From NCBI RefSeq assembly GCF_000429325.1, contig NZ_AUBQ01000018.1:1-64000 (forward strand): a stretch of DNA of 64,000 nucleotides, read 5' to 3'. Positions 1 through 64,000 of the stretch are shown one piece after another. Every line of letters begins with the position of its first letter. Position 1 is the stretch's first letter. The notes beneath the pieces are model-generated. The model had not been told where the DNA came from. It did no database searches and saw only the letters and a list, made by a program, of their open reading frames with translations. This stretch comes from Fundidesulfovibrio putealis DSM 16056. Lineage in GTDB: Bacteria > Desulfobacterota > Desulfovibrionia > Desulfovibrionales > Desulfovibrionaceae. The position numbers and the translations under genes are program-made.

Positions 1-1
1 G

Positions 2-262
2 AAACCCTTCAAGACCTCAGAGGATGAGGATTTCCATGATCTGATCGCGGAGCGGTACGAGCGGTGCCCGACGATCATCACCAGCAATCTGGACTTCTCC
101 GAATGGGGAGAAGCCTTCAACAACAAGCTCTTGGGGGCCGCGACCCTGGATCGCTTGCGGCACGGAGCATACAAGGTGGTCCTCGAAGGTCGAAGTTTCC
201 GAAGCTCCAGGGAAGAGGCCATGATCAAAAACTGCGTTGCCGGTGCAGGGGAAAACAACTAG
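2..262 (+). CDS. istB: IstB-like ATP-binding helper protein, C-terminal fragment
   Basis: The open frame from the window edge gives about 86 residues ending at TAG. It contains TIITSNLDFSEWGEAF followed by LLGAATLDRLRHGAY and a RSFRSS segment. These match the sensor and Arg-finger end of the IstB/DnaC-like AAA+ ATPase that assists the IS21 transposase IstA. The 5' part of the gene and istA are beyond the window edge. Whether the element is intact cannot be judged from here. Confidence 0.85.
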   Translation, partial: KPFKTSEDEDFHDLIAERYERCPTIITSNLDFSEWGEAFNNKLLGAATLDRLRHGAYKVVLEGRSFRSSREEAMIKNCVAGAGENN

Positions 263-300
263 ATGTTTAACACGTCCGAAGCCCGGAAACGCTGATCCAA

Positions 301-346
301 GTGGCTCCATTAGGGGCGGACATGGGTGGCTCCATTAGGGCGGTCA
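301..346. repeat. IS21 right-end terminal repeats
   Basis: Two direct copies of GTGGCTCCATTAGGG lie at about 301-315 and 326-340, 25 bases apart, and the outer copy ends in CGGTCA. Tandem terminal repeats of this kind are the usual transposase-binding sites at IS21 ends. Confidence 0.65.
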
Positions 347-1773
347 ATGACAACCTTGATCAAAATGGCTATAGCACCATTGACATCACCTGAGGAGCAT
401 TCGCCATTACAAGTCCAAAATGACCCAAGTTTGAAGGAATGATCCATCCCAGAGACGGGGTCAACTTGAAAGATATCTATCTTATCAGGCTCTAACGATA
501 ACGCAACAGAGGACCATGTGTCATTATAGTGAACAATGAGTTCAGAACCTGATGTAATAAAAGAACTATCACCAACATAAGCCCTAAACAATCCATGCGC
601 TATAGCAACTAGAAAATCGAACTTGCTCATTTGCGGCTTAAAATGTTGTTGATCACTGTCAGCATAAGCACATAAATGAGTATCAACAAATTCTGGCTTA
701 ACCCACGCATTGATATCTAGGATTAATCCAGTCAAACTTTTATCAATTCTCTTCCAACTCAGCACATTTTTAGCAACAATTTGCGATACAACGTTAAGCC
801 ATGGGCTATGAAAAGGCCGCAACGAAAGGATTTGACTTTTTGAAACGGCAAAAGCAACATCACGTGAATGTACGTTATTTGCATTTTCCATTAAAGAGTC
901 ACTGCTACTACTAGAAATCCTGGCAGTCCCACGAATTTTATTACCGTTAGATTTAACTGCTTTTTCAGCAACAGTGTACAACACAACATGATCACGAAAA
1001 GAATTGATATTACTGCAAATTGCAATGCCAATCGAAAATGAAAGTTGAATATTATCTCCCGTAGATTGTTCAAAAAATGGACTATCCTTTGCCGACCTAT
1101 ACAATTCATATGCAACCAATAACGACTCATCTGCATGCTTTATAGGAAGCAAAAAAGAATATTCGTCACCGCCAACATGAAGAGCAATTCCATTTCTTTC
1201 TGCTGCATGCGCAATCAAACCAGACATATGATAAATCAGTATGTCACCGACAGCATGGCCATATTTATCATTTATTTCCTTGAATTTATCTAAATCAATA
1301 TAGAAAAAGGCAACAGCTAACTCTTTGTGCAAATACCTAGATATCGTTTTATTCAAAAAAGATTTTGCTTGTGGCATGTGCAAAGAAGGTAAATTTGACT
1401 TGTCATCGCGTAAATCTGGCTTCCAAAACGCCTTTACAAGCTTTAACAATTCATTAGTACACTCATCCAAAACTTCAGACAAAATTTCAGGTTCAATTTC
1501 ATTCTTTGGCCACAATTTTATTGTACAACTAGTTCTTCCTCCAACTCCCAATGGAACATTCTTAGAGCTCTTAGACTCACCATCTCCAGGTGATCCTGAA
1601 ACTATTACAGGAAAACCAGAGGTATTGATTTCACAAATAAAACCATCCAGTGGGCAATTTGTATCCTGTAAAATACTGGTACACATTTCATAAAACTCAT
1701 CATTTGAAATCAAATAATCATGAGATTCTGCAACGTTGCTTTCAATTGTCTTAAACCAAGTAGTCTCAATCAT
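310..1773 (-). CDS. GGDEF-domain protein, 3' end cut by IS21
   Basis: This is a probable diguanylate or related nucleotide cyclase of about 487 residues. The first ~115 residues look like a small GAF-type sensor domain, but this is uncertain. The GGDEF domain spans about residues 130-290 and has IDLDKFKEINDKYGH, then a signature reading GGDEY (near residue 201), then SFSIGIA. The metal-binding acidic residues are present. The RxxD inhibitory site before the signature is absent because the Asp position is Ile. A ~190-residue C-terminal region is unrecognised. I prefer the ATG at 1773 over the longer form because it overlaps the upstream stop as ATGA and has GGAGGG upstream. The last ~12 residues are encoded by the IS end, so the native C-terminus is lost. 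The gene is AT-rich, unlike the rest of the window. Confidence 0.8.
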   Translation of the reverse strand: MIETTWFKTIESNVAESHDYLISNDEFYEMCTSILQDTNCPLDGFICEINTSGFPVIVSGSPGDGESKSSKNVPLGVGGRTSCTIKLWPKNEIEPEILSEVLDECTNELLKLVKAFWKPDLRDDKSNLPSLHMPQAKSFLNKTISRYLHKELAVAFFYIDLDKFKEINDKYGHAVGDILIYHMSGLIAHAAERNGIALHVGGDEYSFLLPIKHADESLLVAYELYRSAKDSPFFEQSTGDNIQLSFSIGIAICSNINSFRDHVVLYTVAEKAVKSNGNKIRGTARISSSSSDSLMENANNVHSRDVAFAVSKSQILSLRPFHSPWLNVVSQIVAKNVLSWKRIDKSLTGLILDINAWVKPEFVDTHLCAYADSDQQHFKPQMSKFDFLVAIAHGLFRAYVGDSSFITSGSELIVHYNDTWSSVALSLEPDKIDIFQVDPVSGMDHSFKLGSFWTCNGECSSGDVNGAIAILIKVVIDRPNGATHVRP

Positions 1774-2729
1774 GACAAATTTTCCCTCCGTGAACATGTA
1801 TTATCTTCACGAAAATACCTCCTCGCTTGCCGAACAACACGTAGGACTTCTATGGCACCTTTTTCAACATTATACTTACACTTATAATCACTATGACTTA
1901 CGGCTTCATCAGATGAATGTCCTACACAAACACCTATGCCAGCCCATTCAAGCATTTCAGCATCATTATCATTATCCCCTAATGCAAGAACTTCATCCCT
2001 AGAGAGTCCCAATACTTTTGCAACTGAAACAAGGGCACTGGCTTTATTTGAACCGTGAGGTCGGATTTCAATATGTTTCCCCCCGCTAAAAGTTATAGAT
2101 ATCTCTTTGAAAGAAACAAGGGAATCGCGTGCAGCTTTAAGTACATCGAGACATTCACTATGAATTAATATTGCTGAAGCATTAAGATTTGGCAAATCAT
2201 TCAAGTCCTTGCGCCAATCAACTGGAAGTCCATTAAATTCATTCTTAAATTGAGAACATTTTGTCCAACCGCACACTTTCTCCTGAAAATCAAACGGACT
2301 AATAAATAAATCTGAAGGGCTCAAAAAATAATATACAAGAACAGTGACTTGTGTTTGACCTAGAACACCCAATACCTCTCTCACCACTCTACGATCAATT
2401 GATTTATGCTGTATAATCTTTGTTGTTCCACAGCGCAAAACCACACTTCCATTATAAAGGACCATGGGCATTCCACGAGGAATTCCTATTTTCGACACAA
2501 GATTCGCAACACCTGAAAAAGCTCTGCCTGTAGCAATTGTTACTCCGACATCATACCTTGAGTGAGCAAGGCTACTGCGCAACTTTGCAATTACATTAAA
2601 TATGTCAGATGCTCCTTGCTGAACAAGGGTTCCATCAAGATCCGCTGCTATAAGACGTATGCGACCAAAAGGCCGTGCATCTTCTGGAGTCAACCGGTCC
2701 CAACTAGGTAGTTCTTTAGGAATTTTCAA
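1770..2729 (-). CDS. Cof-type HAD-IIB family phosphatase
   Basis: The product is a 319-residue HAD-superfamily hydrolase. Motif I is AADLDGTLV with nucleophile and acid/base Asp at about residues 30 and 32. A TIATGR motif II follows, then a motif III Lys in SNKASAL, and motif IV is LGDNDNDAEML near residue 250. The long insertion between motifs II and III fits the IIB (Cof) cap that acts on small phosphorylated sugars or nucleotides. The start appears to be TTG at 2729, overlapping the methyltransferase stop by 14 bases. Its stop overlaps the GGDEF start as ATGA, so the three genes are translationally coupled. The substrate is unknown; a phosphorylated nucleotide made by its neighbour is a guess. 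Base composition is AT-rich. Confidence 0.85.
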   Translation of the reverse strand: MKIPKELPSWDRLTPEDARPFGRIRLIAADLDGTLVQQGASDIFNVIAKLRSSLAHSRYDVGVTIATGRAFSGVANLVSKIGIPRGMPMVLYNGSVVLRCGTTKIIQHKSIDRRVVREVLGVLGQTQVTVLVYYFLSPSDLFISPFDFQEKVCGWTKCSQFKNEFNGLPVDWRKDLNDLPNLNASAILIHSECLDVLKAARDSLVSFKEISITFSGGKHIEIRPHGSNKASALVSVAKVLGLSRDEVLALGDNDNDAEMLEWAGIGVCVGHSSDEAVSHSDYKCKYNVEKGAIEVLRVVRQARRYFREDNTCSRRENLS

Positions 2730-3714
2730 CCAAGTACATCCTATGCTTTACAGACCGAGATCGTTTCGTGCTTGTATATCCGGTCGCATTGATTTCAAAT
2801 TCAGTGACTAGACCATGGAGTTGAAGTATTTTTTTTGCATCCATAGGGCTTATAAAACCGTCATCGGAATAATGAAATACAAGCACCCTAAACTTAGAAA
2901 ATTTCAATAAATCTTCTAACGCTTTCGTAGCACTTCTGGCGCTGTTAAATTTAGATCTGCGAAAATCATAGACAGGCATTCCTGACAAACCGGTCACAGC
3001 GGGCTGCAATCCCAGTGCAATCGTTTCTGGGAGATGATAATATCGCGCGTATGACCTTCCATTATACGGTGGATCGAGGTACAATATATCTGAACTATAT
3101 GCCTTGACCATAGCACTTGCATCCATGCGGTAGGAACGACACCCCGATGCACCGATGCTCGGTGTAATCAATTCAAAACAAAATGGATTGCTTGCCTTTC
3201 TGTGCCAGGACTTTAGAAATGCATAGTATGTTCCGGCCGTATTTGCAACTTTATCCACACTATTAATCAATGATGCTATCAGAGTCGAATACTCATACTT
3301 TGTAAGCAGCCCTTTCTTTTTCCAGTTCAAAATCTTTATATAGCATGCATCAATGCGCCTAGCATTATATTTTGTAAAAAACTTCCTTTGTACCCCATAT
3401 TCTCTTGTCAACCAGCCGGTCACAGGCTTTACTGCATTTAAATAATCTGTAATTTCCATTTCATTCGAAATTTTTAAAACTGATTTAAGCCTTTCAAATG
3501 TCGGACAGCTGTCTTGCTCAATCTTGGCGACTTGATAGGTATGTGCAAACTCAAGAATATCCCCTGTAATGACCGCATATCCCTTTTGTTTAAAATACGA
3601 CCCTACAGTTCCTATCCCACCAAACGGATCACAAAAAGACCCCGATGGAATCTTTCCTGAGACTACGCTATAAATCTGCTCTACTACAGATGTTTTTGAG
3701 CCAAAATATCTCAT
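2716..3714 (-). CDS. D12-class adenine-specific DNA methyltransferase
   Basis: The product is about 332 residues. It begins MRYFGSKTS, as many Dam/D12-type enzymes do. Motif I (AdoMet binding) is DPFGGIGTVG near residue 29, and the catalytic motif IV is LDPPYNGRSY near residue 213. It should transfer a methyl group to N6 of adenine in a short DNA site. No restriction endonuclease is adjacent. Starts 27 or 33 bases further upstream (ATG 3741, TTG 3747) are possible; I chose 3714 on the family start pattern, since the Shine-Dalgarno is weak in all cases. It is first in the AT-rich operon with the HAD and GGDEF genes, which suggests joint acquisition. Confidence 0.85.
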   Translation of the reverse strand: MRYFGSKTSVVEQIYSVVSGKIPSGSFCDPFGGIGTVGSYFKQKGYAVITGDILEFAHTYQVAKIEQDSCPTFERLKSVLKISNEMEITDYLNAVKPVTGWLTREYGVQRKFFTKYNARRIDACYIKILNWKKKGLLTKYEYSTLIASLINSVDKVANTAGTYYAFLKSWHRKASNPFCFELITPSIGASGCRSYRMDASAMVKAYSSDILYLDPPYNGRSYARYYHLPETIALGLQPAVTGLSGMPVYDFRRSKFNSARSATKALEDLLKFSKFRVLVFHYSDDGFISPMDAKKILQLHGLVTEFEINATGYTSTKRSRSVKHRMYLVENS

Positions 3715-3747
3715 CACCCACCTACAAGTGCAGACAGACATAGACAA

Positions 3748-4176
3748 CTAACCGCGTAGACATAGCCATGAAATCCAAAGAAACATTACCGTATCATTCA
3801 CCATTAATCTTTGGGTAGGGATTATCGTTAGAGGCACCTGCTACCTATCTCCCTCCCATCCGGTCGAAATTGCCGATGATGCAGAAGCCCATAAGGGATT
3901 TGGCTCATATCGGGAGGGGGCGTCAAGCACAGGTTGATTGGCAATCCCGTTTAGCTGTCAAACCTCGCAGCTGTGAGACTTCTGGGTGAGAGCTCACCTT
4001 GGGGTTAATTCGTCTTTGAGTTCTTCAATCTCGATGAAGATTAGTCCCAACACTGAGCTTGATCCCCCTAGTTTAACTACCATCTCGTAGAGCGTGGACT
4101 CTTATTGAGGAAACTGTGAGATGGGCGAGTTGTTGCCCCCTTAATTTCCTCTGGGTACCAATAGGGTACCAACAAG
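3748..4176. other. Gene-poor island border
   Basis: About 430 bases of mixed composition separate the methyltransferase from the tRNA. I see no full gene. It holds one 29-codon frame (3994-4083, minus) and two direct copies of GGGTACCAA-like sequence near 4154 and 4164. Its position between an acquired operon and a tRNA makes it the likely border of an integrated element. Confidence 0.5.
3994..4083 (-). pseudogene. 29-codon open frame, possible gene remnant
   Basis: The frame ATG 4083 to TGA 3994 encodes a short peptide with VLGLIFIEIEELKDELTP near its end, which looks protein-like rather than random. An in-frame TAA lies a few codons upstream of the ATG. I do not recognise it. It may be the 3' remnant of a gene from the integrated element, or a small gene in its own right. 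Confidence 0.3.
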
Positions 4177-4210
4177 AAAAAGGGCCTACGGTGTTTATTC
4201 CGTAAGCCCT
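4177..4210 (-). terminator. Rho-independent terminator of tRNA-fMet
   Basis: On the minus strand AGGGCTTACGG and CCGTAGGCCCT form a stem with one mismatch, followed by TTTTCTT, about ten bases beyond the tRNA 3' end. Confidence 0.7.
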
Positions 4211-4219
4211 TGATTTCTC

Positions 4220-4296
4220 TGGTTGCGGGGGTGGGATTTGAACCCACGATCTTCGGGTTATGAGCCCGATGAGCTACCGGTCTGCTCCACCCCGCG
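4220..4296 (-). tRNA. Initiator tRNA-fMet (CAU)
   Basis: The 77-nt cloverleaf begins CGCGGGGTGGAGCAG and ends with an encoded CCA. It has the CAU anticodon within GGGCTCATAACCC, whose three G-C pairs under the anticodon, with the unpaired first base C, are the hallmarks of an initiator tRNA. The T-arm reads GGGTTCAAATCCC. Its 3' end faces the AT-rich island, as expected if the gene served as an integration site. Confidence 0.95.
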
Positions 4297-4369
4297 TTGC
4301 TGAGAAAGAGGGTTTACGCCGGGGGCCCCTGGGTGTCAACGACTATTTCAAAAAACCTGAAAATAGTTT

Positions 4370-4867
4370 CTAGCCGCAGCACTTCTTGAACTTCTTGCCG
4401 CTGCCGCAGGGGCAGGGATCGTTGCGGCCCACCTTGGGGCCGGACGCCACCACGGGCTCCTTGGTGGACTTCACCTTGCCGTCCACATAGCGCCACTCGC
4501 CGCCCTTCTTGCGGAAGCGGGCGCGCTCGCGCATCTGCTGCACTTCGCCGTCCATCTCGAAGCTGGCCACGAATTCGACCTCGCCCTCCTCGTCTCCAGG
4601 GCCTCCGGCCTTGGTGGAGAGCACGGCCAGCCCCTGCCAGTTGGCCTTCTCGGACCACTCGCGCGCGCCGTCCTCGTCGAAGGAGGACTGCCAGCGCTGG
4701 TCCAGGGAGCGTTTCAGGTGGGCCATGTCGCCGATGGCGTAGGCGGTGTAGCGCGAGCGCATGAGCGCCTCGGCCGTGGGTGCGAGGCGCACGCCGGTCA
4801 CGATGGGGCCGCAGCAGTCGCCGTAGGCCAGTTCGGAGCCGCAGGGGCAGGAATCAGTCTCGTTCAT
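4370..4867 (-). CDS. YchJ-family SEC-C motif protein
   Basis: The product is a 165-residue protein with SEC-C zinc-binding motifs at both ends. The N-terminal one is [14 protein letters not shown]. The C-terminal one is [16 protein letters not shown]. Between them lies the NTF2-like YchJ core ([20 protein letters not shown]). This domain order and length are typical of the UPF0225/YchJ family, whose biochemical role is not established. The ATG at 4867 lies just past the stop of the upstream gene. The TTG at 4879 would overlap it and is less likely. Both genes are on the minus strand and probably co-transcribed. Confidence 0.9.
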
Positions 4868-4872
4868 GTGTG

Positions 4873-6342
4873 TCACCAACCGGTTAGATAGCGTTCAACA
4901 GGTGCATAGTCGTCAGTCAGGACAAGGGCTCCGTCCAGCTCCGGCGCGGGCTGGCGCTGGTCCAGGCGCGCCTGCGCGGACTCGTCCGGGCTTATCCAGG
5001 GGCGCGGCGCGGGGCTCTTGAAGCAGACCAGCAGGACGTTCTGCATGTCGGTCTTCAAGCCGGGGCTCCAGGTCCTGACGGGGTGTACCTGCGGGAAGAC
5101 CCGTGCGTATGTGGCGTAAAAGGATTTGTAAAGCCTGGAACGCGGGCCTTCCAGCGCGGTGATGGTGTTCACCAGCAGCACGCCGTCGTCGTCCAGTGCT
5201 GCGGCCAGACGCCGGGCGGTCTCCAGGGTGGCCAGATGGAAGGGGATGGACGCGTGGGAGTTGAACACGTCCACCACGATGGCGTCGTAGCGCCCGGTGT
5301 TGGCGTTCAGGAACGTCCGGGCGTCCTCATGGCGCACGTTCAGGCGAGGGTCGTCCGGCAGGAAGAAGTGCGCGCGGGCCAGTTCCGTGATGCCGGGATC
5401 GAGCTCCACCACGTCCACGCGCGCCTGCGGGTGTTTGCCCAGCACGTATTTCGGGAAGGCGTAGGCTCCCCCGCCAAGCACCAGCACCCGGCGCATGTCC
5501 GGCGCGAAGTGCGAGGCCAGGGTCAGATAGCGCGTGTAGTTGAGGGCCAGGGCCTGGGGATCGTCGGGGTAGACGCCGCCCTGCACGCCCTCCGGCCCGG
5601 TGCTCATGGCCAGCATGTCCCTGCCCGTGGTGAAATCGCGCGAGGGATAGACCAGCACCCGCTGATAGGGCGTGTCCACGTCGACGATCCCGCTGGCAGC
5701 CAACGAGCGCGCGTCGGAGGCCGCAAGCAGGTACAGGGCCACGAACACCCCGGCCAGCCCGGCCTTCAGGGGCCAGCTGCCTACGTGGCACAGGATGGAG
5801 GCCAGGGCCAGCACCCCGGCCATCAGGAAAAGGATGGCCGCGCTGCCGAACCAGGCGATCAGGAAGAAGCCGCCCGCGAAGGTGCCCACGATGCTGCCCA
5901 TCGTGGACAGGGCGTACAGGCGGCCCACGGTGCTGCCCGCGCGTTCGGGGTCGGTCATGCGGATGCGCGCGGCAAAGGGGGCCACCATGCCGAGCAGTGT
6001 GGCCGCCGGGGCGAAAAGCAGCAGCACCGCCTGGAGCGACCCGGCGTGCAGGCCAGCGCCGGACGCCTGGATCATCTCCACCACGAAGGAGCGGGAAAAG
6101 CCGATGAGCGCCGTGCAGACCGCTGCGCCGAGGATGATCAGGGAGAGGGCCTTGGGATTGGGATGGCGGTCGGCGAGGCGTCCGCCCCACCAGTACCCCA
6201 GGGACAGCGCGCCCAGGATGACGCCGATGATGCTGGTCCAGACCACGGTGGACGTGCCGAGAAACGGCGCGAGCACCCGCGTGGCCGCCAGCTCGATGAC
6301 CATGACCACCGCGCCGCACAAAAAGACCACCACTTCCAGCAT
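4873..6342 (-). CDS. Membrane protein fused to spermidine-synthase-like domain
   Basis: The product is 489 residues. The first ~210 residues contain about six or seven hydrophobic helices, starting with [20 protein letters not shown]. The C-terminal half has the aminopropyltransferase Rossmann fold: a glycine-rich loop [15 protein letters not shown] near residue 284, the acidic DVVELDPGI that would hold the nucleoside ribose, and [12 protein letters not shown] near residue 352 with the catalytic-type Asp. Fused proteins of this kind are common, but whether they make polyamines is largely untested. GAGGAGTTGCC lies before the ATG. It may form an operon with ychJ. Confidence 0.85.
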
Positions 6343-6488
6343 GGCAACTCCTCAAAGGCGGACGGAGACGGGGAAGGCTGCGCCGGACGACAGGGGCAGA
6401 CGGCGTCAACTCGACCCGGGCGTCCGCGACAGAAGGACGATCACAGTGCGGTGTGCGGAAGGTCCCGCACCCGGCAAAATATCTCCGG

Positions 6489-7364
6489 TCAGTCCGGCTT
6501 CCTGCCGATGACCACCCGGTCCAGCCCGGCGAGGTCGGGCAGCACGGCCACAGCCTCGAACCCGAACTCCGTGGCCTCCAGCAGGTGCTTCACGTCCTGG
6601 CCCTGCTTCCAGCCGATCTCCAGCATCAGCACGCCGCCAGGAGCCAGCCGTTTGAAGGCGGCGGCGACCACCGCAGGGTAGGCTTCCAGCCCGTCCTGCC
6701 CAGGCACCGGCACCAGCGCGGACTTGGGCTCGAAGGAGGCCACCTCCGGCGAGAGGGCCTCGTACTCTGCCTGGCTGACGTAGGGAGGATTGGACACGAT
6801 GAGGCCGTAGCCTCCGGACACTGGCGGAAGCTCCGAAAAGGTGGCCTCCAGAAATTCCATGCGCTCGGCCACGTTGTGCCGGGCGGCATTGCGCCGGGCC
6901 ACGGCCAGCGCGCCAGGGCTCAGGTCCAGGGCGGTGACGCGCGCGGACGGGAAACGGGTGGCCAGGGTGACGGCCAGGCAGCCCGATCCGGTGCCCAGAT
7001 CGGCCACGGCCATCTCGGCGTCGCCGGGGAAGAGGCGGATGGCCTCCTCCACGATCAGCTCGGTCTCGGGCCTGGGGATGAGCACGTCGGGGGTGACCTC
7101 GAAGGCCAGACTGAAGAACTCGCGCTCGCCCACGATGTAGGCCACGGGTTCGCCACGGCCGCGCCGGGCGGCCAGCGGGCGCACAGCGTCCAGCTCCGAG
7201 GCCTGAAGGGGCCGGTCCATGTCCAGAAACAGGCCCATGCGGTCGAGCCCGAGGCCGTGGGCCAGGATCATCTGGGCCGACAGACGCGGGGAATCGACGT
7301 TCTTCTCGCGCAGGTAGGTTTCGGTCTTCTGGAGGATGTCTCGGACAGTGGGCTGTTTGGTCAT
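6489..7364 (-). CDS. prmC: Release factor glutamine methyltransferase
   Basis: The product is 291 residues with an N-terminal helical substrate-recognition domain (residues ~1-85) and a Rossmann methyltransferase domain. AdoMet binding is seen in VADLGTGSGCLAVTLA near residue 118, and the catalytic NPPY is in IVSNPPYVSQ near residue 189. PrmC methylates the Gln of the GGQ motif in RF1 and RF2. It is usually directly beside prfA. Here prfA lies about 6.4 kb away at 13781-14854, with a sensor kinase and a SulP gene between. Confidence 0.95.
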   Translation of the reverse strand: MTKQPTVRDILQKTETYLREKNVDSPRLSAQMILAHGLGLDRMGLFLDMDRPLQASELDAVRPLAARRGRGEPVAYIVGEREFFSLAFEVTPDVLIPRPETELIVEEAIRLFPGDAEMAVADLGTGSGCLAVTLATRFPSARVTALDLSPGALAVARRNAARHNVAERMEFLEATFSELPPVSGGYGLIVSNPPYVSQAEYEALSPEVASFEPKSALVPVPGQDGLEAYPAVVAAAFKRLAPGGVLMLEIGWKQGQDVKHLLEATEFGFEAVAVLPDLAGLDRVVIGRKPD

Positions 7365-7442
7365 TCCTGGAAGCTATCCTACCCCCGGCAAGTCGGGATT
7401 CCAAGCGTTTTCTGGCTTGCGCCGGGGGTGCGCCGGAGCGCG

Positions 7443-10400
7443 TCAGGCTGTTTGCGCCCTGCCCTGCCCCAGCTTCTTGCGGATGGTTGAAAAGAGTATC
7501 TCGGGCATGACCGGCTTGGTGAGATAGCCGTCCATGCCTGCCTCCAGGCAGCGCTCCTGGTCTCCGGACATGGCGCGGGCCGTGAGCGCCAGCAGGAGGA
7601 TGGGGTTCGCGCCGTCGCGGCCCCGGATGGCGCGTGCCAGCTCGTAGCCGTCCATCACGGGCATCTGCACGTCCAGCAGGGCCACGTCGAACTCCTCGCG
7701 GCCAAGCATTTCCAGCGCCTCGGCCCCGCTCTCGGCCACCTGCGGCAGCATCCCGGCCATTTTGAGCAGTTCGGCGGTGAGCTCCCTGTTGAGGGAGTTG
7801 TCGTCCACCACCAGCACGCGCACACCCTTCAGGCGCTCGTCCTCTTCGGCGGCGCGCTCAGGGTGCCCGGACTCGGAGACGTCCAGCTCGAAGGGGGCGG
7901 TGAAGGAGAATTCGCTGCCCGCGCCGGGCTCGCTCTTCACGGTGATCTCGCCCTGCATGATGTCCACAAGCCGACGTACGATGGAGAGCCCGAGCCCCGT
8001 GCCGCCGAAGCGGCGCGACGTGGAGCTTTCCGCCTGGACGAACGGGTTGAAGATGTACGACCGCTGCTCCGGGGTCATGCCGATGCCGGTGTCGCTGATG
8101 GAGAACGACAGCATCACCACGCCTGGATTGGCCTGGGCGAAGCCGACCGTCACGCGCACAGCGCCCTGGCTGGTGAACTTGACGGCATTGCCCACCAGAT
8201 TGATGAGCACCTGCTCCAGGCGCAGGCTGTCGCCTATGAGGGCGGTCGGCATGCCGTCCTGGATGTCGATGGAGAAGGCGAGGCCTTTTTCCCCGGCCTT
8301 GGCGGAGAAGATGTCCCCCAGGCGGTCCAGGACCTTTTTCAGGCTGAAGGACACGGGGCACAGCTCCATGCGGCCCGCCTCGATCTTGGAGAGGTCCAAA
8401 AGGTCGTTGATGACGCCCAGCAGCACGTGGCTTGCGGAGATTATCTTGTCCAGGTTGCCGCGCAGCTTCTCCGGCGGGTTCTGGCGCAGTGAGATTTCGG
8501 TCAGGCCCAGGATGGCGTTCATGGGCGAACGGATTTCGTGGCTGATGTTGGCCAGGAAGTCGCTCTTGGCCTGGCTTGCGGCCTCGGCCTTCTCGCGCGC
8601 GTCGATGAGGTCGAACTCCAGCTTCTTGCGGTCGGTGATGTCCGACACCAGCCAGAGCACGCTTGCCTCGCCAAACACGTCGATGAGCGCCGCCGAGGAC
8701 AAAACGTGCATGATGGTTCCGGAACGCGCGCGCATGTCCAGCTCGCGGTTCAGCACCACACGGCTCTTCTGCACTTCGTCCAGGAGTTTCTGGCGCTTTT
8801 CGCGGTCCACCCACAGGCCAAGCTCCGCCGCACTGCGCCCCAGGATCTCCTCGGCGGAGAAGCCCGTGAGCGAACAGAATGCCTTGTTCACCTGAAGGAT
8901 GCTGTTGTCGCGCAGGGAGGAGATGGCCACGGCCACCGGGCTGTACTGGAAGATGGCCTGGAAGCTCTGCTGGCTGTCGCGCAGTTCGGCCTCGGCCTTG
9001 ACGCGCTCCTCGATCTCGACACGCAGCGACGCGGTCTGGCGGTCAACGGTTTCCTCAAGCTCCTTGCGGCGCGCCTTGAGGGCTGAGAGCCGCATGGAAT
9101 AAATTCCGTACAATCCGGCCAGGACCAGAAGGGCCGCCACGCCCTTGAACCACATGGTCCGCCAGTAGGGAGGGACCACCGTCATGGTGACGGTCAGCGG
9201 AGTGCGGCTCCACACGCCCTCGTCGTTGGTGGCCTTCACCAGGAACACGTAGTCGCCGGGGTCGAGGTTGGTGTAGGTGGCCCGGCGCGTCGTGCCGCTT
9301 TCCACCCAGTCCTGGTCGAAGCCCAGCAGCTGATAGGCGTAGCGGTTCTTCGCCGGGTTCGTGAAGTCCATGGACGTGAACTCGAAGGTGACCGTCTGGG
9401 CGCTGGGCGTCAGCACCACGTCTGCGGGCTTGCCGCCAGCTTTCAACGGTCTGGGCTGGTTGTTGACGCGAAGCTCGGTCAGGGCCGCGTCGGGGGGGTG
9501 CTTGTTGGGCAGGACGTCCTTGGGGAAGAAGGAGTTCACGCCGGAAAAACCGCCGAAGAACATCTCCCCGGTGGCGCCCTTGTGAAAGGCGTTCATGTAG
9601 AATTCCACGCCGACCAGGCCGTCGCGGCGGGAATAGTTGCGTATCTCGCCGGTGGCGGGGTTCATGCGGGAGATGCCCTTGAAGGTGCTCATCCAGAGGT
9701 AGCCCTTCTCGTCCATGGCCATGCCCTGGATGCCGTCGTCGGCCAGCCCGTCGCGCTCGCCATAGCGCGTGGAAATCCTGGTGACCGGGTCGAAGCGGTT
9801 CAGGCCGTTGTCCGTTCCCACCCAGAGGATGCCGGAGGGGTCCTCGACGATGGGGGTCACCCGGTCGTTGGAGAGGCTCTGGGGGTTTGTGGGGTCGTGG
9901 CGCCAGTGCTCGAAAATCTTCGTGGACGGGTCGAAGCGGTTCAGGCCCGCGTTGGTGCCCAGCCAGAGCGCCCCGTCGCGCGTCTGGATGATGTGGCGGA
10001 CCCGGTCGTGGCTTATGCTTTCCGGGTTCTTGGGGTCGTTCAGGTAACGCGTGACCTTTCCGGTCTGCGGGTCCAGGCGGTTCAGGCCGCCCTTGCTGGT
10101 CCCGGCCCAGATGATCCCGTCGCGGTCCTCGAAGATCCACCAGATCTTGTCCTGGCTTATGCTCTGGGGATTGCGGGGGTCGTGCACATAATGGGTGAAA
10201 GCGCCGCTCTCTCTGTCCAGGACGCTGATGCCCGACTCCACCGTGCCCACCCAGATGCGCCCACGGGAGTCCTCCATGACGCAGTTGATCTGGTCCTCGG
10301 CGAGACTGGCGGGATCGCGGGGATCGTGGCGGAAGCGTTCGACCACCTTCCTGGTGCGGTCCAAGCGGGCAAGGCCCGCGTAGCGTGTTCCCACCCACAG

Positions 10401-11594
10401 GCTGCCGTCGCGCCCCAGGTGCACCGCGCTCACTTCCTTGCCCGGCAGGCTCTCCTGGTCCCCCGGAATGTGCCGGTAGGAAGCGAACCAGCGCGAGCCG
10501 GGGATCAGCTTGTTCAGGCCGCCGGAGTATGTTCCGGCCCAGAGGATGCCGGAGGAATCCTCCAGAAGCGATATGACGTCGTTCTGGCCGATGGAGTCGG
10601 GGTCGTAGGGGTTGTGGCTGAAGACCTCGAACTTTCTTCCGGACCCGTTTTCCACCAGACGAGCAAGGCCCGCCGCCGTGGCGGCCCAGAGCGTGCCCCA
10701 TCTGTCCAGCATGAGCTTGAACACGCCCGTGGAGGCCATGTGCGGCTCCACCGCGCCGGTGGCGAGGTTGAGCCGGAAAAGCCCGGCAACGTCGCTCACG
10801 ATCCACAGGATGTTGCGCCCCTCGCAATAGATCTGGTTGATCTGGGCGTTTATGATGTCCTTGGCCATCTTCTCGTTCACGATGGAGACGAGCGACCCCG
10901 TCTCGGTGTCCAGCCGGAACACCAGCTTGCGCGAGGCGGCCCAGATCTGCCCCTTGTCGTCCTCGGTCACGGACACGATCTCGGTGGGGCCTTTGGTCTG
11001 GGGCTGGGACACGGGAATGCGGGTGAACACGCCGCTGGACTTGTCGAACACCGCCATTCCGGCGGCTGTTCCCACGCGGATGACGCCCTGGGAGTCCTGG
11101 TGGACGGCGTTCACCTCGTTGCTCGGGATGCTCGACGGGTTGGAGGGAACGTGGAGATAGTTGGCGAAGGAATCCGTGAGCGCGTCATAGCGCGACAGCC
11201 CGCCGCTTCGCGTGCCCACCCACAGCGCGCCGGACGCGTCCACGGTCAGGGCGCGGATGTTGGCGTCGGCCAGGGAGCCGGGTTTGCTGAGGTCGGAGGT
11301 GTAGAGCTTGAAGGTGTAGCCGTCGTAGCGGTTCAGGCCCGCATAGGTGCCCACCCACAGGAAGCCGGAGCGGTCCTGGGCCAGGCAGACCGCCGAGGAC
11401 TGGGACAGGCCTTCCTCGACGCCGAAGTGCTGGAAACGGGGAGTAAAGCCGGACTGCGCCCAGGCGGAGTGCGGCGCGGCAAGGTATGCCCATGCAGCCA
11501 GGAGGCAGCCGAACAACCACCATGCGGCCCTGGCCCGGATGACAGGGATGTTGCAGTGGTCAAGCGGTGAATAATACTGCAAAATCGTCCCCAA
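7443..11594 (-). CDS. Giant hybrid two-component sensor kinase (propeller, PAS, receiver)
   Basis: The product is 1383 residues. An N-terminal hydrophobic export segment ends at APHSAWAQ (about residue 47). About 14 repeats of the two-component-regulator propeller type follow, each with a core like GxLWVGTxxGLNRYD, forming a double periplasmic beta-propeller to about residue 740. Next is a Y_Y_Y domain (~745-815), a transmembrane helix near 820-840, a PAS domain (~875-985), and a HisKA domain with the phospho-accepting His in ISHEIRSPMNAI near residue 1016. An HATPase domain follows (DTGIGM, GGTGLGLS), then a C-terminal receiver with Asp in VALLDVQMPV near 1303. This layout is best known from polysaccharide sensors of Bacteroidetes. 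The ligand here is unknown. No partner regulator is adjacent. Confidence 0.9.
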   Translation of the reverse strand: MGTILQYYSPLDHCNIPVIRARAAWWLFGCLLAAWAYLAAPHSAWAQSGFTPRFQHFGVEEGLSQSSAVCLAQDRSGFLWVGTYAGLNRYDGYTFKLYTSDLSKPGSLADANIRALTVDASGALWVGTRSGGLSRYDALTDSFANYLHVPSNPSSIPSNEVNAVHQDSQGVIRVGTAAGMAVFDKSSGVFTRIPVSQPQTKGPTEIVSVTEDDKGQIWAASRKLVFRLDTETGSLVSIVNEKMAKDIINAQINQIYCEGRNILWIVSDVAGLFRLNLATGAVEPHMASTGVFKLMLDRWGTLWAATAAGLARLVENGSGRKFEVFSHNPYDPDSIGQNDVISLLEDSSGILWAGTYSGGLNKLIPGSRWFASYRHIPGDQESLPGKEVSAVHLGRDGSLWVGTRYAGLARLDRTRKVVERFRHDPRDPASLAEDQINCVMEDSRGRIWVGTVESGISVLDRESGAFTHYVHDPRNPQSISQDKIWWIFEDRDGIIWAGTSKGGLNRLDPQTGKVTRYLNDPKNPESISHDRVRHIIQTRDGALWLGTNAGLNRFDPSTKIFEHWRHDPTNPQSLSNDRVTPIVEDPSGILWVGTDNGLNRFDPVTRISTRYGERDGLADDGIQGMAMDEKGYLWMSTFKGISRMNPATGEIRNYSRRDGLVGVEFYMNAFHKGATGEMFFGGFSGVNSFFPKDVLPNKHPPDAALTELRVNNQPRPLKAGGKPADVVLTPSAQTVTFEFTSMDFTNPAKNRYAYQLLGFDQDWVESGTTRRATYTNLDPGDYVFLVKATNDEGVWSRTPLTVTMTVVPPYWRTMWFKGVAALLVLAGLYGIYSMRLSALKARRKELEETVDRQTASLRVEIEERVKAEAELRDSQQSFQAIFQYSPVAVAISSLRDNSILQVNKAFCSLTGFSAEEILGRSAAELGLWVDREKRQKLLDEVQKSRVVLNRELDMRARSGTIMHVLSSAALIDVFGEASVLWLVSDITDRKKLEFDLIDAREKAEAASQAKSDFLANISHEIRSPMNAILGLTEISLRQNPPEKLRGNLDKIISASHVLLGVINDLLDLSKIEAGRMELCPVSFSLKKVLDRLGDIFSAKAGEKGLAFSIDIQDGMPTALIGDSLRLEQVLINLVGNAVKFTSQGAVRVTVGFAQANPGVVMLSFSISDTGIGMTPEQRSYIFNPFVQAESSTSRRFGGTGLGLSIVRRLVDIMQGEITVKSEPGAGSEFSFTAPFELDVSESGHPERAAEEDERLKGVRVLVVDDNSLNRELTAELLKMAGMLPQVAESGAEALEMLGREEFDVALLDVQMPVMDGYELARAIRGRDGANPILLLALTARAMSGDQERCLEAGMDGYLTKPVMPEILFSTIRKKLGQGRAQTA

Positions 11595-11700
11595 ACTTCA
11601 TTATATTACATACGCACGCGAATCTTTGGCATGGCTTGGGAATGATGTAAAGCGTCAGGGACGGTGCGGCCTGCGCGTCTGCTGCCCCATGAGCGGCCTT

Positions 11701-11721
11701 GGGGCCGGAAATTCCGGCCCC
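11701..11721 (-). terminator. Palindrome downstream of SulP gene
   Basis: GGGGCCGGAA and TTCCGGCCCC form a perfect 10-bp stem about 15 bases after the SulP stop. There is no clear T-run, so it could also act as an mRNA-end stabiliser. Confidence 0.5.
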
Positions 11722-11736
11722 GCTGTTCTCTCCAGG

Positions 11737-13497
11737 CTATTTTACCGGAGCGTCTTTTTTATAGGAAGCGATCAGAACAGCCTCGGCCACGGAATCCACG
11801 ATATGGTCCCAGCCGATGAGGCTGTCGGTCCCGAACCGTTGCAGGGTGGCCATGAAATGCCCTCTGTTCCCGGCAAGGTACAGCTCGATCCCGCGCGTTT
11901 TGCACTTCTTGACGAACCCTTCCAGCGCGTTGATTCCGGTGGAATCGATTGTCTGGGCGTGGGTCACGTCCAGGATGAACACGCGCGGCTTTCTGGAGAC
12001 GATGTCCAGGATGTCCTGGAAGCGGTCTGCAATGCCGAAGAAGAACGGGCCATCGATTTCATAGACCTGGATGTCGTCGTCAATGGCTGACTTTTCCGTA
12101 GGTATGGCGCAGGAATCCTTGGCGTAATTGGAATCCTCGCCGCCCGCCGAGATGTCGGACATGCGCACCGCCTCGTCCAGGTTGTCGCTGGCGGGCAGCC
12201 TGCACACGCCGATCTCGGTCATCTCGCTCATGCGGCGCATGAACAGCAGCGAGGCCAGCAACACGCCCACGTACACGGCCACGGTCAGGTCGATCAGCAC
12301 CGTCAGGGCGAAGGTGGTCACCAGCACGGCCACGTCCGAGCGGGGCGCTTTCAGCAGCCGGGCGAACCTGCGGTATTCGCTCATGTCGTAGGCCACCACC
12401 AAGAGCACTGCGGCAAGGCTGGCCAGGGGGATGGCCGAGGCCACCGGCGCGGCCACCAGCACGAAGGCCACCAGCACCAGGGCGTGGACGCAGCCCGCGA
12501 TGGGGGAGACGGCCCCGGCCTTGATGCTGGTCACGGTGCGGGCGATGGCCCCCGTGGCCGGAATGCCGCCAAAGAGCACCGAGGCGATGTTGGCTGTGCC
12601 CTGGGCCACCAGCTCCGCCGAGGAGTCGTGCCGGTCGCCGGTCATGCCGTCGGCCACCACGCAGCACAACAGGGATTCGATGCCCGCCAGCAGGGCGATG
12701 GTCATTGCGTCGGGCATCAGGGCCTTGATGGAGGCCCAGTCCAACGTGGGAGGCACGAAAGCGGGGAGCGAGCTTGGGATGCCCCCGAACCGCGTGCCTA
12801 TGGTGTCCACCGGCAGCATGAAGGCCGCAGCCGTCACCGCGCCCACGGCCACGCCGAACACCGGCGCCGGGATGACCGGGAAGAAGCGCCGCGCCAGCAG
12901 TATCGCACCCAGAGACACCAACCCCACTCCCGCCGTGGCCGGGTCCACCCTGTCCAGGGAGGAGCCCAGCACCGACAGCTTGGGGATGAACTCGGCAGGC
13001 ACCTGGGTGATCTTCATGCCCAGGAAGTCGGTGAGCTGGCTGAAGAAGATGAGCACGGCGATGCCGCTGGTGAACCCGGTGGTGACCGGATACGGAATGA
13101 ACTTGATGAGCTTTCCCAGGCGCGCAAGCCCCATGATCACCAGCATGCCGCCCGCCAGCAGCGTGGTCATCACCAGCCCCTGGTAACCGTGACGGTCCAC
13201 CACGCCCGCGATGATGACCACGAAGGCTCCGGTTGGGCCGCCCACGGCGAAGCGCGATCCGCCCATGAAGGAGATGATGAAACCGGCCACGATGGCCGTG
13301 AAGAGCCCCCGCTCGGGCGGCACGTGGGAGGCGATGGCGAAGGCCAGGGCCAGCGGCAGGGCCACCACGCCCACGGTGAGGCCAGCCAGGACGTCCCGGC
13401 TCAAATCGCGAGGCGAAAGGCCCCGGCGCAATACCTTGAACAACTTGGGCACGGGCCAGAGTGCCTGCCCGCGCCCGGAACGTATCTCAGTGTCCAA
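11737..13497 (-). CDS. SulP-family anion transporter with STAS domain
   Basis: The product is about 586 residues. After a short cytoplasmic lead there are 10-14 membrane helices beginning DVLAGLTVGVVALPLALAFAI, with the conserved SulP segment GLFTAIVAGFI and the following FAVGGPTGAFVV. The C-terminal ~110 residues form a STAS domain (VFILDVTHAQTIDSTGINAL). SulP proteins carry sulfate, bicarbonate or other anions; sulfate would suit a sulfate reducer, but substrate cannot be read from sequence. I choose the TTG at 13497 because GAGGAGGGAG lies just upstream. A TTG at 13518 would put this Shine-Dalgarno inside the gene. Confidence 0.88.
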   Translation of the reverse strand: MDTEIRSGRGQALWPVPKLFKVLRRGLSPRDLSRDVLAGLTVGVVALPLALAFAIASHVPPERGLFTAIVAGFIISFMGGSRFAVGGPTGAFVVIIAGVVDRHGYQGLVMTTLLAGGMLVIMGLARLGKLIKFIPYPVTTGFTSGIAVLIFFSQLTDFLGMKITQVPAEFIPKLSVLGSSLDRVDPATAGVGLVSLGAILLARRFFPVIPAPVFGVAVGAVTAAAFMLPVDTIGTRFGGIPSSLPAFVPPTLDWASIKALMPDAMTIALLAGIESLLCCVVADGMTGDRHDSSAELVAQGTANIASVLFGGIPATGAIARTVTSIKAGAVSPIAGCVHALVLVAFVLVAAPVASAIPLASLAAVLLVVAYDMSEYRRFARLLKAPRSDVAVLVTTFALTVLIDLTVAVYVGVLLASLLFMRRMSEMTEIGVCRLPASDNLDEAVRMSDISAGGEDSNYAKDSCAIPTEKSAIDDDIQVYEIDGPFFFGIADRFQDILDIVSRKPRVFILDVTHAQTIDSTGINALEGFVKKCKTRGIELYLAGNRGHFMATLQRFGTDSLIGWDHIVDSVAEAVLIASYKKDAPVK

Positions 13498-13702
13498 AAC
13501 TCCCTCCTCAAGACCCAAGGCGGGTTGATGCCCGAAGACAACAGCTCGGTAAAATTAGGAAAATGCAAGGCTATTCTAAAACGGTCTGGAGCGTACGCTC
13601 TTTGTCCAGTATTTCAAGAGGGTATATTGAGCAAAAATTCCGCCTGAATGACTCTGATATTGTGAACGAAATGCTATTGCGGAGCTGTGACCCTGCGACA
13701 AA

Positions 13703-13741
13703 AGAAAAGCGCCCGGAGAGCATCATCTGCTCTCCGGGCGC
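13703..13741 (-). terminator. Rho-independent terminator of prfA
   Basis: A perfect 14-bp stem (13709-13722 with 13728-13741) with a 5-base loop is followed by TTTTCTTTT on the minus strand, 40 bases after the prfA stop. Confidence 0.9.
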
Positions 13742-13780
13742 TTGAGATTCCCGAAAGGGGCACCCGGCCTGGCGGTCCGA

Positions 13781-14854
13781 TCAGGCGTTGTCGGCCTGGT
13801 TCTTGAGCGCCTCGGTCTGGTAGTGGTTGGTCAGGGCGTTCATCATGTCCTCGATGTCGCCATCCAGGATCTTGTCCAGGTTGTGCATGGTGTAGTTGAT
13901 GCGGTGGTCGGTCATGCGGCCCTGGGGGAAGTTGTAGGTGCGGATGCGCTCCGAGCGGTCGCCCGAGCCCACCTGCTGGCGGCGGTTGGCCTCCACCACC
14001 AGGCGCTGCTTCTCCTGCTCCAGGTGCAGAAGGCGCGAGAGAAGCACCTTCATGGCCTTGGCCCTGTTCTTGTGCTGGCTCTTTTCGTCCTGGCAGATGA
14101 CCACCAGGCCCGACGGAATGTGCGTGACGCGCACGGCAGAGTCGGTGGTGTTCACGCTCTGTCCGCCGGGGCCGCTGGAGCGGTACACATCCACGCGCAG
14201 CTCGTTGGGGTCCAGCTGCACGTCCACCTCGTCGGCCTCGGGCAGCACGGCCACGGTGGCGGCCGAGGTGTGGATGCGTCCCTGGGATTCGGTGGCGGGC
14301 ACGCGCTGCACGCGGTGCGTGCCGGACTCGTACTTCAGGCGGCTGTAGACCTTCTCGCCGGAGATGCTGGCGATGATTTCCTTGTAGCCTCCGGTGTCCG
14401 AGGGAGATTCACTCATGATCTCCATCTTCCAGCGCTTGCGCTCGGCGTAGCGCATGTACATGCGGAAGAGGTCCGCCGCGAAGAGGGCGGCTTCCTCGCC
14501 GCCGGTACCGGCGCGGATTTCCAGGAGGATGTTCTTCTCGTCGAGTGGGTCCTTGGGCAGCAGCAGGAGCTTCAGCTCCTCCTCGAGCCTCGGGGTCTCC
14601 TCCTCGATGGCCGCGATCTCGGCCTTGGCCAGCTCGCGCATGTCGGGGTCGGAGTCTTCCAGCAGGAGGGTGTTCTCCTCCATGTCCTCGCGCAGCTTCT
14701 TGAAGCGGCGGTAGACCGCCACCACGTCGCCCAGGTCAGCGTGGGCCTTGGTGAGCTTGCGGTAGCGCTCCTGGTCGGAGACGGCGTCGGGGGAGGAGAG
14801 TTCCCTCTCCAGTTCCAGATATTTGGCTTCGATGCTTTCGAGCTTGGCGAACAT
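13781..14854 (-). CDS. prfA: Peptide chain release factor 1
   Basis: The product is 357 residues, the normal length for RF1, which reads UAA and UAG and triggers peptide release. The GGQ tripeptide lies in [14 protein letters not shown] near residue 225, followed by [13 protein letters not shown]. The N-terminal helical domain contains [12 protein letters not shown], and the C-terminus has [17 protein letters not shown]. It lies 15 bases downstream of the DUF1385 gene and likely shares its transcript. A strong terminator follows. The methyltransferase that modifies it (prmC) is on the same strand further downstream but not contiguous. Confidence 0.97.
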
Positions 14855-14869
14855 GATGATGGGTCCGTT

Positions 14870-15802
14870 TTACTTGCGGCCCAGCGCGCCCTTGAGCGCG
14901 GCGATGGCCACCTCGATCTGGGCGTCGTCTGGCTCGTGGGTGGTGAGCATCTGCATGGCGAGGCCGGGGCAGGCCATGGCCTTGCACAGGATGTTCTTAT
15001 GGAATTTCCCGGAGAACTTGATGATCTCGTAGGAAATGGCGCTGATGGGGACCATCAGCAGAAATTTCACGCCGATGATGTAGGCCTGCTTCAGGATTGC
15101 GTTCTCGGGCGACCACACCCCCAGCAACAGCGGCACCAGGAAGGTGTAGAGCACGATGGACACGCCCAGCACGAAGAGCAGGAAGGTGGTGCCGCAGCGC
15201 GGATGCAGGCGAGAGAAATCGCGCACCGCGCCCGGTGACAGCTCCACGCCGTTCTCGTGCGCCCAGATCACCTTGTGCTCCGCCCCGTGGTACTGGAACA
15301 CGCGCCGGATGTCCGGGATGTAGGAGATGGCCAGGATGTAGCCCACGAACATCAGCAGCTTGAACAGGCCGTCCCACATGTGGAAGGACAGGGCCTCCGC
15401 GTCGCCGGAGAGCCCGAGCAGGTTCATGCCGATGGAAAAAACGTGCGGGGCCACCACGAACAGCAACAGGGCAAACCCGATGGCCGAGGCCATGGTCAGG
15501 GCCATGGCCCAGGGGGAGAGCTCGCCCTCGTCCTCGTCAAGCGAATGCTGGGCCGAGAAGTTGAGCGCCTTGATGCCGTTGACCAGCGTCTCCAGCAGCA
15601 CTGGAAAGCCCCTGATGAAGGGTTTCTTCAGCCAGGCGGCGCGCGTCAGGGTGAACCAGGGGCGGGTCTCCACGAAAATCTCGCCGCTGGGCTTGCGCAC
15701 GGCAATGGCCAGGCAGTCCTTGGAACGGATCATCACCCCTTCCATGACGGCCTGTCCCCCGACGGTATCGTTGGCTGCGAGCGCGTTGTTCATAAGCTCC
15801 AT
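14870..15802 (-). CDS. DUF1385 (YqhQ-like) membrane protein
   Basis: The product is about 310 residues. It opens with the family signature VGGQAVMEGVMIRS, followed by several hydrophobic segments (FALLLFVVAPHVFSIGMNLL; LLMFVGYILAISYI; TTFLLFVLGVSIVLYTFLV). It contains the conserved HGAEHK and RLHPRCGTTF. Its function is not established. The family is frequently found next to prfA, as here. The start may be 15793 rather than 15802, since a GGAG precedes the later ATG, though with short spacing. Confidence 0.9.
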   Translation of the reverse strand: MELMNNALAANDTVGGQAVMEGVMIRSKDCLAIAVRKPSGEIFVETRPWFTLTRAAWLKKPFIRGFPVLLETLVNGIKALNFSAQHSLDEDEGELSPWAMALTMASAIGFALLLFVVAPHVFSIGMNLLGLSGDAEALSFHMWDGLFKLLMFVGYILAISYIPDIRRVFQYHGAEHKVIWAHENGVELSPGAVRDFSRLHPRCGTTFLLFVLGVSIVLYTFLVPLLLGVWSPENAILKQAYIIGVKFLLMVPISAISYEIIKFSGKFHKNILCKAMACPGLAMQMLTTHEPDDAQIEVAIAALKGALGRK

Positions 15803-15810
15803 ACAATAGG

Positions 15811-15835
15811 AAAAAGCGGCGCACGGAGCGCCGCT
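15811..15835 (-). terminator. Terminator between rpmE and DUF1385
   Basis: AGCGGCGC and GCGCCGCT pair around a short loop and are followed by TTTTT on the minus strand, immediately before the DUF1385 start. It would end rpmE transcription or act as an attenuator for the downstream genes. Confidence 0.75.
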
Positions 15836-16049
15836 TCACGCTTGTGGGCCTGGGGGGACGGCACTGGGGACGAAACCGCCGACGCCTGCGGCGCATACGC
15901 TCCGCAGCGCGAGGCGCGAGCCCCGGAAACACCGCTTGCAATCCACGCGAAAACGGCGCGTCCGACGGGCATTCCCCCAGCCGGACGGCCGCGCAATACG
16001 ATACAGGCCCCGCAGCGGCGCAGAACGCCTTCGCAGGACGCGTGGAACA

Positions 16050-16268
16050 CTAGGCTTTCGGTTCCTCGAACTTCGCGTACTTCTTGCGGAAGCGGTCGAT
16101 GCGGCCAGCGGTGTCCACGAAACGCTGCTTGCCGGTGTAGAACGGGTGGCAGTTGGAACAGATTTCAACCGTCACCGTCTCGCCCTTGGTGGACAGGGCA
16201 TCAGCCTGGAATCCGCAGTTACAGACGAGTTTCGCCTTGTAAGTCTTGGGATGGATATCGCTCTTCAT
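16050..16268 (-). CDS. rpmE: 50S ribosomal protein L31
   Basis: The product is 72 residues, starting [12 protein letters not shown]. It has the four zinc ligands of the zinc-containing L31 class in CNCGF and [10 protein letters not shown], and ends in the basic [19 protein letters not shown] lies eight bases before the ATG at 16268, so the longer frame is not used. It heads the minus-strand cluster rpmE, DUF1385, prfA. Confidence 0.96.
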
Positions 16269-16469
16269 GAAAAGCTCCTTGATCAAATCGAAGACGGGAC
16301 CTATACACCTGCCCCAGCCGGGTGGCAAGCGAAAAACGGACCTTTTCCGCGCGGGTTCTCCGTGCTAGAGACAGGGCCGTTCCCGCGCTGGAACACCACC
16401 GACGTTGCCAATACACGAGGGCAGCGCCCGCCCTCTGATTCCCCAACCAACCCCTCTCGAGGTCGAACC

Positions 16470-17777
16470 ATGTCTCTTACCAGTAAAAACGCCATTGTCG
16501 CCACGTACCTGAGCACCCACGGGCAGGCCATCGCCGCCCATGAACACATGGGCGTGGAGGACATCCGCTCCGGCCTGGACGCCGGACGCATGGCCCTTCT
16601 GGCCAACCCTGCCCATAAGAATGTGTCGCCCACCCTGATCGGTCAACCCGCCCGGGTGAAAGTCAACGCCAACATCGGCACCTCCCCCATGATCAACAAC
16701 GTGGAGATGGAGGTCCAGAAGCTGCGCCTGGCCGAAAAAGCCGGAGCCCACACCGTGATGGACCTCTCCACCGCCGGAGACCTGGACGTGGTGCGCGTGA
16801 GCATGCTGGAAGCCTCCCCCCTGCCCCTGGGCACGGTCCCGCTCTACTCGGTGGCCCAGCCCTACGTGGCGCGCGGACAGGACCCCAGCGACTTCACCGT
16901 GCAGGAGCTCCTGGAGGAGATCGAGAAGCAGGCCGAGCAGGGCGTGGACTTCATGACGCTGCACTGCGGCGTCACCGCGCGCGGCGCGGCCATGGCCTCC
17001 GACGGCCGCCGAATCCTTGGCATCGTGTCGCGCGGCGGAGCGCTCATGGCCCGCTGGATGAAGCGCCGCAATGTGGAAAACCCGCTGCTCACCCACTATG
17101 ACGACCTTTTGAAGATCTGCCTCAAGCACAACGTGACCATCAGCCTCGGCGACGGCCTGCGCCCCGGCGCGGGCGCGGACGCAGGCGACGCGGCCCAGTG
17201 GGAAGAGGTTTCCGTGCTTGGCGACCTGGCCCGGCGCGCCGTGGAGCATGGCGTGCAGATCATGATCGAAGGCCCCGGCCACGTGCCCCTTCATCTGGTG
17301 CAGAGCCAGATCCAGGGCATCAAGCGCCTGACCAACAACGCCCCGCTCTACGTGCTCGGCCCCCTGACCACCGACGCCGCAGCGGGCTACGACCACATCG
17401 CCGGAGCCATCGGCGGCGCACAGGCCGCCTTCTACGGCGCGGACTTCCTGTGCTACCTGACCCCTGCCGAGCACGTCACCCTGCCCGGACCCGAGGACGT
17501 GTGGGACGGCGTGAAAGCCAGCCTCATCGCGGCCCAGAGCGCCGAGAACTCCCTTGGCCGCCCCTGGGCCGTGGAGCGCGACCTGGCCATCTCCAAGGCG
17601 CGCGCCGCCCTGGACTGGGAAGCCATGGCCGACAACGCCCTGGACCCCCACACCCTGCGCAAGCGCCGCAAGGACTTCCATCAGGAGAAGGAGTGCGCCA
17701 TGTGCGGCTCCTTCTGCGCCATCCGCATGCTGGAAGGCGTGGATGAGGCCATGATCGTCTGCAAGAAGCACGACTAG
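16470..17777 (+). CDS. thiC: Phosphomethylpyrimidine synthase
   Basis: The product is 435 residues and converts aminoimidazole ribotide to HMP-P in thiamine synthesis by a radical-AdoMet reaction. The C-terminal cluster-binding CxxCxxxxC is ECAMCGSFC near residue 410. Conserved blocks include VNANIGTSP, AHTVMDLSTAGD, TLHCGVT, MIEGPGHVPLH and LGPLTTDAAAGYDHI. The length matches the short thiC form without the plant and enterobacterial N-terminal extension. The ATG at 16470 has GAGGT seven bases upstream. No TPP riboswitch could be recognised in the 140-base leader. A terminator follows. Confidence 0.96.
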   Translation: MSLTSKNAIVATYLSTHGQAIAAHEHMGVEDIRSGLDAGRMALLANPAHKNVSPTLIGQPARVKVNANIGTSPMINNVEMEVQKLRLAEKAGAHTVMDLSTAGDLDVVRVSMLEASPLPLGTVPLYSVAQPYVARGQDPSDFTVQELLEEIEKQAEQGVDFMTLHCGVTARGAAMASDGRRILGIVSRGGALMARWMKRRNVENPLLTHYDDLLKICLKHNVTISLGDGLRPGAGADAGDAAQWEEVSVLGDLARRAVEHGVQIMIEGPGHVPLHLVQSQIQGIKRLTNNAPLYVLGPLTTDAAAGYDHIAGAIGGAQAAFYGADFLCYLTPAEHVTLPGPEDVWDGVKASLIAAQSAENSLGRPWAVERDLAISKARAALDWEAMADNALDPHTLRKRRKDFHQEKECAMCGSFCAIRMLEGVDEAMIVCKKHD

Positions 17778-17801
17778 CCGCCTCTCATCGCGAACGTGAC
17801 G

Positions 17802-17841
17802 CAGCCCGGGGAACGCCAATGTTCTCCGGGCTGTTTCTTTT
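17802..17841 (+). terminator. Rho-independent terminator of thiC
   Basis: CAGCCCGGGGAAC pairs with GTTCTCCGGGCTG (one G-U pair) across a six-base loop and is followed by TTTCTTTT. Confidence 0.9.
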
Positions 17842-17987
17842 GGCATGTGCGCGTGATACACGGCGCCTATGAATCCCGCGTTCCATGGTATGGAGCGCAG
17901 CCCGACAGAGCCTGCCGGACAGTCCGGCAGCGGGCCTTCCGGCACGACCGGAACGCCCCCGAAGCCCGACAACAACGGAGAACCGCC

Positions 17988-18734
17988 ATGCATACGCTCG
18001 TGCTCGTGCGCCACGGCCAGAGCCAATGGAACCTGGAGAACCGCTTCACCGGCTGGACCGACGTGCCGCTCTCGCCCCTGGGCGAGAGCGAAGCCCTGGC
18101 CGGGGCCAAGGCCATGATGGACGCAGGACTGACCTTCGACCTGTGCTTCACCTCGTATCTCAAGCGAGCGGTGAAGACTCTGGACATCATCCTGGAGGCC
18201 ATGGACCTCATGTGGCTGCCGGTGACCAAATCCTGGAAGCTGAACGAACGCCATTACGGCTCGCTCCAGGGCCTGAACAAGGCCGAGATGACCGAAAAAT
18301 TCGGCGAGAAGCAGGTGTTCGAGTGGCGCAGGAGCTACGACGTGCGCCCCCCCGCCCTGGAGAACGACGACCCGCGCCATCCGCGCTTCGATCCGCGCTA
18401 CGCGGCGCTCACCCCGGAGGAACTCCCGGCGGTTGAGTGCCTGAAGGACACCGTGGCCCGCGTGATGCCCTACTGGCACGAGGTGCTGGCCCCCACGATT
18501 AAATCAGGCAGGCGCGTGCTGGTGGCTGCGCACGGCAACTCGCTGCGCGCACTGGTGAAATACCTGGACGCCGTAAGCGACGAGGCCATCGCGTCGCTCA
18601 ACATCCCAACTGGCGTGCCCCTGGTGTACGAGCTCAGCGACGACCTCAAGCCCGTCGGGCACCATTACCTGGGCGACCCGGACGAGATAGCCCGCCAGAT
18701 CGAGGCCGTGGCCAACCAGGCCAAAAAGAAATAA
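17988..18734 (+). CDS. gpmA: 2,3-bisphosphoglycerate-dependent phosphoglycerate mutase
   Basis: The product is 248 residues, matching the dPGM family length. The phosphorylated His is in [12 protein letters not shown] near residue 9. It is followed by [28 protein letters not shown], and the second catalytic His in [11 protein letters not shown]. It interconverts 3- and 2-phosphoglycerate in glycolysis and gluconeogenesis. The ATG at 17988 has GGAG seven bases upstream. It is flanked by a terminator before and a dispersed repeat after, so it is probably transcribed alone. Confidence 0.96.
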
Positions 18735-18743
18735 CCGTAGAGA

Positions 18744-18812
18744 CTTGCAAAATTCGCAGTAGGGGAACGCCTCCGGCGGCCAAAAGGCTGCGCCCTTTGG
18801 AATCCGCAATTA
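18744..18812 (+). repeat. Dispersed intergenic repeat, copy 1
   Basis: This ~69-bp segment after gpmA is nearly the same as 33656-33724. Shared parts include TGCAAAATTYGCAGTAGG, CGCCTCCGGCGGCCAAA and GGCTGCGCCCTTTGGAATCC. It contains a hairpin formed by CCAAA...TTTGG and may work as a 3' end. Confidence 0.8.
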
Positions 18813-18882
18813 TCCAAGGCAGTTATCGGATTGTCATTCTTATAGGAAGGGCGGTTCGATGTGTTTTGAAAGGCCTCACACG

Positions 18883-18921
18883 AAAAGCCGCCCGACGGTT
18901 CCCCGCCGGGCGGCCTTTATT
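18883..18921. terminator. Bidirectional terminator
   Basis: GCCGCCCG (18887-18894) pairs with CGGGCGGC (18907-18914), with A-rich and T-rich flanks. It lies 27 bases beyond the stop of the large minus-strand gene. Confidence 0.8.
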
Positions 18922-18947
18922 TGCCGTATTGCCCGCATTTCGCGGCG

Positions 18948-21900
18948 TCAGCTCTTATCAGGCTCCTTTGGTCCTTCCGGCGCTCCAGGCGCTCCCGGTC
19001 CAGCGGGAGCTTCCGGAGTTCCCTGCCCTGCGGGCGCGAGGCCCTCTCGCAGCTGCGGCCTGCGGTCCTGCTCAGGCGGCAGCGGGGGTTCGGGGCGCTT
19101 AACCTTCCTGAGCTCCGGCTTTCGCCACGCCCTTCCGTCGCTGAACGAGTCCCAGCCCCAGCGCAGCCAGCCCAGCAGCGAGAACGCCATCCACAAGGAC
19201 CAGGCCAGCATCACGCCCCGGTACCACCACAGGGACACCGAGAACACCTGCGCCTGGGGCAAGGTCTCGCCCACGCGGTCGAAGGACCAGATGAGCCTGT
19301 AGGCCGACGAGCCGTTGCCCATGATGTGCATGGTGGGCGAGCCCAGAAGCCCGGTGCGGATGGCCTCGAACAGGCAGGACAGGCCTATGAGGGTCAAAAT
19401 CGCCAGCCCGATCTGCATGGCGTTGAAGCCGAACCAGTCGGAACTGGAGGATGCCTTGTACCCCCGGCGAAGGCCAAGCGCGATGATCCAGGCCACGGCC
19501 AGCAGGGCCACGCCCGGCGACACCTGCGTGAGCCCCAGGCCCAGAAGCAGCCACTGCCAGCGCCGAAGCGGCGTGAAGGGCAGGAACCCCAGGCCGAAGG
19601 CCACCAGGGCCGTGGCTCCCAGCGCGCTCCAGAACAGGATGGCCGGGGCCATGCGCGTGGCTCCGCGCGCCCAAAGAATCCAGCGGTCGCGGGGCATCTC
19701 CACGGTCAGCACGGCGTTCACAGCCTCGTGCCCCAGGCTGACAGCAGGCGTGGACACCGTGGTCAGCGACTCGCGCGGCTGCCTCCAGGACACCAGGACG
19801 GACTGCCTGCCCGGCGTGAGCGCCAGCCCGATTTCGCCGGGCTTGTCCCCGGACCAGGGCGAGGGTTTGCCGCCCACCACCACCCCGGTGACCTCGGCCT
19901 TCTCCGGCAGGTGCAGCACGTGCCGCCCGCCCAGGGCCGAGCGCAGGGCCATCTCCAGGGAGACGGCGTCCAGGCGCTCGCCGGGCGTCAGGCGAAGCTT
20001 GGCGGAGTCGATGGTCAGGCTCTGGCCGGGAGCAGGCGCGGGGCGCGTCACCGCGATGCGGGCCGTCTCGCCGGGCCAGGGCCGCCACAGGGGCGCCCAA
20101 TGCCCCGAAGCGTCCAGGCTGGAGGACACCGGGATGCCCGAGAGCGCCACGTCCCAGGACGGGGCCGCCCGAAGCCGCCAGATCTCCACCCAGTTGACGC
20201 CCTGGGGTGCCGACAAGTCGAGCGCGGGCTGAATTTCCAGGCGCGAACGCCAGCTGAGCTGGCGCTGCCCTGCGCCCAATGCGGCCACGGCCTTGCCGTC
20301 CGCCACGCGCACGTCGCGGTCCAGCACGGACTCGCCGGGCAGGAGCGGCACCTGGATCACCACGGGCTCGCCGGTCTGGGTCAGGCGGCGCACGGTGGTC
20401 ACGGCCTCCCAGCTGAGCCCGAGCTCCAGGGAGCGCTCCACTTCCAGGAACGGCTGGATGACCGCCGTGATCGCCGTAGCGGCGCTGCCCGGCTTGCCAG
20501 CCTGGGACGCGTCCTCCCGGCGGGAGAACTTGAGCCCCCCCTCCAGCGCGCCGTCAGGCCCCAGGCCCAGGACGCTCCATCCGGGCGCATCCACCACGGC
20601 CCGGCGCGTGGAGAACGGGGCCGAGATGCTAAACGACACTCCGGCGGGAGCCGCACCGCTCACGATGACCTTGTGCGGGCCGGGATCAAGCAGCGCCCAC
20701 AATCCGCCGTTCTCGGCAAAGAGCACGGCAGGCTTTGAGTCCACGGTCACGGACTGGGGCCGCCAGCCGTCGCCCACCACGGGCAGCGGCAGGGCGAGCC
20801 GCGTGGCCGCCCCGGTCTCCAGGGTCAGGCGCAGGACTTTGGCGTCCAGCACCACGCCGAGCTCCGAGATTCCGGCGCAGTCCGGGAAGCAGTCCGACGG
20901 TTTGATGAGCCGGGCGCGCAGTTCATCAAGGATCTCCTTGGGCGGAACGCCGGACCGGAACGCCTCCTGCGATTCCGGAGCGGCCAGAAGCGCGCCGGGA
21001 GCCATGAGCAGGGCTGCGGACAGCATTGCCGCGAGGCAGGCAAGCTTGGCCGGGGAAGCTCCTGAGCTTCCTGAAGCGCCATCACCCGCCGCAGGCCCGG
21101 TTGCCTTCGAGCCCAGGAGCCCCCCCTCGCCGCGCAGACGCCTGAAGTCCGCCAGGAGCCACAGGGCGGCCAGCAGCAGGATCACCCGCGCAAAACACAA
21201 GGCCGCGTTCATCATAGGCGACACCAGGGTCAGGCGCACGGTCTGGGCCGGGTCCACCGGACCGTTCCAGGTAAGGCCCACGGTGCGCCAGTTCCAGTTG
21301 GGGATGCCCGGCCCGGTCTGGATCAGGCTGTTGGGGTCCTGCTCCAGGCCCTGGTAGGCATACGGGCCGGACGGCTCGCGCGCGGCCTTGCGCACCTCCT
21401 TGCGGGAATCCTTGGCCGCCATGGGCGCGGGAGCCTGGGCAGGAGCGGCAACGTCCTGGGATTCCATGCCTGAATCGAGGTCCGCCGCCCGCTCGGCCAT
21501 GGTGGATATGAAGCGCACATCCTCCAGTTGCGGATAGACGCCCGTGCGTATCTGGCTGAACACGAAGGGCAGCGCCGCAAGCACCATGAGCCCGAGCGCC
21601 ATCATGTGAAACGCCCTGGCCCCGCGCGCGGCCTTCTGCCAGGACTCCTTGGATGCCTGCCTGTCCAGGGCCTTCAGGATGCCCAGCGCCGCCAAAAGCA
21701 GGAGCCACAGCTCCACGGGCGCGGCCTGCTCGTGCTGGGCGGCCACCAGATAGGCCAGCAGCACGCCTCCGGCAGCAACGCCGCGCAGCTTCCAGGCCCC
21801 AAGCACCATGAAGAGCGTCAGGAAGATGTTCAAGAGGTTCCAGCGGCTCACCCAGGACTGGCTGACCGTATCCGGCCCCGAGGCGTGAAAGAGCCTCCAG

Positions 21901-23273
21901 CCCGGCGGCAGCTTCAGTTCCGCCGAAAGCGACGTGACCCCGGCCAGCCAGCCCGAAGCCGGGACAGCCGCCCCCGCGTCCGGATAGCGGGACTCGGCGG
22001 TCAGGTTCACGGCGGACTCGCGCAGTTCCACGCCCGGAAGCTTGTCCTCGCCCAGGAGCACCACTGGCAGGTCCTTCCCGGCCTGGGCCGCACGGCCAAG
22101 CTCGCCCGGCGCGTTCATGGACAAGGACCAGCCGTGGCGCAGCGCGCCGGACAGGCGGTCCTGCACGGTGAATCCCGCGCCGTCGAAATCAAGCCACAGG
22201 GTGCGGCGCACGTTCAGGTCGTCGCTGCGCGGCCCGGACTCCCCGCGCCGGATGACGTCCAGGGTAAGGACGGCGTCCTTTTCCGCAAGGAAGGCCGGGT
22301 ATTTCTTCCAGGCGTCCGGCAACTCGGTGGTCTGGGGATCGATGGGGGCGAGCCCGCGCGGCTGGACGTCGCGCAGGGCGGGGTCGGCGGCGAAGGCCCA
22401 GATCTCGCGCCCGAACGGCGTGGTGGCCGGTCCCATGGCCTTCATGGGTTCCAGGGCGCGGCTTACTATCTCCAGGTCGTAGCGCCCGGCCCCGGCCTGG
22501 GCCAGCACCTGCCCGCCGGGGCCGAAGCCCACGGGCACCGGGGCCTGCACGGCCATGGGCTCGGTTCCCGGCGGCAGCAGGCCGTCCAGGGCGATGGTCC
22601 TGACCCTGCCGGAGACCTCCAGGCGGGCCAGGGTGGTGATCGTCATGGGCACGCCGTCGCGCAGGAGCCTGAACACCGCCACCTGGGCGGAATCCTCGGG
22701 GGCCTTGCGCTCGTCCTGGCGGGAGATGTCCAGCCTGCCGTCGGCCGCGAGCTTGGGGGCGGCCACGGCGACGCCGTCCACGGCGAGTTCCACCACGCCG
22801 GTCTGGGGCGCGATCCGCAGGGCCTGGGGCCTGCGTTTCCAGGGGAGCTGGCCTGAGACCTGATGCTCGCCGGGCTCCAGGCGTACGGCTGGAGTGCCGG
22901 ACTGATCCAGCACGGCGGCGCTCTGGCCGTCCACCGTGACGCGCGCGGGCCATAGGCCGGGGGCCACGGGCAGCGGCGCGTTCATGGGCGAAAACACCCG
23001 CCATGTGGCCGTGAAGGACGCGCCGGAGCCGTCCACGACGAGGCTTATCCGGGTGGGGAACTGGCACTGCCTGCGGGCCGGGTCGGTGGCCAGGGGCGGA
23101 CACTGGGCGCTGTCCTGCCCGTAGAGCACCCAGCCTTCCCAGGACCTGAGGTCCGGCGGCAGCCAGGCCCGCCCAGGCTGGCCCGGCGGCTGGGCCAGGG
23201 CGAAAATGGCGCAGGAGAGCACACCCAGCAGACACAACACGGACACAAGATACGGCGCGGCGCGAAATCGCAT
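18948..23273 (-). CDS. Large membrane protein of unknown function with internal duplication
   Basis: The product is 1441 residues. It starts with a signal-like helix (APYLVSVLCLLGVLSCAIFA). A long beta-rich, probably periplasmic region follows to about residue 470. Hydrophobic helices come next (LLNIFLTLFMVLGAW; LMVLAALPFVFSQI; VILLLAALWLLADF; LACLAAMLSAALLMAPGALL), then a second beta-rich region, a C-terminal membrane bundle and a Pro/Gly-rich tail. The second soluble region repeats the first: LPVAPGLWPARVTVDGQ in the N-terminal part resembles LPVVGDGWRPQSVTVDSK near residue 820. Each copy is preceded by a cysteine pair. I do not recognise a named family. GGAGCAGTC precedes the ATG. It is divergent from mutY. 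Confidence 0.8.
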   Translation of the reverse strand: MRFRAAPYLVSVLCLLGVLSCAIFALAQPPGQPGRAWLPPDLRSWEGWVLYGQDSAQCPPLATDPARRQCQFPTRISLVVDGSGASFTATWRVFSPMNAPLPVAPGLWPARVTVDGQSAAVLDQSGTPAVRLEPGEHQVSGQLPWKRRPQALRIAPQTGVVELAVDGVAVAAPKLAADGRLDISRQDERKAPEDSAQVAVFRLLRDGVPMTITTLARLEVSGRVRTIALDGLLPPGTEPMAVQAPVPVGFGPGGQVLAQAGAGRYDLEIVSRALEPMKAMGPATTPFGREIWAFAADPALRDVQPRGLAPIDPQTTELPDAWKKYPAFLAEKDAVLTLDVIRRGESGPRSDDLNVRRTLWLDFDGAGFTVQDRLSGALRHGWSLSMNAPGELGRAAQAGKDLPVVLLGEDKLPGVELRESAVNLTAESRYPDAGAAVPASGWLAGVTSLSAELKLPPGWRLFHASGPDTVSQSWVSRWNLLNIFLTLFMVLGAWKLRGVAAGGVLLAYLVAAQHEQAAPVELWLLLLAALGILKALDRQASKESWQKAARGARAFHMMALGLMVLAALPFVFSQIRTGVYPQLEDVRFISTMAERAADLDSGMESQDVAAPAQAPAPMAAKDSRKEVRKAAREPSGPYAYQGLEQDPNSLIQTGPGIPNWNWRTVGLTWNGPVDPAQTVRLTLVSPMMNAALCFARVILLLAALWLLADFRRLRGEGGLLGSKATGPAAGDGASGSSGASPAKLACLAAMLSAALLMAPGALLAAPESQEAFRSGVPPKEILDELRARLIKPSDCFPDCAGISELGVVLDAKVLRLTLETGAATRLALPLPVVGDGWRPQSVTVDSKPAVLFAENGGLWALLDPGPHKVIVSGAAPAGVSFSISAPFSTRRAVVDAPGWSVLGLGPDGALEGGLKFSRREDASQAGKPGSAATAITAVIQPFLEVERSLELGLSWEAVTTVRRLTQTGEPVVIQVPLLPGESVLDRDVRVADGKAVAALGAGQRQLSWRSRLEIQPALDLSAPQGVNWVEIWRLRAAPSWDVALSGIPVSSSLDASGHWAPLWRPWPGETARIAVTRPAPAPGQSLTIDSAKLRLTPGERLDAVSLEMALRSALGGRHVLHLPEKAEVTGVVVGGKPSPWSGDKPGEIGLALTPGRQSVLVSWRQPRESLTTVSTPAVSLGHEAVNAVLTVEMPRDRWILWARGATRMAPAILFWSALGATALVAFGLGFLPFTPLRRWQWLLLGLGLTQVSPGVALLAVAWIIALGLRRGYKASSSSDWFGFNAMQIGLAILTLIGLSCLFEAIRTGLLGSPTMHIMGNGSSAYRLIWSFDRVGETLPQAQVFSVSLWWYRGVMLAWSLWMAFSLLGWLRWGWDSFSDGRAWRKPELRKVKRPEPPLPPEQDRRPQLREGLAPAGQGTPEAPAGPGAPGAPEGPKEPDKS

Positions 23274-23342
23274 GACTGCTCCATGATCGACGGCGGTGTA
23301 TTGATCTGCTATAAGACAATCTCTTTGATTTTGGAAACCAGA

Positions 23343-24437
23343 ATGCCCGACCCCTCACTCTTTTCCACACTGCTCCTCGATTGGTTCCGGCAGGCCAGAC
23401 GCCCGCTGCCCTGGCGCGAAAGCTACGACCCCTATCAGGTCTGGCTCTCGGAGGTCATGCTCCAGCAGACCCAGATGGACCGGGCCGTGGTCTATTTCAA
23501 CCGTTTCCTGTCGCGTTTCCCCGACGTGTTCGCCCTGGCCGCCGCCAGCGAGGACGAGGTGCTGCGCCTGTGGGAGGGCCTGGGCTACTACAGCCGCGCC
23601 CGGAACCTGCGCAAAGCCGCCCAGGAGATCGCCGCCCGCCACGGGGGAATCGTCCCGGCTGACGCGCAGGCCCTGGCCGCGCTGCCGGGAGTCGGACGCT
23701 ACACCACGGGGGCGGTGCTCTCCATCGCCCACCAGCAGGACGTTCCCGCCGTGGACGCCAACGTGGAGCGCGTGCTGGCCCGCGTGTACGACATCGCGGA
23801 TTCCCCCAAGGAGCCAGCCGGAAAGAAGCGCTTCACCGAACTCGCCGCGTCGCTCATCCCCGCCGGAAAGGCCCGCGACTTCAACCAGGCCCTGATGGAG
23901 CTGGGCGCGCTGGTGTGCACGCCGCGAAGCCCGGACTGCGCCCGCTGTCCCATGGCCGGGATCTGCCGTGCCCTGGCCGCCGGAACGGTGGATGAGCGCC
24001 CCACCCTTCCTGCGTCCAAGGCCCCGGTGGCCATCGGCATGGGCACGGCGGTGATCGCGCACCAGGGACTGTATTTCGTGCAGAAGCGCAGGCCCGGCGG
24101 GGTCTGGGCAGGATTGTGGGAGTTCCCGGGCGGACAGATGGAACCGGGCGAGGCCCCGGAGGAGACTGCAATCAGGGAAGTACGGGAGGAAACCGGCTTC
24201 CAGGTGGAGCCCGTCGGCAAGCTGGCCGTCATCAAGCACGCCTACACCCGCTACCGGGTGACCATGCACGCCTACCTGATGGCCTTTCCGGAAGGGGTCA
24301 CGCCTGCGGAGCCGGTGCTCACGGCGGCAACGTCATACCGCTGGCTGCCCTTCGAGGCGCTCGCCGGGCTGGCCTTCCCCACGGCCATGCGAAAACTGAC
24401 CCAGGCCATGGAGCGCGACGCGAGGCTCACGCGATAA
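23343..24437 (+). CDS. mutY: A/G-specific adenine DNA glycosylase
   Basis: The product is 364 residues and removes adenine opposite 8-oxoguanine. The catalytic Glu lies in SEVMLQQTQMDR near residue 37. The HhH motif is ALPGVGRYTTGAV, with catalytic Asp in AVDANVERV near residue 138. The [4Fe-4S] ligands are in CTPRSPDCARCPMAGIC. The C-terminal MutT-like domain (from about residue 225) has GGQMEPGEAPEETAIREV followed by REETGF, which fits the full Nudix consensus GX5EX7REUXEEXGU. In most MutY proteins this box is degenerate. The ATG at 23343 is preferred on domain grounds. Confidence 0.95.
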   Translation: MPDPSLFSTLLLDWFRQARRPLPWRESYDPYQVWLSEVMLQQTQMDRAVVYFNRFLSRFPDVFALAAASEDEVLRLWEGLGYYSRARNLRKAAQEIAARHGGIVPADAQALAALPGVGRYTTGAVLSIAHQQDVPAVDANVERVLARVYDIADSPKEPAGKKRFTELAASLIPAGKARDFNQALMELGALVCTPRSPDCARCPMAGICRALAAGTVDERPTLPASKAPVAIGMGTAVIAHQGLYFVQKRRPGGVWAGLWEFPGGQMEPGEAPEETAIREVREETGFQVEPVGKLAVIKHAYTRYRVTMHAYLMAFPEGVTPAEPVLTAATSYRWLPFEALAGLAFPTAMRKLTQAMERDARLTR

Positions 24438-24444
24438 TCCTGCG

Positions 24445-24476
24445 TTTATGAAAAACATGAACTTGTTTTTCATAAA
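24445..24476 (+). terminator. AT-rich hairpin after mutY
   Basis: TTTATGAAAAACA and TGTTTTTCATAAA pair perfectly over 13 bases with a six-base loop, starting eight bases after the mutY stop. Confidence 0.75.
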
Positions 24477-24567
24477 TAAATACCCTGGTTTTCCTGATTG
24501 GAACCTGACTGAGATGGGGGCGTGATGCTCCCGGCCCGGCAAGGCCCGGTCACGCGATAATCCCGCC

Positions 24568-26685
24568 TCAGGCAGCGGCCTTGATGGGCAGCAGCACCCG
24601 GAATCTGGTTCCCTTTCCAGGCGCGGATTCCACGGTGATGCTCCCCCTGTGGTTCTGGGACACGATGAAATAGGCCACCGACAGCCCGAGCCCCGTACCC
24701 ACGCCGATGGACTTGGTGGTGTAGAACGGCTCGAACACGCGCTTGCGGATTTCCTCGGGCATGCCAGGCCCGTTGTCCTCGATTTCGGCCACGGCCATGC
24801 CGTTCTCCCGGCGGGTGCGCAGGGTGATGCGCGGCGGCGCGGACGGGGTCTCCCTCCCCGGCTCGTTGAGGGCCTGGGCGGCGTTCTTTAAGATATTGAA
24901 GAACACCTGCTCGATCTCCATGGACTGGCACTGCACCGGTCCAAGATCCGTGTCAAAGTCCCGCACTATCTCTATCTGACGAAAATCATATTGTTTTTTA
25001 AGGTCATAGTCGCCGCCAGCCAGCTCCACGGTCTTGTCCAGCAGTTCATCCAGACGGCACTCTTCGTAATCCCCGCCTGATTTGCGGGCGAATCCCAGCA
25101 TGTTGGTGACGATGCGCGCGGCGCGCACCCCGGCTTCGTGAATACCCTCCAGGAACTCGTTCAGGCCGCGCCTTTGCATGTAGGCCTGCACGGCGCGCAG
25201 ATCCACCCCCACTTCCCCGGCGATCTTGGCGTTGGCGGGCATGTCCGGGTCCAGCCTGCGGATTATCACCTGCAGCGCCTGGAGGATGGAGGCCAGGGGG
25301 TTGTTGATCTCGTGGGCCATCCCGGCGGCGAGCCCGCCCACGGAGAGCATCTTTTCGGTCTGCACCATCATTTCCTGGATGCGCACGCGCTCGGTGACGT
25401 CCTCCATCACGGCCACGGCGCCCGCCGCGTCCACGCCCGTGTCCTGCGGAACCGCGCTCATGGAGAGCACCGCGTGCCCGCCGGAGGGTTTGTCGTACCA
25501 GATGATGCGCCCCAGCACGGATTTCCGTCCGGCAAGGGCCTGGTGCATGGGCAGGTCGCCGGGGGCCAGGGGCTGGCCTTCGCGGGTGACGAACCGGCTG
25601 ATCCAGGCGTCCCCCAACGCCTCCTGCGGGAACAGTTCCAGCAGGTCCAGGGCTCGCTGGTTCATATACACCACCCGACCAAAGCGGTCGAAGGTGGCGA
25701 TGCCGACGGGGGTGGTCTCGGCCAGGGTGCGGTAGCGGTCCTCGGATTCACGCAGCCTGACCACGGCCCCACGGACGAAAGCCAGGGCCACGCCGACCAC
25801 AGCCAGCACAGCCAGGGAGATGAGCCCGTTGAGCGCCGTGAGCTTGGCGGCCGGGCGCATGGTCTCCGCGCCGTCCGCCTCGACAGCCACCAGCCAGCCC
25901 GTCACTGGGTTGACCGCCGCCACGGCCAGCCGTTCGTCGCCTCCCCGCCCGTAGGTGACCATCTTCCCGCCCGCTGCGTCGCGCAGGGCCGAGACAACCT
26001 GGGGAAGCGGCGCGAACTGCCCCTCCCTGCTCCAGGAGGGCTTGGCAAGCATCGCCCCGCGCGCATCCAGGATGTAGGCCCCGCCCGTCTGCCCGATCCG
26101 GACCTGATCCAGGATTTCCCTGGCCAGCCTGTGGATGTCCATCACCAGGACCATGACCCCTTCCACGGTCCGTTCATGGTTGAACACCGGCGAGGAGACC
26201 ACCAGCACGGGCAGCCCCGTGAGCTTGCCCACCTCCAGCGCCTCGAAAGCCGGCTGCCCGAGCAGGGAACGCTTGAAATAATCCCGGTCGGCCACGTTGA
26301 TGACCCCGATCATGGCCGGAACGGACGCCGAAACCACGGAACCGTCCGGCAGGGCCAGGAAGGCCCTGTCATAGCTGGTATAGGGGATGCGCTCGGCAAG
26401 GCGCCTGTTGGCGGCCACCCTGGCGGAGCGCCCGAGGTAGCCCTCGATCAGGGCCAGGCGGAACACGTCCTCCTGGCCCCAGAAGCTTGCGGTGGCCTGA
26501 ACGCTGCGGATCTTTTCGGAGACGTCGGCGTCGAGGAGCGTCAGGGCCTGGCTCATCTGGCCCAGGGCCAGTTCCTCCGCGGTGTTCTTGGTGTAATAGA
26601 AGGTGACGATCGTAGGCAGGCCCACGCCGAGCATGACCACGAACAAGATGGGAACCAGCGAACGAGTGATGAAGGAAGACCGCAT
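24568..26685 (-). CDS. Membrane sensor histidine kinase (dCache-PAS-HisKA-HATPase)
   Basis: The product is 705 residues. A first transmembrane helix (LVPILFVVMLGVGLPTIV) is followed by a periplasmic double-Cache sensor domain (~35-270), a second helix near 280-300, and a PAS domain (TPVGIATFDRFGRVVYMN, ~310-430). The phospho-accepting His lies in GMAHEINNPLASI near residue 455. The ATPase domain has ILKNAAQAL, EIEDNGPGM and GTGLGLSVAY. There is no receiver domain. It starts 12 bases after the stop of a periplasmic binding protein gene on the same strand, so the two probably form a signalling pair. No cognate response regulator is next to them. Confidence 0.92.
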   Translation of the reverse strand: MRSSFITRSLVPILFVVMLGVGLPTIVTFYYTKNTAEELALGQMSQALTLLDADVSEKIRSVQATASFWGQEDVFRLALIEGYLGRSARVAANRRLAERIPYTSYDRAFLALPDGSVVSASVPAMIGVINVADRDYFKRSLLGQPAFEALEVGKLTGLPVLVVSSPVFNHERTVEGVMVLVMDIHRLAREILDQVRIGQTGGAYILDARGAMLAKPSWSREGQFAPLPQVVSALRDAAGGKMVTYGRGGDERLAVAAVNPVTGWLVAVEADGAETMRPAAKLTALNGLISLAVLAVVGVALAFVRGAVVRLRESEDRYRTLAETTPVGIATFDRFGRVVYMNQRALDLLELFPQEALGDAWISRFVTREGQPLAPGDLPMHQALAGRKSVLGRIIWYDKPSGGHAVLSMSAVPQDTGVDAAGAVAVMEDVTERVRIQEMMVQTEKMLSVGGLAAGMAHEINNPLASILQALQVIIRRLDPDMPANAKIAGEVGVDLRAVQAYMQRRGLNEFLEGIHEAGVRAARIVTNMLGFARKSGGDYEECRLDELLDKTVELAGGDYDLKKQYDFRQIEIVRDFDTDLGPVQCQSMEIEQVFFNILKNAAQALNEPGRETPSAPPRITLRTRRENGMAVAEIEDNGPGMPEEIRKRVFEPFYTTKSIGVGTGLGLSVAYFIVSQNHRGSITVESAPGKGTRFRVLLPIKAAA

Positions 26686-26697
26686 CGCGCCACCGTC

Positions 26698-27756
26698 CTA
26701 TTTGACCACTTCGCCCGCCGCTTCGATGATTTCGTAGGGGATGTCCACCTCGAGGCGCTCGGCGATCCTGAGGTTTACCATGATCACCCCCCTTTCATTG
26801 ATGCGCATGGGCAGTCCGCCCGCCGCATCCCCCTTGAGCAGCACGCTCCTGGCCATGTTCGCGGCCAGGAACCCTTGTTCATGCCCAGCCTCCAGCACAC
26901 CGCAGAGCACGTCGGACAGGGCGTAGTCCGCGAACCCAAGGGTGGGCTTCGCGTTCACCGACCGCATCCACGCGGCTGCCTCCTCAGGCGTGACCACTTT
27001 CCCGGTGCGCTCGTCTCGAAGCGAATGGTAAATTCCAAAAGCGACGGCATCCACGCCTGACTGGTACGCGATGACGCGTCGTTGCCACTCCTGGAAGGAG
27101 CCGACCGAATCGACGTGCCTGAGTTCCAGGGCGAAGGGGCCGCCTTTGGCCTGGTCATCCTCCATGTCCTTGATGACGTAGCCTGAGGACTCGGACGCGT
27201 CGGTCAGAAAGGCGACGGTGCGGATGTTCGGCAAAAGCCTCTTGAGCAGTGCGAACCCCTCCCGGAAGTGCCAGCGCTCGCGCACGCCCGAGACGTTGGA
27301 GGCGGGAAAACCGTAGAGGGAAGGCGGCGCGTTGAGGCCGCAGAAGATGACCTGCGGCGAGGGTTTGCCCTTGAGCGACGGCGCGACCACGTACTCCTGG
27401 GCCACGTCGTCCACGGCGATCACCACATCCGGGGAGAAGTCGGCGATGCGCGCCAGGGCCTGTCTCGCGGCCATTTCCAACGAGGGTTTGTCCGGACGGC
27501 GTTTGGCGTCCATGTAGAAGTAGTCGTAGACCACGTCCAGATCGCGCAGAGACTCCAGGATTCCCTGGTTTATGTTCTGGGTCCAGATGTACTCGGGATT
27601 GTAGCTGTGCAGGATGAAGACGTGCCGGCGCGCCCCCAGGGCCGAGCCCGAAGCTGAAGACTCCGGGCGGCCAGCCTGACCGCCATCCCCCAGAGCCGCC
27701 TGCGCGGTCAGGAGAAACAGCACGGCCAGGGCGGCCAGGGATTGACGACGCTTCAT
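26698..27756 (-). CDS. Periplasmic substrate-binding protein linked to sensor kinase
   Basis: The product is about 352 residues with a signal peptide (SLAALAVLFLLTAQAALG). The mature part opens HVFILHSYNPEYIWTQNINQ, then shows DVVIAVDDVAQEYVV and VIFCGLNAPPSLYG, the pattern of the ABC_sub_bind type of periplasmic binding proteins. Proteins with the HSYN opening often sit beside two-component kinases and may present a ligand to them. Here the kinase gene follows 12 bases later and no ABC permease is nearby. The ATG at 27756 is chosen because it starts the signal peptide and has GAGG upstream. Confidence 0.8.
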   Translation of the reverse strand: MKRRQSLAALAVLFLLTAQAALGDGGQAGRPESSASGSALGARRHVFILHSYNPEYIWTQNINQGILESLRDLDVVYDYFYMDAKRRPDKPSLEMAARQALARIADFSPDVVIAVDDVAQEYVVAPSLKGKPSPQVIFCGLNAPPSLYGFPASNVSGVRERWHFREGFALLKRLLPNIRTVAFLTDASESSGYVIKDMEDDQAKGGPFALELRHVDSVGSFQEWQRRVIAYQSGVDAVAFGIYHSLRDERTGKVVTPEEAAAWMRSVNAKPTLGFADYALSDVLCGVLEAGHEQGFLAANMARSVLLKGDAAGGLPMRINERGVIMVNLRIAERLEVDIPYEIIEAAGEVVK

Positions 27757-27867
27757 GGAGCCTCGCAAACGTGGTGAAATCACCAAAACCGTCAGGCAAA
27801 ATGCACGACGGGACGTCAGGAGCGCATAACACGCAAGCGCTGCCAATGCACCAAGAACTACAGGGAA

Positions 27868-28782
27868 CTACGCCGTCTTAAGGCTCCCCCGGAAGCTCTC
27901 CAGGTCCGTGACGCCCATCTCGCGGGCCACCCCCGGAAGCTGCTCCACGAGCCTGAAGCTGAAGTCCGGGCGTATGAAGTTGGCAGTGCCCACCTGGACG
28001 GCGTGCGCGCCAGCCAGGATGAACTCCAGCACGTCCATGGCCGAGGCGATGCCGCCCATGCCGATCACCGGCACGGTCACGGCGCGGCTCACCTGCCACA
28101 CGCAGCGCAGCGCCACGGGTTTTATGGCCGGGCCGGAAAGGCCGCCCACCACGTTGGCCAGCCTGGGCTTTCGGGTGCGCACGTCCACGGCCATGCCGGT
28201 CAGGGTGTTGATGAGCGAGATGATGTCCGCCCCGGCGGCCTCAACGGCCTTGGCGATGGCCACGATGTCGGCCACGTTGGGCGAGAGCTTGACGATGACC
28301 GGCTTGTTCCCGGCGCGCTTCTTCACGGCCTCGGTGACCCTGGCCGCCTGGGCCGGGTCCTGCCCGAAGAGCACGCCGCCCTCCTTCACGTTGGGGCAGG
28401 AGATGTTCACTTCAAGCCCCGCCACGCCCTCCTCGGCGGCCAGCACCGAGGCAAGCTCGGCGAACTCGTCGGGGTCGCAGGCGTAGAGGTTGGCCAGGAT
28501 GGGGGTCTCTCGCCAGGGCAGGAAAGGGAGCTTGTCCTTCAGGAACGTCTCCACGCCGCAGTTCTGGAGCCCGATGGCGTTCAACATGCCGGAGGGGGTC
28601 TCGGCCACGCGGGGCATGGGGTTGCCCGCGCGGGGCTTCAGGGACAGGCCCTTGACCACGATGCCCCCCAGGGTGCGCAGGTCGCCGTAGGGGGTGAACT
28701 CCTGGCCGTAGCCGAAGGTTCCCGAGGCGGTCATGACCGGATTCTTGAGGGATAGCCCGGCAAGGGCGACGCGAAGGTCCAT
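27868..28782 (-). CDS. pyrD: Dihydroorotate dehydrogenase B, catalytic subunit
   Basis: The product is 304 residues, a TIM-barrel FMN enzyme of class 1B. Conserved parts are NPVMTASGTFGYG, NAIGLQNCGVE, LEVNISCPNVKEGG (with the catalytic Cys that marks class 1), VIVKLSPNVADI, and LINTLTGMAVD. With PyrK it oxidises dihydroorotate to orotate in pyrimidine synthesis using NAD. The ATG at 28782 has AGGAG six bases upstream. It lies nine bases after pyrK. Confidence 0.95.
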   Translation of the reverse strand: MDLRVALAGLSLKNPVMTASGTFGYGQEFTPYGDLRTLGGIVVKGLSLKPRAGNPMPRVAETPSGMLNAIGLQNCGVETFLKDKLPFLPWRETPILANLYACDPDEFAELASVLAAEEGVAGLEVNISCPNVKEGGVLFGQDPAQAARVTEAVKKRAGNKPVIVKLSPNVADIVAIAKAVEAAGADIISLINTLTGMAVDVRTRKPRLANVVGGLSGPAIKPVALRCVWQVSRAVTVPVIGMGGIASAMDVLEFILAGAHAVQVGTANFIRPDFSFRLVEQLPGVAREMGVTDLESFRGSLKTA

Positions 28783-28791
28783 CAAAGGCTC

Positions 28792-29577
28792 CTAGAGAGT
28801 TATTTCGTTCGACCAGAACACCGGCCCGCGCGTGCAGGTCTGCACCCGCTCCCCGGCCGGGGTCTCGGCCACGCAGCCCAGGCACGCGCCCACGCCGCAG
28901 GCCATGCGGTTCTCCAGGGAGATCTGGCAGCGCACGCCGTACTTTTCGGCGGCGGCCTTCACGGAGCGCAGAAATGGTGTGGGGCCGCAGGCCAGGGCCA
29001 GACCGCCCGCGTGCTCGGCCATGCGCTTCTCAAGAAGCTCCACGAAGCGCGGGATGTCCTCGGCGCTGCGATCCTGGAAGGACTCCGCGCCCACGGTCCG
29101 GGCCAGGTCCTCGTAGGGGTAGCAGGAGAGCGGCGGCCTGTGCCCGAACAGCAGCGACAGCTGGCCGGGGGTGGGGTGCACGGCGGCGTACTCCACGAAG
29201 GGCGCGATGCCGATGCCGCCCGCCAGCATCAGGGTGCGCACGCCCGGCTCCACGGCGAACCCGTGCCCGAGCGGCCCCCAGAGGGTCACCTTGTCGCCGG
29301 GCGAAAGCCTGGTCAGCGCCGAGGTGCCGCGTCCGGCCACCAGAAAGTTGAACACCAGCCTGTCGGGCAGCGCCCGGCAGATGGAAAGAGGCCTGGCCCA
29401 CAGGGGATCGAACCCCCAGGACGCGGGCCGCAGCATGGCGAACTGGCCGGGACGGGCCTTGGCCAGTCCGGGGTTTTCCAGTTCCAGGAGCCACAACCCG
29501 TGCTCGCGCCCTTCCGGGCCGTGGGGGGTAAGGCTCAAAACCGTGACGTCTTTGCAACGATTATAGGGGATGGGCAT
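28792..29577 (-). CDS. pyrK: Dihydroorotate dehydrogenase B, electron-transfer subunit
   Basis: The product is 261 residues with a ferredoxin-reductase fold. The FAD region includes PLSICRALPDRLVFNFL. A LMLAGGIGIAPFVEYA segment lies in the NAD-binding domain. The C-terminal [2Fe-2S] site is CGVGACLGCVAET followed by a fourth Cys in VQTCTRGPVF. It passes electrons from dihydroorotate via PyrD to NAD. It is the first gene of the pyrK-pyrD pair. Confidence 0.95.
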   Translation of the reverse strand: MPIPYNRCKDVTVLSLTPHGPEGREHGLWLLELENPGLAKARPGQFAMLRPASWGFDPLWARPLSICRALPDRLVFNFLVAGRGTSALTRLSPGDKVTLWGPLGHGFAVEPGVRTLMLAGGIGIAPFVEYAAVHPTPGQLSLLFGHRPPLSCYPYEDLARTVGAESFQDRSAEDIPRFVELLEKRMAEHAGGLALACGPTPFLRSVKAAAEKYGVRCQISLENRMACGVGACLGCVAETPAGERVQTCTRGPVFWSNEITL

Positions 29578-29818
29578 GGCTCGCTCCTGCCCTGCAAACT
29601 AGCCTCAACCCGGCAATTAGTAAATCTCTTCGCCGGGCTGAAGGCCCTCCTTGTCCTCCGGGGTCTTTACGGTTACTAAGAACCGGTCCAGAGTCCGGAA
29701 TACCCGGCCTTTCCGGGCCCAATCCCTTGACACATCCTGCCTCCCGCCGCATGTACATAGAATGTCGGCATAATCGTCCGAAGACGTAAGGGGGCGCTAC
29801 TTGGAGCGGAGAGCGTCG

Positions 29819-31012
29819 ATGAAGACACCTGAAGTGGGAGACAAGAACAAAATCTTCCACAAGGGACAGGTCATCTACAAAGAGGGCCAGTCCAGCAATG
29901 AAGCCTACATCATAAAGCAGGGCGCAATCGGGCTCTACCGCCTCTCCGGCAACAAGCGCATCAACCTGGGGATACTTCGTCCCGGACAGATCTTCGGGGA
30001 GATGGGCGTCATCAGCGAGGAGAAGCGCACCGCTTCCGCCGAGGCCCTGGAATACACCGAAGTCATCGTGCTGGACCAGAACCTCCTGCACACCCTGCTG
30101 CTCAAGAGCCCGCGCCCGGTCCAGATCATCACCTCCTACCTGGTGGAGCGCGTGCGCGCGCTGAACGCCCGCGTGGCGGACCGGCCCTGCTCCAACACCT
30201 TCGCCTCGGTGTGCAGCGTGATGCTCCTGGCCTGGCGCGCCGCCACCAAGTCCACGCCCAAGAGCGAGGCCACGCAGATCTCCACGGTGGAACTCTCCAA
30301 GACCATCAAGGAGATCCTCCTGGTGTCCCAGGTGGAGATCGACGAGATCTTCGAGAAGCTGGCCAAGGTCCACATCATCGACATCGTTGACGTCAAGGGC
30401 AGCTACTACCGCAAGGACCCGCTGCTTGGCACCATGAAGAAGTCCAGCGATTTCGTGAAGGAGCGCCTGCTCACGATCCCCGACGCCGACCGCTTTGCGC
30501 GCGTCTCCAAGAACATGGCCAAGGACCAGCAGGACGTGTGCGGCACCGACATGGAATTCATCGACCTCCATGAATTCGCCAAGGAAATCCAGGCCCAGCC
30601 CGGAGTTATCCTCAAGAAGCTGGCCTACGGCGAGATTCCCGAGACCTCCTTCTTCTTCCACAAGGCCTCCATCATGTCCTACGCCGCGCAGAAGGGACCC
30701 GAGTTCTTCCAGCGCGCCAAGCGCCCGCGCCTCAAGATCGAGGACCTGCAATCCGTGGACGACATCATCGCCGTGGACAACACCACCCTGGAGGAGGCCC
30801 TCTCCAAGCTGGGCTTCTACAAGGTCTCGGTGCTGGCGTCCCTGGCAGGTGAAGAGGCCCGCAACAAGATCTACGGCAACCTCTCCAAGAAGATCGCCGC
30901 AGTGGTCAAGGAGGAGGTCGCGAGGATGGACGGCCTGGACTCCGGCGAGGCTGCCGACATCGAAGAGGAACTGCTGACCATGATCAAAACCATGAAGGGG
31001 ATTGCCGGGTGA
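29819..31012 (+). CDS. cNMP-binding protein with FliG-like C-terminus, coupled to motA
   Basis: The product is 397 residues. Residues ~1-125 form a Crp-type cyclic-nucleotide-binding barrel (KGQVIYKEGQSSNEAYIIKQG; LRPGQIFGEMGVISEEKRTA). A helical region (~160-200) resembles a DNA-binding or linker segment. The last ~95 residues resemble the C-terminal torque-generating domain of FliG: IEDLQSVDDIIAVDNTTLEE, then EEARNKIYGNLSKKIAAVV and a closing acidic helix. In FliG the equivalent strings are DIVxLDDRxIQ and REKIxxNMSKRAA. Its stop overlaps the motA GTG start. This suggests a cytoplasmic protein that adjusts the stator or rotor in response to a nucleotide. The FliG likeness is my reading and needs a profile search. 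Confidence 0.75.
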   Translation: MKTPEVGDKNKIFHKGQVIYKEGQSSNEAYIIKQGAIGLYRLSGNKRINLGILRPGQIFGEMGVISEEKRTASAEALEYTEVIVLDQNLLHTLLLKSPRPVQIITSYLVERVRALNARVADRPCSNTFASVCSVMLLAWRAATKSTPKSEATQISTVELSKTIKEILLVSQVEIDEIFEKLAKVHIIDIVDVKGSYYRKDPLLGTMKKSSDFVKERLLTIPDADRFARVSKNMAKDQQDVCGTDMEFIDLHEFAKEIQAQPGVILKKLAYGEIPETSFFFHKASIMSYAAQKGPEFFQRAKRPRLKIEDLQSVDDIIAVDNTTLEEALSKLGFYKVSVLASLAGEEARNKIYGNLSKKIAAVVKEEVARMDGLDSGEAADIEEELLTMIKTMKGIAG

Positions 31013-31806
31013 ACGTCGCCACGGTCATCGGTTTCGTCGCGGGCGTCATCATCCTGGGCGCGGCCACGTATTTCGCCACGGACTCCGTGCGGGTGTTCAT
31101 CAACCTGCCGGGCCTGGCCATCGTGCTGGGCGGCACCCTGGCCTCCACCTTCATCTGCTTCCCCCTGAAGGAAGTGACGCGCGTGTTCACCATATTCCTC
31201 ACGGCCCTGAAACGCGAGGAACTGCCCATCGGCAACTACATCGAGTCCATCGTGCAGATCGCCCGCGAGGCCTCGGCGCGCGGCAAGGTGCACCTTGAGA
31301 GGGCGCTGCCCGGCATCGAGAACGAGTTTCTGCAGAACGCCCTGCAGATGCTGGTGGACGGCTATTCGCGCGACGAGATCAAGGAAATCCTGGAGACGCG
31401 CATCGAGCAGACCTACCAGCAGGAGATCTCCTCGGCGGGCATCTACCGCACCATGGCCAAGCTTTCGCCCGCCTACGGGCTCATCGGCACGCTCATCGGC
31501 TTCATCGGCCTGATGCAGGCCATGGGCGGCGGCGGGCTCGGAGCGCTTGGCCAGCACATGGCCGTGGCCCTGACCACCACCCTCTACGGAATCCTGCTCT
31601 CCAACCTGATATTTTTGCCCATCGCCGTGAAGGTGGAGAAGCGCATCGAGGAGCGGGTGCTGCTCATGTGCGTCATCCGCGACGGCGTGCTCTTCATCAA
31701 GGACAAGGCCCCCGCGCCCATTGTCTACGACAAGCTCAAGGCCTACCTGCCGCCCCGCCGCTGGGCGTCCATCGGCATCCGGCCCAGTGTGGCGTCCTCA
31801 AAATAA
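31009..31806 (+). CDS. motA: Flagellar motor stator protein MotA
   Basis: The product is 265 residues with the four membrane helices of MotA/PomA. The first two are VIGFVAGVIILGAATYFAT and LAIVLGGTLASTFICF, followed by a large cytoplasmic loop and helices 3-4 (AKLSPAYGLIGTLIGFIGLM; LYGILLSNLIFLPIAV). The conserved Pro is in KLSPAYG. Together with MotB it forms the ion-conducting stator. The start is GTG at 31009, overlapping the upstream stop (GTGA). A 28-bp palindrome includes its stop codon. Confidence 0.93.
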   Translation: MNVATVIGFVAGVIILGAATYFATDSVRVFINLPGLAIVLGGTLASTFICFPLKEVTRVFTIFLTALKREELPIGNYIESIVQIAREASARGKVHLERALPGIENEFLQNALQMLVDGYSRDEIKEILETRIEQTYQQEISSAGIYRTMAKLSPAYGLIGTLIGFIGLMQAMGGGGLGALGQHMAVALTTTLYGILLSNLIFLPIAVKVEKRIEERVLLMCVIRDGVLFIKDKAPAPIVYDKLKAYLPPRRWASIGIRPSVASSK

Positions 31807-31824
31807 ATACATATTTATTTTGAG
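31797..31824. repeat. Perfect palindrome across the motA stop codon
   Basis: CTCAAAATAAATA and TATTTATTTTGAG pair over 13 bases with a two-base loop, and the TAA of motA lies within the left arm. It separates motA from motB by a possible terminator or mRNA-processing structure. Confidence 0.75.
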
Positions 31825-31893
31825 AACAGTGAACGTATCTTTTAACCCCGAAAGACATCTTCATGTTCTTCAGGGGCGCGACTAGGCACCGCC

Positions 31894-32760
31894 ATGCTCA
31901 AGCTCTCGCAACTGCGCGGCAGACTCAAAGACGAAGACGAGGGGACGTGGTTCGTCTCGCTCGCGGACCTGCTGACCGTGTTGCTGTGCTTCTTCGTGCT
32001 GATGCTGTCGGTCTCCAGCCTGGATCAGGAGCGCTACAAGAAGGTGGCGCAGTCCATGGAAGACGCCATGAAGACCGAAAAAGCCAAGCGCGAGCAGGTT
32101 CAGGCCCAGGTACAGGCGCAGGGCAAGCGGCTGGGTTCCTCCCTGGCCGACGACCTCCCCACCGGCCCTGGCGGGCAGGTCTACCCCGTGCTCCCGCCGT
32201 CCCTGCCGCCGCAGGTCTACCAGAGCGCCCCCTCGGGACAGGCCGGGCTCACCGCCCAGACCGGCCCCGGTCTCGGCGACCAGTCCGGACAGGCCACGCG
32301 CCCCAAAACGCTCGAGGAAATCGGCGCGGAACTGGGCATGCGTTTCGCCCAGGACCCGGCGGGCGTGCAGATCGAAAAACGCGAGGGCGGCTTCGCCATC
32401 ACCCTCAAGGGCGCGGTGCTCTTCGACAAGGCCAGCGCGGAGCTTACCCCCTCCTCCATCCCCTACCTCGACTCCATCGCGGCCTCGCTTCGCAGCACGC
32501 CCTACAAAGTGACCGTGGAGGGCCACACCGACAACCTCCCGATACAGTCGCTCATCTATCCGTCCAACTGGGAGCTCTCCGGCGCGCGGGCCTCGCGGGT
32601 GGCCCGCTACCTGATCGACCACGGCGTGGCCAAGGACCGCCTGCACGTGGCCGGGTACGCCGACACCCGCCCCGTGGCCCCCAACGACTCCGCCCAGGGC
32701 CAGCCCCTGCCGGAAAACCAGGCCCGCAACCGCCGCGTGGTCATACTGATAAACCCTTGA
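31894..32760 (+). CDS. motB: Flagellar motor stator protein MotB
   Basis: The product is 288 residues. The single membrane helix WFVSLADLLTVLLCFFVLML carries the ion-binding Asp near residue 25. A Gln/Lys-rich linker and a Pro/Gly-rich stretch follow, then an OmpA-type peptidoglycan-binding domain (~165-285) with VTVEGHTDNLPI, NWELSGARASRVARYL and NRRVVILINP. It anchors the stator to the wall. Its stop overlaps the start of the next gene. Confidence 0.94.
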   Translation: MLKLSQLRGRLKDEDEGTWFVSLADLLTVLLCFFVLMLSVSSLDQERYKKVAQSMEDAMKTEKAKREQVQAQVQAQGKRLGSSLADDLPTGPGGQVYPVLPPSLPPQVYQSAPSGQAGLTAQTGPGLGDQSGQATRPKTLEEIGAELGMRFAQDPAGVQIEKREGGFAITLKGAVLFDKASAELTPSSIPYLDSIAASLRSTPYKVTVEGHTDNLPIQSLIYPSNWELSGARASRVARYLIDHGVAKDRLHVAGYADTRPVAPNDSAQGQPLPENQARNRRVVILINP

Positions 32761-33575
32761 CCAACGAAAGCGACACCCTGGACTGCGGCCGCGACGAGTC
32801 CTCCCATAAACTCAAGGGAATCTTCTCCTCTCCCGCCATGCCCGGTGAAGAACCCGACCCGGCCATCCCCAAGCGCTTCTGGTTCGCCAGGGAGCTGGGC
32901 GACGGTCTCATCAGCATCCAGCTGCTGGACGAGCACGGCCTGCCCACCCCCAAGCAGCACAGCATGCAGAAGGACCCCTTCCTGGAGAGCTTCACCCTGG
33001 AGCCGGACCTGGGCTACCGCCTGCTGACCCAGCGGGTGCTCACCGGCGACTACTTCCGCAAGCAAGGCATGAACCTCGAAGCCAAGATCGAGTACCAGAA
33101 GGTGCTGCGCATCGACGAGGAGAACATCCGGGGCAACTTCGGACTGGGCCTGACCTACCTGGCCCTCAACCAGCTCGAGAAAGGCCGCTACGCCTTCGAG
33201 AAGCTGGTCAGCATGGACGAGGCCTTCTCCGCCGAGCACAAGCACCTGTTCAACGACTTCGGCATCGCCATGCGCAAGAAGGGGCTGTTCGACGAAGCCC
33301 TGGCCTTCTACAACCGCGCCCGCACTCTCTGCTCCAACGACGAGAACCTGCTCCTGAACATCGCCCGCGCCTGGTATGAGAAAGGCGACATCGAGAACGC
33401 CTACCAGGGGCTTGCCGACTGCATCGAGCTCAATCCCGAGTTCCGCGAGGCCCTGGCCTTTCTGGCTTATCTGCGCAAGCACCGCATCTTCCCCAAGGAC
33501 AAGGACCTGCGCGCCCACTTCGACCGCGAGGCCCTGAAGCGCAGCGAACTGGGGTCACTCCTGGACGGGGCCTGA
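32757..33575 (+). CDS. TPR-repeat protein encoded after motB
   Basis: The product is about 272 residues. The N-terminal ~95 residues have no known domain (RFWFARELGDGLISIQLLDE). The rest is at least three tetratricopeptide repeats, for example NFGLGLTYLALNQLEKGRYA and NIARAWYEKGDIENAYQGL. TPR proteins serve as protein-binding scaffolds. The likely start is the TTG at 32757 overlapping the motB stop (TTGA). The first ATG is at 32838. Its place in the motAB transcript suggests a link with the motor, but no direct evidence exists. Confidence 0.8.
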   Translation: MTNESDTLDCGRDESSHKLKGIFSSPAMPGEEPDPAIPKRFWFARELGDGLISIQLLDEHGLPTPKQHSMQKDPFLESFTLEPDLGYRLLTQRVLTGDYFRKQGMNLEAKIEYQKVLRIDEENIRGNFGLGLTYLALNQLEKGRYAFEKLVSMDEAFSAEHKHLFNDFGIAMRKKGLFDEALAFYNRARTLCSNDENLLLNIARAWYEKGDIENAYQGLADCIELNPEFREALAFLAYLRKHRIFPKDKDLRAHFDREALKRSELGSLLDGA

Positions 33576-33581
33576 CACGGC

Positions 33582-33650
33582 GTTCTCAAAATACGTTCAT
33601 ACCTTGGGCCTAAGCCAAGGGAACCGTTCATTTGTTTGTGAGAATCACGA
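33582..33650 (+). repeat. Nested hairpin with GTTCTCA ends
   Basis: An outer pair (GTTCTCA with TGTGAGAA) encloses an inner perfect hairpin CCTTGG...CCAAGG. It starts seven bases after the TPR gene and probably ends the motility transcript. Confidence 0.55.
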
Positions 33651-33655
33651 GTGAC

Positions 33656-33724
33656 ATGCAAAATTTGCAGTAGGTACGCCTCCGGCGGCCAAAGAGCTGC
33701 GCCCTTTGGAATCCAAAAGTATCC
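33656..33724 (+). repeat. Dispersed intergenic repeat, copy 2
   Basis: Nearly the same as 18744-18812, with the palindrome TGCAAAATTTGCA at its left end and the CGCCTCCGGCGGCCAAA hairpin to its right. The following ~215 bases up to azoR show no gene I can support. Confidence 0.8.
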
Positions 33725-33941
33725 CAGCTTGCTACTGGATCACCCTTCTGTACGGGTGGCTGTGGGCGATAAGCTTTTCAAGAGTCTCAAATATTTCACA
33801 TGCGCTGCACGCGCGGCGCGACGTTTCTGAAAAGCATCGCACTGGAAAATCCCGAAAATTCTTGTTCCGGCTGCCTGTCCAGGCTATTTGATGAACATTG
33901 CCCCGCGTCCGGGGCGTTCCATCAGACGCCAAGGAGCCGCC

Positions 33942-34568
33942 ATGCCCGCCATTCTCTATATCAAGGCGTCCCCGAGGGGACCCCGCTCCCATTCCATCGC
34001 CGTGGCCGACGCCTTCCTGGAAGCCTACCAGGAGGCCAACCCCCAGTATCTGGTCACCACCCGCAACCTGTTCGAGGATGACCTGCCGCCCTTCGACGGT
34101 CCCACCTTGCAGGCCAAATACAACGTCCTTCACGGCCTGACCCACGATCCGGCCCAACAGCGGGCCTGGCAGCAGGTGAAGCGCTACGTGGACGAACTGA
34201 AGGACTGCGCCCGGATCGTCATGGCCGTACCCATGTGGAACTTCAGCCTGCCCTACCGGCTGAAACACTACATCGACTTGGTGGTGCAGCCGGGTTTGTC
34301 CTTCGGCGTGAACGAAGACGGCGCGTTCGGGCTCATCCCGGACAAACCCGTGTTCATCGCCTACGCCTCGGGCGGAGCCTACCCGCCCGGCAGCGGCGCG
34401 GCGGTCATGGACCACCAGAAGCCCTACCTGGAGATGATACTCGGGTACATGGGGCTGAAAGACGTGCGAAGCGTGCGCGTGGAGGCGACGCTCTCCAGCG
34501 ACGCCCAGGTGGAGGAGAGCCGCTCCGGAGCGATTGCCAAGGCGCGGGAGATGGCGAAGGATTTCTAA
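33942..34568 (+). CDS. azoR: FMN-dependent NADH-azoreductase family protein
   Basis: The product is 208 residues with a flavodoxin-like fold. It has the N-terminal phosphate loop LYIKASPRGPRSHSIAVADA, the FMN-contacting MAVPMWNFSLPYRLKHYID, and the FIAYASGGAYPPGSG segment. Enzymes of this family reduce quinones and azo dyes with two-electron transfer. AAGGAGCCGCC precedes the ATG at 33942; the longer upstream frame lacks this. A decayed second copy of residues ~120-157 lies at 35509-35640. A perfect hairpin terminator follows both. Confidence 0.9.
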   Translation: MPAILYIKASPRGPRSHSIAVADAFLEAYQEANPQYLVTTRNLFEDDLPPFDGPTLQAKYNVLHGLTHDPAQQRAWQQVKRYVDELKDCARIVMAVPMWNFSLPYRLKHYIDLVVQPGLSFGVNEDGAFGLIPDKPVFIAYASGGAYPPGSGAAVMDHQKPYLEMILGYMGLKDVRSVRVEATLSSDAQVEESRSGAIAKAREMAKDF

Positions 34569-34684
34569 TCCTGGCGGGTTGCCCAGGGATATTTGAGGAT
34601 ATCCTGGGGCGCGACGCAACGGCGTGTCGGCGTGGCGTTCCAGCCAGATCACTGCTCCTGGATGACCCGCAGTTTTCCTTGAAC

Positions 34685-34715
34685 ACGGGCCTCTTGAATA
34701 ATTCAAGAGGCCCGT
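34685..34715 (+). terminator. Terminator downstream of azoR
   Basis: ACGGGCCTCTTGAA pairs perfectly with TTCAAGAGGCCCGT (14 bp) around a TAA loop. The same stem recurs at 35660-35690 after the azoR remnant. Confidence 0.85.
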
Positions 34716-35237
34716 CTCGTTACTGACATTGCCTTTCAATTCGAATGGTTGATGCAAATACTGAAGCGAGATGCAGGGCTGCATGAACCGGGAGACAAGA
34801 GGGCATGACAGCATGCATCTGCCGTGATCCGGATTGCGCATGACGCACAAGACTGGCATCTTGTTTCAATAAGGCAATGCAGCAGAAAAACTCCGAGTTA
34901 TTTGCGTACAATTCCAACACATTGCCACACCACAAATTTTATTTAACATTTTATTAACCGCATTTTCCTTCATACAGCTATGCAACACCATCTTGATGAA
35001 GTATATACAGGAGCACATCCGAACATGCATCTGTCACAGACAGAGAGAGCGCAGAATATTGCGGTGTCGTATCAGGTGCTTGCTGGCGGGAGCTGAAATT
35101 ACGAATCCGGCGGCCTTGGCGGAGGAGTCGGTTGTTTCAGCCAGCAACAGGCACTTTGAGACGTACGCCAATCCTGGCGCGGAAGCGGCAGGATCTGCAG
35201 CCAGCCGCACAGAACATACGACCCAAGGAGCTATCCC
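34716..35237. other. Long intergenic region, no confident gene
   Basis: The stretch is mostly AT-rich to about 34990. From 35024 an ATG preceded by AGGAG opens a 23-codon frame (MHLSQTERAQNIAVSYQVL) that ends near 35095. The reading then continues sensibly one frame over (EITNPAALAEESVVSASNRH) to 35241. This could be a frameshifted small gene, but I cannot confirm it. Confidence 0.35.
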
Positions 35238-35414
35238 ATGAGTTCAAAAAACAACGACAAGTCCGGCGGAAACAAGAAGCAGGCCAAGGGCAACATGCAG
35301 GAAGCCTCAAGGGGGTCAGGCAAAGACTCCAAGACGGAAGAAGCGGGCAGTACTGGCGCCGCCATGGGCAGCAGGGAAAAGAAGCTGGCCAAACTGGCCC
35401 AGAGGAAGAAATAG
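35238..35414 (+). CDS. Small Lys-rich, probably disordered protein
   Basis: The product is 58 residues, very hydrophilic, and rich in Lys, Gly, Ser and Gln (SGGNKKQAKGNMQEASRGSG; a KKLAKLAQRKK end). AAGGAG lies seven bases before the ATG, a strong initiation signal. The composition recalls small stress-related disordered proteins such as CsbD, without clear homology. It lies between azoR and the azoR remnant. Function is unknown. Confidence 0.6.
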   Translation: MSSKNNDKSGGNKKQAKGNMQEASRGSGKDSKTEEAGSTGAAMGSREKKLAKLAQRKK

Positions 35415-35508
35415 CCAACGGCGATACGGGGGCGATTCTTCAAGCGTGCCAGCTATCCTGAGCCCCCGGGAGTCGAGCAGAGCAACCGTGGACGGACCTC
35501 GGGGTCTG

Positions 35509-35640
35509 GCAAGTCGGGGCGAATGAGGACGGCTTCCCCGGACTCGTCCAGGACAAGCCCGTGTTCATCGCCTACGCCTCGGCGAGTCGTACCCGACGGG
35601 AAGCGGCGAGACGGTCATTGACCGCGACACGTCGATGTTC
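35509..35640 (+). pseudogene. azoR remnant (frameshifted fragment)
   Basis: The translated segment NEDGFPGLVQDKPVFIAYAS matches NEDGAFGLIPDKPVFIAYAS of azoR. After one missing base the match continues in the next frame as ESYPTGSGETVIDRD against GAYPPGSGAAVMDHQ. Only about 40 codons of the gene remain. The fragment is followed by the same GGGCCTCTTGA hairpin as the intact gene, so the whole 3' end was once duplicated. Confidence 0.85.
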
Positions 35641-35655
35641 CCCTGCGAGCTTCGC

Positions 35656-35694
35656 AAAGACGGGCCTCTTGAGTTCTTCAAGAGGCCCGTTTGC
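35656..35694 (+). terminator. Terminator downstream of azoR remnant
   Basis: ACGGGCCTCTTGA pairs with TCAAGAGGCCCGT (13 bp) around a five-base loop, with an outer GCAA/TTGC pair. It is a copy of the azoR terminator. The 400 bases that follow are AT-rich and contain no gene I can support. Confidence 0.8.
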
Positions 35695-36105
35695 ATTCGA
35701 CATCCTTGAACAGCACAAGGGATAAACACGACGCGCACCTGATACGGCAAGGCGAGATGGGCGAGGGAAGGCAAGGCTGCCGAGACCTGCTGGCAACCGC
35801 ATTCCAGCGTACATATACGACCGACAAGCTGACGCAAAACAAATACAAATCAATGCCCAAAATAACAACTCGCCAAACGCTACTAACAAATACACCCAAA
35901 CTTAACATTGCCTTGCGCCAACAAGCAACACTCTGCATACATATTTACTACAGATGAACAAAAAACAATCTTAATTACTTCCTAGTTACCTTCTGACAAC
36001 ACCAAGACTCACACGAGTCGACCACTGTTACAACTGCATGTCGTAAAAATTTACACCACAAAGTACACGACTACAATTTTCTCAACAATTTTAATGCACA
36101 AAAGC

Positions 36106-36121
36106 TGGCACACTTCATGCT
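36106..36121 (+). promoter_or_regulatory. Sigma-54 (RpoN) promoter
   Basis: TGGCACACTTCATGCT matches the -24/-12 consensus, with the invariant GG and GC exactly ten bases apart. It lies 62 bases before the PEP-CTERM gene on the same strand, so the expected start site is near 36132. Confidence 0.7.
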
Positions 36122-36182
36122 AAACTTAAAATGTCATTACATATGCATACTCTGAAAACGTTCAACAGGCAGGGGTATATTT

Positions 36183-36908
36183 ATGAAAAGAGTTTTACTT
36201 TCATTATTTGTAACTTGTTTAGTGTCGACATCTTCATGGGCTGCTTTCACCAATGGAGGATTTGAAACAGGTGACTTCACTGGATGGACGGTTTCTGGGT
36301 CAGGAGCTGGTCTTTCATCGGTGATAAGCAACGCCAGCCCCATGCTCTGGGGACAAACAACGAACATTGCTCCATACTACGGGAGCCATATGGCTCGCCT
36401 ACAAGATCTCGTTGGAAACTACCATAGTACCACCATCTCACAGTCTTCAGCATTATCAGCGGCAGATTTGACGGAAACGCTGTATGTTCGCTGGGGCGCA
36501 CTCCTCGTTGAGCCATCCAACTTGCATGATCTTGGGGCTCAGCCCGCCTTTGACATAATCATCCAAAAAAACGGAAGCAACATCGACGCCTTCCATGCTG
36601 ATGCGCTTACCAAGCAAGGGGGCGGCTGGGCGGACTACGGTTACCTGGACGGAACCGCCTGGTACAAGACCGGCCTGTACACCTACGCACTTTCCAACTT
36701 TGACGCCGGAGACATCATCACCGTCATGATGACCGTCATCGACTGCGGCTGGGGCGGCCATGGTGGAGCGGCATTCCTTGATGGCATCGGAACCACTCCC
36801 CTGCCCCCGGTCACTGCCACTCCCGAACCCGGCACCATGGTACTCATGGCCATCGGTGTGGCCGGAGCCGCATATCTCAAGCGCAGGAGAGGCAACGCCA
36901 AGGCTTAA
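36183..36908 (+). CDS. Exported PEP-CTERM sorting-domain protein
   Basis: The product is 241 residues. A signal peptide (MKRVLLSLFVTCLVSTSSWA) precedes an extracellular beta-sandwich region beginning NGGFETGDFTGWTVSG, typical of PEP-CTERM cargo. The C-terminus has the sorting signal TPEPGTMVLMAIGVAGAAYL followed by KRRR. Such proteins are recognised at the membrane by an exosortase and are often linked with exopolysaccharide. No exosortase gene is in this window. AGGGG lies about seven bases before the ATG. A sigma-54 promoter precedes it and a terminator follows, so it is probably a single-gene unit. Confidence 0.92.
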   Translation: MKRVLLSLFVTCLVSTSSWAAFTNGGFETGDFTGWTVSGSGAGLSSVISNASPMLWGQTTNIAPYYGSHMARLQDLVGNYHSTTISQSSALSAADLTETLYVRWGALLVEPSNLHDLGAQPAFDIIIQKNGSNIDAFHADALTKQGGGWADYGYLDGTAWYKTGLYTYALSNFDAGDIITVMMTVIDCGWGGHGGAAFLDGIGTTPLPPVTATPEPGTMVLMAIGVAGAAYLKRRRGNAKA

Positions 36909-36938
36909 CCGACCAAACGCCTGCAAATCGCCATCAAC

Positions 36939-36975
36939 GCCCCGGCCTGATTCAACAGGTCGGGGCTTCACTTTT
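36939..36975 (+). terminator. Terminator of PEP-CTERM gene
   Basis: GCCCCGGCCTG pairs with CAGGTCGGGGC (one G-U pair) across ATTCAA, followed by TTCACTTTT. Confidence 0.85.
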
Positions 36976-37004
36976 GTCAGTAAGGCACGACAATTGGGGG
37001 AATA

Positions 37005-37036
37005 CGAAAAAGCCCGGCAGGAAGACCTACCGGGCT
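37005..37036 (-). terminator. Terminator of receiver-TPR gene
   Basis: On the minus strand AGCCCGGTAGG pairs with CCTGCCGGGCT and is followed by TTTTTC. Confidence 0.85.
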
Positions 37037-37078
37037 TGAGCACTCAGACCATGACAACTGGCGCGGGCTGAGACCGCG

Positions 37079-38179
37079 CTAAATATCCTGCATGCTGTCC
37101 AGCGTCCCGGTTGACGGCGGCCCGCCGGGCATCCCCGCCCCTTTTGGGGGCCTGAACTCCCTGTTGAACAGCTTCAGGTGCAGCTTCAGCCCCTCGGCGA
37201 AATTCGCGTTGATCCACAGGGCTTTCAAAAGCGCCTCCTGCGCGCCCTTCACGTCTCCCATGAAGAACTGGGCCTTGGCCATGTTGAAGTGGATGTTCTC
37301 GTCGTCTGGCGTCAGCTCCAGCGCCTGCCGGTAGGCGTGCAGCGCGCCGGGCAGGTCCCCGGCCTTTCGGAGCTTCACTCCGAGCGAGTTGAATGGGTTG
37401 GGGCTGGCGGCGTCGTATTTGAGCACCTCGATGAACAGCTCCTTGGTCTCCTCCAGCCGGTTGAAGTGGGCGAAGGTCTCTGCAGCCATCTGCAGGTAGG
37501 TCTTGTAGCCCTCCAGGTCGCCCTTGCCCTTGTAGGCCTCGGCCAGCCCCTTGTAGGCCTCCGCGAACAGCTCGTTTATCTTCACGGCCTTCTTGAAGGC
37601 GATGATGGCCTGGCCGTACTTCATCTTCACCAGGTACTTGCAGCCCATGTCGTAGTACTTCTGGGCCTGATTGTCCTCGCTGACCAGCTCCTCGAAGGTC
37701 TCGATGGCCTCGTCGAAGCGGCCCGCAGCCAGCAGCCTGCGGCCTTCGTTCAACTGGGCCTGCTCGATCTCCACCAGCCTGTCGATCTTCAGGGCGCGCA
37801 GCATGTGCCGCTGAAAGGTCTCCATGGAATAGGGGCGCAGCACGTAGCCGTCCACCCCGGCGGCGATGGCCTCCAGCACGCGTTCCTTCTGGCCCTCCTG
37901 GGTCACCATGACCACGGGGGTGTCCTTCAGGTTCATGTTCAGGCGCAGAAGCTTGAGGAATTTAAAGCCGTCCATGTCCGTGAGCTGCGAGTCCAGCACC
38001 ACGAGGTCGACCTCCTGCATCCCCAGAAAGTCGATGGCCTCGGACCCGGAGGTGAACTGCTTGATCATGCCCGCCTTGAGCTGCTTCAGGCACTGGCGGT
38101 CGCGGCGGACGTGTTCCTCCAGGCCGGAAACGACGGCCACCACATCCAGTCTGACGGGGGAAGAGATCGGTTCCGGCAC
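37079..38179 (-). CDS. Response-regulator receiver fused to TPR repeats
   Basis: The product is 366 residues. The first ~125 form a CheY-like receiver with the phosphorylation Asp in DLVVLDSQLTDMDGF and a Lys-region variant YVLRPYS, where Arg replaces the usual Lys. The rest is TPR repeats (YYDMGCKYLVKMKYGQAIIA; AYKGLAEAYKGKGDLEGYKT; NMAKAQFFMGDVKGAQEAL) and a Pro/Gly-rich tail. It likely controls protein-protein contacts rather than DNA. The start is GTG at 38179 with GGAG upstream. It faces the PEP-CTERM gene tail to tail. Confidence 0.88.
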   Translation of the reverse strand: MPEPISSPVRLDVVAVVSGLEEHVRRDRQCLKQLKAGMIKQFTSGSEAIDFLGMQEVDLVVLDSQLTDMDGFKFLKLLRLNMNLKDTPVVMVTQEGQKERVLEAIAAGVDGYVLRPYSMETFQRHMLRALKIDRLVEIEQAQLNEGRRLLAAGRFDEAIETFEELVSEDNQAQKYYDMGCKYLVKMKYGQAIIAFKKAVKINELFAEAYKGLAEAYKGKGDLEGYKTYLQMAAETFAHFNRLEETKELFIEVLKYDAASPNPFNSLGVKLRKAGDLPGALHAYRQALELTPDDENIHFNMAKAQFFMGDVKGAQEALLKALWINANFAEGLKLHLKLFNREFRPPKGAGMPGGPPSTGTLDSMQDI

Positions 38180-38237
38180 GGGGACTCCAAGGCGAAGGGT
38201 TGGGGGGGCGGCTGGCCCCGGGCTGAACGGGAAAAGT

Positions 38238-38999
38238 CTACTGATTCAGGACGTCATAAATCCTGTCGCCAATGCGCGTCAACTCCGGCGTGCGCGGCAG
38301 CAGGCCGCACAGCTCGTCCAGGTGGCCGCGCTCCAGGAACATCCGGCGCGAGGCCCTGAAGCTCAGGTCGAACACCCAACTCAGGAGCAGCAGCGTGAAG
38401 TCGTTGCGATAGCGCATGAGCGCGTAGTCGCCGATGCGCCCGGCCTCGATCTGGGCCACGATGGCCGGGGTGTAGCGCTCCGGGTCGTCCTCCACGTGCA
38501 GCATCACCACGTCGGACTCCTTGCCGCCGGGGCGCAGGTGGTCGAGCATGATGCGGATGATGTCCAGCTTGTCGCTGTCGCGCACCACGCGGGTCACCAG
38601 GGCCAGCTCATCCGAAATGCCCGTGGGCAGCTCGCGCCGGTTGTGCATGACCACCGCCCCCAGAACCAGGCCGCGCGTGGCGGGGGCCAGATCCGAGAGC
38701 GCCGCGTGCGCGCGCAGGGAGCGCACCCCCAGGTGGGCGTGGTTGGCGGACTGGGCGTCCTTGAAGGTCTTGTAGGCGCGATACTGCGGGAAGCGGCCCG
38801 CGTCGTGGTACAGGGCCGCCAGATGCGCGGCCCGCGCAAGCCCCGGCGACAGGTCCAGCGTGGGCGTGATGGCCCTGGCTTCGGCCAGGACCTTGAAGGA
38901 GTGGTCGCGTTTGAGCTCGATGTGCGCGTCGTCCTGCGGGTCTCCCGTCAGGAAGCTTCGCACGTGGTCCTCAAACCAGGCGATATGCGAATCGATCAC
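38238..38999 (-). CDS. HD-domain phosphohydrolase
   Basis: The product is 253 residues. The metal-binding HD pair is in LAALYHDAGRFPQY, with further His in ANHAHLGVRSL and VVMHNRRELP and a downstream Asp in RDSDKLDIIRIML, the arrangement of HD hydrolases. The substrate is probably a nucleotide or phosphorylated metabolite but cannot be specified. The start is GTG with GAGG five bases upstream. It is followed on the same strand by the receiver-TPR gene after 58 bases. Confidence 0.85.
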   Translation of the reverse strand: MIDSHIAWFEDHVRSFLTGDPQDDAHIELKRDHSFKVLAEARAITPTLDLSPGLARAAHLAALYHDAGRFPQYRAYKTFKDAQSANHAHLGVRSLRAHAALSDLAPATRGLVLGAVVMHNRRELPTGISDELALVTRVVRDSDKLDIIRIMLDHLRPGGKESDVVMLHVEDDPERYTPAIVAQIEAGRIGDYALMRYRNDFTLLLLSWVFDLSFRASRRMFLERGHLDELCGLLPRTPELTRIGDRIYDVLNQ

Positions 39000-39133
39000 G
39001 AAAACCTCGTAATATCGGGATGGCTCGGCATCACTGCATTATCAGGTTGGTATTTTCAAGAACAAACACTTGTCTCCAACCGGCATACTCTGTACAAATT
39101 TAGGAAAGTTTTTCGCCGACCCGGAGGACATGG

Positions 39134-39532
39134 ATGAAAGCGCTTGTCGTTGAAGACGATTTCGCCAGCAGAAAGCTCTTGCAGAAGATACTCACCCCGT
39201 ACGGCGAAGTGGACATCGCGGTCAACGGACTGGAGGCCATCGAGGCCTTCACCAAGGCGTTGGAGGGCGATGCCCCCTACGACCTGATCTGCATGGACAT
39301 CATGATGCCCGAGATGGACGGGCAAGCCGCTCTCAAGCGCATCCGCGCCATCGAGCGCGAACGCAGCGTGCCCTCCATCCGAGAGTCCAAGGTCATCATG
39401 ACCACCGCCCTGGACGACCCAAAGAACGTGGTGGAAGCCTACTACAAGGGCGGCGCGACCTCCTACGTGCCCAAGCCCATTGACCGGGCCATGCTCCTGC
39501 ACCTGCTCAAGAACCTTAACCTGATCTCCTGA
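39134..39532 (+). CDS. Single-domain CheY-like response regulator
   Basis: The product is 132 residues and consists of one receiver domain. The acidic pocket is in ALVVEDDFASRKLL, the phosphorylation Asp in DLICMDIMMPEMDGQAAL, the Thr in VIMTTALDD and the Lys in YVPKPID. This form is close to chemotaxis-associated CheY variants of Desulfovibrio-like bacteria. GGAGG lies before the ATG. Its stop overlaps the start of the next gene (TGATG). Confidence 0.92.
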   Translation: MKALVVEDDFASRKLLQKILTPYGEVDIAVNGLEAIEAFTKALEGDAPYDLICMDIMMPEMDGQAALKRIRAIERERSVPSIRESKVIMTTALDDPKNVVEAYYKGGATSYVPKPIDRAMLLHLLKNLNLIS

Positions 39533-40293
39533 TGTCACATAAACGCGCCACGGCCCTTCTCTTCACGCTGGCCGCCATGCTGGCGACCGGCATCGGGGAC
39601 GCGTGCGCGTCCTCCTCGGAAGCGTTGCCCGGCCCCGCCCAGGCCCAGGCTCCGGGAGGAATCGGCATACTGGACCTGGTGTTCATAGGCATTGCCGTCT
39701 ACGTGGTCTGGCGCATGCTCACCAACTCCGCTCGCCGCAAAAAGGGCGATGACGACTCCACCATCGACGTCACCCCCACCCGCGAAGACGGCGAGGCCCC
39801 GCCACAGGAGCGCCGCAGCCGCGCCGCCCAGGCCGCTTGGGAGTACCTGACCGGTGAAAAGGGGCCGGACATCCACCCCGAGGACAAGCAGGAAAGAGAG
39901 GAACAGGAGGCCACGCCCTCCGGCGAATTCAACGAGCGCGAATTCCTGCGCGGCGCGAAGATGATCTATGGGCGCATCCGGCAGTCCCTGGCCATGCGCA
40001 ACATGGCGGACCTGCGCCAGTTCGCCTCGCCGGACATGATGCGGCGTTTCGAACAGATGGCCGAAGAGAAGCCGGATCGCGAGACCGTGGCCGTGATGCT
40101 GGTCGAGGCAACGGTGCTGAAGATCACCAAGGAAGACAAGCAGACCGTGGTGGACGTGGCCTATGAGGCCACCATCAGCGACGACCCCAAGACCAACGCG
40201 TCGCGGAAAGTGAACGAGGTCTGGAAATTCGTCAGGGATGACACGGTAGTGGATGGCAAGTGGTTGCTGGAGAGTATGGACTCCGTGAGTTAG
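39532..40293 (+). CDS. Tim44-like domain membrane protein
   Basis: The product is 253 residues. A signal-like N-terminus (ATALLFTLAAMLATGIGDA) and a second helix (GILDLVFIGIAVYVVWRML) are followed by a charged linker. A C-terminal Tim44-type domain follows (FLRGAKMIYGRIRQSLAMRN; LRQFASPDMMRRF; VVDVAYEATISDD; VNEVWKFVRD). Bacterial members are of unknown role. It is coupled to the CheY-like gene upstream, and a short terminator follows. Confidence 0.85.
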   Translation: MSHKRATALLFTLAAMLATGIGDACASSSEALPGPAQAQAPGGIGILDLVFIGIAVYVVWRMLTNSARRKKGDDDSTIDVTPTREDGEAPPQERRSRAAQAAWEYLTGEKGPDIHPEDKQEREEQEATPSGEFNEREFLRGAKMIYGRIRQSLAMRNMADLRQFASPDMMRRFEQMAEEKPDRETVAVMLVEATVLKITKEDKQTVVDVAYEATISDDPKTNASRKVNEVWKFVRDDTVVDGKWLLESMDSVS

Positions 40294-40347
40294 CCTCCAC
40301 CCGCAACGACCCTGCCGTCCGCCGGACCGGCCTGCCCCCGCCAGAAC

Positions 40348-40371
40348 GAGGCCTTCCGGCCTCTTTTTTTT
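40348..40371 (+). terminator. Rho-independent terminator after Tim44-like gene
   Basis: GAGGCC pairs with GGCCTC around TTCC and is followed by a run of about nine T. Confidence 0.88.
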
Positions 40372-40468
40372 ATCCCCCCTTGCCTCCCATGTCCCCTTCT
40401 TGCTTGCCAATTTCCAATTTATCTCTTCTGCGGCGAATTGCATCGGACAGTTATTTTCCTTTCGCGCG

Positions 40469-40497
40469 TTGACATTCTTTGAAAATAGGCCAACATA
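40469..40497 (+). promoter_or_regulatory. Possible sigma-70 promoter of the NO reductase gene
   Basis: TTGACA at 40469 is followed after 17 bases by AACATA, a weak -10. The Shine-Dalgarno GGAGG lies downstream at about 40527. Confidence 0.3.
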
Positions 40498-40537
40498 TCC
40501 ATCCTCTCCTTCCCTATACCTTGCCTGGAGGCCTGCA

Positions 40538-42826
40538 ATGGCTATCACTGAACAGATTCAAGAGGCAATTTCCCCATGGTGGAAACAGGGCGTGATACTC
40601 ACGTTGCTTATTGGCTTCTCCCTCCAGATATTTATTGCTGTTCGATCTTATGAAGATGCACCTCCTATTCCTGAGAAAGTACTTGATCAGTCCGGGCAGG
40701 TCGTCTTTACACGTGAAGACGTCATCACGGGCCAGCAGGTCTTCCTGAAATACGGCCTGATGGAGAACGGCTCGATCTGGGGCCATGGGGGCTACCTGGG
40801 CCCGGATTTCTCCGCGCTGTACTTGCACATTCTCGGCCTGGAAACGAACAAGACTCTGTCCAGGCAAATGTTCAAACGAGACTATTCAGAGCTCTCCGAG
40901 CCGCAAAAGGAAGTTGTATCCACTGCGGCATCATCCCTTTTGAAAGAAAACAGGTACGATCATAAAACACAGTCCTTGCTGTTTACCGCACCGGAGACGC
41001 AATCCTTCCAAGACCAGATCCCATACTGGACGGACTATTTCACCAATGTTGTCACCAATGGCGGGTTGCGATCAAAATACATCAGCGACCCCGGGGAGCT
41101 TCGCACGCTGACGGCATTCTTCGCCTGGACTGCCTGGGTGTCCATCGCCAACCGGCCCGGCGAGGACTATTCCTACACCAACAACTTCCCCTATGATCCC
41201 ACGGTCGGCAACAAACCCACCAGCGCCGCCGTTCTCTGGAGCGCGCTCAGCCTAGTCACGCTGCTGGCGGCTACGGCCGGGGTGCTGTTCGCGTTCGGCA
41301 AATTCAACTATCTCGGGTGGAAAAGTTCAGGCGAGCACGTGCACCCCCGCATGCTCCCCGGAGTGGCCAGCGCGAGCCAGAGAGCGGTCATAAAATACTT
41401 CGTGGCCGTGGCCCTGCTATTCCTGGTGCAGGTCATGATCGGGGGAGCGACCGCCCATTACCGGGCCGAGCCGGGAGACTTCTATGGCTTCGACCTCTCC
41501 GCCATCCTGCCCAGCAACATCCTGCGCACCTGGCACCTTCAGTCTGCAATTTTCTGGATCGCCACCGCCTTCGTGGCGGGCGGCCTGCTCCTGGCTCATG
41601 CGCTGGGCGAGAAGGAACCCAGGGGGCAGCTCAAGGGCATCAACGCCCTGTTCTGGGCGCTTATCCTGGTGGTGGCGGGCAGCCTCGGCGGCGAACTTCT
41701 GGGCATCAACCAGGCCCTGGGGTCGCTCTGGTTCTGGTTCGGCCACCAGGGGTGGGAATACCTGGACCTGGGGCGATTCTGGCAGGTGCTGCTGGCCATC
41801 GGCCTGATCGGGTGGGTGGTCATGCTGCTTCGGGCCGTGGGCCCCGCCCTGCAGGACCCGCACCGCCGGGAGATCACCTCGCTCTTCCTGCTGGCTGCCC
41901 TGGCCATACCGGTCTTCTACATCCCGGCCTTTTTCTTCGGCACCACCACCAACTTCACCGTGGCGGACAACTGGCGCTTCTGGATCATCCACCTGTGGGT
42001 CGAAGGTTTCTTCGAGCTCTTCGTCACCGTGATGGTCTCCGTGATCTTCTTCCGGCTGGGCATCGTCTCGCGCCTGACCGCCACGCGTGTCATCTACCTG
42101 GACGCCATCCTGTTCCTGGGCAGCGGCATCGTGGGCACCGGCCACCACTGGTACTGGTCCGGCCAGACCAACCTGAACATGGCGCTCTCGGCCCTGTTCT
42201 CAGCCATGGAGGTGGTACCGCTGACGCTTCTGACCCTGGACGCCTGGGACTTCGTGAAGCTCACCCGCTCCGAGTGCGCGGTGTGCGGGCAGCGTGTGGA
42301 CATCCCGCAGCGCTGGGCCTTCTATTTCCTCATGGCCGTGGGATTCTGGAACTTCGTGGGCGCGGGCATTTTCGGGTTCCTCATCAACCTGCCCATCGTG
42401 AGCTACTTCGAAGTGGGCACCATACTGACCACCAACCACGGCCACGCGGCTCTGATGGGCGTGTTCGGCATGGAGGCCATGGCGCTCATGGTGCTGGCAT
42501 TCAGGCAGGTGCTGTCCGACGAGGAATGGAAACTCCCGGAGAAGTTCGTGCGCGTCTCGTTCTGGGGGTTGAACATCGGGCTTGCCCTGATGCTGGCGGG
42601 GAGCCTGTTCCCCGGAGGCGTCATGCAACTGTATGACGTGCTGCAAAACGGCTACTGGCACGCGCGCGGCCAGGAATACCTGAACCGGGACCTGACCCGG
42701 ATGCTGGAATGGGCGAGAATGCCCGGCGACGTGGTGTTCATTGCCTTCGGCGCGGCACCCATGGCCGTGGCGGCGTGCCTGACATACCTGACCATGCGCA
42801 GGAGCAAGCCCGCGCTGGAGATGTAA
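40538..42826 (+). CDS. norZ: Quinol-dependent nitric oxide reductase
   Basis: The product is 762 residues, the length of single-subunit qNOR. A first membrane helix anchors a periplasmic domain (DVITGQQVFLKYGLMENGSI; GHGGYLGPDFSA). The NorB-like core of about 12 helices follows. Likely haem and non-haem Fe ligands are His residues in RTWHLQSAIFW, HLWVEGFFELF, GTGHHWYWSG and TTNHGHAALMGVFGMEAM. It reduces two NO to N2O with electrons from quinol at the cytoplasmic membrane. GGAGG lies six bases before the ATG at 40538. The gene is alone between terminators. In an anaerobe its role is most likely NO detoxification. Confidence 0.93.
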   Translation: MAITEQIQEAISPWWKQGVILTLLIGFSLQIFIAVRSYEDAPPIPEKVLDQSGQVVFTREDVITGQQVFLKYGLMENGSIWGHGGYLGPDFSALYLHILGLETNKTLSRQMFKRDYSELSEPQKEVVSTAASSLLKENRYDHKTQSLLFTAPETQSFQDQIPYWTDYFTNVVTNGGLRSKYISDPGELRTLTAFFAWTAWVSIANRPGEDYSYTNNFPYDPTVGNKPTSAAVLWSALSLVTLLAATAGVLFAFGKFNYLGWKSSGEHVHPRMLPGVASASQRAVIKYFVAVALLFLVQVMIGGATAHYRAEPGDFYGFDLSAILPSNILRTWHLQSAIFWIATAFVAGGLLLAHALGEKEPRGQLKGINALFWALILVVAGSLGGELLGINQALGSLWFWFGHQGWEYLDLGRFWQVLLAIGLIGWVVMLLRAVGPALQDPHRREITSLFLLAALAIPVFYIPAFFFGTTTNFTVADNWRFWIIHLWVEGFFELFVTVMVSVIFFRLGIVSRLTATRVIYLDAILFLGSGIVGTGHHWYWSGQTNLNMALSALFSAMEVVPLTLLTLDAWDFVKLTRSECAVCGQRVDIPQRWAFYFLMAVGFWNFVGAGIFGFLINLPIVSYFEVGTILTTNHGHAALMGVFGMEAMALMVLAFRQVLSDEEWKLPEKFVRVSFWGLNIGLALMLAGSLFPGGVMQLYDVLQNGYWHARGQEYLNRDLTRMLEWARMPGDVVFIAFGAAPMAVAACLTYLTMRRSKPALEM

Positions 42827-42851
42827 CGTTTACTTGACGTAAGGCGAATGC

Positions 42852-42880
42852 AAAAAAAGGGGCCTCACGGCCCCTTTCTT
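42852..42880. terminator. Bidirectional terminator
   Basis: A GGGGCC/GGCCCC stem extended by A/T pairs, between the converging NO reductase and aminotransferase genes. Confidence 0.88.
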
Positions 42881-42908
42881 AATCTCTCTGATTCTCGCTT
42901 TTACTCGT

Positions 42909-43847
42909 CTACAGCGGAACGCCGTACTCCACCAAGTCCTTCTTCAACAATTCCAGAAGCCGCTTGCTCACCGGACCGGGCTTTCCGTCGCCCACGGGCC
43001 TGCCGTTGTACTCGACAATCGAAATGCACTGGGCGGTGGTCCCCAGTACGATCATCTCGTTGGCGACGTAGATGTCCTCTTCGCTGATGGTCTTGTAGCA
43101 ATGCGGAATCTCGCCCTTGGCCAGTTCCAGCACGCGCAAGAGCGTGGTACCCGAAAGCGCGTTGTTCAGGTTGGGCACGCAGATGCAGCCCGACGCGTCG
43201 ACAAGCGCGATGTTCTCGGTCGCGCCCTCGGCCAGGAAGCCCTGCGCGTCGAAGCACACCGGGAAGTCCTTGCCCTTGGCCGCCGCTTCTTTCTTCATGA
43301 GCACGTTGGGCAGGTAGTCGATGCTCTTGATGGTGGCCAGGTAGCTCTGCTTGGCCGGGATGGACGTGCGGAACGCCGTGACGCCCTTCTCATAGAAGGC
43401 CGCAGGCTTGGGCGTGTACTGGTAGGCCGCGATGTACAGGCTCGGCGTGGGGCATTCGGACGGATCGATGCCGAAGCCGCCGGGACCGCGCCCCAGCAGC
43501 ATGCGGAAGAGCCCCTTGTCCACGCCCGTGGCGCGCCCGATCTCCAGGACTATCTCGCGCACTTCCTCCCACGGACAGGGCGGCTCGAGCCCGATGGCCT
43601 TGCCGGAGCGGCCCATGCGCGCCAGATGCTCGTCCAGCAGGTACACGCGTCCGTCCACCCACTTGATGGTCTCGAACACGCCGTCGCCCCGGTGCACCAG
43701 ATGGTCGTCCCAGGGCATGAGCATGAGCTCCGGGTCCTTGCAGACCGCGCCGATGCGGTGTTCGTAGAAGGCCAGCACCTGCCCCGCGCCTGGGCGCGGG
43801 GCGGCGAGCATGCGTTCCAGATATTCCTTGGAGCCGAGAATTTCCAT
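42909..43847 (-). CDS. Class IV PLP aminotransferase (BCAT/D-alanine/ADC lyase type)
   Basis: The product is 312 residues of PLP fold-type IV. Seen are HRGDGVFETIKWVDGRVYLL, the catalytic Lys in TIKSIDYLPNVLMKKEA near residue 172, and EGATENIALVD. Length and motifs suit branched-chain aminotransferase, D-amino-acid aminotransferase or aminodeoxychorismate lyase, and I cannot separate these. The ATG at 43847 lies two bases after the asd stop and uses an AAGG inside asd, so the two genes are coupled. That would fit an amino-acid role. Confidence 0.85.
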   Translation of the reverse strand: MEILGSKEYLERMLAAPRPGAGQVLAFYEHRIGAVCKDPELMLMPWDDHLVHRGDGVFETIKWVDGRVYLLDEHLARMGRSGKAIGLEPPCPWEEVREIVLEIGRATGVDKGLFRMLLGRGPGGFGIDPSECPTPSLYIAAYQYTPKPAAFYEKGVTAFRTSIPAKQSYLATIKSIDYLPNVLMKKEAAAKGKDFPVCFDAQGFLAEGATENIALVDASGCICVPNLNNALSGTTLLRVLELAKGEIPHCYKTISEEDIYVANEMIVLGTTAQCISIVEYNGRPVGDGKPGPVSKRLLELLKKDLVEYGVPL

Positions 43848-43849
43848 GT

Positions 43850-44869
43850 TTAGACCTTGAGCTTGCCCTTCACGATGAGCAGCTCGGCGATTTGCACGGC
43901 GTTCAGCGCCGCGCCCTTGCGGATGTTGTCGGACACGATCCACATGTTCAGGCCGGACTCCACGGTTTTGTCCTGGCGGATGCGGCCCACGAAGACCTCG
44001 TCCTCGCCGGCGGCCATGATGGGCATGGGGTACATCTTCTCGCCGGGGTTGTCGTACACCTGGATGCCGGGGGACTTGGCCAGCAGCGCCCGCGCCTGAG
44101 ACGCCGTCACCGGCTTCTCGAACTCCAGGTTCACGGACTCGGAGTGGCCGTAGAACACCGGCACGCGCACCGTGGTGGCCGTGACCTTGATGGACTCGTC
44201 GCCCATGATCTTGGCCGTCTCCTTGATCATCTTGATCTCTTCGTAGGTATAATCACCCTCTGCGAAAACGTCGATCTGCGGCAGGCAGTTGAAGGCGATC
44301 TGGTGCGGGTAGACCTTCACCTCGGGGTCGATGCCGTTGAACATCTGGCGCACCTGGGTCTCGAGCTCCGCAATGGCCTTCTGGCCCGTGCCGGAGACGG
44401 CCTGGTAGGTGGAAACCACCACGCGCTTGATGGTGTAGGCGTCGTGCAGGGGCTTCATGGCCACGACCATCTGGATGGTGGAGCAGTTGGGGTTGGCGAT
44501 GATGCCCGCGTGCCAGTCCACGTCGTCGGGGTTCACCTCGGGCACCACCAGGGGCACCTTGGGGTCCATGCGCCAGGCGCTGGAGTTGTCCACCACCACG
44601 CAGCCGCTCTTCACGGCGTGGGGCGCGAACGTCTTGGAGGTGGAGCCGCCAGCCGAGAACAGCGCGAGGTCAACGCCCTCGAAGCTCTTCTCCGTCATCT
44701 CCTGCACGGTCAACTCGCCGTCCTTGAAGGGGACGGTGGTTCCGGCGGAACGCGCGGAGGCCAGCGCGATGACTTCAGTGGCGGGGAAATCGCGCTGTTC
44801 CAGGGTCTTGAGCATCTCGCGGCCAACGGCCCCGGTGGCTCCTGCGACGGCGACGACGAGCTTGGACAT
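43850..44869 (-). CDS. asd: Aspartate-semialdehyde dehydrogenase
   Basis: The product is 339 residues. The NADP-binding loop is VAGATGAVGREMLKTLEQRD, the catalytic Cys lies in IANPNCSTIQMV near residue 126, and the substrate-binding region includes YQAVSGTGQKAI. It makes aspartate semialdehyde for lysine, threonine, methionine and diaminopimelate. AAGGAG precedes the ATG. It is co-transcribed with the aminotransferase gene. Confidence 0.96.
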   Translation of the reverse strand: MSKLVVAVAGATGAVGREMLKTLEQRDFPATEVIALASARSAGTTVPFKDGELTVQEMTEKSFEGVDLALFSAGGSTSKTFAPHAVKSGCVVVDNSSAWRMDPKVPLVVPEVNPDDVDWHAGIIANPNCSTIQMVVAMKPLHDAYTIKRVVVSTYQAVSGTGQKAIAELETQVRQMFNGIDPEVKVYPHQIAFNCLPQIDVFAEGDYTYEEIKMIKETAKIMGDESIKVTATTVRVPVFYGHSESVNLEFEKPVTASQARALLAKSPGIQVYDNPGEKMYPMPIMAAGEDEVFVGRIRQDKTVESGLNMWIVSDNIRKGAALNAVQIAELLIVKGKLKV

Positions 44870-44901
44870 GGTATTGCTCCTTGATGAAGAGAGAGATGCT
44901 G

Positions 44902-45009
44902 CTGGGGCTCCGCCCCAGACCCCGCTGGGACGCTGTCCCAGACCCTGCCAGGGCTCTGCCCTTGACCCGCCAGGGGGATGATCCCCCTGGACCCTCAGTT
45001 TGCTTCGCG
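44902..45009 (+). repeat. Hairpin array, locus A left
   Basis: Four hairpins follow each other, joined by ACCC-type linkers: CTGGGGC/GCCCCAG, CTGGGAC/GTCCCAG, CAGGGC/GCCCTTG and CCAGGGGG/CCCCCTGG. The array ends in GCTTCGCG. The last hairpin and the end match those at 53640-53672 almost exactly. Confidence 0.85.
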
Positions 45010-45040
45010 TATGTGTGCGTCAGTTTTGGCCGTGGACTCG

Positions 45041-45156
45041 GGCCGGGGGCTGGAGGCTGTCCCGTCCGCGTCATGCGCGGCGGGCTCGAACCGATTTGAA
45101 GACGATTCGTCGCCCGCCGCGCATGCCGCGTCCGTTCCAACCTCCAACCCCCGACC
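45041..45156. repeat. Palindromic element A with conserved 26-nt centre
   Basis: Two 45-nt arms (45041-45085 and 45112-45156) form an imperfect inverted repeat around a 26-nt centre. The inner GCGCGGCGGGC part of the arms and the centre are shared with element B at 53852-53963. Compared in the same orientation the centres differ at only two positions. No open frame explains it. Confidence 0.85.
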
Positions 45157-45187
45157 GTCGCCGAACGACATGCTGCCGCGCTGAGAT

Positions 45188-45270
45188 GCGAAGCCCACTA
45201 AACGTTTTTGAAGGAGAGTCCAGAGAGGAAACTTTTTTCAAAAAGTTTCCTCTTTGGCCGCCGGAGGCAT
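45188..45270 (-). repeat. Hairpin array, locus A right (metF side)
   Basis: On the minus strand, after metF, GCCTCCGGCGGCCAA is followed by a perfect 14-bp hairpin (AGAGGAAACTTTTT with its complement), TGGACTCTCC, and an end in GCTTCGCATC. This mirrors the array on the other side of palindrome A and would also end metF transcription. Confidence 0.8.
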
Positions 45271-45314
45271 CTTCTCTTCAAGTTTTACTATCTCTTCAAA
45301 AGAACCTGAACCGC

Positions 45315-46199
45315 CTACAGCTCCAGGCCGTTGACGATATCCAGGCAAGCCTGGGCCTTGTTGAGCGTGTACAGATGCACGCCCGGCGCGCCGCGCGCGA
45401 TGAGATCGCGGCACTGCTCGCGGGCGAACTCCACGCCCAGCTCCCGCACGGCGCCAGCCCCGCCTTGGTCGTTGGCGGCTTCCAGGCGGGCCAGGTACTC
45501 CGCCGGGATGGTGGCCCCGCACAGGGAGAGGATGCGTTTCACCGAGGCCAGATTCAGAATCGGCAGCACGCCCGGAATGATGGGCTTGTCGATTCCCCTG
45601 GCCCGGCACCTCTCCACGAAGCGGAAATAATGGTCGTTGTTGAAGAACAGCTGGGTGATGATCACGCTGCCGCCCTTGTCGACCTTGAGTTTCAGATAGT
45701 CGAGATCCTTGTCTGCGCTCTCGGCCTGCGGGTGCGTCTCGGGGTATCCGGCCACGCCGATGCACAGGTCGGGGTAGGCCTCGTGGATGAACCCGGTCAG
45801 GTCCGAGGCGTACTGGAAGGCGGCGTTCTCGGGCTTGAAGTCCGGCTGGCCCTGGGGCGGATCGCCACGCAGCGCCAGGACATTGTCCACGCCCGCTTCG
45901 CGAAGCCCGTCCAGGAAGGAGCGCAGCGAGTCCTCGGATGCGCCCACGCAGGTCAGGTGCGCCATGGGATTTAAGCCCAGATCGCGCGAGAAACGCGTCA
46001 CCAGCTCCAGGGTGTTGGCCTGGGTGGACCCGCCCGCGCCGTAGGTCACGGACACGAACGAGGGATTGAGTATGGAAAGCTTGCCTGCCTCGTAGAAGAA
46101 GGAAGGCCAGGCGTCCTTTTCCTTGGGAGGAAAAAATTCCAGGGATATGAAGCGCTTGCCCTGGGAGAGAAGATCATTGATACGCAAGAACGACTCCAT
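45315..46199 (-). CDS. metF: 5,10-methylenetetrahydrofolate reductase
   Basis: The product is 294 residues, a TIM-barrel flavoprotein. Conserved parts are FISLEFFPPKEKDAW, VSVTYGAGGS, AHLTCVGAS, LALRGDPPQG and VITQLFFNNDHYFRF. It reduces methylene-THF to methyl-THF for methionine synthesis and, in anaerobes, C1 metabolism. It is the third gene of a minus-strand group with the ABC-F and Nudix genes. No riboswitch fits in the 20-base gap before it. Confidence 0.95.
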   Translation of the reverse strand: MESFLRINDLLSQGKRFISLEFFPPKEKDAWPSFFYEAGKLSILNPSFVSVTYGAGGSTQANTLELVTRFSRDLGLNPMAHLTCVGASEDSLRSFLDGLREAGVDNVLALRGDPPQGQPDFKPENAAFQYASDLTGFIHEAYPDLCIGVAGYPETHPQAESADKDLDYLKLKVDKGGSVIITQLFFNNDHYFRFVERCRARGIDKPIIPGVLPILNLASVKRILSLCGATIPAEYLARLEAANDQGGAGAVRELGVEFAREQCRDLIARGAPGVHLYTLNKAQACLDIVNGLEL

Positions 46200-46219
46200 G
46201 GGAGGATGGGAGTTCTCTA

Positions 46220-46609
46220 TCAGGTGGCGGCCAGCGCCGACAACTCCGCAACGATGTCCCGGTCCGCTTCCAGAAAAGGCAGGCTGACGGCTTCAGCCGG
46301 GGTAAGCCAGCGAAGCCCCTGGCCTTCCAGAGGGTGGGGAACGCCTTTGAAATCACGGATATGAAAAAAAGACAAGTGCACAGTGATATTGGGGTATTCG
46401 TGAATTTTTTCCCGCCAAAATTCAGGCTGGCCGCTCTCGATGCCCAGTTCCTCGCGCAGTTCGCGCACCAGGGCGCAGGCCGCGTCCTCGTCGGGCTCGA
46501 TCTTGCCGCCGGGGAACTCCCACTCGCCGGCGTGGGGCTTGCCCTCTGGGCGGCAGACGCCCAGGTAGCGCCCCTCCTGCCAGAGGATGCCTGCCACCAC
46601 GCGGATCAC
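46220..46609 (-). CDS. MutT-like Nudix hydrolase
   Basis: The product is 129 residues. The Nudix box GGKIEPDEDAACALVREL continues REELGI and is complete. The N-terminal VVAGILWQEGRYLGVCRPEG and WEFPGG resemble MutT, which removes oxidised dGTP. The start is GTG overlapping the ABC-F stop (GTGA). It could supplement the Nudix-like domain of the mutY product elsewhere in the window. Confidence 0.9.
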   Translation of the reverse strand: MIRVVAGILWQEGRYLGVCRPEGKPHAGEWEFPGGKIEPDEDAACALVRELREELGIESGQPEFWREKIHEYPNITVHLSFFHIRDFKGVPHPLEGQGLRWLTPAEAVSLPFLEADRDIVAELSALAAT

Positions 46610-48570
46610 AGGGCTTCCCGGCGCGCTTCCAGCACGGCGATCACGTCTTCCAGGTCGGCCAGCTCCATCACCAGCTTGTCCGACTGCTCCTGCAGGGAAT
46701 GATACTCCTTGGAGAGCTCGGAGAAGCGGGCCGCATCGGCGTAGGTGGCCGGATCGGCCATGATCTGCTCCACCTCGGACTGGCGGGTCAGGATCTCCTC
46801 AAGCTGGACTTCCAGCGTGGAATAGCGGTCTTTTTTGGGCTTGAGCTCGCGGGAGATGGCGTTTCGTTCCTCGGCCTGACGACGTTTTTCCGCCTGGCGC
46901 GATTCGCGGGTCTCGCCCTTGGGCTTGGACGGGCAGGACAGCTCGCAGGCGGCCTTGGCCTCATCCTTCAGGTGGCGTTCGTAGGCCTCGTATCCGCCCA
47001 GGAACTCGGACAGGCCGTCCGGGCCGACGGTCCAGACCACTTCGGCGGCCTCGGAGAGCAGGTAGCGGTCGTGCGCCACGAACAGGATGGTGCCCTCGTA
47101 GTCGGACAGGGCGTTGACCAGGGCCTCCCGGCTTTCAAGATCCAGGTGGTTGGTCGGTTCGTCCAGCACCAAAAAGTTCGCCCGCGCCAAAAACAGGCTG
47201 GCCAGCACCAGGCGCGACTTCTCGCCCCCGGACAGGTCGCGCACGAAGCGGTCGAAGTAGTTCTCGCCCAGCATGAAGAGCCCGAGCACGCTGCACAGCT
47301 CCTCGGTGCTGGAGCGCGGGTCCGAGAGGCGGCGGATTTCGGACATCACCGTCTCGTTCTCGCGCAGGATCTCCGTCTGGTGCTGGCTGAAATAGCCCAT
47401 GCGCACCATGGAGCCCATCTTCACCACGCCGCCGGTCAGCTTCAGTTCCCCGGTCAGGCATTTGAGCAGCGTGGTCTTGCCCGCGCCGTTGGGCCCGGCC
47501 AGGGCCACCTTCTGCCCCCGGTACAGGTTGAAGGTGAGCTTGGGCCACAGGGGAGCGCCCCCAGGAAAGGCGAACTCCAGGTCGGCCACGGAGAGGATGT
47601 TCTTGTCGGCGCGTGCGGGCTCGGGCAGCTTGAAATCGAGCGTCTTGCGCTTGCGCTCGATGTTGCCCGCCACGTTTGACAGCTCTTTTTGCAGCTTGTC
47701 CACGGCCTTCAACTTGCTCTGGGCCTGGCGCGCCTTGGTGGCCTTGGCCCCGAAGCGGGTGATGAAGGACATCTGGCGGTTGATGGCCCCGGAGAGCTGG
47801 GTGGCCTTGGCCTCCATCTGCTGCTGGATCTGGGCGCGCCACTCCAGGAAGCCGGAAAAGCTGTCCTGGCGGTAGATGGGCTTGTCGCCGCCCAGGAACA
47901 GCACGTGGGTGCCCACGCGGTCCAGGAAGATGCGGTCGTGCGCCACGAACACCAAAACGCCCTGGAAGCAGAGCAGGTACTGCTCCAGCCACTCCACGGC
48001 CTCCAGGTCCAGGTGGTTGGTGGGCTCGTCCAGCAAAAGGACGTCCGCCCCGGCCACCAGCACGCGCGCGAGTTTGGCCCGCTCGCGCCAGCCGCCTGAA
48101 AGAAGCCGCACGGGATTCGGCCAGGACTTCTCGGTGAATCCAAGGCCAGACAGGATGGACTTGGCCCGATGCTCCGGGTTGTAGCCCAGGGTGTGCTCCA
48201 TCTCGGCCTGGCGCGCCGAGAGCTCGGCCAGGGCGTGCTCGTCGTGGGCGAGGCTCGCGTGCTCCCACTCGCGCCAGAACTCCTTCCAGGAGGGCAGCGC
48301 GCTCATCACCCAGGCCAGCAGGGGTTCGTCGAGTTCGGACCCGGCCAGTTCCTGGGCCACGTAGCCCAGGCGCACGCCGGGAGGCAGGATCACCCGTCCG
48401 GAGTCCGGCTCGGCCTCGCCCGCCAGAAGTCGCAGAAATGTTGATTTGCCGCAGCCGTTGGCGCCGACCACGGCGAGACGCGTACCGGCAGAGGCTTCAA
48501 GGCTGAAGCCCGCCAGCAGGTCGCGTCCGCCCAGGGACTTGGAGAGATTCTGAATGGTGATTTTGGACAT
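46606..48570 (-). CDS. ABC-F family ATPase
   Basis: The product is 654 residues with two ATP-binding cassettes and no membrane domain. Walker A motifs are GANGCGKSTFLRLL and GPNGAGKTTLLKCL. The signature motifs are LSGGWRERAKLA and LSGGEKSRLVLA, each followed by LLDEPTNHLDLE or VLDEPTNHLDLE. A charged linker (FLEWRAQIQQQMEAKA) joins the cassettes, and the C-terminus is a coiled coil, as in Uup and YheS-type proteins. ABC-F proteins act on the ribosome during translation. It begins a three-gene group with the Nudix gene and metF. Confidence 0.93.
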   Translation of the reverse strand: MSKITIQNLSKSLGGRDLLAGFSLEASAGTRLAVVGANGCGKSTFLRLLAGEAEPDSGRVILPPGVRLGYVAQELAGSELDEPLLAWVMSALPSWKEFWREWEHASLAHDEHALAELSARQAEMEHTLGYNPEHRAKSILSGLGFTEKSWPNPVRLLSGGWRERAKLARVLVAGADVLLLDEPTNHLDLEAVEWLEQYLLCFQGVLVFVAHDRIFLDRVGTHVLFLGGDKPIYRQDSFSGFLEWRAQIQQQMEAKATQLSGAINRQMSFITRFGAKATKARQAQSKLKAVDKLQKELSNVAGNIERKRKTLDFKLPEPARADKNILSVADLEFAFPGGAPLWPKLTFNLYRGQKVALAGPNGAGKTTLLKCLTGELKLTGGVVKMGSMVRMGYFSQHQTEILRENETVMSEIRRLSDPRSSTEELCSVLGLFMLGENYFDRFVRDLSGGEKSRLVLASLFLARANFLVLDEPTNHLDLESREALVNALSDYEGTILFVAHDRYLLSEAAEVVWTVGPDGLSEFLGGYEAYERHLKDEAKAACELSCPSKPKGETRESRQAEKRRQAEERNAISRELKPKKDRYSTLEVQLEEILTRQSEVEQIMADPATYADAARFSELSKEYHSLQEQSDKLVMELADLEDVIAVLEARREAL

Positions 48571-48782
48571 AAGAAATGTGGGTCGGGACTATGCTCGCTC
48601 GCCCATGCCATGTCAAACCCCACGAGGCCCCTGCCCGGCAGGCCTTAACCCGCCCGGCGCCACTGGCCCTGAGGCCCGGTTGCGAGGGGCTTCCTCGCCC
48701 GGTCGGCCAAAGGGGCGGACCCCGCTGGCAGCACAGCGGGCTGACGCTTCCCGATCCGATCGGCCGTGGAACCTGAAGCCCG

Positions 48783-49802
<1,020 letters not shown>

Positions 49803-50019
49803 CGCCTCGCTCCCATGGATAACAATCAAGTGGTGCTGATCTTTTCGCTTTCCTCAAAAACGGCCCGCCGCCTCTGCCCCGTCGTCGGCCTTCTCCCCGC
49901 AGTCTCGTGTTGCGCTCTCAAAATCAATGCAGAGCCATTGCGAATAACAAGTCGATACTATTCTGTTATCCGTGGAAACCATGTCCATGGTATCAAGGAC
50001 GCGGGGCCAACCCGAGCTC

Positions 50020-50766
50020 TCATGGCAATGACTGGCGAACCTTGGCGTCGTCCACAGCCTGCCGATACGGCTCCAGGATAGCCTGGACCACTCCCTCTTG
50101 TTTCATCTTCCTGAGTTCTTCCGCCAATAACGGGACAAGCTTTTCATGGCGGCGGTGGACATAATGATAGAGGTCATACGTGGCGATTGGAGGTTCCAGC
50201 TCGCGCATCGGCCCCATCTTCAGGGAATCCACCATGATCCACGCAGACGGGGAAAGCACAGCCACGTCACATATTCCATCGCGCAACAGTCTCAGCGCGT
50301 TCTCCAGCCCCAAGGCGCTTACACGGTTCATGCCCTGTGTGCCCTGCTCGTACAGTTTGAGTCCGTGCATGTAACAAATGCTGTACGGGCGCAGGCTCTC
50401 CCATCCCGCTACCGGGAAGGTCGTTCCCGTGGTGAAGGCCTTCACCTTGACCGAGACCACAGACTCGGGAACACGCACCAGATTGGGATACAGAGCTTCG
50501 AGCCCTTCAATCCTGACGGTTTCCCCGTCGGTGAGCCCACTGTCGGCGACCCGCAATGCGCGTTCCGCAGGCAGCGGCACGGCGACAATCTCAAAGCCGA
50601 GCCGCCTGTATGCTTCCTGCAGGATCGGAAAATAGTGGAGAGTCCCCGTATCGTCTGCGATCTGCGAAATCTTGAACGGTTCCGAAGAATACGCCAGCCC
50701 CCTGCCCAAGAGGACTTGGAGGGTGACGAGCACAAGATACACCGTGGAGAGGGCGTGGGTCGGCAT
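50020..50766 (-). CDS. Orphan periplasmic solute-binding-like protein
   Basis: The product is 248 residues. A signal peptide (STVYLVLVTLQVLLGRGLAY) is followed by a bilobal binding-protein fold of the SBP_bac_3 type (PFKISQIADDTGTLHYFPIL; AYRRLGFEIVAVPLPAERAL). It lacks any adjacent permease or ATPase, so it may be a sensor rather than a transporter part. GGAG lies five bases before the ATG at 50766. A similar kind of protein is encoded at 56537-57406, but the two sequences are not close. Confidence 0.75.
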   Translation of the reverse strand: MPTHALSTVYLVLVTLQVLLGRGLAYSSEPFKISQIADDTGTLHYFPILQEAYRRLGFEIVAVPLPAERALRVADSGLTDGETVRIEGLEALYPNLVRVPESVVSVKVKAFTTGTTFPVAGWESLRPYSICYMHGLKLYEQGTQGMNRVSALGLENALRLLRDGICDVAVLSPSAWIMVDSLKMGPMRELEPPIATYDLYHYVHRRHEKLVPLLAEELRKMKQEGVVQAILEPYRQAVDDAKVRQSLP

Positions 50767-50898
50767 GGTCGCTCCGGGTATTCTGTACGACTTGAACAAT
50801 TGCTGATCAGGCAGGGAAAGGCAAGCGTGTCTTCTTCCGCGAGGGGAAATCCCCCCAATCTAGGCATGTGAGAAATCAACTCACGCGAAAATTGACAA

Positions 50899-50913
50899 TG
50901 AAAATCATTTTCA
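50899..50913 (+). promoter_or_regulatory. Fur-type operator (7-1-7 inverted repeat)
   Basis: TGAAAATCATTTTCA is a perfect 7-1-7 inverted repeat and has the form of a Fur box. TTGACA at 50892-50897 lies directly upstream, so the box would cover the spacer of a promoter for the DUF2325 gene at 50951. Confidence 0.7.
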
Positions 50914-50950
50914 ATAGACGATGGCCAACACGACCGCAGGAGGAGAGATC

Positions 50951-52225
50951 ATGACCGTCCCCGTCCGCCGAAAGCTCTGGGAGCACGAGGACTATCAGTG
51001 CCCCATTCTGGGAACCTGCCTGAGCATGACCGAACTTCGCAAGCTGGCCCGCAAGCTGGACGTCACCGTGCAGCCCTCGGCCACCGACTACGAGCTGCAC
51101 GTCTTCTTCGTGCACGAGTGCCGCAAGGAAGGCCCCATAGCCAGCTACATACACAAGTACCTGGACAAGAAATACCGCAAGCACATCCGCTTCTTCGCCA
51201 AGGCCTCCGAGCCCACCGCCCTGGAGGCCATGTGGAAGCACTCGCTGAAATCCGGCGACATCCCAGGCCCCTTCTGGGCGCTGATGTCCCACCCGGACAC
51301 GGGCACGTCGCTTTCGCGACGGGCCTTCGGCGAGATCCACATGCTCTCGCACCTGATGGGAGCAGCCAACCGGGCGGACCTCAAACGTCTGGGCAAGCTG
51401 GAATCTCGCGTGGACGAACTGAGCCAGGCGCTCTCGCGCGTGCAGGCACTGAGGAGGTCGCAGAAGATGGAATGGGCCGTGCGCGTACGCGAACTGGAGG
51501 ACAGGCTGGAGTCCGAGCGCCAGGAGCGCCTGAAGCTGTCGCGCATGGTGCGCGAGTCCGCCCTGCCCCGCTCCGAGCCTGCCCCGGCGGACGCCGCTGC
51601 GCTGCGCGACCAGCTGGAGGCATCCCAGAACGAGACGCGCCGCCAGGCCGCCATCATCGAGGAACTCTACCGCGAGAACGCGCAGTTGCGTGAGCGCCTG
51701 GAGGACGTGAGCGCCGACCTTGAGCGGGCTGAACTCGAACTGGTGCGGGTGATGCCCTGCGCCGAAGGCGGGGGCTGCCTGAGCGGCGACGCCTGCCGCC
51801 AGGGCTCGCGCCAGGTAAGCTCCTGCCGGGAGGCGTCCTGCCCCGCCTGCTCTGACGGCACCGACGGCTCCTGCCCGCAAGCCCAGGACTGCGACGTCGC
51901 CGACTGCCCTGCCCTGTCCGGCAAGAAGGTGCTGTACGTCGGCGGCCGGTGCAATCTGGTGCGCCACTACCGCGAAATGGTTGAGCGCATGGGCTGCCGC
52001 TTCCACCATCACGACGGCGGCGTGGAAAACTCCACCTCGGAACTCTACGGCAAGCTGGCCGCCGCAGACGTGGTGCTCTGCCCGGTGGACTGCGTGAGCC
52101 ACGAAGCCTGCCAGAGCGTCAAGAAAGCCTGCAAGCACTGCATGAAGCCGTTCATGATGCTTCGGAGCTCCGGCCTCTCTGCCCTGGCGCGCTCCCTGGA
52201 CCAGCTGGCGGAACGGGCGAACTGA
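50951..52225 (+). CDS. DUF2325 protein with coiled coil and Cys-rich segment
   Basis: The product is 424 residues. The N-terminal ~150 residues are alpha-helical without a known domain. A coiled coil covers about 150-270 (RVRELEDRLESERQERLKL; ELYRENAQLRERLEDV). Next comes a Cys-rich stretch with more than ten cysteines (CLSGDACRQG; CPACSDG). The C-terminal DUF2325 domain has VLYVGGRCNLVRHYREMVER, FHHHDGG and DVVLCPVDCVSHEACQSVKK. AGGAGGAGAG precedes the ATG at 50951. The Fur-like box upstream suggests iron control, and the cysteines suggest metal binding. Confidence 0.85.
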   Translation: MTVPVRRKLWEHEDYQCPILGTCLSMTELRKLARKLDVTVQPSATDYELHVFFVHECRKEGPIASYIHKYLDKKYRKHIRFFAKASEPTALEAMWKHSLKSGDIPGPFWALMSHPDTGTSLSRRAFGEIHMLSHLMGAANRADLKRLGKLESRVDELSQALSRVQALRRSQKMEWAVRVRELEDRLESERQERLKLSRMVRESALPRSEPAPADAAALRDQLEASQNETRRQAAIIEELYRENAQLRERLEDVSADLERAELELVRVMPCAEGGGCLSGDACRQGSRQVSSCREASCPACSDGTDGSCPQAQDCDVADCPALSGKKVLYVGGRCNLVRHYREMVERMGCRFHHHDGGVENSTSELYGKLAAADVVLCPVDCVSHEACQSVKKACKHCMKPFMMLRSSGLSALARSLDQLAERAN

Positions 52226-52339
52226 ACGGCTCCTGCCGCAACCAGGCAGGATACAAGAGCACTCCACCGGTTTCATTGAGATCACCTGGGCCTGCCCCCC
52301 ATGCGGAGCAGGCCCGCACATGACCAACAGTCTGGAAAA

Positions 52340-53080
52340 ATGGTCGATGCGATGTATACTGCCCGCATGATGCGAAAGATACCCGTTCTTCTTCTGTCGC
52401 TTATGCTGGTGGCAGCCCTGGTCCTGGCGGGCAAGGGCCATTACCTGTCACCCGGCCAGGTGGACCTCTCCAGGGTGCTGGCCCCGCCTCCGGCCAACGA
52501 TTCCCGGAGCACCCGCGCCGAAATCGAAACCATGCTCTCGCTGCAACAGGCCCGGACCCCGGCTCAGGAAGCCGCCGCCAAGGCAGACCGGGAGATGTCG
52601 CCGTTTCCCTTTGCTGACGTGCTCGGGCCACGGTTCGTAAAGGACAAGCTGCCCAACACGGCGGTGTTCTTCGAGAAGGTCCTGTCCGACCAGCGCCTCT
52701 TCGTGTCACCGGCCAAGAAGCACTTCAACAGGCCCCGGCCCTACGTGCTGGACCGCAACGTGGAACCCAGCCTCTCCAGGCCGCACAACGAGTCCTACCC
52801 CAGCGGGCACAGCACCTGGGGCCACCTTGCGGGCATCATCCTGGCCAACATGGTGCCCGAAAGGGCGGCGCAGCTCTACGAGCGCGCCGGTCTCTATGCA
52901 CAGCAGCGCGTGCTTGGCGGCGTGCACTACCCGAGCGACGTGGAGGCCGGGAAAATCGCCGCAGCCGTAATCGCCTCGGCGCTGTTTCAGAGTCAGGCCT
53001 TCCAGGAGGATTTCGCCAAGGCCAAGGCCGAGGTGCGCGGCGTGCTGCACCTGGACGGCGCGCCCGTGTCCGCCGGATAG
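52340..53080 (+). CDS. PAP2-family (class A-like) acid phosphatase
   Basis: The product is about 246 residues. A signal anchor (RKIPVLLLSLMLVAALVLAG) precedes the PAP2 active-site motifs: KKHFNRPRP, PSGHSTWG and RVLGGVHYPSDVEAG. These match the vanadium-haloperoxidase-type pocket of periplasmic class A acid phosphatases (PhoN). The start is uncertain among several ATGs between 52301 and 52370; 52340 is a compromise with a weak GGA upstream. The gene stands alone. Confidence 0.88.
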   Translation: MVDAMYTARMMRKIPVLLLSLMLVAALVLAGKGHYLSPGQVDLSRVLAPPPANDSRSTRAEIETMLSLQQARTPAQEAAAKADREMSPFPFADVLGPRFVKDKLPNTAVFFEKVLSDQRLFVSPAKKHFNRPRPYVLDRNVEPSLSRPHNESYPSGHSTWGHLAGIILANMVPERAAQLYERAGLYAQQRVLGGVHYPSDVEAGKIAAAVIASALFQSQAFQEDFAKAKAEVRGVLHLDGAPVSAG

Positions 53081-53193
53081 TAACCCGCACAGGCCGCAAC
53101 GCGACTCACAGTATAAGGCCCGTTTTCGACCGGAAACCTCATCAGGCTTATGTCCACGCAACAAGCCACGGCATGCACAAGGGGAGATTTCGC

Positions 53194-53586
53194 ATGATGA
53201 ACCTGAAACGCTACCGGACGCACACCGGACACGAACCCGTGACCGAATGGATCGAGAGCCTGCCCGACAGCACCGCGCGCAACCGCCTGACGGCACAGAT
53301 CGAAAAGCTGCGCTCCGGAATGCCGACCGAGTGCCGCAAGCTCGGCGACAACGTGTACGTGGTCCGCCTGGACGCAGGCCCCGTGGTGCCCCAAGAAGCG
53401 TCCCCGGACAAGGCCCAGAAAGTCCGCCTGGATACCGAACACGGCGTGCGGCTGTATTTCGGACGCAAGGGTGAATCCCTGCTGCTCCTGCTGTGTGGCG
53501 CGGGCAGCTGGACCAAGGCGGCAGAGCGCGACAGCGCCCTGGCCTTCATGGCCGACTTCGAGACCGGATCACGCCGCGACGCCTGA
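53194..53586 (+). CDS. RelE/HigB-like toxin, no antitoxin partner
   Basis: The product is about 130 residues. The N-terminal half (VTEWIESLPDSTARNRLTAQ; ECRKLGDNVYVVRLD) and the end (GVRLYFGRKGESLLLLLCG; WTKAAERDSALAF) follow the addiction-module killer family related to RelE/HigB, which cleave mRNA on the ribosome. Relative to that family it carries an insertion of ~20 residues (PVVPQEASPDKAQKVRL) before the GVRLYF strand. GGGGAG precedes the ATG at 53194. An antitoxin gene normally follows, but here the next DNA is a repeat array. It may be inactive or controlled otherwise. Confidence 0.75.
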   Translation: MMNLKRYRTHTGHEPVTEWIESLPDSTARNRLTAQIEKLRSGMPTECRKLGDNVYVVRLDAGPVVPQEASPDKAQKVRLDTEHGVRLYFGRKGESLLLLLCGAGSWTKAAERDSALAFMADFETGSRRDA

Positions 53587-53672
53587 TGCCTCCGGCGGCC
53601 AGAGAGGGCGCTGCCCTCTCTGGACTCTCCCGCCAGGGGGATGATCCCCCTGGACCCTCAATTAGCTTCGCG
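53585..53672 (+). repeat. Hairpin array, locus B left
   Basis: It starts at the toxin gene stop: GCCTCCGGCGGCCAGAGA, a CCAGAGAGGGC/GCCCTCTCTGG hairpin, TGGACTCTCCCGCC, then CCAGGGGG/CCCCCTGG and an end in GCTTCGCG. The parts are shared with both arrays of locus A. Confidence 0.85.
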
Positions 53673-53703
53673 GGCAGCACCGCTACGCATCAGATATCCC
53701 GCG

Positions 53704-53745
53704 CAAGAGGCATGAAGCGCGCAAAGCCGCGCTTCATGCCTCTTG
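53704..53745. repeat. 18-bp perfect inverted repeat
   Basis: 53704-53721 (CAAGAGGCATGAAGCGCG) is exactly complementary to 53728-53745 with a six-base loop. No gene overlaps it. Confidence 0.85.
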
Positions 53746-53851
53746 ATTCGCAAACCGCCGTCTTCAGTTTGCCAGCCCTGCTTTGGACGTTCCCAACCAG
53801 GCAAGTAGTGTCTTCATTCCGGCGTGCTTTTCGTCGCAGCAGAACGCACGT

Positions 53852-53963
53852 TGCGGGGGCGGAGGCTGTAACGGGAATGTCCCGCGCGGCGGGCGACGAA
53901 TCGTCTTCACATCGATTCGAGCCCGCCGCGCGGGACATGGACATTACAGCCTCCGCCCCCGCA
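53852..53963. repeat. Palindromic element B with conserved 26-nt centre
   Basis: Two 43-nt arms (53852-53894 and 53921-53963) are complementary except for one five-base block. The 26-nt centre begins GACGAATCGTCTTCA and matches the complement of the element A centre in 24 of 26 positions. The element lies between two hairpin arrays that point toward it, as in locus A. Confidence 0.88.
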
Positions 53964-53990
53964 CACCGAATCCAGCCCGCCCGCACACGA

Positions 53991-54109
53991 CGCGAAGCGG
54001 AAAGCCGGGTCCAGGGGAGGCTTCTCCCCTGGCGGGTGCAGGGCAGAGCCCACCGGGTCAAGGGCAGAGCCCTTGCGGGTGCAGGGCGGAGCCCTGCCAG
54101 AAGTCGCCC
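53991..54109 (-). repeat. Hairpin array, locus B right (gap side)
   Basis: On the minus strand, beginning a few bases after the gap stop, come CAGGGCTCCGCCCTG, CAAGGGCTCTGCCCTTG, an imperfect unit and CCAGGGGAG/CTCCCCTGG, ending in GCTTCGCG. It would form the 3' end of the gap transcript. Confidence 0.85.
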
Positions 54110-54112
54110 GGC

Positions 54113-55129
54113 TTACAGGCCCTTCGCGGCCATGTAGCGGATCAGATCGCCGACCCGGCAGGAATAGCCCCATTCGTTATCGTACCAGGCCACGATCTTG
54201 GCCAGCACGCCGTCCTGGACGGACGTGAACTCCGACTCCACGATGCCGGAGCGCGGGTCGCCCTTGTAGTCCGAGGAGACGAGCGGCTCCTCGCTGTAGC
54301 CCATGATGCCCTTGAGCGGCCCTTCCGCCGCAGTTTTCAGAACATCGCGCATGGCCTGGGTGTCGGTGGGCCGCTCCAGGATGGCCGCAAAATCCACGAC
54401 AGATACCGCAGGGGTGGGCACGCGCAGCGAATAGCCGCTGAACCGCCCCTTGAGTTCCGGGATCACCAGGGCCACGGCCTTGGCCGCCCCCGTGGAGGTT
54501 GGGATGATGTTGCAGGCGGCGGCCCTGGCGCGGCGCAGATCCTTGTGGGGCAGGTCCAGAATGCGCTGGTCGTTGGTGTAGGAGTGGATGGTGCACATCA
54601 CGCCGGACTTGATGCCGAAGGCCTCGTGAACCACCTTGGCCACAGGGGCCAGGCAGTTGGTGGTGCAGGAGGCGTTGGAGATGATGTTGTGCTTGGCCGG
54701 GTCGTACTGGGCCTCGTTGACCCCCAAGACGATGGTGATGTCCTCGTCCTTGGCCGGTGCGGAGATGATGACCTTCTTCGCGCCCGACTCCAGGTGCATG
54801 GAGGCCTGGGGGCCGGTCCTGAAGATGCCTGTCGATTCAACCACCACGTCCACGCCGGTCTCGCCCCAGAGGATGTTCTTTGGGTCGCGCTCCTTGAAGC
54901 AGCGCACGCTCCAGTCCCCCACGGCCATGTCGTCGCCCTCGGTGCGGATGTCCACGGCGAACCGGCCGTAGTTGGTATCGTAGGACAGCAGATGGGCGTT
55001 GGTGTGGGTATCGAAGAGATCGTTGACGGCCACCACCTCGGCAATGTCCTTGTGCTGCTCGTAGAGCGCCTTGAGCACCTGGCGGCCGATGCGGCCGAAT
55101 CCGTTGATGCCGACTTTTACCTTGCTCAT
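54113..55129 (-). CDS. gap: Glyceraldehyde-3-phosphate dehydrogenase
   Basis: The product is 338 residues. The NAD-binding loop is [17 protein letters not shown], the catalytic Cys lies in [15 protein letters not shown] near residue 150, and further marks are [17 protein letters not shown] and [12 protein letters not shown]. It catalyses the NAD-linked step of glycolysis and gluconeogenesis. AGAGG precedes the ATG at 55129. It follows a GAF-domain gene by ten bases and is probably co-transcribed with it. Confidence 0.97.
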
Positions 55130-55139
55130 GGAGACCTCT

Positions 55140-55706
55140 TTAGTCCTCGAAGGTTTGATACTGGAAGGCGGTGAGCAGCTCATAGTCCGACTTGAGCGCC
55201 TGGTGCAGCCGGGCGTTCTCTATGGCTATGGCCGACAGGTTGGCCATGATGATCAAAAATTCCACCTCGGATTCGCAGAAGTCGCGCTCTTCAGCGGAAT
55301 AGACGCGCATGACGCCGATGATCTTCTTGTCTTCGAGCTTTAGGGGAACCACAAGCACGGACTTGATGCCCTCGGTCTTGGCGGCATCCTTGTACTGGAA
55401 ACGGTCGTCGGTGGAGGCGTCGCGCACGTGCACCGTGGCCCCGGCCAAAGCCTCCTTGTCCAGCTTGCTCTTATTCACCTCGACCTTGCCCTTGCGCAGA
55501 TACCCCTTGGACAGCCCGAAGGACGCCCCAGGGAGGAGGTTTGCGCCGGAACGGTCCAAAAGCCTGAGCGAACAGGCCTTTACCTCCAGCGCCTTGGCGG
55601 TCTGCTCGGCTATCCTGCCCAGCAGTTCCATGGGTTCCAGGCTCGAGTTGATTACCCGGATGGCCTCGTATAGCGTCTTGAAGTAGCTTCTTTCGCAATC
55701 CAGCAT
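55140..55706 (-). CDS. GAF-domain protein upstream of gap
   Basis: The product is 188 residues, mostly a single GAF domain ([21 protein letters not shown]-like region from about residue 35; [20 protein letters not shown] near 120-140). It ends in a helix ([15 protein letters not shown]). There is no output domain, so it probably senses a small molecule or redox state and passes the signal by protein contact. Being first in the gap transcript suggests a link to central carbon metabolism. Confidence 0.85.
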
Positions 55707-55771
55707 GCGGCTCTCCTTGCTGTTATTGAGCTTTCATGGACTACATGCACCATATTCCGACGGAATGACAC

Positions 55772-56095
55772 TCAGATTACGCCTAATGCGCGCGCATTTT
55801 CACGCAGGACCATGGCCGAGTTGGCCAGGGCCTGATGTTGCTCCTCGGATAGCATGGATTCCAGCACCAGTTCCACCCCGCCCGCCCCGACCACGCAGGG
55901 CAGCGACGGGCAGACGTCCGGCAGGCCGTGCATGATGTCCATGGCCTCGCCTTCCGCCTTGGCCGCGTTTGCATCGACGAGTACCAGCTCCCCCACCAAC
56001 CGCTTGAGGCTGAGGGCGAACGCGAACCCTGCGCCCACGTTTCCGATACCCACCACGGCAATTTTCGACTGCCCGGCTGTGTCCATTCTTTCCAT
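55772..56095 (-). pseudogene. Internally deleted lactate/malate dehydrogenase gene
   Basis: The open frame encodes 107 residues. The first ~60 are the NAD-binding start of L-lactate dehydrogenase (KIAVVGIGNVGAGFAFALSL; VLVDANAAKAEGEAMDIMHG). Directly after HGLPDV comes the far C-terminal part of the same family (PSLPCVVGAGGVELVLES; LSEEQHQALANSAMVLRE). About 190-200 residues holding the active-site Arg and His are missing, in frame. The start codon and a strong GGAGGAG remain. It cannot be a working dehydrogenase; it may still be translated as a small NAD-binding protein. Confidence 0.85.
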
Positions 56096-56536
56096 GACGA
56101 CTCCTCCATGAAGAGCGGGCAGCTGTCCGGAATAGTGCTTCGGCCCCCACCTTCAATTATGTCAAGATTGACATGTTAGCTTGAAGTCCGTCAATGAGGA
56201 TATGAACGCCCAGGAACAAGCCCGGTCGAGGCTGACCGCATTGCCTGGCATCCAGGCTGGACCGACACAGCCAGGGGACTCGATCTGCATGCATCGCGAA
56301 CGAATCCGTCGATTGCACGGTCACGAGGGGCGCCGCTACTGCGGTTTCAGTTCCAGCCGACTGCACAGCGTCATTCGTTTTTCCGCACGTTTCCATCCAA
56401 ACAGCAGTTTGCGAAGGCGCTGGACTACGACTCATGCTTGACTTAGCGTAACATCCCTATGAGGCAGTTCGTCATTTTCAGCAGCGCCCAGGCCGCCGCA
56501 TCTTCGACACGCTGGTCATGCAGCCATGGACGTTCC
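56096..56536. other. Intergenic region without a supported gene
   Basis: About 440 bases between the deleted dehydrogenase gene and the next binding-protein gene. Open frames in it lack ribosome-binding sites and protein-like composition. A TTGACT near 56443 might belong to a promoter for the downstream gene, but the spacing to a -10 is poor. Confidence 0.5.
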
Positions 56537-57406
56537 ATGCTCAGGTTCATCTGCCTGTGCGTCTGTTTTACTCTCTTCCTGTGTTCGCACCACCGCCCGC
56601 TGCTGGCAAAAACGACCATTTCTGTTTCGGCCACAATAAACCTCGAAATGAGCTATTTGGCCTTCATGGACAACAGGACACCAGGGCAAGTGTCCTCTTT
56701 CAGTTCCCCCTATGCTTCCCGTAACGTGGTGAGCTTGGTCCTCATGCAGAAGGCGCTGCTTCTCGGGGGTATGGACGACGTCGAGTTTGAATTCCACGTC
56801 GTGCCGAACTCGGAGAGGGAAAGGACCGAGGTGAAATGCGGCCGAGTGGTCGTGGGTTCGCAGGACTATTGGGACTATGATTTCGATGATACGGTGTACA
56901 AAAGTGATCCCGTCATTACCGACGGCACATTCGAAAAGGGCATGTACACATATCCTTCGAACGCACCCATGCTTTCCGTGCAGAACGGGAAAGAACTCAA
57001 AGACCGTTCCGCGGTGATCGTGGGAACCTGGAAAGGCGACGTCGCGTTGCTGCGGTCGCTTGAGGTCAAGGATGTCCACGCCGTTTACGAATTGCAGACG
57101 ATTGCGAAGTTTCTGAGTCTGGGCAGGGCGGACTTCACGCTTCTGGAATTCTCGTCCAAACCGGATATGTCGGTTTCAATTTCCGGGCTCCCCCTGGTTC
57201 CGGTTCCCGGCATCAAGGTGGTCCTGCCGGGCAATCGCTGCTGGATGGTCTCGAAGAAGCATCCTCTCGGGGACCAGGTGTTCAAGGCCCTCGGCATCGG
57301 GCTCAAAAGGCTTCAGCAGGAGGGAACCATCAGGCGGGCGCTCACCGAGAGCGGCTTCTTCCAGAAGAGAGCGAAAGGCTGGCGGGTCATCAACAGGGAA
57401 GAGTAA
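56537..57406 (+). CDS. Orphan periplasmic binding-like protein
   Basis: The product is about 289 residues with a Cys-rich signal peptide (MLRFICLCVCFTLFLC). The mature part resembles a polar-amino-acid type binding protein only weakly (RNVVSLVLMQKALLLGG; VVGSQDYWDYDFDDTVYKSD; AVIVGTWKGDVALLRSLEV). The C-terminus RLQQEGTIRRALTESGFF is typical of SBP_bac_3-like proteins. No permease is adjacent. The start may lie at 56459, but the ATG at 56537 begins the signal peptide. Confidence 0.7.
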   Translation: MLRFICLCVCFTLFLCSHHRPLLAKTTISVSATINLEMSYLAFMDNRTPGQVSSFSSPYASRNVVSLVLMQKALLLGGMDDVEFEFHVVPNSERERTEVKCGRVVVGSQDYWDYDFDDTVYKSDPVITDGTFEKGMYTYPSNAPMLSVQNGKELKDRSAVIVGTWKGDVALLRSLEVKDVHAVYELQTIAKFLSLGRADFTLLEFSSKPDMSVSISGLPLVPVPGIKVVLPGNRCWMVSKKHPLGDQVFKALGIGLKRLQQEGTIRRALTESGFFQKRAKGWRVINREE

Positions 57407-57440
57407 GCGGCAGCCACGCGCGGCTGGCAGCAAAACACTA

Positions 57441-57466
57441 AAGGGAGGGCCGCAAGGCCCTCCCTT
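57441..57466. terminator. Bidirectional terminator
   Basis: AAGGGAGGGCC pairs perfectly with GGCCCTCCCTT around GCAA, between the converging binding-protein and leuB genes. Confidence 0.9.
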
Positions 57467-57562
57467 TCCGTATTCGGGGAATCAATCAGCGCAGCGTCCC
57501 AGGGACGCCGCACTTTGCCGGACACGGCTCCGGGAGCCGGTCCGGCAGTCACCAAAGCGACC

Positions 57563-58636
57563 CTAAAGGCGCTCGGCCACCAGGTCGCCCATCTTCACGC
57601 AGCCCACCATGGTCTTGCCCGGCTCCATGATGTCGCCGGTGCGGTAGCCTTCCTTCAGGATGGAGGTCACGGCGTTCTCGATGGCGTCGGCCTCGGCGGA
57701 CATGGAGAACTGATAGCGCAGCATCATGGCCACGGACAGGATGGTGGCCAGCGGGTTGGCCTTGTCCTGGCCCGCGATGTCCGGGGCGGAGCCGTGGATC
57801 GGCTCGTACAGGCCGGGGCCGGACGCGCCGAGCGAGGCCGAAGGCAGCATGCCGATGGACCCGGTGATGACGGCGGCCTCGTCGGAGAGGATGTCGCCGA
57901 ACAGGTTCTCGGTGACGATGGTGTCGAACTGGGCGGGGTTGCGCACCAACTGCATGGCGGCGTTGTCCACGTACATGTGGGACAGCTCCACGTCGGGGTA
58001 ATCCTTGGCGACTTCCAGCACCACCTCGCGCCACAGCTGGGACACGTCCAGCACGTTGGCCTTGTCCACGGAGCAGAGCTTCTTGCCGCGCTTGCGGGCG
58101 GTCTCGAAGCCGACCTTGGCGATGCGGCGGATCTCGGATTCGGAATAGATCATGTTGTTGTAGGCCACGCGTTCGCCGTCGCGGACTTCCTGGCCCTTGG
58201 GCGTGCCGAAGTACGCGCCGCCGGTCAGCTCGCGGATGACCATGACGTCCAGGCCCTGGCCGATGATGTCGGCGCGCAGGCAGCAGGCGCTTTTGAGCTC
58301 CTCGAACAGCTTGGCGGGGCGCAGGTTGGCGAACAGGCCCAGTTCCTTGCGGATGCCGAGCAGCCCGCGCTCGGGGCGGATGGACTTCTCGATGTTGTCC
58401 CACTTGGGGCCGCCCACCGCGCCGAGCAGGATTGCGTCGGCGGCCTTGCAGGCGTCGATGGTCTTCTGGGGAAGGGGATTGTTCTCGGCGTCGATGGCCG
58501 CGCCGCCGATCAGCTCGTAGCTGATCTTGAATTCGTGCCCGAATTTTTCGCCGATCTTCTTCAGGGTCTTCTCGGCCTGGGTCATGATCTCGGGACCGAT
58601 GCCGTCTCCGGGCAGAATGACTATATTCTTGATCAT
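57563..58636 (-). CDS. leuB: 3-isopropylmalate dehydrogenase
   Basis: The product is 357 residues. It starts [17 protein letters not shown] and has the substrate and NAD site features [46 protein letters not shown] and [13 protein letters not shown]. It oxidises and decarboxylates 3-isopropylmalate in leucine synthesis. The ATG at 58636 is the family start. Other leu genes are not in the window. Confidence 0.96.
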
Positions 58637-58712
58637 CTCCGTAATAGCTCCTTCACATCGCGGGGTGGTTGTTTTTCTCGAAATTTTCAGCCCGGCCAGG
58701 GATGGCGAGGTC

Positions 58713-58810
58713 TCGTGCGTCGTTCTCAAAACAGGTTCACGCAGTTCATGAACCTGAACAAAGAGAACCATTTATTTTGATATTGAAAAACATGGTCATG
58801 TTTTTCAATA
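58713..58810. repeat. Hairpins between leuB and the EAL-HDOD gene
   Basis: Two structures lie here. One is a GTTCTC...GAGAAC enclosure with AGGTTCA/TGAACCT inside. The other is a perfect 14-bp hairpin, TATTGAAAAACATG with its complement (58781-58810), which sits at the 3' end of the minus-strand EAL-HDOD gene and likely terminates it. Confidence 0.7.
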
Positions 58811-58817
58811 ACGCGGC

Positions 58818-60098
58818 CTAGTCCGCGACCGCCTGAACGACGCCTTCCTTGCCCGCCTTGAAACAGACCCTGGCCCAGCGCGAGGCGGCCAGATAATCCC
58901 TGGCGGCGGCGAAGTGGCTGATCTTCTTGCCGGAGAGCAGCACACCCACGTCGCACCAGCGGTTCTGGTCCATGCAACTCAGGAGCTCCAGCCACGGGCT
59001 CAGGGCGTTCTTGTCGCCGCACAGGGCCGCCTTGATGCGCGGGTCCATGGGCATGGTGGGCGTGAGCTCGCTCATGGGCTGGCCCATCATGGCGTCGAGC
59101 AGTGAAAACAGGCCCAAGAGGAACATGGACTTGGGCGGCAGCGGGGAGGAAGGGGTGCGCTGCGAAAGCTTCTCCAGGAAGCTGCCGCGCTGAAGCGAAA
59201 GATAGGCCAGCTCCTCGCCCTTGGGGCTGGCGTCCAGGCTGGCCACCAGGGCCATCATGGCCCAGCGCTTGAAGGCCGTGTCGCCCATGATGGCCACGGC
59301 GTGCTCGATGGAGTCCACCGTGCGCCCAAGGCCCATGCCCGGCGCGTTCACATAGCGCAGCAGCCGGTAGCTGAGCAGCACGTCCTTGGCCAGGGTGGCG
59401 GCCATGTCCTTGTAGGTGGTCTCTTCTTCCAGGAGCTTGCCCATGAGCTCCACGCGCGTGAGCTGGTTGGCTTCGAGCTTGCGCCCCTTAACGATCTCCG
59501 GGCGGCCGAAAAAGCTGCCCTGGAAGGCGTCGAACCCGAGCGCGCGGCATCCGGCGAAAGCCTCCCAGGAGTTCACGTTGTCCACCATGCAGGAGACGTT
59601 CAAATTTTTCAGGAACTTGCGATCCTTGGCCAACTCCATGGGCTTTAAGCGCTCCAAGTCCAGGATGACCGTATCGGCGAAGCGCATCAGGGGGGCGTAG
59701 CCCTGGCAGGACTCGTCAAACCGCAGGGCGATGCGGTAGCCGAACTCGTTCAGAAAAGAGAGGACCTCCTCCAGGTTTTCGCGTTCGGTCTGCTCCGGGC
59801 TCACCACCAGATGGCAGAAGTCCATGGGGAGCAGGTGCACCTCGGGCGCGTCCAGCATGACGTCCGGCACACTGATCAGGAGCCGGTCGGACTCCTCCAG
59901 CAATATCTGGAGTTCCGAGGCTCCGTCGCTGACCATCCAGGAGAAAGCGTCCACATCCACATGGGCGGAGTTCGATGACGTCAGGCAGGAACGGGCCGCA
60001 ACTTCGTACGCCACCACCTTTTTGGATTTGTCAAAAACGGGATGGCGAGACAGAAAACAGGAAGAGGATTCATCAGAAGCGGAACCGTTAATTTCCAC
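58818..60098 (-). CDS. EAL-HDOD (YuxH-type) signalling protein
   Basis: The product is 426 residues. The N-terminal ~210 residues resemble a degenerate EAL domain (FLSRHPVFDKSKKVVAYEVA; VILDLERLKPMELAK; FDAFQGSFFGRPEIV); the EAL motif and most metal ligands are missing. An HDOD domain covers about 215-400 (LLSYRLLRYVNAPGMGLGRT; IEHAVAIMGDTAFKRWAMM). Proteins of this type are thought to act as regulators rather than c-di-GMP phosphodiesterases. Confidence 0.9.
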   Translation of the reverse strand: MEINGSASDESSSCFLSRHPVFDKSKKVVAYEVAARSCLTSSNSAHVDVDAFSWMVSDGASELQILLEESDRLLISVPDVMLDAPEVHLLPMDFCHLVVSPEQTERENLEEVLSFLNEFGYRIALRFDESCQGYAPLMRFADTVILDLERLKPMELAKDRKFLKNLNVSCMVDNVNSWEAFAGCRALGFDAFQGSFFGRPEIVKGRKLEANQLTRVELMGKLLEEETTYKDMAATLAKDVLLSYRLLRYVNAPGMGLGRTVDSIEHAVAIMGDTAFKRWAMMALVASLDASPKGEELAYLSLQRGSFLEKLSQRTPSSPLPPKSMFLLGLFSLLDAMMGQPMSELTPTMPMDPRIKAALCGDKNALSPWLELLSCMDQNRWCDVGVLLSGKKISHFAAARDYLAASRWARVCFKAGKEGVVQAVAD

Positions 60099-60326
60099 GT
60101 TTCATTTCTCGCACTTGGAGTGTTACGCCTTGGCTGGACAGGAAAATCTGCAGTATTATCAACTAATTGTTACTCTACATTTTTTTGTGCGCGATGGCAA
60201 GCCTGAAGCTTCGCAGCCCGCATGAATACAGGGCCGCCACCTCTCGGGGCAGCCGCCGGGGCTTGCCCGGCGCGAAGAAATACCCTACTGAGCCAAGCAC
60301 TTTCCACCCCACACAGGAGCCTTAGC

Positions 60327-60821
60327 ATGTCCGACTCCGAACGTTATCACCGCATGTATCCCGTCAGCTGGGATCATCTGCACCGCGACTGCAAAGCCCT
60401 CTCCTGGCGGCTGATGGAGCTCGGCCCCTGGAAGGGAATCTACGCCATCACCAAGGGCGGGCTCATCCCGGCGGCCATCCTTGCGCGCGAACTGGACGTG
60501 CGGGTCATCGACACCATCTGCGTGGCCAGCTACGACTGGCAGAGCCAGGGCGACAAGGTAACCGTCCTCAAGGGCGTGGTGGGGGACGGCGAAGGCTGGC
60601 TGCTGGTGGACGACCTGGTGGACACCGGCAAGACCGCCAAGGCCGTGCGCGAGATGGTCCCCAAGGCCTACTTCGCCACCGTGTACGCCAAGCCCGAGGG
60701 GCGTCCCCTGGTGGACGCCTACATCACCGAAGTGAGCCAGGACACCTGGATCCTCTTCCCCTGGGACTCCGAGCCGCAGTTCATCCAGCCTATCGCCAAG
60801 AGCGCCAAGACCGGCGAGTAG
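60327..60821 (+). CDS. gpt: Xanthine(-guanine) phosphoribosyltransferase
   Basis: The product is 164 residues. The PRPP-binding motif is [17 protein letters not shown], with the earlier [20 protein letters not shown] and a C-terminal [13 protein letters not shown] as in Gpt. It salvages xanthine and guanine. AGGAG precedes the ATG at 60327. A very long hairpin follows. Confidence 0.93.
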
Positions 60822-60838
60822 ACGACTCTCCCCGAATA

Positions 60839-60897
60839 CGGCGAACAGACGAACGCCCGGCCCCGCAATGCGGAGCCGGGCGTTCGTCTGTTCGCCG
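60839..60897. terminator. Very long perfect hairpin between gpt and lysE-type gene
   Basis: Arms of 23 nt (60839-60861 and 60875-60897) are exactly complementary and enclose a smaller CCGC/GCGG hairpin. It ends two bases before the LysE gene stop and would terminate both converging transcripts. Confidence 0.85.
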
Positions 60898-60899
60898 GA

Positions 60900-61505
60900 C
60901 TACCTGCCGAGCGGGAGAACGACGTGGTGGTAGGCGATGTCGAAGGCCACGAACACCAGCAAAAGGCCCATGAGCAGGTTGAACATCCTGAAGACGGCGG
61001 GCCGTGCGACCCTCCGCCCCACGGCCATGCCCGCCACGGCGTAGGCCATGGGCGCGCCGAAGCCCAGCAGGGAGAGCAGCGCCGACCACACCGCGATCTG
61101 AACGCCCGTGATGTCCGCCGCCGGGAACTGCACCGTGGCCACCGGCAGCACCACCATGAAGGATTTGGGGTTCAGAAGCTGCATGAGCAGGCCGTCCCTG
61201 TAGGTCAGGCTGGCGGACGGCCTGTCCGGGCCGTCCAGGTTCACGCGGGAGGTGAACACCTTCCAGGCCAGATACAGGATGAATCCGCACCCGAGCACAC
61301 CCAGGTACGGCTGCATGGCCTGGTCCGCCAGGGAGCTCCCGGCGTAGCCCACCAGGATGAACCACGCGCACAGGGCGCTGGACACCCCCAGCGAGAACGG
61401 AATCTGCGCGGTCAGCCTGCTGCGCAACCCGCTGTTGAAGCTGAGCAGGTTCACCGGCCCCGGCGTGTACATGATCCCTATCGAGAACATGATAATGTTG
61501 AGCAT
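60900..61505 (-). CDS. LysE-family amino-acid exporter
   Basis: The product is 201 residues with about six membrane helices. The family start MFSIGIMYTPGPVNLLSFNS, GFILYLAWKVF and LNPKSFMVVLPVATVQF are seen. It probably exports an amino acid or derivative. It follows an AraC-type regulator gene by nine bases in the same transcript. Confidence 0.92.
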   Translation of the reverse strand: MLNIIMFSIGIMYTPGPVNLLSFNSGLRSRLTAQIPFSLGVSSALCAWFILVGYAGSSLADQAMQPYLGVLGCGFILYLAWKVFTSRVNLDGPDRPSASLTYRDGLLMQLLNPKSFMVVLPVATVQFPAADITGVQIAVWSALLSLLGFGAPMAYAVAGMAVGRRVARPAVFRMFNLLMGLLLVFVAFDIAYHHVVLPLGR

Positions 61506-61514
61506 GGCATTCTC

Positions 61515-62342
61515 CTAACGCAGCAGCTGGACCTGGTACTGTTTCGGGGTGACGCCATAGGCCCGCTTGAAGCGCCTGTTCAGGTGGCTCACGTCGGAAA
61601 ATCCAAGCAGCTGCGCCGTTTGCGTGGGCGAAGTCCCTTCCGAGAGGACGGCCTTGGCCCTGTTGATCCGGCAGTTGAGCACGTACTGGTGCGGCGTGCT
61701 CCCGAAGTGGCCGTGGAACATGCGGATGAAGTGGTACTTGGAGAGGTTGGCCACCGCGCTCAGTTCTTCGATGGAGATGTCGCGCTCCAGATTGGCGTGG
61801 ATGTAGTCGCGCGCCTGGACCATCCTGGCCTCCTTCCTGTGCGGCCAGTCGCCGGGGGCGGGCGCGCCGGACTTGCGGGAAAGTATCCTGGCGATCTCGT
61901 ACAGTCGCATCTCCTGCTCCAGCACGGAGCCGCGCCGGGACGTCACCAGGCTGGAGAGCGCGAGCACGTGCGAGCCGAGCGCGCGGTCACGGCAGACCGT
62001 CACCGGGACCCGCAAGGATGCGTCCCCGTGGCGTTGCGTGTCTCGCGCAAGCTCGGCGATCCGGTCCGGGCGGATGTAGAGCATGGTGTACCTGAGCGTG
62101 GACCCGTCGCCGGGGTGGCCGTCGTGGACGTCGCCAGGATTGAACAGGATGACGTTGCCGGGCATGCTCCTGTAGCCGACGCCCCCGCAGGAGAAGTCCT
62201 GGCGGCCCTCGAGGGTGACGCCCACGGCGATCTCCTCGTGCGCGTGCTTCTCATAGGAGAAGTCGCACATCACGGCGTCGAGCACCGTGACCCCAGGCAG
62301 GCGCCTGCTGTGCGTGAAGTTGAATTGGTTGTCCCTGTTCAT
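61515..62342 (-). CDS. AraC-family transcriptional regulator
   Basis: The product is 275 residues. The N-terminal cupin-like sensing domain (KHAHEEIAVGVTLEGRQDF; NVILFNPGDVHDGHP) is followed by two helix-turn-helix motifs (ISIEELSAVANLSKYHFIRM; TQTAQLLGFSDVSHLNRRF) and the conserved YGVTPKQY. Regulators of this pattern often control a neighbouring LysE exporter, which here is directly downstream. Confidence 0.92.
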   Translation of the reverse strand: MNRDNQFNFTHSRRLPGVTVLDAVMCDFSYEKHAHEEIAVGVTLEGRQDFSCGGVGYRSMPGNVILFNPGDVHDGHPGDGSTLRYTMLYIRPDRIAELARDTQRHGDASLRVPVTVCRDRALGSHVLALSSLVTSRRGSVLEQEMRLYEIARILSRKSGAPAPGDWPHRKEARMVQARDYIHANLERDISIEELSAVANLSKYHFIRMFHGHFGSTPHQYVLNCRINRAKAVLSEGTSPTQTAQLLGFSDVSHLNRRFKRAYGVTPKQYQVQLLR

Positions 62343-62539
62343 GGCTGATCCCCGGCCTCGTTGTCGTGGGTCGAGTTCTACACTTTCGCCCGGCGGGCGA
62401 CTTGAACAAAATTGCTCATTTCATCAATACGGCGAGAAAGACGGATGTGGCCGCTCACGCGAATATTGCCTTATTCGCCGGGAGTGGAGTATTTTGACTT
62501 AAATTGGAACCCGCGTGCGGGTTTACGGAGGTATCAAAC

Positions 62540-63037
62540 ATGGCTGACATGACTGGAGCGCAACTGGCGCAGGTGGTCCGGGAAAAGATGTCGGAGCTCG
62601 CCACGGCCTGCCAGGGCGTGGACGAGGCCGACGCATCCCGGTCTCCCGAGGGCCGCTGGTCGCCCAAGGAAATCCTCTCGCACCTGATCGGGCCGGGCAA
62701 GGACGCCCACGTCAAGGTGATGCGCCGGTTCCTGGAAGAAAACACCCCCACCCTTGATCTAATCCCCGAAAACACCCACTTCAGCCCTGAGCGGGCCGGA
62801 ACGCCCTTTGCCAAGCTCTGCCGCGAAGCCCTGGAGGAATACGGACGGATTGCCGATTTCGCCGCGTCGCTCACACAGGAGCAGCTTTCGCGCAAGGCGC
62901 GCATCCCCATGCTCAAGGAATCGCCGCTGGGTGAATACCCGACATTGGGGAAACTGATCTTCGGGCTGGGGGATTTCCACGTGCAGTTCCACATCAAGCA
63001 CATGCAGGAGGTGCTCAAGGAGCTTTCGGGTTCGTAA
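62540..63037 (+). CDS. DinB-like metalloprotein
   Basis: The product is 165 residues, a four-helix DinB/YfiT-type fold. Likely metal-binding His are in WSPKEILSHLIG and DFHVQFHIKHMQEVL. Known relatives include thiol-dependent transferases, but the function here is unknown. GGAGG lies eight bases before the ATG at 62540. A terminator follows. Confidence 0.82.
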   Translation: MADMTGAQLAQVVREKMSELATACQGVDEADASRSPEGRWSPKEILSHLIGPGKDAHVKVMRRFLEENTPTLDLIPENTHFSPERAGTPFAKLCREALEEYGRIADFAASLTQEQLSRKARIPMLKESPLGEYPTLGKLIFGLGDFHVQFHIKHMQEVLKELSGS

Positions 63038-63081
63038 AGACGCCGCCCACCCTCAACGAGATTCGTACACTGACAAGAAAT

Positions 63082-63107
63082 GGCTCCGGAACCGGAGCCT
63101 TTTCTTT
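63082..63107 (+). terminator. Terminator of DinB-like gene
   Basis: GGCTCCGG pairs with CCGGAGCC around AA and is followed by TTTTCTTT. Confidence 0.88.
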
Positions 63108-63119
63108 GCCCCCTCGACA

Positions 63120-63139
63120 ATACACATCACAGTGTGTAT
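63120..63139 (+). promoter_or_regulatory. Inverted-repeat operator upstream of hicAB
   Basis: ATACACA and TGTGTAT form an inverted repeat centred 20 bases before the hicA start, a position where HicB typically binds to repress its own operon. Confidence 0.55.
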
Positions 63140-63148
63140 CGTCATCGC

Positions 63149-63331
63149 ATGAACAGCGCGGAACTCGCCAAGATTCTTGTCCAAGCCGGTTTCAAGCTGG
63201 TGAGTATCCGAGGCAGCCATCACAAATACCGCCACCCCGACGGTCGAGTCGCAATCGTCCCGCATCCCAGGAAAGATCTCGGCGTGGGGCTGGTCAACAA
63301 AATCCTGCGCAAGGATGCCAGGATCGAATAG
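63149..63331 (+). CDS. hicA: HicA-type mRNA interferase toxin
   Basis: The product is 60 residues. It has the HicA fold sequence SAELAKILVQAGFKLVSIRG with the active-site His in GSHHKYRHPDG and the closing VNKILRKDARI. HicA cuts mRNA when released from HicB. The longer upstream frame includes the operator and is not used. Confidence 0.93.
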   Translation: MNSAELAKILVQAGFKLVSIRGSHHKYRHPDGRVAIVPHPRKDLGVGLVNKILRKDARIE

Positions 63332-63340
63332 GAGGGGAAA

Positions 63341-63727
63341 ATGTTCTTTCCCGCCGCGATTTTCATTGAAGAAGGCAAGGCGTACGGCGTGACGCTTCCC
63401 GACATACCGGGGTGCAACACGGCTGGAGACACCCTGGAAGAGGCGCTGGGAAACGTCCAGGAGGCCGTCGAACTCCTGCTGGAGGACGCCTCCCGGAAGC
63501 CCGCGTCGGCTGGCCTGGAAGCCTACAAAGACGACCCGCTCTACAAGGACGCGGTGTGGGCCATGGTCAATGTGGACCTCGGCTTTCTGGACGAACGCAC
63601 GGTCCGCGTGAACGTGTCCTTTCCTGCCGGAACACTCGAAGAGATCGACAAGGCGGCCAAGGGGCGCGGACTGACCCGCTCCGCATTCCTCACGCGCGCC
63701 GCGCGCCACGAAATGGCCTCGATGTAG
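63341..63727 (+). CDS. hicB: HicB-type antitoxin
   Basis: The product is 128 residues. The N-terminal RNase-H-like fold (GKAYGVTLPDIPGCNTAGDT; EALGNVQEAVELLLED) is followed by a longer linker. A C-terminal ribbon-helix-helix DNA-binding domain is then seen (VNVSFPAGTLEEIDKAAK; RSAFLTRAARHEM). It neutralises HicA and represses the operon. AGGAGG precedes the ATG, nine bases after hicA. Confidence 0.93.
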   Translation: MFFPAAIFIEEGKAYGVTLPDIPGCNTAGDTLEEALGNVQEAVELLLEDASRKPASAGLEAYKDDPLYKDAVWAMVNVDLGFLDERTVRVNVSFPAGTLEEIDKAAKGRGLTRSAFLTRAARHEMASM

Positions 63728-63766
63728 CCCCGGCTGCCCCGCCCCCCCCAAACACGCCCGCGCACG

Positions 63767-63855
63767 ATGCGAAGCAAATCGCCGGGTCCAGGGGAGGCTT
63801 TTCCCCTGGCGGGTGCAGGGCAGCGCCCTGCCGGGTCTGGGCGGAGCCCAGCTCG
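63767..63855 (-). repeat. Hairpin array, third locus
   Basis: On the minus strand CTGGGC/GCCCAG, GCAGGGC/GCCCTGC and CCAGGGGAAAAGCCTCCCCTGG follow each other with ACCCG linkers, ending in GCTTCGCATCG. It has the same design as the arrays at 44.9, 45.2, 53.6 and 54.0 kb. Confidence 0.8.
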
Positions 63856-63962
63856 TGTTGCGTCCTCAAAATCCGTCCATACGGATTATCAAGGCAACCA
63901 GCCAAAACCACTTATTTACAGCTTGAATAACATATTCATGTCTCTCAAACTCCGACACCAGG

Positions 63963-64000
63963 CTACTTCTTCCCGGCAGTCAGACTGATGACCTCCTCGA
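63963..64000 (-). CDS. 3' end of a gene running off the window
   Basis: The minus-strand frame entering from the right edge reads EEVISLTAGKK and stops at TAG (63965-63963). It is too short to identify. Confidence 0.4.
   Translation of the reverse strand, partial: EEVISLTAGKK

Follow-up and report, generated by a model that had tools for sequence, protein, structure and literature searches.

To our knowledge, direct second-messenger control of motor rotation is known only for c-di-GMP, acting through PilZ-type proteins. YcgR is built on a PilZ domain; in Bacillus subtilis, MotI is a soluble clutch with a PilZ fold, and the fold of EpsE is glycosyltransferase-like. According to the available parts of the published reports, YcgR binds both MotA and FliG (PMC10140304), EpsE of B. 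subtilis is a soluble protein that uncouples the stator from the rotor (PMC13432727), and FliG_C, when joined to MotA in a fusion protein, binds in the gap between MotA monomers by means of its charged torque-helix ends (PMC11302681). Here, we describe a gene of sulfate-reducing bacteria that lies directly upstream of a motAB pair. Its product begins with a cyclic-nucleotide-binding (cNMP) barrel, continues with two winged-helix-like domains, and ends in FliG_C. No earlier description of such a protein was found in the literature searched.

The window analyzed is a stretch of 64,000 nucleotides, and the four genes described next lie on its plus strand. The gene, which we call CFG, occupies positions 29819–31012 and encodes 397 amino acids from an ATG start; an alternative TTG start at 29801 would add six residues. 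Its stop codon shares the four bases GTGA with the GTG start of motA (31009–31806; Pfam MotA_ExbB, 2.8e-24), which is followed by motB (31894–32760; MotB plug, 2.6e-15, and OmpA domain, 1.7e-20). The end of motB in turn overlaps by four bases the TTG start of a gene for a TPR protein (32757–33575; Pfam TPR_2, 9.7e-13). The positions and the order of these genes, including the four-base overlap with motA, are as given in the initial annotation.

The FliG_C torque domain of CFG comprises residues 310–392 (30746–30994). The Pfam FliG_C match spans residues 312–392 and scores 26.7 bits, where 23.3 is the curated cut-off, and a genome-wide scan with the FliG_C profile yielded only two matches, the true FliG (142.5 bits) and CFG (28.8 bits). 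A phmmer search against the PDB found Thermotoga maritima FliG at 7.8e-5 and 1e-4. The two motifs from which a FliG-like C-terminus had been proposed, VDD (residues 313–315) and R.KI..N.SK (residues 348–357), both fall inside the Pfam match and are not due to chance. When the C-terminus was predicted alone (pLDDT 86), FliG accounted for the first 21 rows in Foldseek and the first 19 in VIA, with the C domain leading; the top 16 Foldseek rows were FliG structures holding the C domain, and 8ucs_H, a FliG bound to MotAB, was among these 16. Their Foldseek probability was 1.00, yet their E-values ranged from 3e-3 to 0.4. The best VIA match was 4fhr_B (Z 13.7, rmsd 1.9 Å, 87 residues aligned), although helical folds can reach a Z of about 13 through a common arrangement. 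Profile search and structure prediction, the check recommended for this region, thus agreed on a FliG_C fold (Pfam, Foldseek, and VIA). Among more distant relatives, L121 and L124 matched FliG_C with 46–47 bits, and hhalign gave an E-value of 1.3e-6 for L121. A degenerate FliG_C domain that we had suspected by eye in L123 was dropped (hhalign E 0.081, probability 0.7%).

CFG and the FliG of the same genome align ungapped over 83 residues, of which 15 are identical. In this alignment, K358 of CFG corresponds to R281, E365 to D288, and E366 to D289, so the torque-helix charges matching FliG R281 and D288/D289 are present, whereas FliG K264 and R297 have no counterpart. In 25 motAB-linked homologues, position 358 was K in 23, position 366 was E in 24, and position 365 was D or E in 22. 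In eight unlinked homologues, K358 and D or E at position 366 were each found in 7/8, and the charges are therefore not specific to the motAB link. No Pfam match to FliG_M was found in CFG, FliG_N gave only an echo on the C domain (0.11), and the NCBI FliG model, whose cut-off is 226.7 bits, gave only 13.9. Because the anchoring domains of FliG are missing, CFG is not a part of the rotor, and we do not class it as a FliG.

At the other end of the protein, the Crp-type nucleotide-binding barrel claimed earlier was recovered as Pfam cNMP_binding (PF00027, E 2.8e-20) at residues 13–95 (29855–30103), with the phosphate-binding cassette at residues 56–71. Within the cassette, G56, G60, and E61 were found in all 33 aligned CFG homologues and R70 in 30 of them. 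CFG is a putative cyclic-nucleotide receptor, with cAMP or cGMP as the candidate ligand. Genes for class III cyclases occurred in 35/36 genomes with CFG versus 37/83 others, in counts uncorrected for kinship and genome size.

We also analyzed the association of CFG with the stator genes. A CFG homologue lay directly 5′ of one clade of motA in 36 of the 119 genomes of the family, and the same 36 genomes held that MotA clade (identity at least 58%), which was never seen without CFG; the next best MotA listed was 37% identical. The four-base overlap between CFG and motA was found in 28/34 loci, and a homologue of the TPR gene lay 3′ of motB in 11/33 other linked loci, those of the closer relatives. 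The link with motA, as part of the gene order that the initial annotation had proposed to check, is strict. The counterevidence that it had named, homologues without any motility link, does not apply to the motAB-linked family. Such homologues do exist: no mot genes were found near 7/40 loci examined (six tandem pairs and L072), with about 5 kb viewed on each side, except for one side of L072, where the contig ends after about 1.5 kb. In a sample of 199 genomes of the order, all 47 genomes with CFG were also in the FliG_C table when the two were compared by eye. In the linked MotA, the rotor-facing loop is altered. The FliG-contact arginine R90 is lost in 34/34 sequences (Ser89 stands there in this genome), whereas it is present in 21/21 other MotAs compared; the equivalent of E98 is kept in 34/34 (Glu97 in this genome). 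R90 is reported to pair with D288/D289, and its loss means that one of the two salt bridges known from Escherichia coli cannot be made in the same way, a point against the dummy-rotor reading proposed below.

In the region upstream of CFG, the alignment of seven loci from the same genus contained one short block, TTAGTAAAT, in six of the seven, near a divergent pyrimidine-type gene, and the remaining conservation was scattered. An Rfam search of window positions 27000–36000 gave no match. At another motAB locus of this genome, a PilZ gene overlaps motB by four bases. The idea that this gene is a general counterpart was dropped, because none of 10 other motAB loci matched it in blastp at 1e-4, and we make no general claim on a PilZ–motAB association.

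On balance, CFG is probably a soluble dummy rotor that grips the MotAB stator of its own operon under the control of a cyclic nucleotide. CFG would be soluble, probably dimeric, and a receptor for cAMP or cGMP, and would be produced together with the MotAB on which it acts. Its FliG_C domain would dock between two adjacent MotA cytoplasmic domains, like the torque domain of FliG, and nucleotide at the barrel would alter how this domain is presented, so that the stator would be held idle, released, or passed to the real rotor. We favor restraint of the stator as the direction of the effect. A cyclic nucleotide would in this way act on the motor via CFG, in line with the initial annotation.

A different reading, possible but in our view rather unlikely, makes CFG a transcription factor of the CRP-like type that has two helix-turn-helix (HTH) domains and regulates either flagellar genes or the operon it belongs to. 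The role of FliG_C would then be limited to sensing stators that are free, or to providing an interface for dimerization or for a partner. It draws on the middle of the protein (30194–30694). The FliG-like part had been placed about 200 residues beyond the barrel, but the intervening stretch is not a plain linker: residues ~126–292 were modeled as winged-helix-like parts (~126–222 and 223–292 by model secondary structure, with borders set by us), so that the first ~300 residues are laid out in the same order (nucleotide-binding domain, HTH1, HTH2) as in Bdellovibrio Bd2879, which the available text describes as a crystallized putative transcription factor (PMC12750041). The A3 profile (7–190) matched residues 2–186 of the Bd2879 chain 9sfa_A at E 1.2e-13, largely through the barrel, and also whole CRP chains. 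The NCBI CRP model reached 31.6 bits over residues 14–160, a small fraction of the 266 set as its cut-off, and HTH_17 matched L121 at E 0.014, under its cut-off. In the whole-protein structure comparison, some CRP chains aligned into the winged-helix region with a large rmsd; the whole-protein VIA list consisted of cNMP barrels throughout and is uninformative on the absence of other folds. The same reading gains from unlinked tandem copies and from L090, a relative of 294 residues without FliG_C and with no mot gene recognized by eye in its ORF list. However, the Pfam matches of CFG with E-values of 1 or lower include no HTH_Crp family, and the second helix of HTH1, the putative recognition helix, is mostly acidic (median net charge −2, range −3 to +1 in 33 rows), which together disfavor plain CRP-type DNA binding, although the winged-helix part may bind DNA. 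Furthermore, linkage to one MotA clade that is both strict and overlapping would be unnecessary for a transcription factor, and the scan for sigma-70-like sites, a weak test, found none upstream of CFG.

The strict co-inheritance and the translational coupling to motA, together with the TPR protein in the operon of the closer relatives, would also suit a cyclic-nucleotide-controlled assembly or stability factor (chaperone) of the linked stator that has no part in running motors, comparable in logic to FlgX of Campylobacter. We consider this doubtful, as a torque domain with its end charges has no obvious use in such a factor. Finally, the likeness to FliG_C might reflect a mere common helical arrangement, with the motAB link unrelated to the rotor; an ARM-like fold is common to FliG_C and MgtE_N, the Pfam score is modest, the identity to FliG is low, and no Foldseek row reached E 0.001. 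However, FliG tops both structure searches well above MgtE, whose best VIA row had a Z of 6.3 over 52 residues, and the distant relatives L121 and L124 score higher for FliG_C. Chance or an ARM-fold look-alike is thus largely refuted by the Foldseek and VIA rows, and we regard this explanation as very improbable.

If the dummy-rotor reading is true, it would provide a cyclic-mononucleotide route to motor control by rotor mimicry and would account for the way in which a single stator set can be addressed apart from the others. It would also offer a natural FliG_C–MotA pair in which torque transfer could be studied structurally. The loss of R90 in this MotA makes the rotor–stator contact testable through natural variation. 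More speculatively, and unlikely as we judge it, this stator lineage has parted from FliG, in that its MotAB lacks R90, has a flipped charge at position 92, and has the cyclic-nucleotide-gated CFG as its main partner. In that event, cAMP or cGMP would switch the ion flow or torque of MotAB through a dedicated dummy rotor, and MotAB would be a clutched auxiliary flagellar stator or a gated motor elsewhere in the cell.

Compared with known systems, CFG as proposed here follows the logic of YcgR/FlgZ, the c-di-GMP flagellar brake, in being a second-messenger receptor. However, YcgR binds c-di-GMP, whereas CFG has a cNMP barrel and the rotor's own torque domain, and none of its Pfam matches with E-values of 1 or lower is to PilZ. 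EpsE and MotI are likewise soluble proteins that act on the motor, but their folds are unrelated to that of CFG. With FliG, CFG has in common the fold of the C-terminal torque domain and the charged torque-helix ends, but it lacks FliG_N and FliG_M, by which FliG mounts on FliF and FliM, and has LQSV in place of the MFXF hinge motif; a separate true FliG is encoded in the genome. As far as the available text describes it, Bd2879 of Bdellovibrio bacteriovorus (PDB 9SFA) has a cNMP barrel followed by two winged HTH domains, as in CFG, but where CFG has FliG_C it has a C-terminal tail that carries a zinc-finger motif and is presumed to be disordered (PMC12750041). In the cassette, Bd2879 has D/Q and T/S and Bd1971 has E/M and R/S at the corresponding positions, and CFG, with E61-M62 and R70, is like Bd1971.

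The gene directly before motA (window 29819–31012, forward strand) encodes a protein of 397 residues, here called CFG, in which a cyclic nucleotide-binding barrel is followed by two winged-helix-like domains and a FliG_C domain. Pfam placed the cyclic nucleotide-binding domain at residues 13–95 (2.8e-20) and FliG_C at residues 312–392 (6.8e-6; 26.7 bits, cut-off 23.3). CFG fell below the cut-offs of the NCBI models for full-length FliG (13.9 vs. 226.7 bits) and CRP (31.6 vs. 266 bits), and the 4.7 Mb genome, in which the window belongs to contig C11, contains two FliG_C genes, the true FliG (142.5 bits) and CFG. The motA gene starts at 31009, inside the CFG stop codon (GTGA), and is followed by motB (31894–32760) and a TPR protein gene (32757–33575). 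The closest named relatives are a Desulfovibrionaceae MAG and Fundidesulfovibrio agrisoli, with 97% and 73% identity in CFG. At the motA end lies an inverted repeat of 28 bases with 13-base arms (31797–31824), for which no second match was found in the window with ≤ 3 mismatches allowed. Together with a motA–motB gap of 87 bases, vs. 9 in a close relative (L033), and a MotA six residues longer than that of L033, this looks like a small insertion. A response regulator–TPR gene (37079–38179, reverse strand) is convergent to the CFG–mot module; homologues occur near the module in 11 of 33 linked loci (CFG directly before motA) with good scores and weakly in a twelfth (L053), and another lies directly 3′ of a divergent CFG copy (L072).

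The FliG-like C-terminus proposed in the initial annotation was recovered by structure prediction. In the full-length model (pLDDT 78.7), the barrel leads into winged-helix-like parts and the C-terminus is helical; the pTM of 0.33 makes the domain packing unreliable. Residues 309–396 of this model resembled residues 233–319 of the C-ring FliG of Salmonella (8wiw_3; Z 14.1, rmsd 1.9, 87 aligned). Residues 289–397 were also predicted alone (pLDDT 86), and in Foldseek, rows 1–21 were FliG, with rows 1–16 being entries that include the C domain; for these, probability was 1.00 and E-values ran from 3e-3 to 0.4, with no row below 0.001. VIA gave the FliG C domain in rows 1–14 with Z of 11.0–13.7, although Z near 13 can be reached by helical folds through a common arrangement; rows 15–19 matched the middle or N domain of FliG. 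MgtE scored Z 6.3 at best, over 52 residues. The middle of CFG has the same layout as Bd2879, for which PMC12750041 gives a nucleotide-binding domain (1–118), HTH1 (125–228) and HTH2 (237–335), and the CFG family profile matches residues 2–186 of the Bd2879 chain.

A full-length CFG homologue (best match ≥ 36% identity) was found in 36 of the 119 genomes of the family, and the same 36 genomes carry a MotA ≥ 58% identical to the window MotA; the next best MotA among the matches listed (E up to 1e-40) has 37% identity. Comparison of coordinates placed this MotA directly 3′ of CFG on the same strand in 36/36 genomes, which span 18 genera, at least five genera having both states. A 37th genome has a divergent CFG homologue (34%) and lacks the CFG-linked type of MotA. 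Among the 40 loci fetched, CFG–motA was present in 33, with a motB match in all of these except L045; the remaining seven (six tandem pairs of one genus, and L072) had no MotA or MotB match. The 4-base CFG/motA overlap occurs in 28 of the 34 linked loci, window included; four other junctions are of the TAGTG type, L052 has a three-base gap and L051 a wider one. In a sample of 199 genomes of the order, CFG was detected in 47 (1e-30) and FliG_C in 175, and all 47 also appear in the FliG_C table (compared by eye).

Copies in other settings were also seen. In L056, the CFG–motA–motB set is followed, beyond motB and on the same strand, by a second CFG-like gene (4956–6137). In L066–L071, CFG paralogues form tandem pairs with no mot genes seen nearby; inspection by eye placed a gene for a small membrane protein and a divergent nucleotidyltransferase-like gene before the pair in L066, L068 and L071, and a biotin/lipoate-ligase-family gene (Pfam for L066 only) lies 3′ of the pair. 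In a phylum sample of 395 genomes, 279 matched the CFG profile at 1e-10; among the matches listed, only four, all from the window's own family, covered the whole profile, and the rest matched over the barrel, in some cases extending into the beginning of the winged-helix part. In another family, three genomes encode proteins of 404–416 residues with the CFG layout (L121, L122 and L124), and FliG_C scored 46–47 bits in the two scanned (L121 and L124). All three genes adjoin chemotaxis-type genes (Pfam for L121 only), which in L121 are response-regulator–GGDEF, cheB and cheA-type genes on the opposite strand. A Syntrophobacterales MAG (L090) has a CFG version without FliG_C.

According to PMC11528121 and PMC12505986, the FliG stator contacts R281 and D288/D289 face MotA E98 and R90. 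An ungapped 83-residue alignment of CFG with the genome's own FliG (15 identities) places K358, E365 and E366 at the R281 and D288/D289 positions, and S341 and D374 at those of K264 and R297. Residues were compared in 33 of 48 homologues, 25 of the 34 motAB-linked and 8 of the 14 others, one of the latter (L056) being the copy 3′ of motB. K occupies position 358 in 23/25 linked and 7/8 other homologues, position 366 is D/E in 24/25 and 7/8, and position 365 is D/E in 22/25 and 5/8; thus, unlinked copies keep the torque charges too. In the nucleotide-binding cassette, G56, G60 and E61 are present in all 33 and R70 in 30. On the stator side, the R90 position is S (26), A (6), G (1) or T (1) in the 34 linked MotAs, whereas it is R in each of the 21 other MotAs compared from the family, namely the MotA of contig C5 of this genome and 20 picked from the family match list. 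Position 92 is R or K in 30/34 linked MotAs and E (20) or Q (1) in the others, and E98 is conserved in 55/55. The genome has six MotA_ExbB genes: three are on contig C3, whose MotA-like genes fell below the blastp cut-off and were excluded from this comparison, and one, on C5, is a MotA beside MotB. At 5998–7878 of the C5 locus, a PilZ-domain gene shares a 4-base overlap with another motAB pair, so the genome seems to pair two of its stators with nucleotide receptors of different types; the PilZ protein had no match in 10 other motAB loci.

No entry listed by our literature search, which covered a minority of subscription papers, described the cNMP barrel–FliG_C architecture, and we do not claim its absence from print. 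In a 2026 motility-suppression review (PMC13432727), cAMP acts via CRP on transcription. Class III cyclases were found in 35 of the 36 CFG genomes vs. 37 of the 83 others, as raw counts uncontrolled for genome size and kinship. PMC11302681 reports that when FliG_C is fused to MotA, it docks between the MotA monomers and places its torque helix in the cavity; FliG_C can thus grip a stator without being in the rotor. The simplest reading is that CFG is a soluble dummy rotor that acts on its own operon's stator under cyclic-nucleotide control; we infer the binding, the ligand and the sign of the effect. Its FliG_C would grip the MotAB encoded in the same operon, and a cyclic nucleotide would control this action. 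FliG has mounting domains, whereas CFG lacks them, and CFG is therefore not part of the C ring in the way that FliG is.
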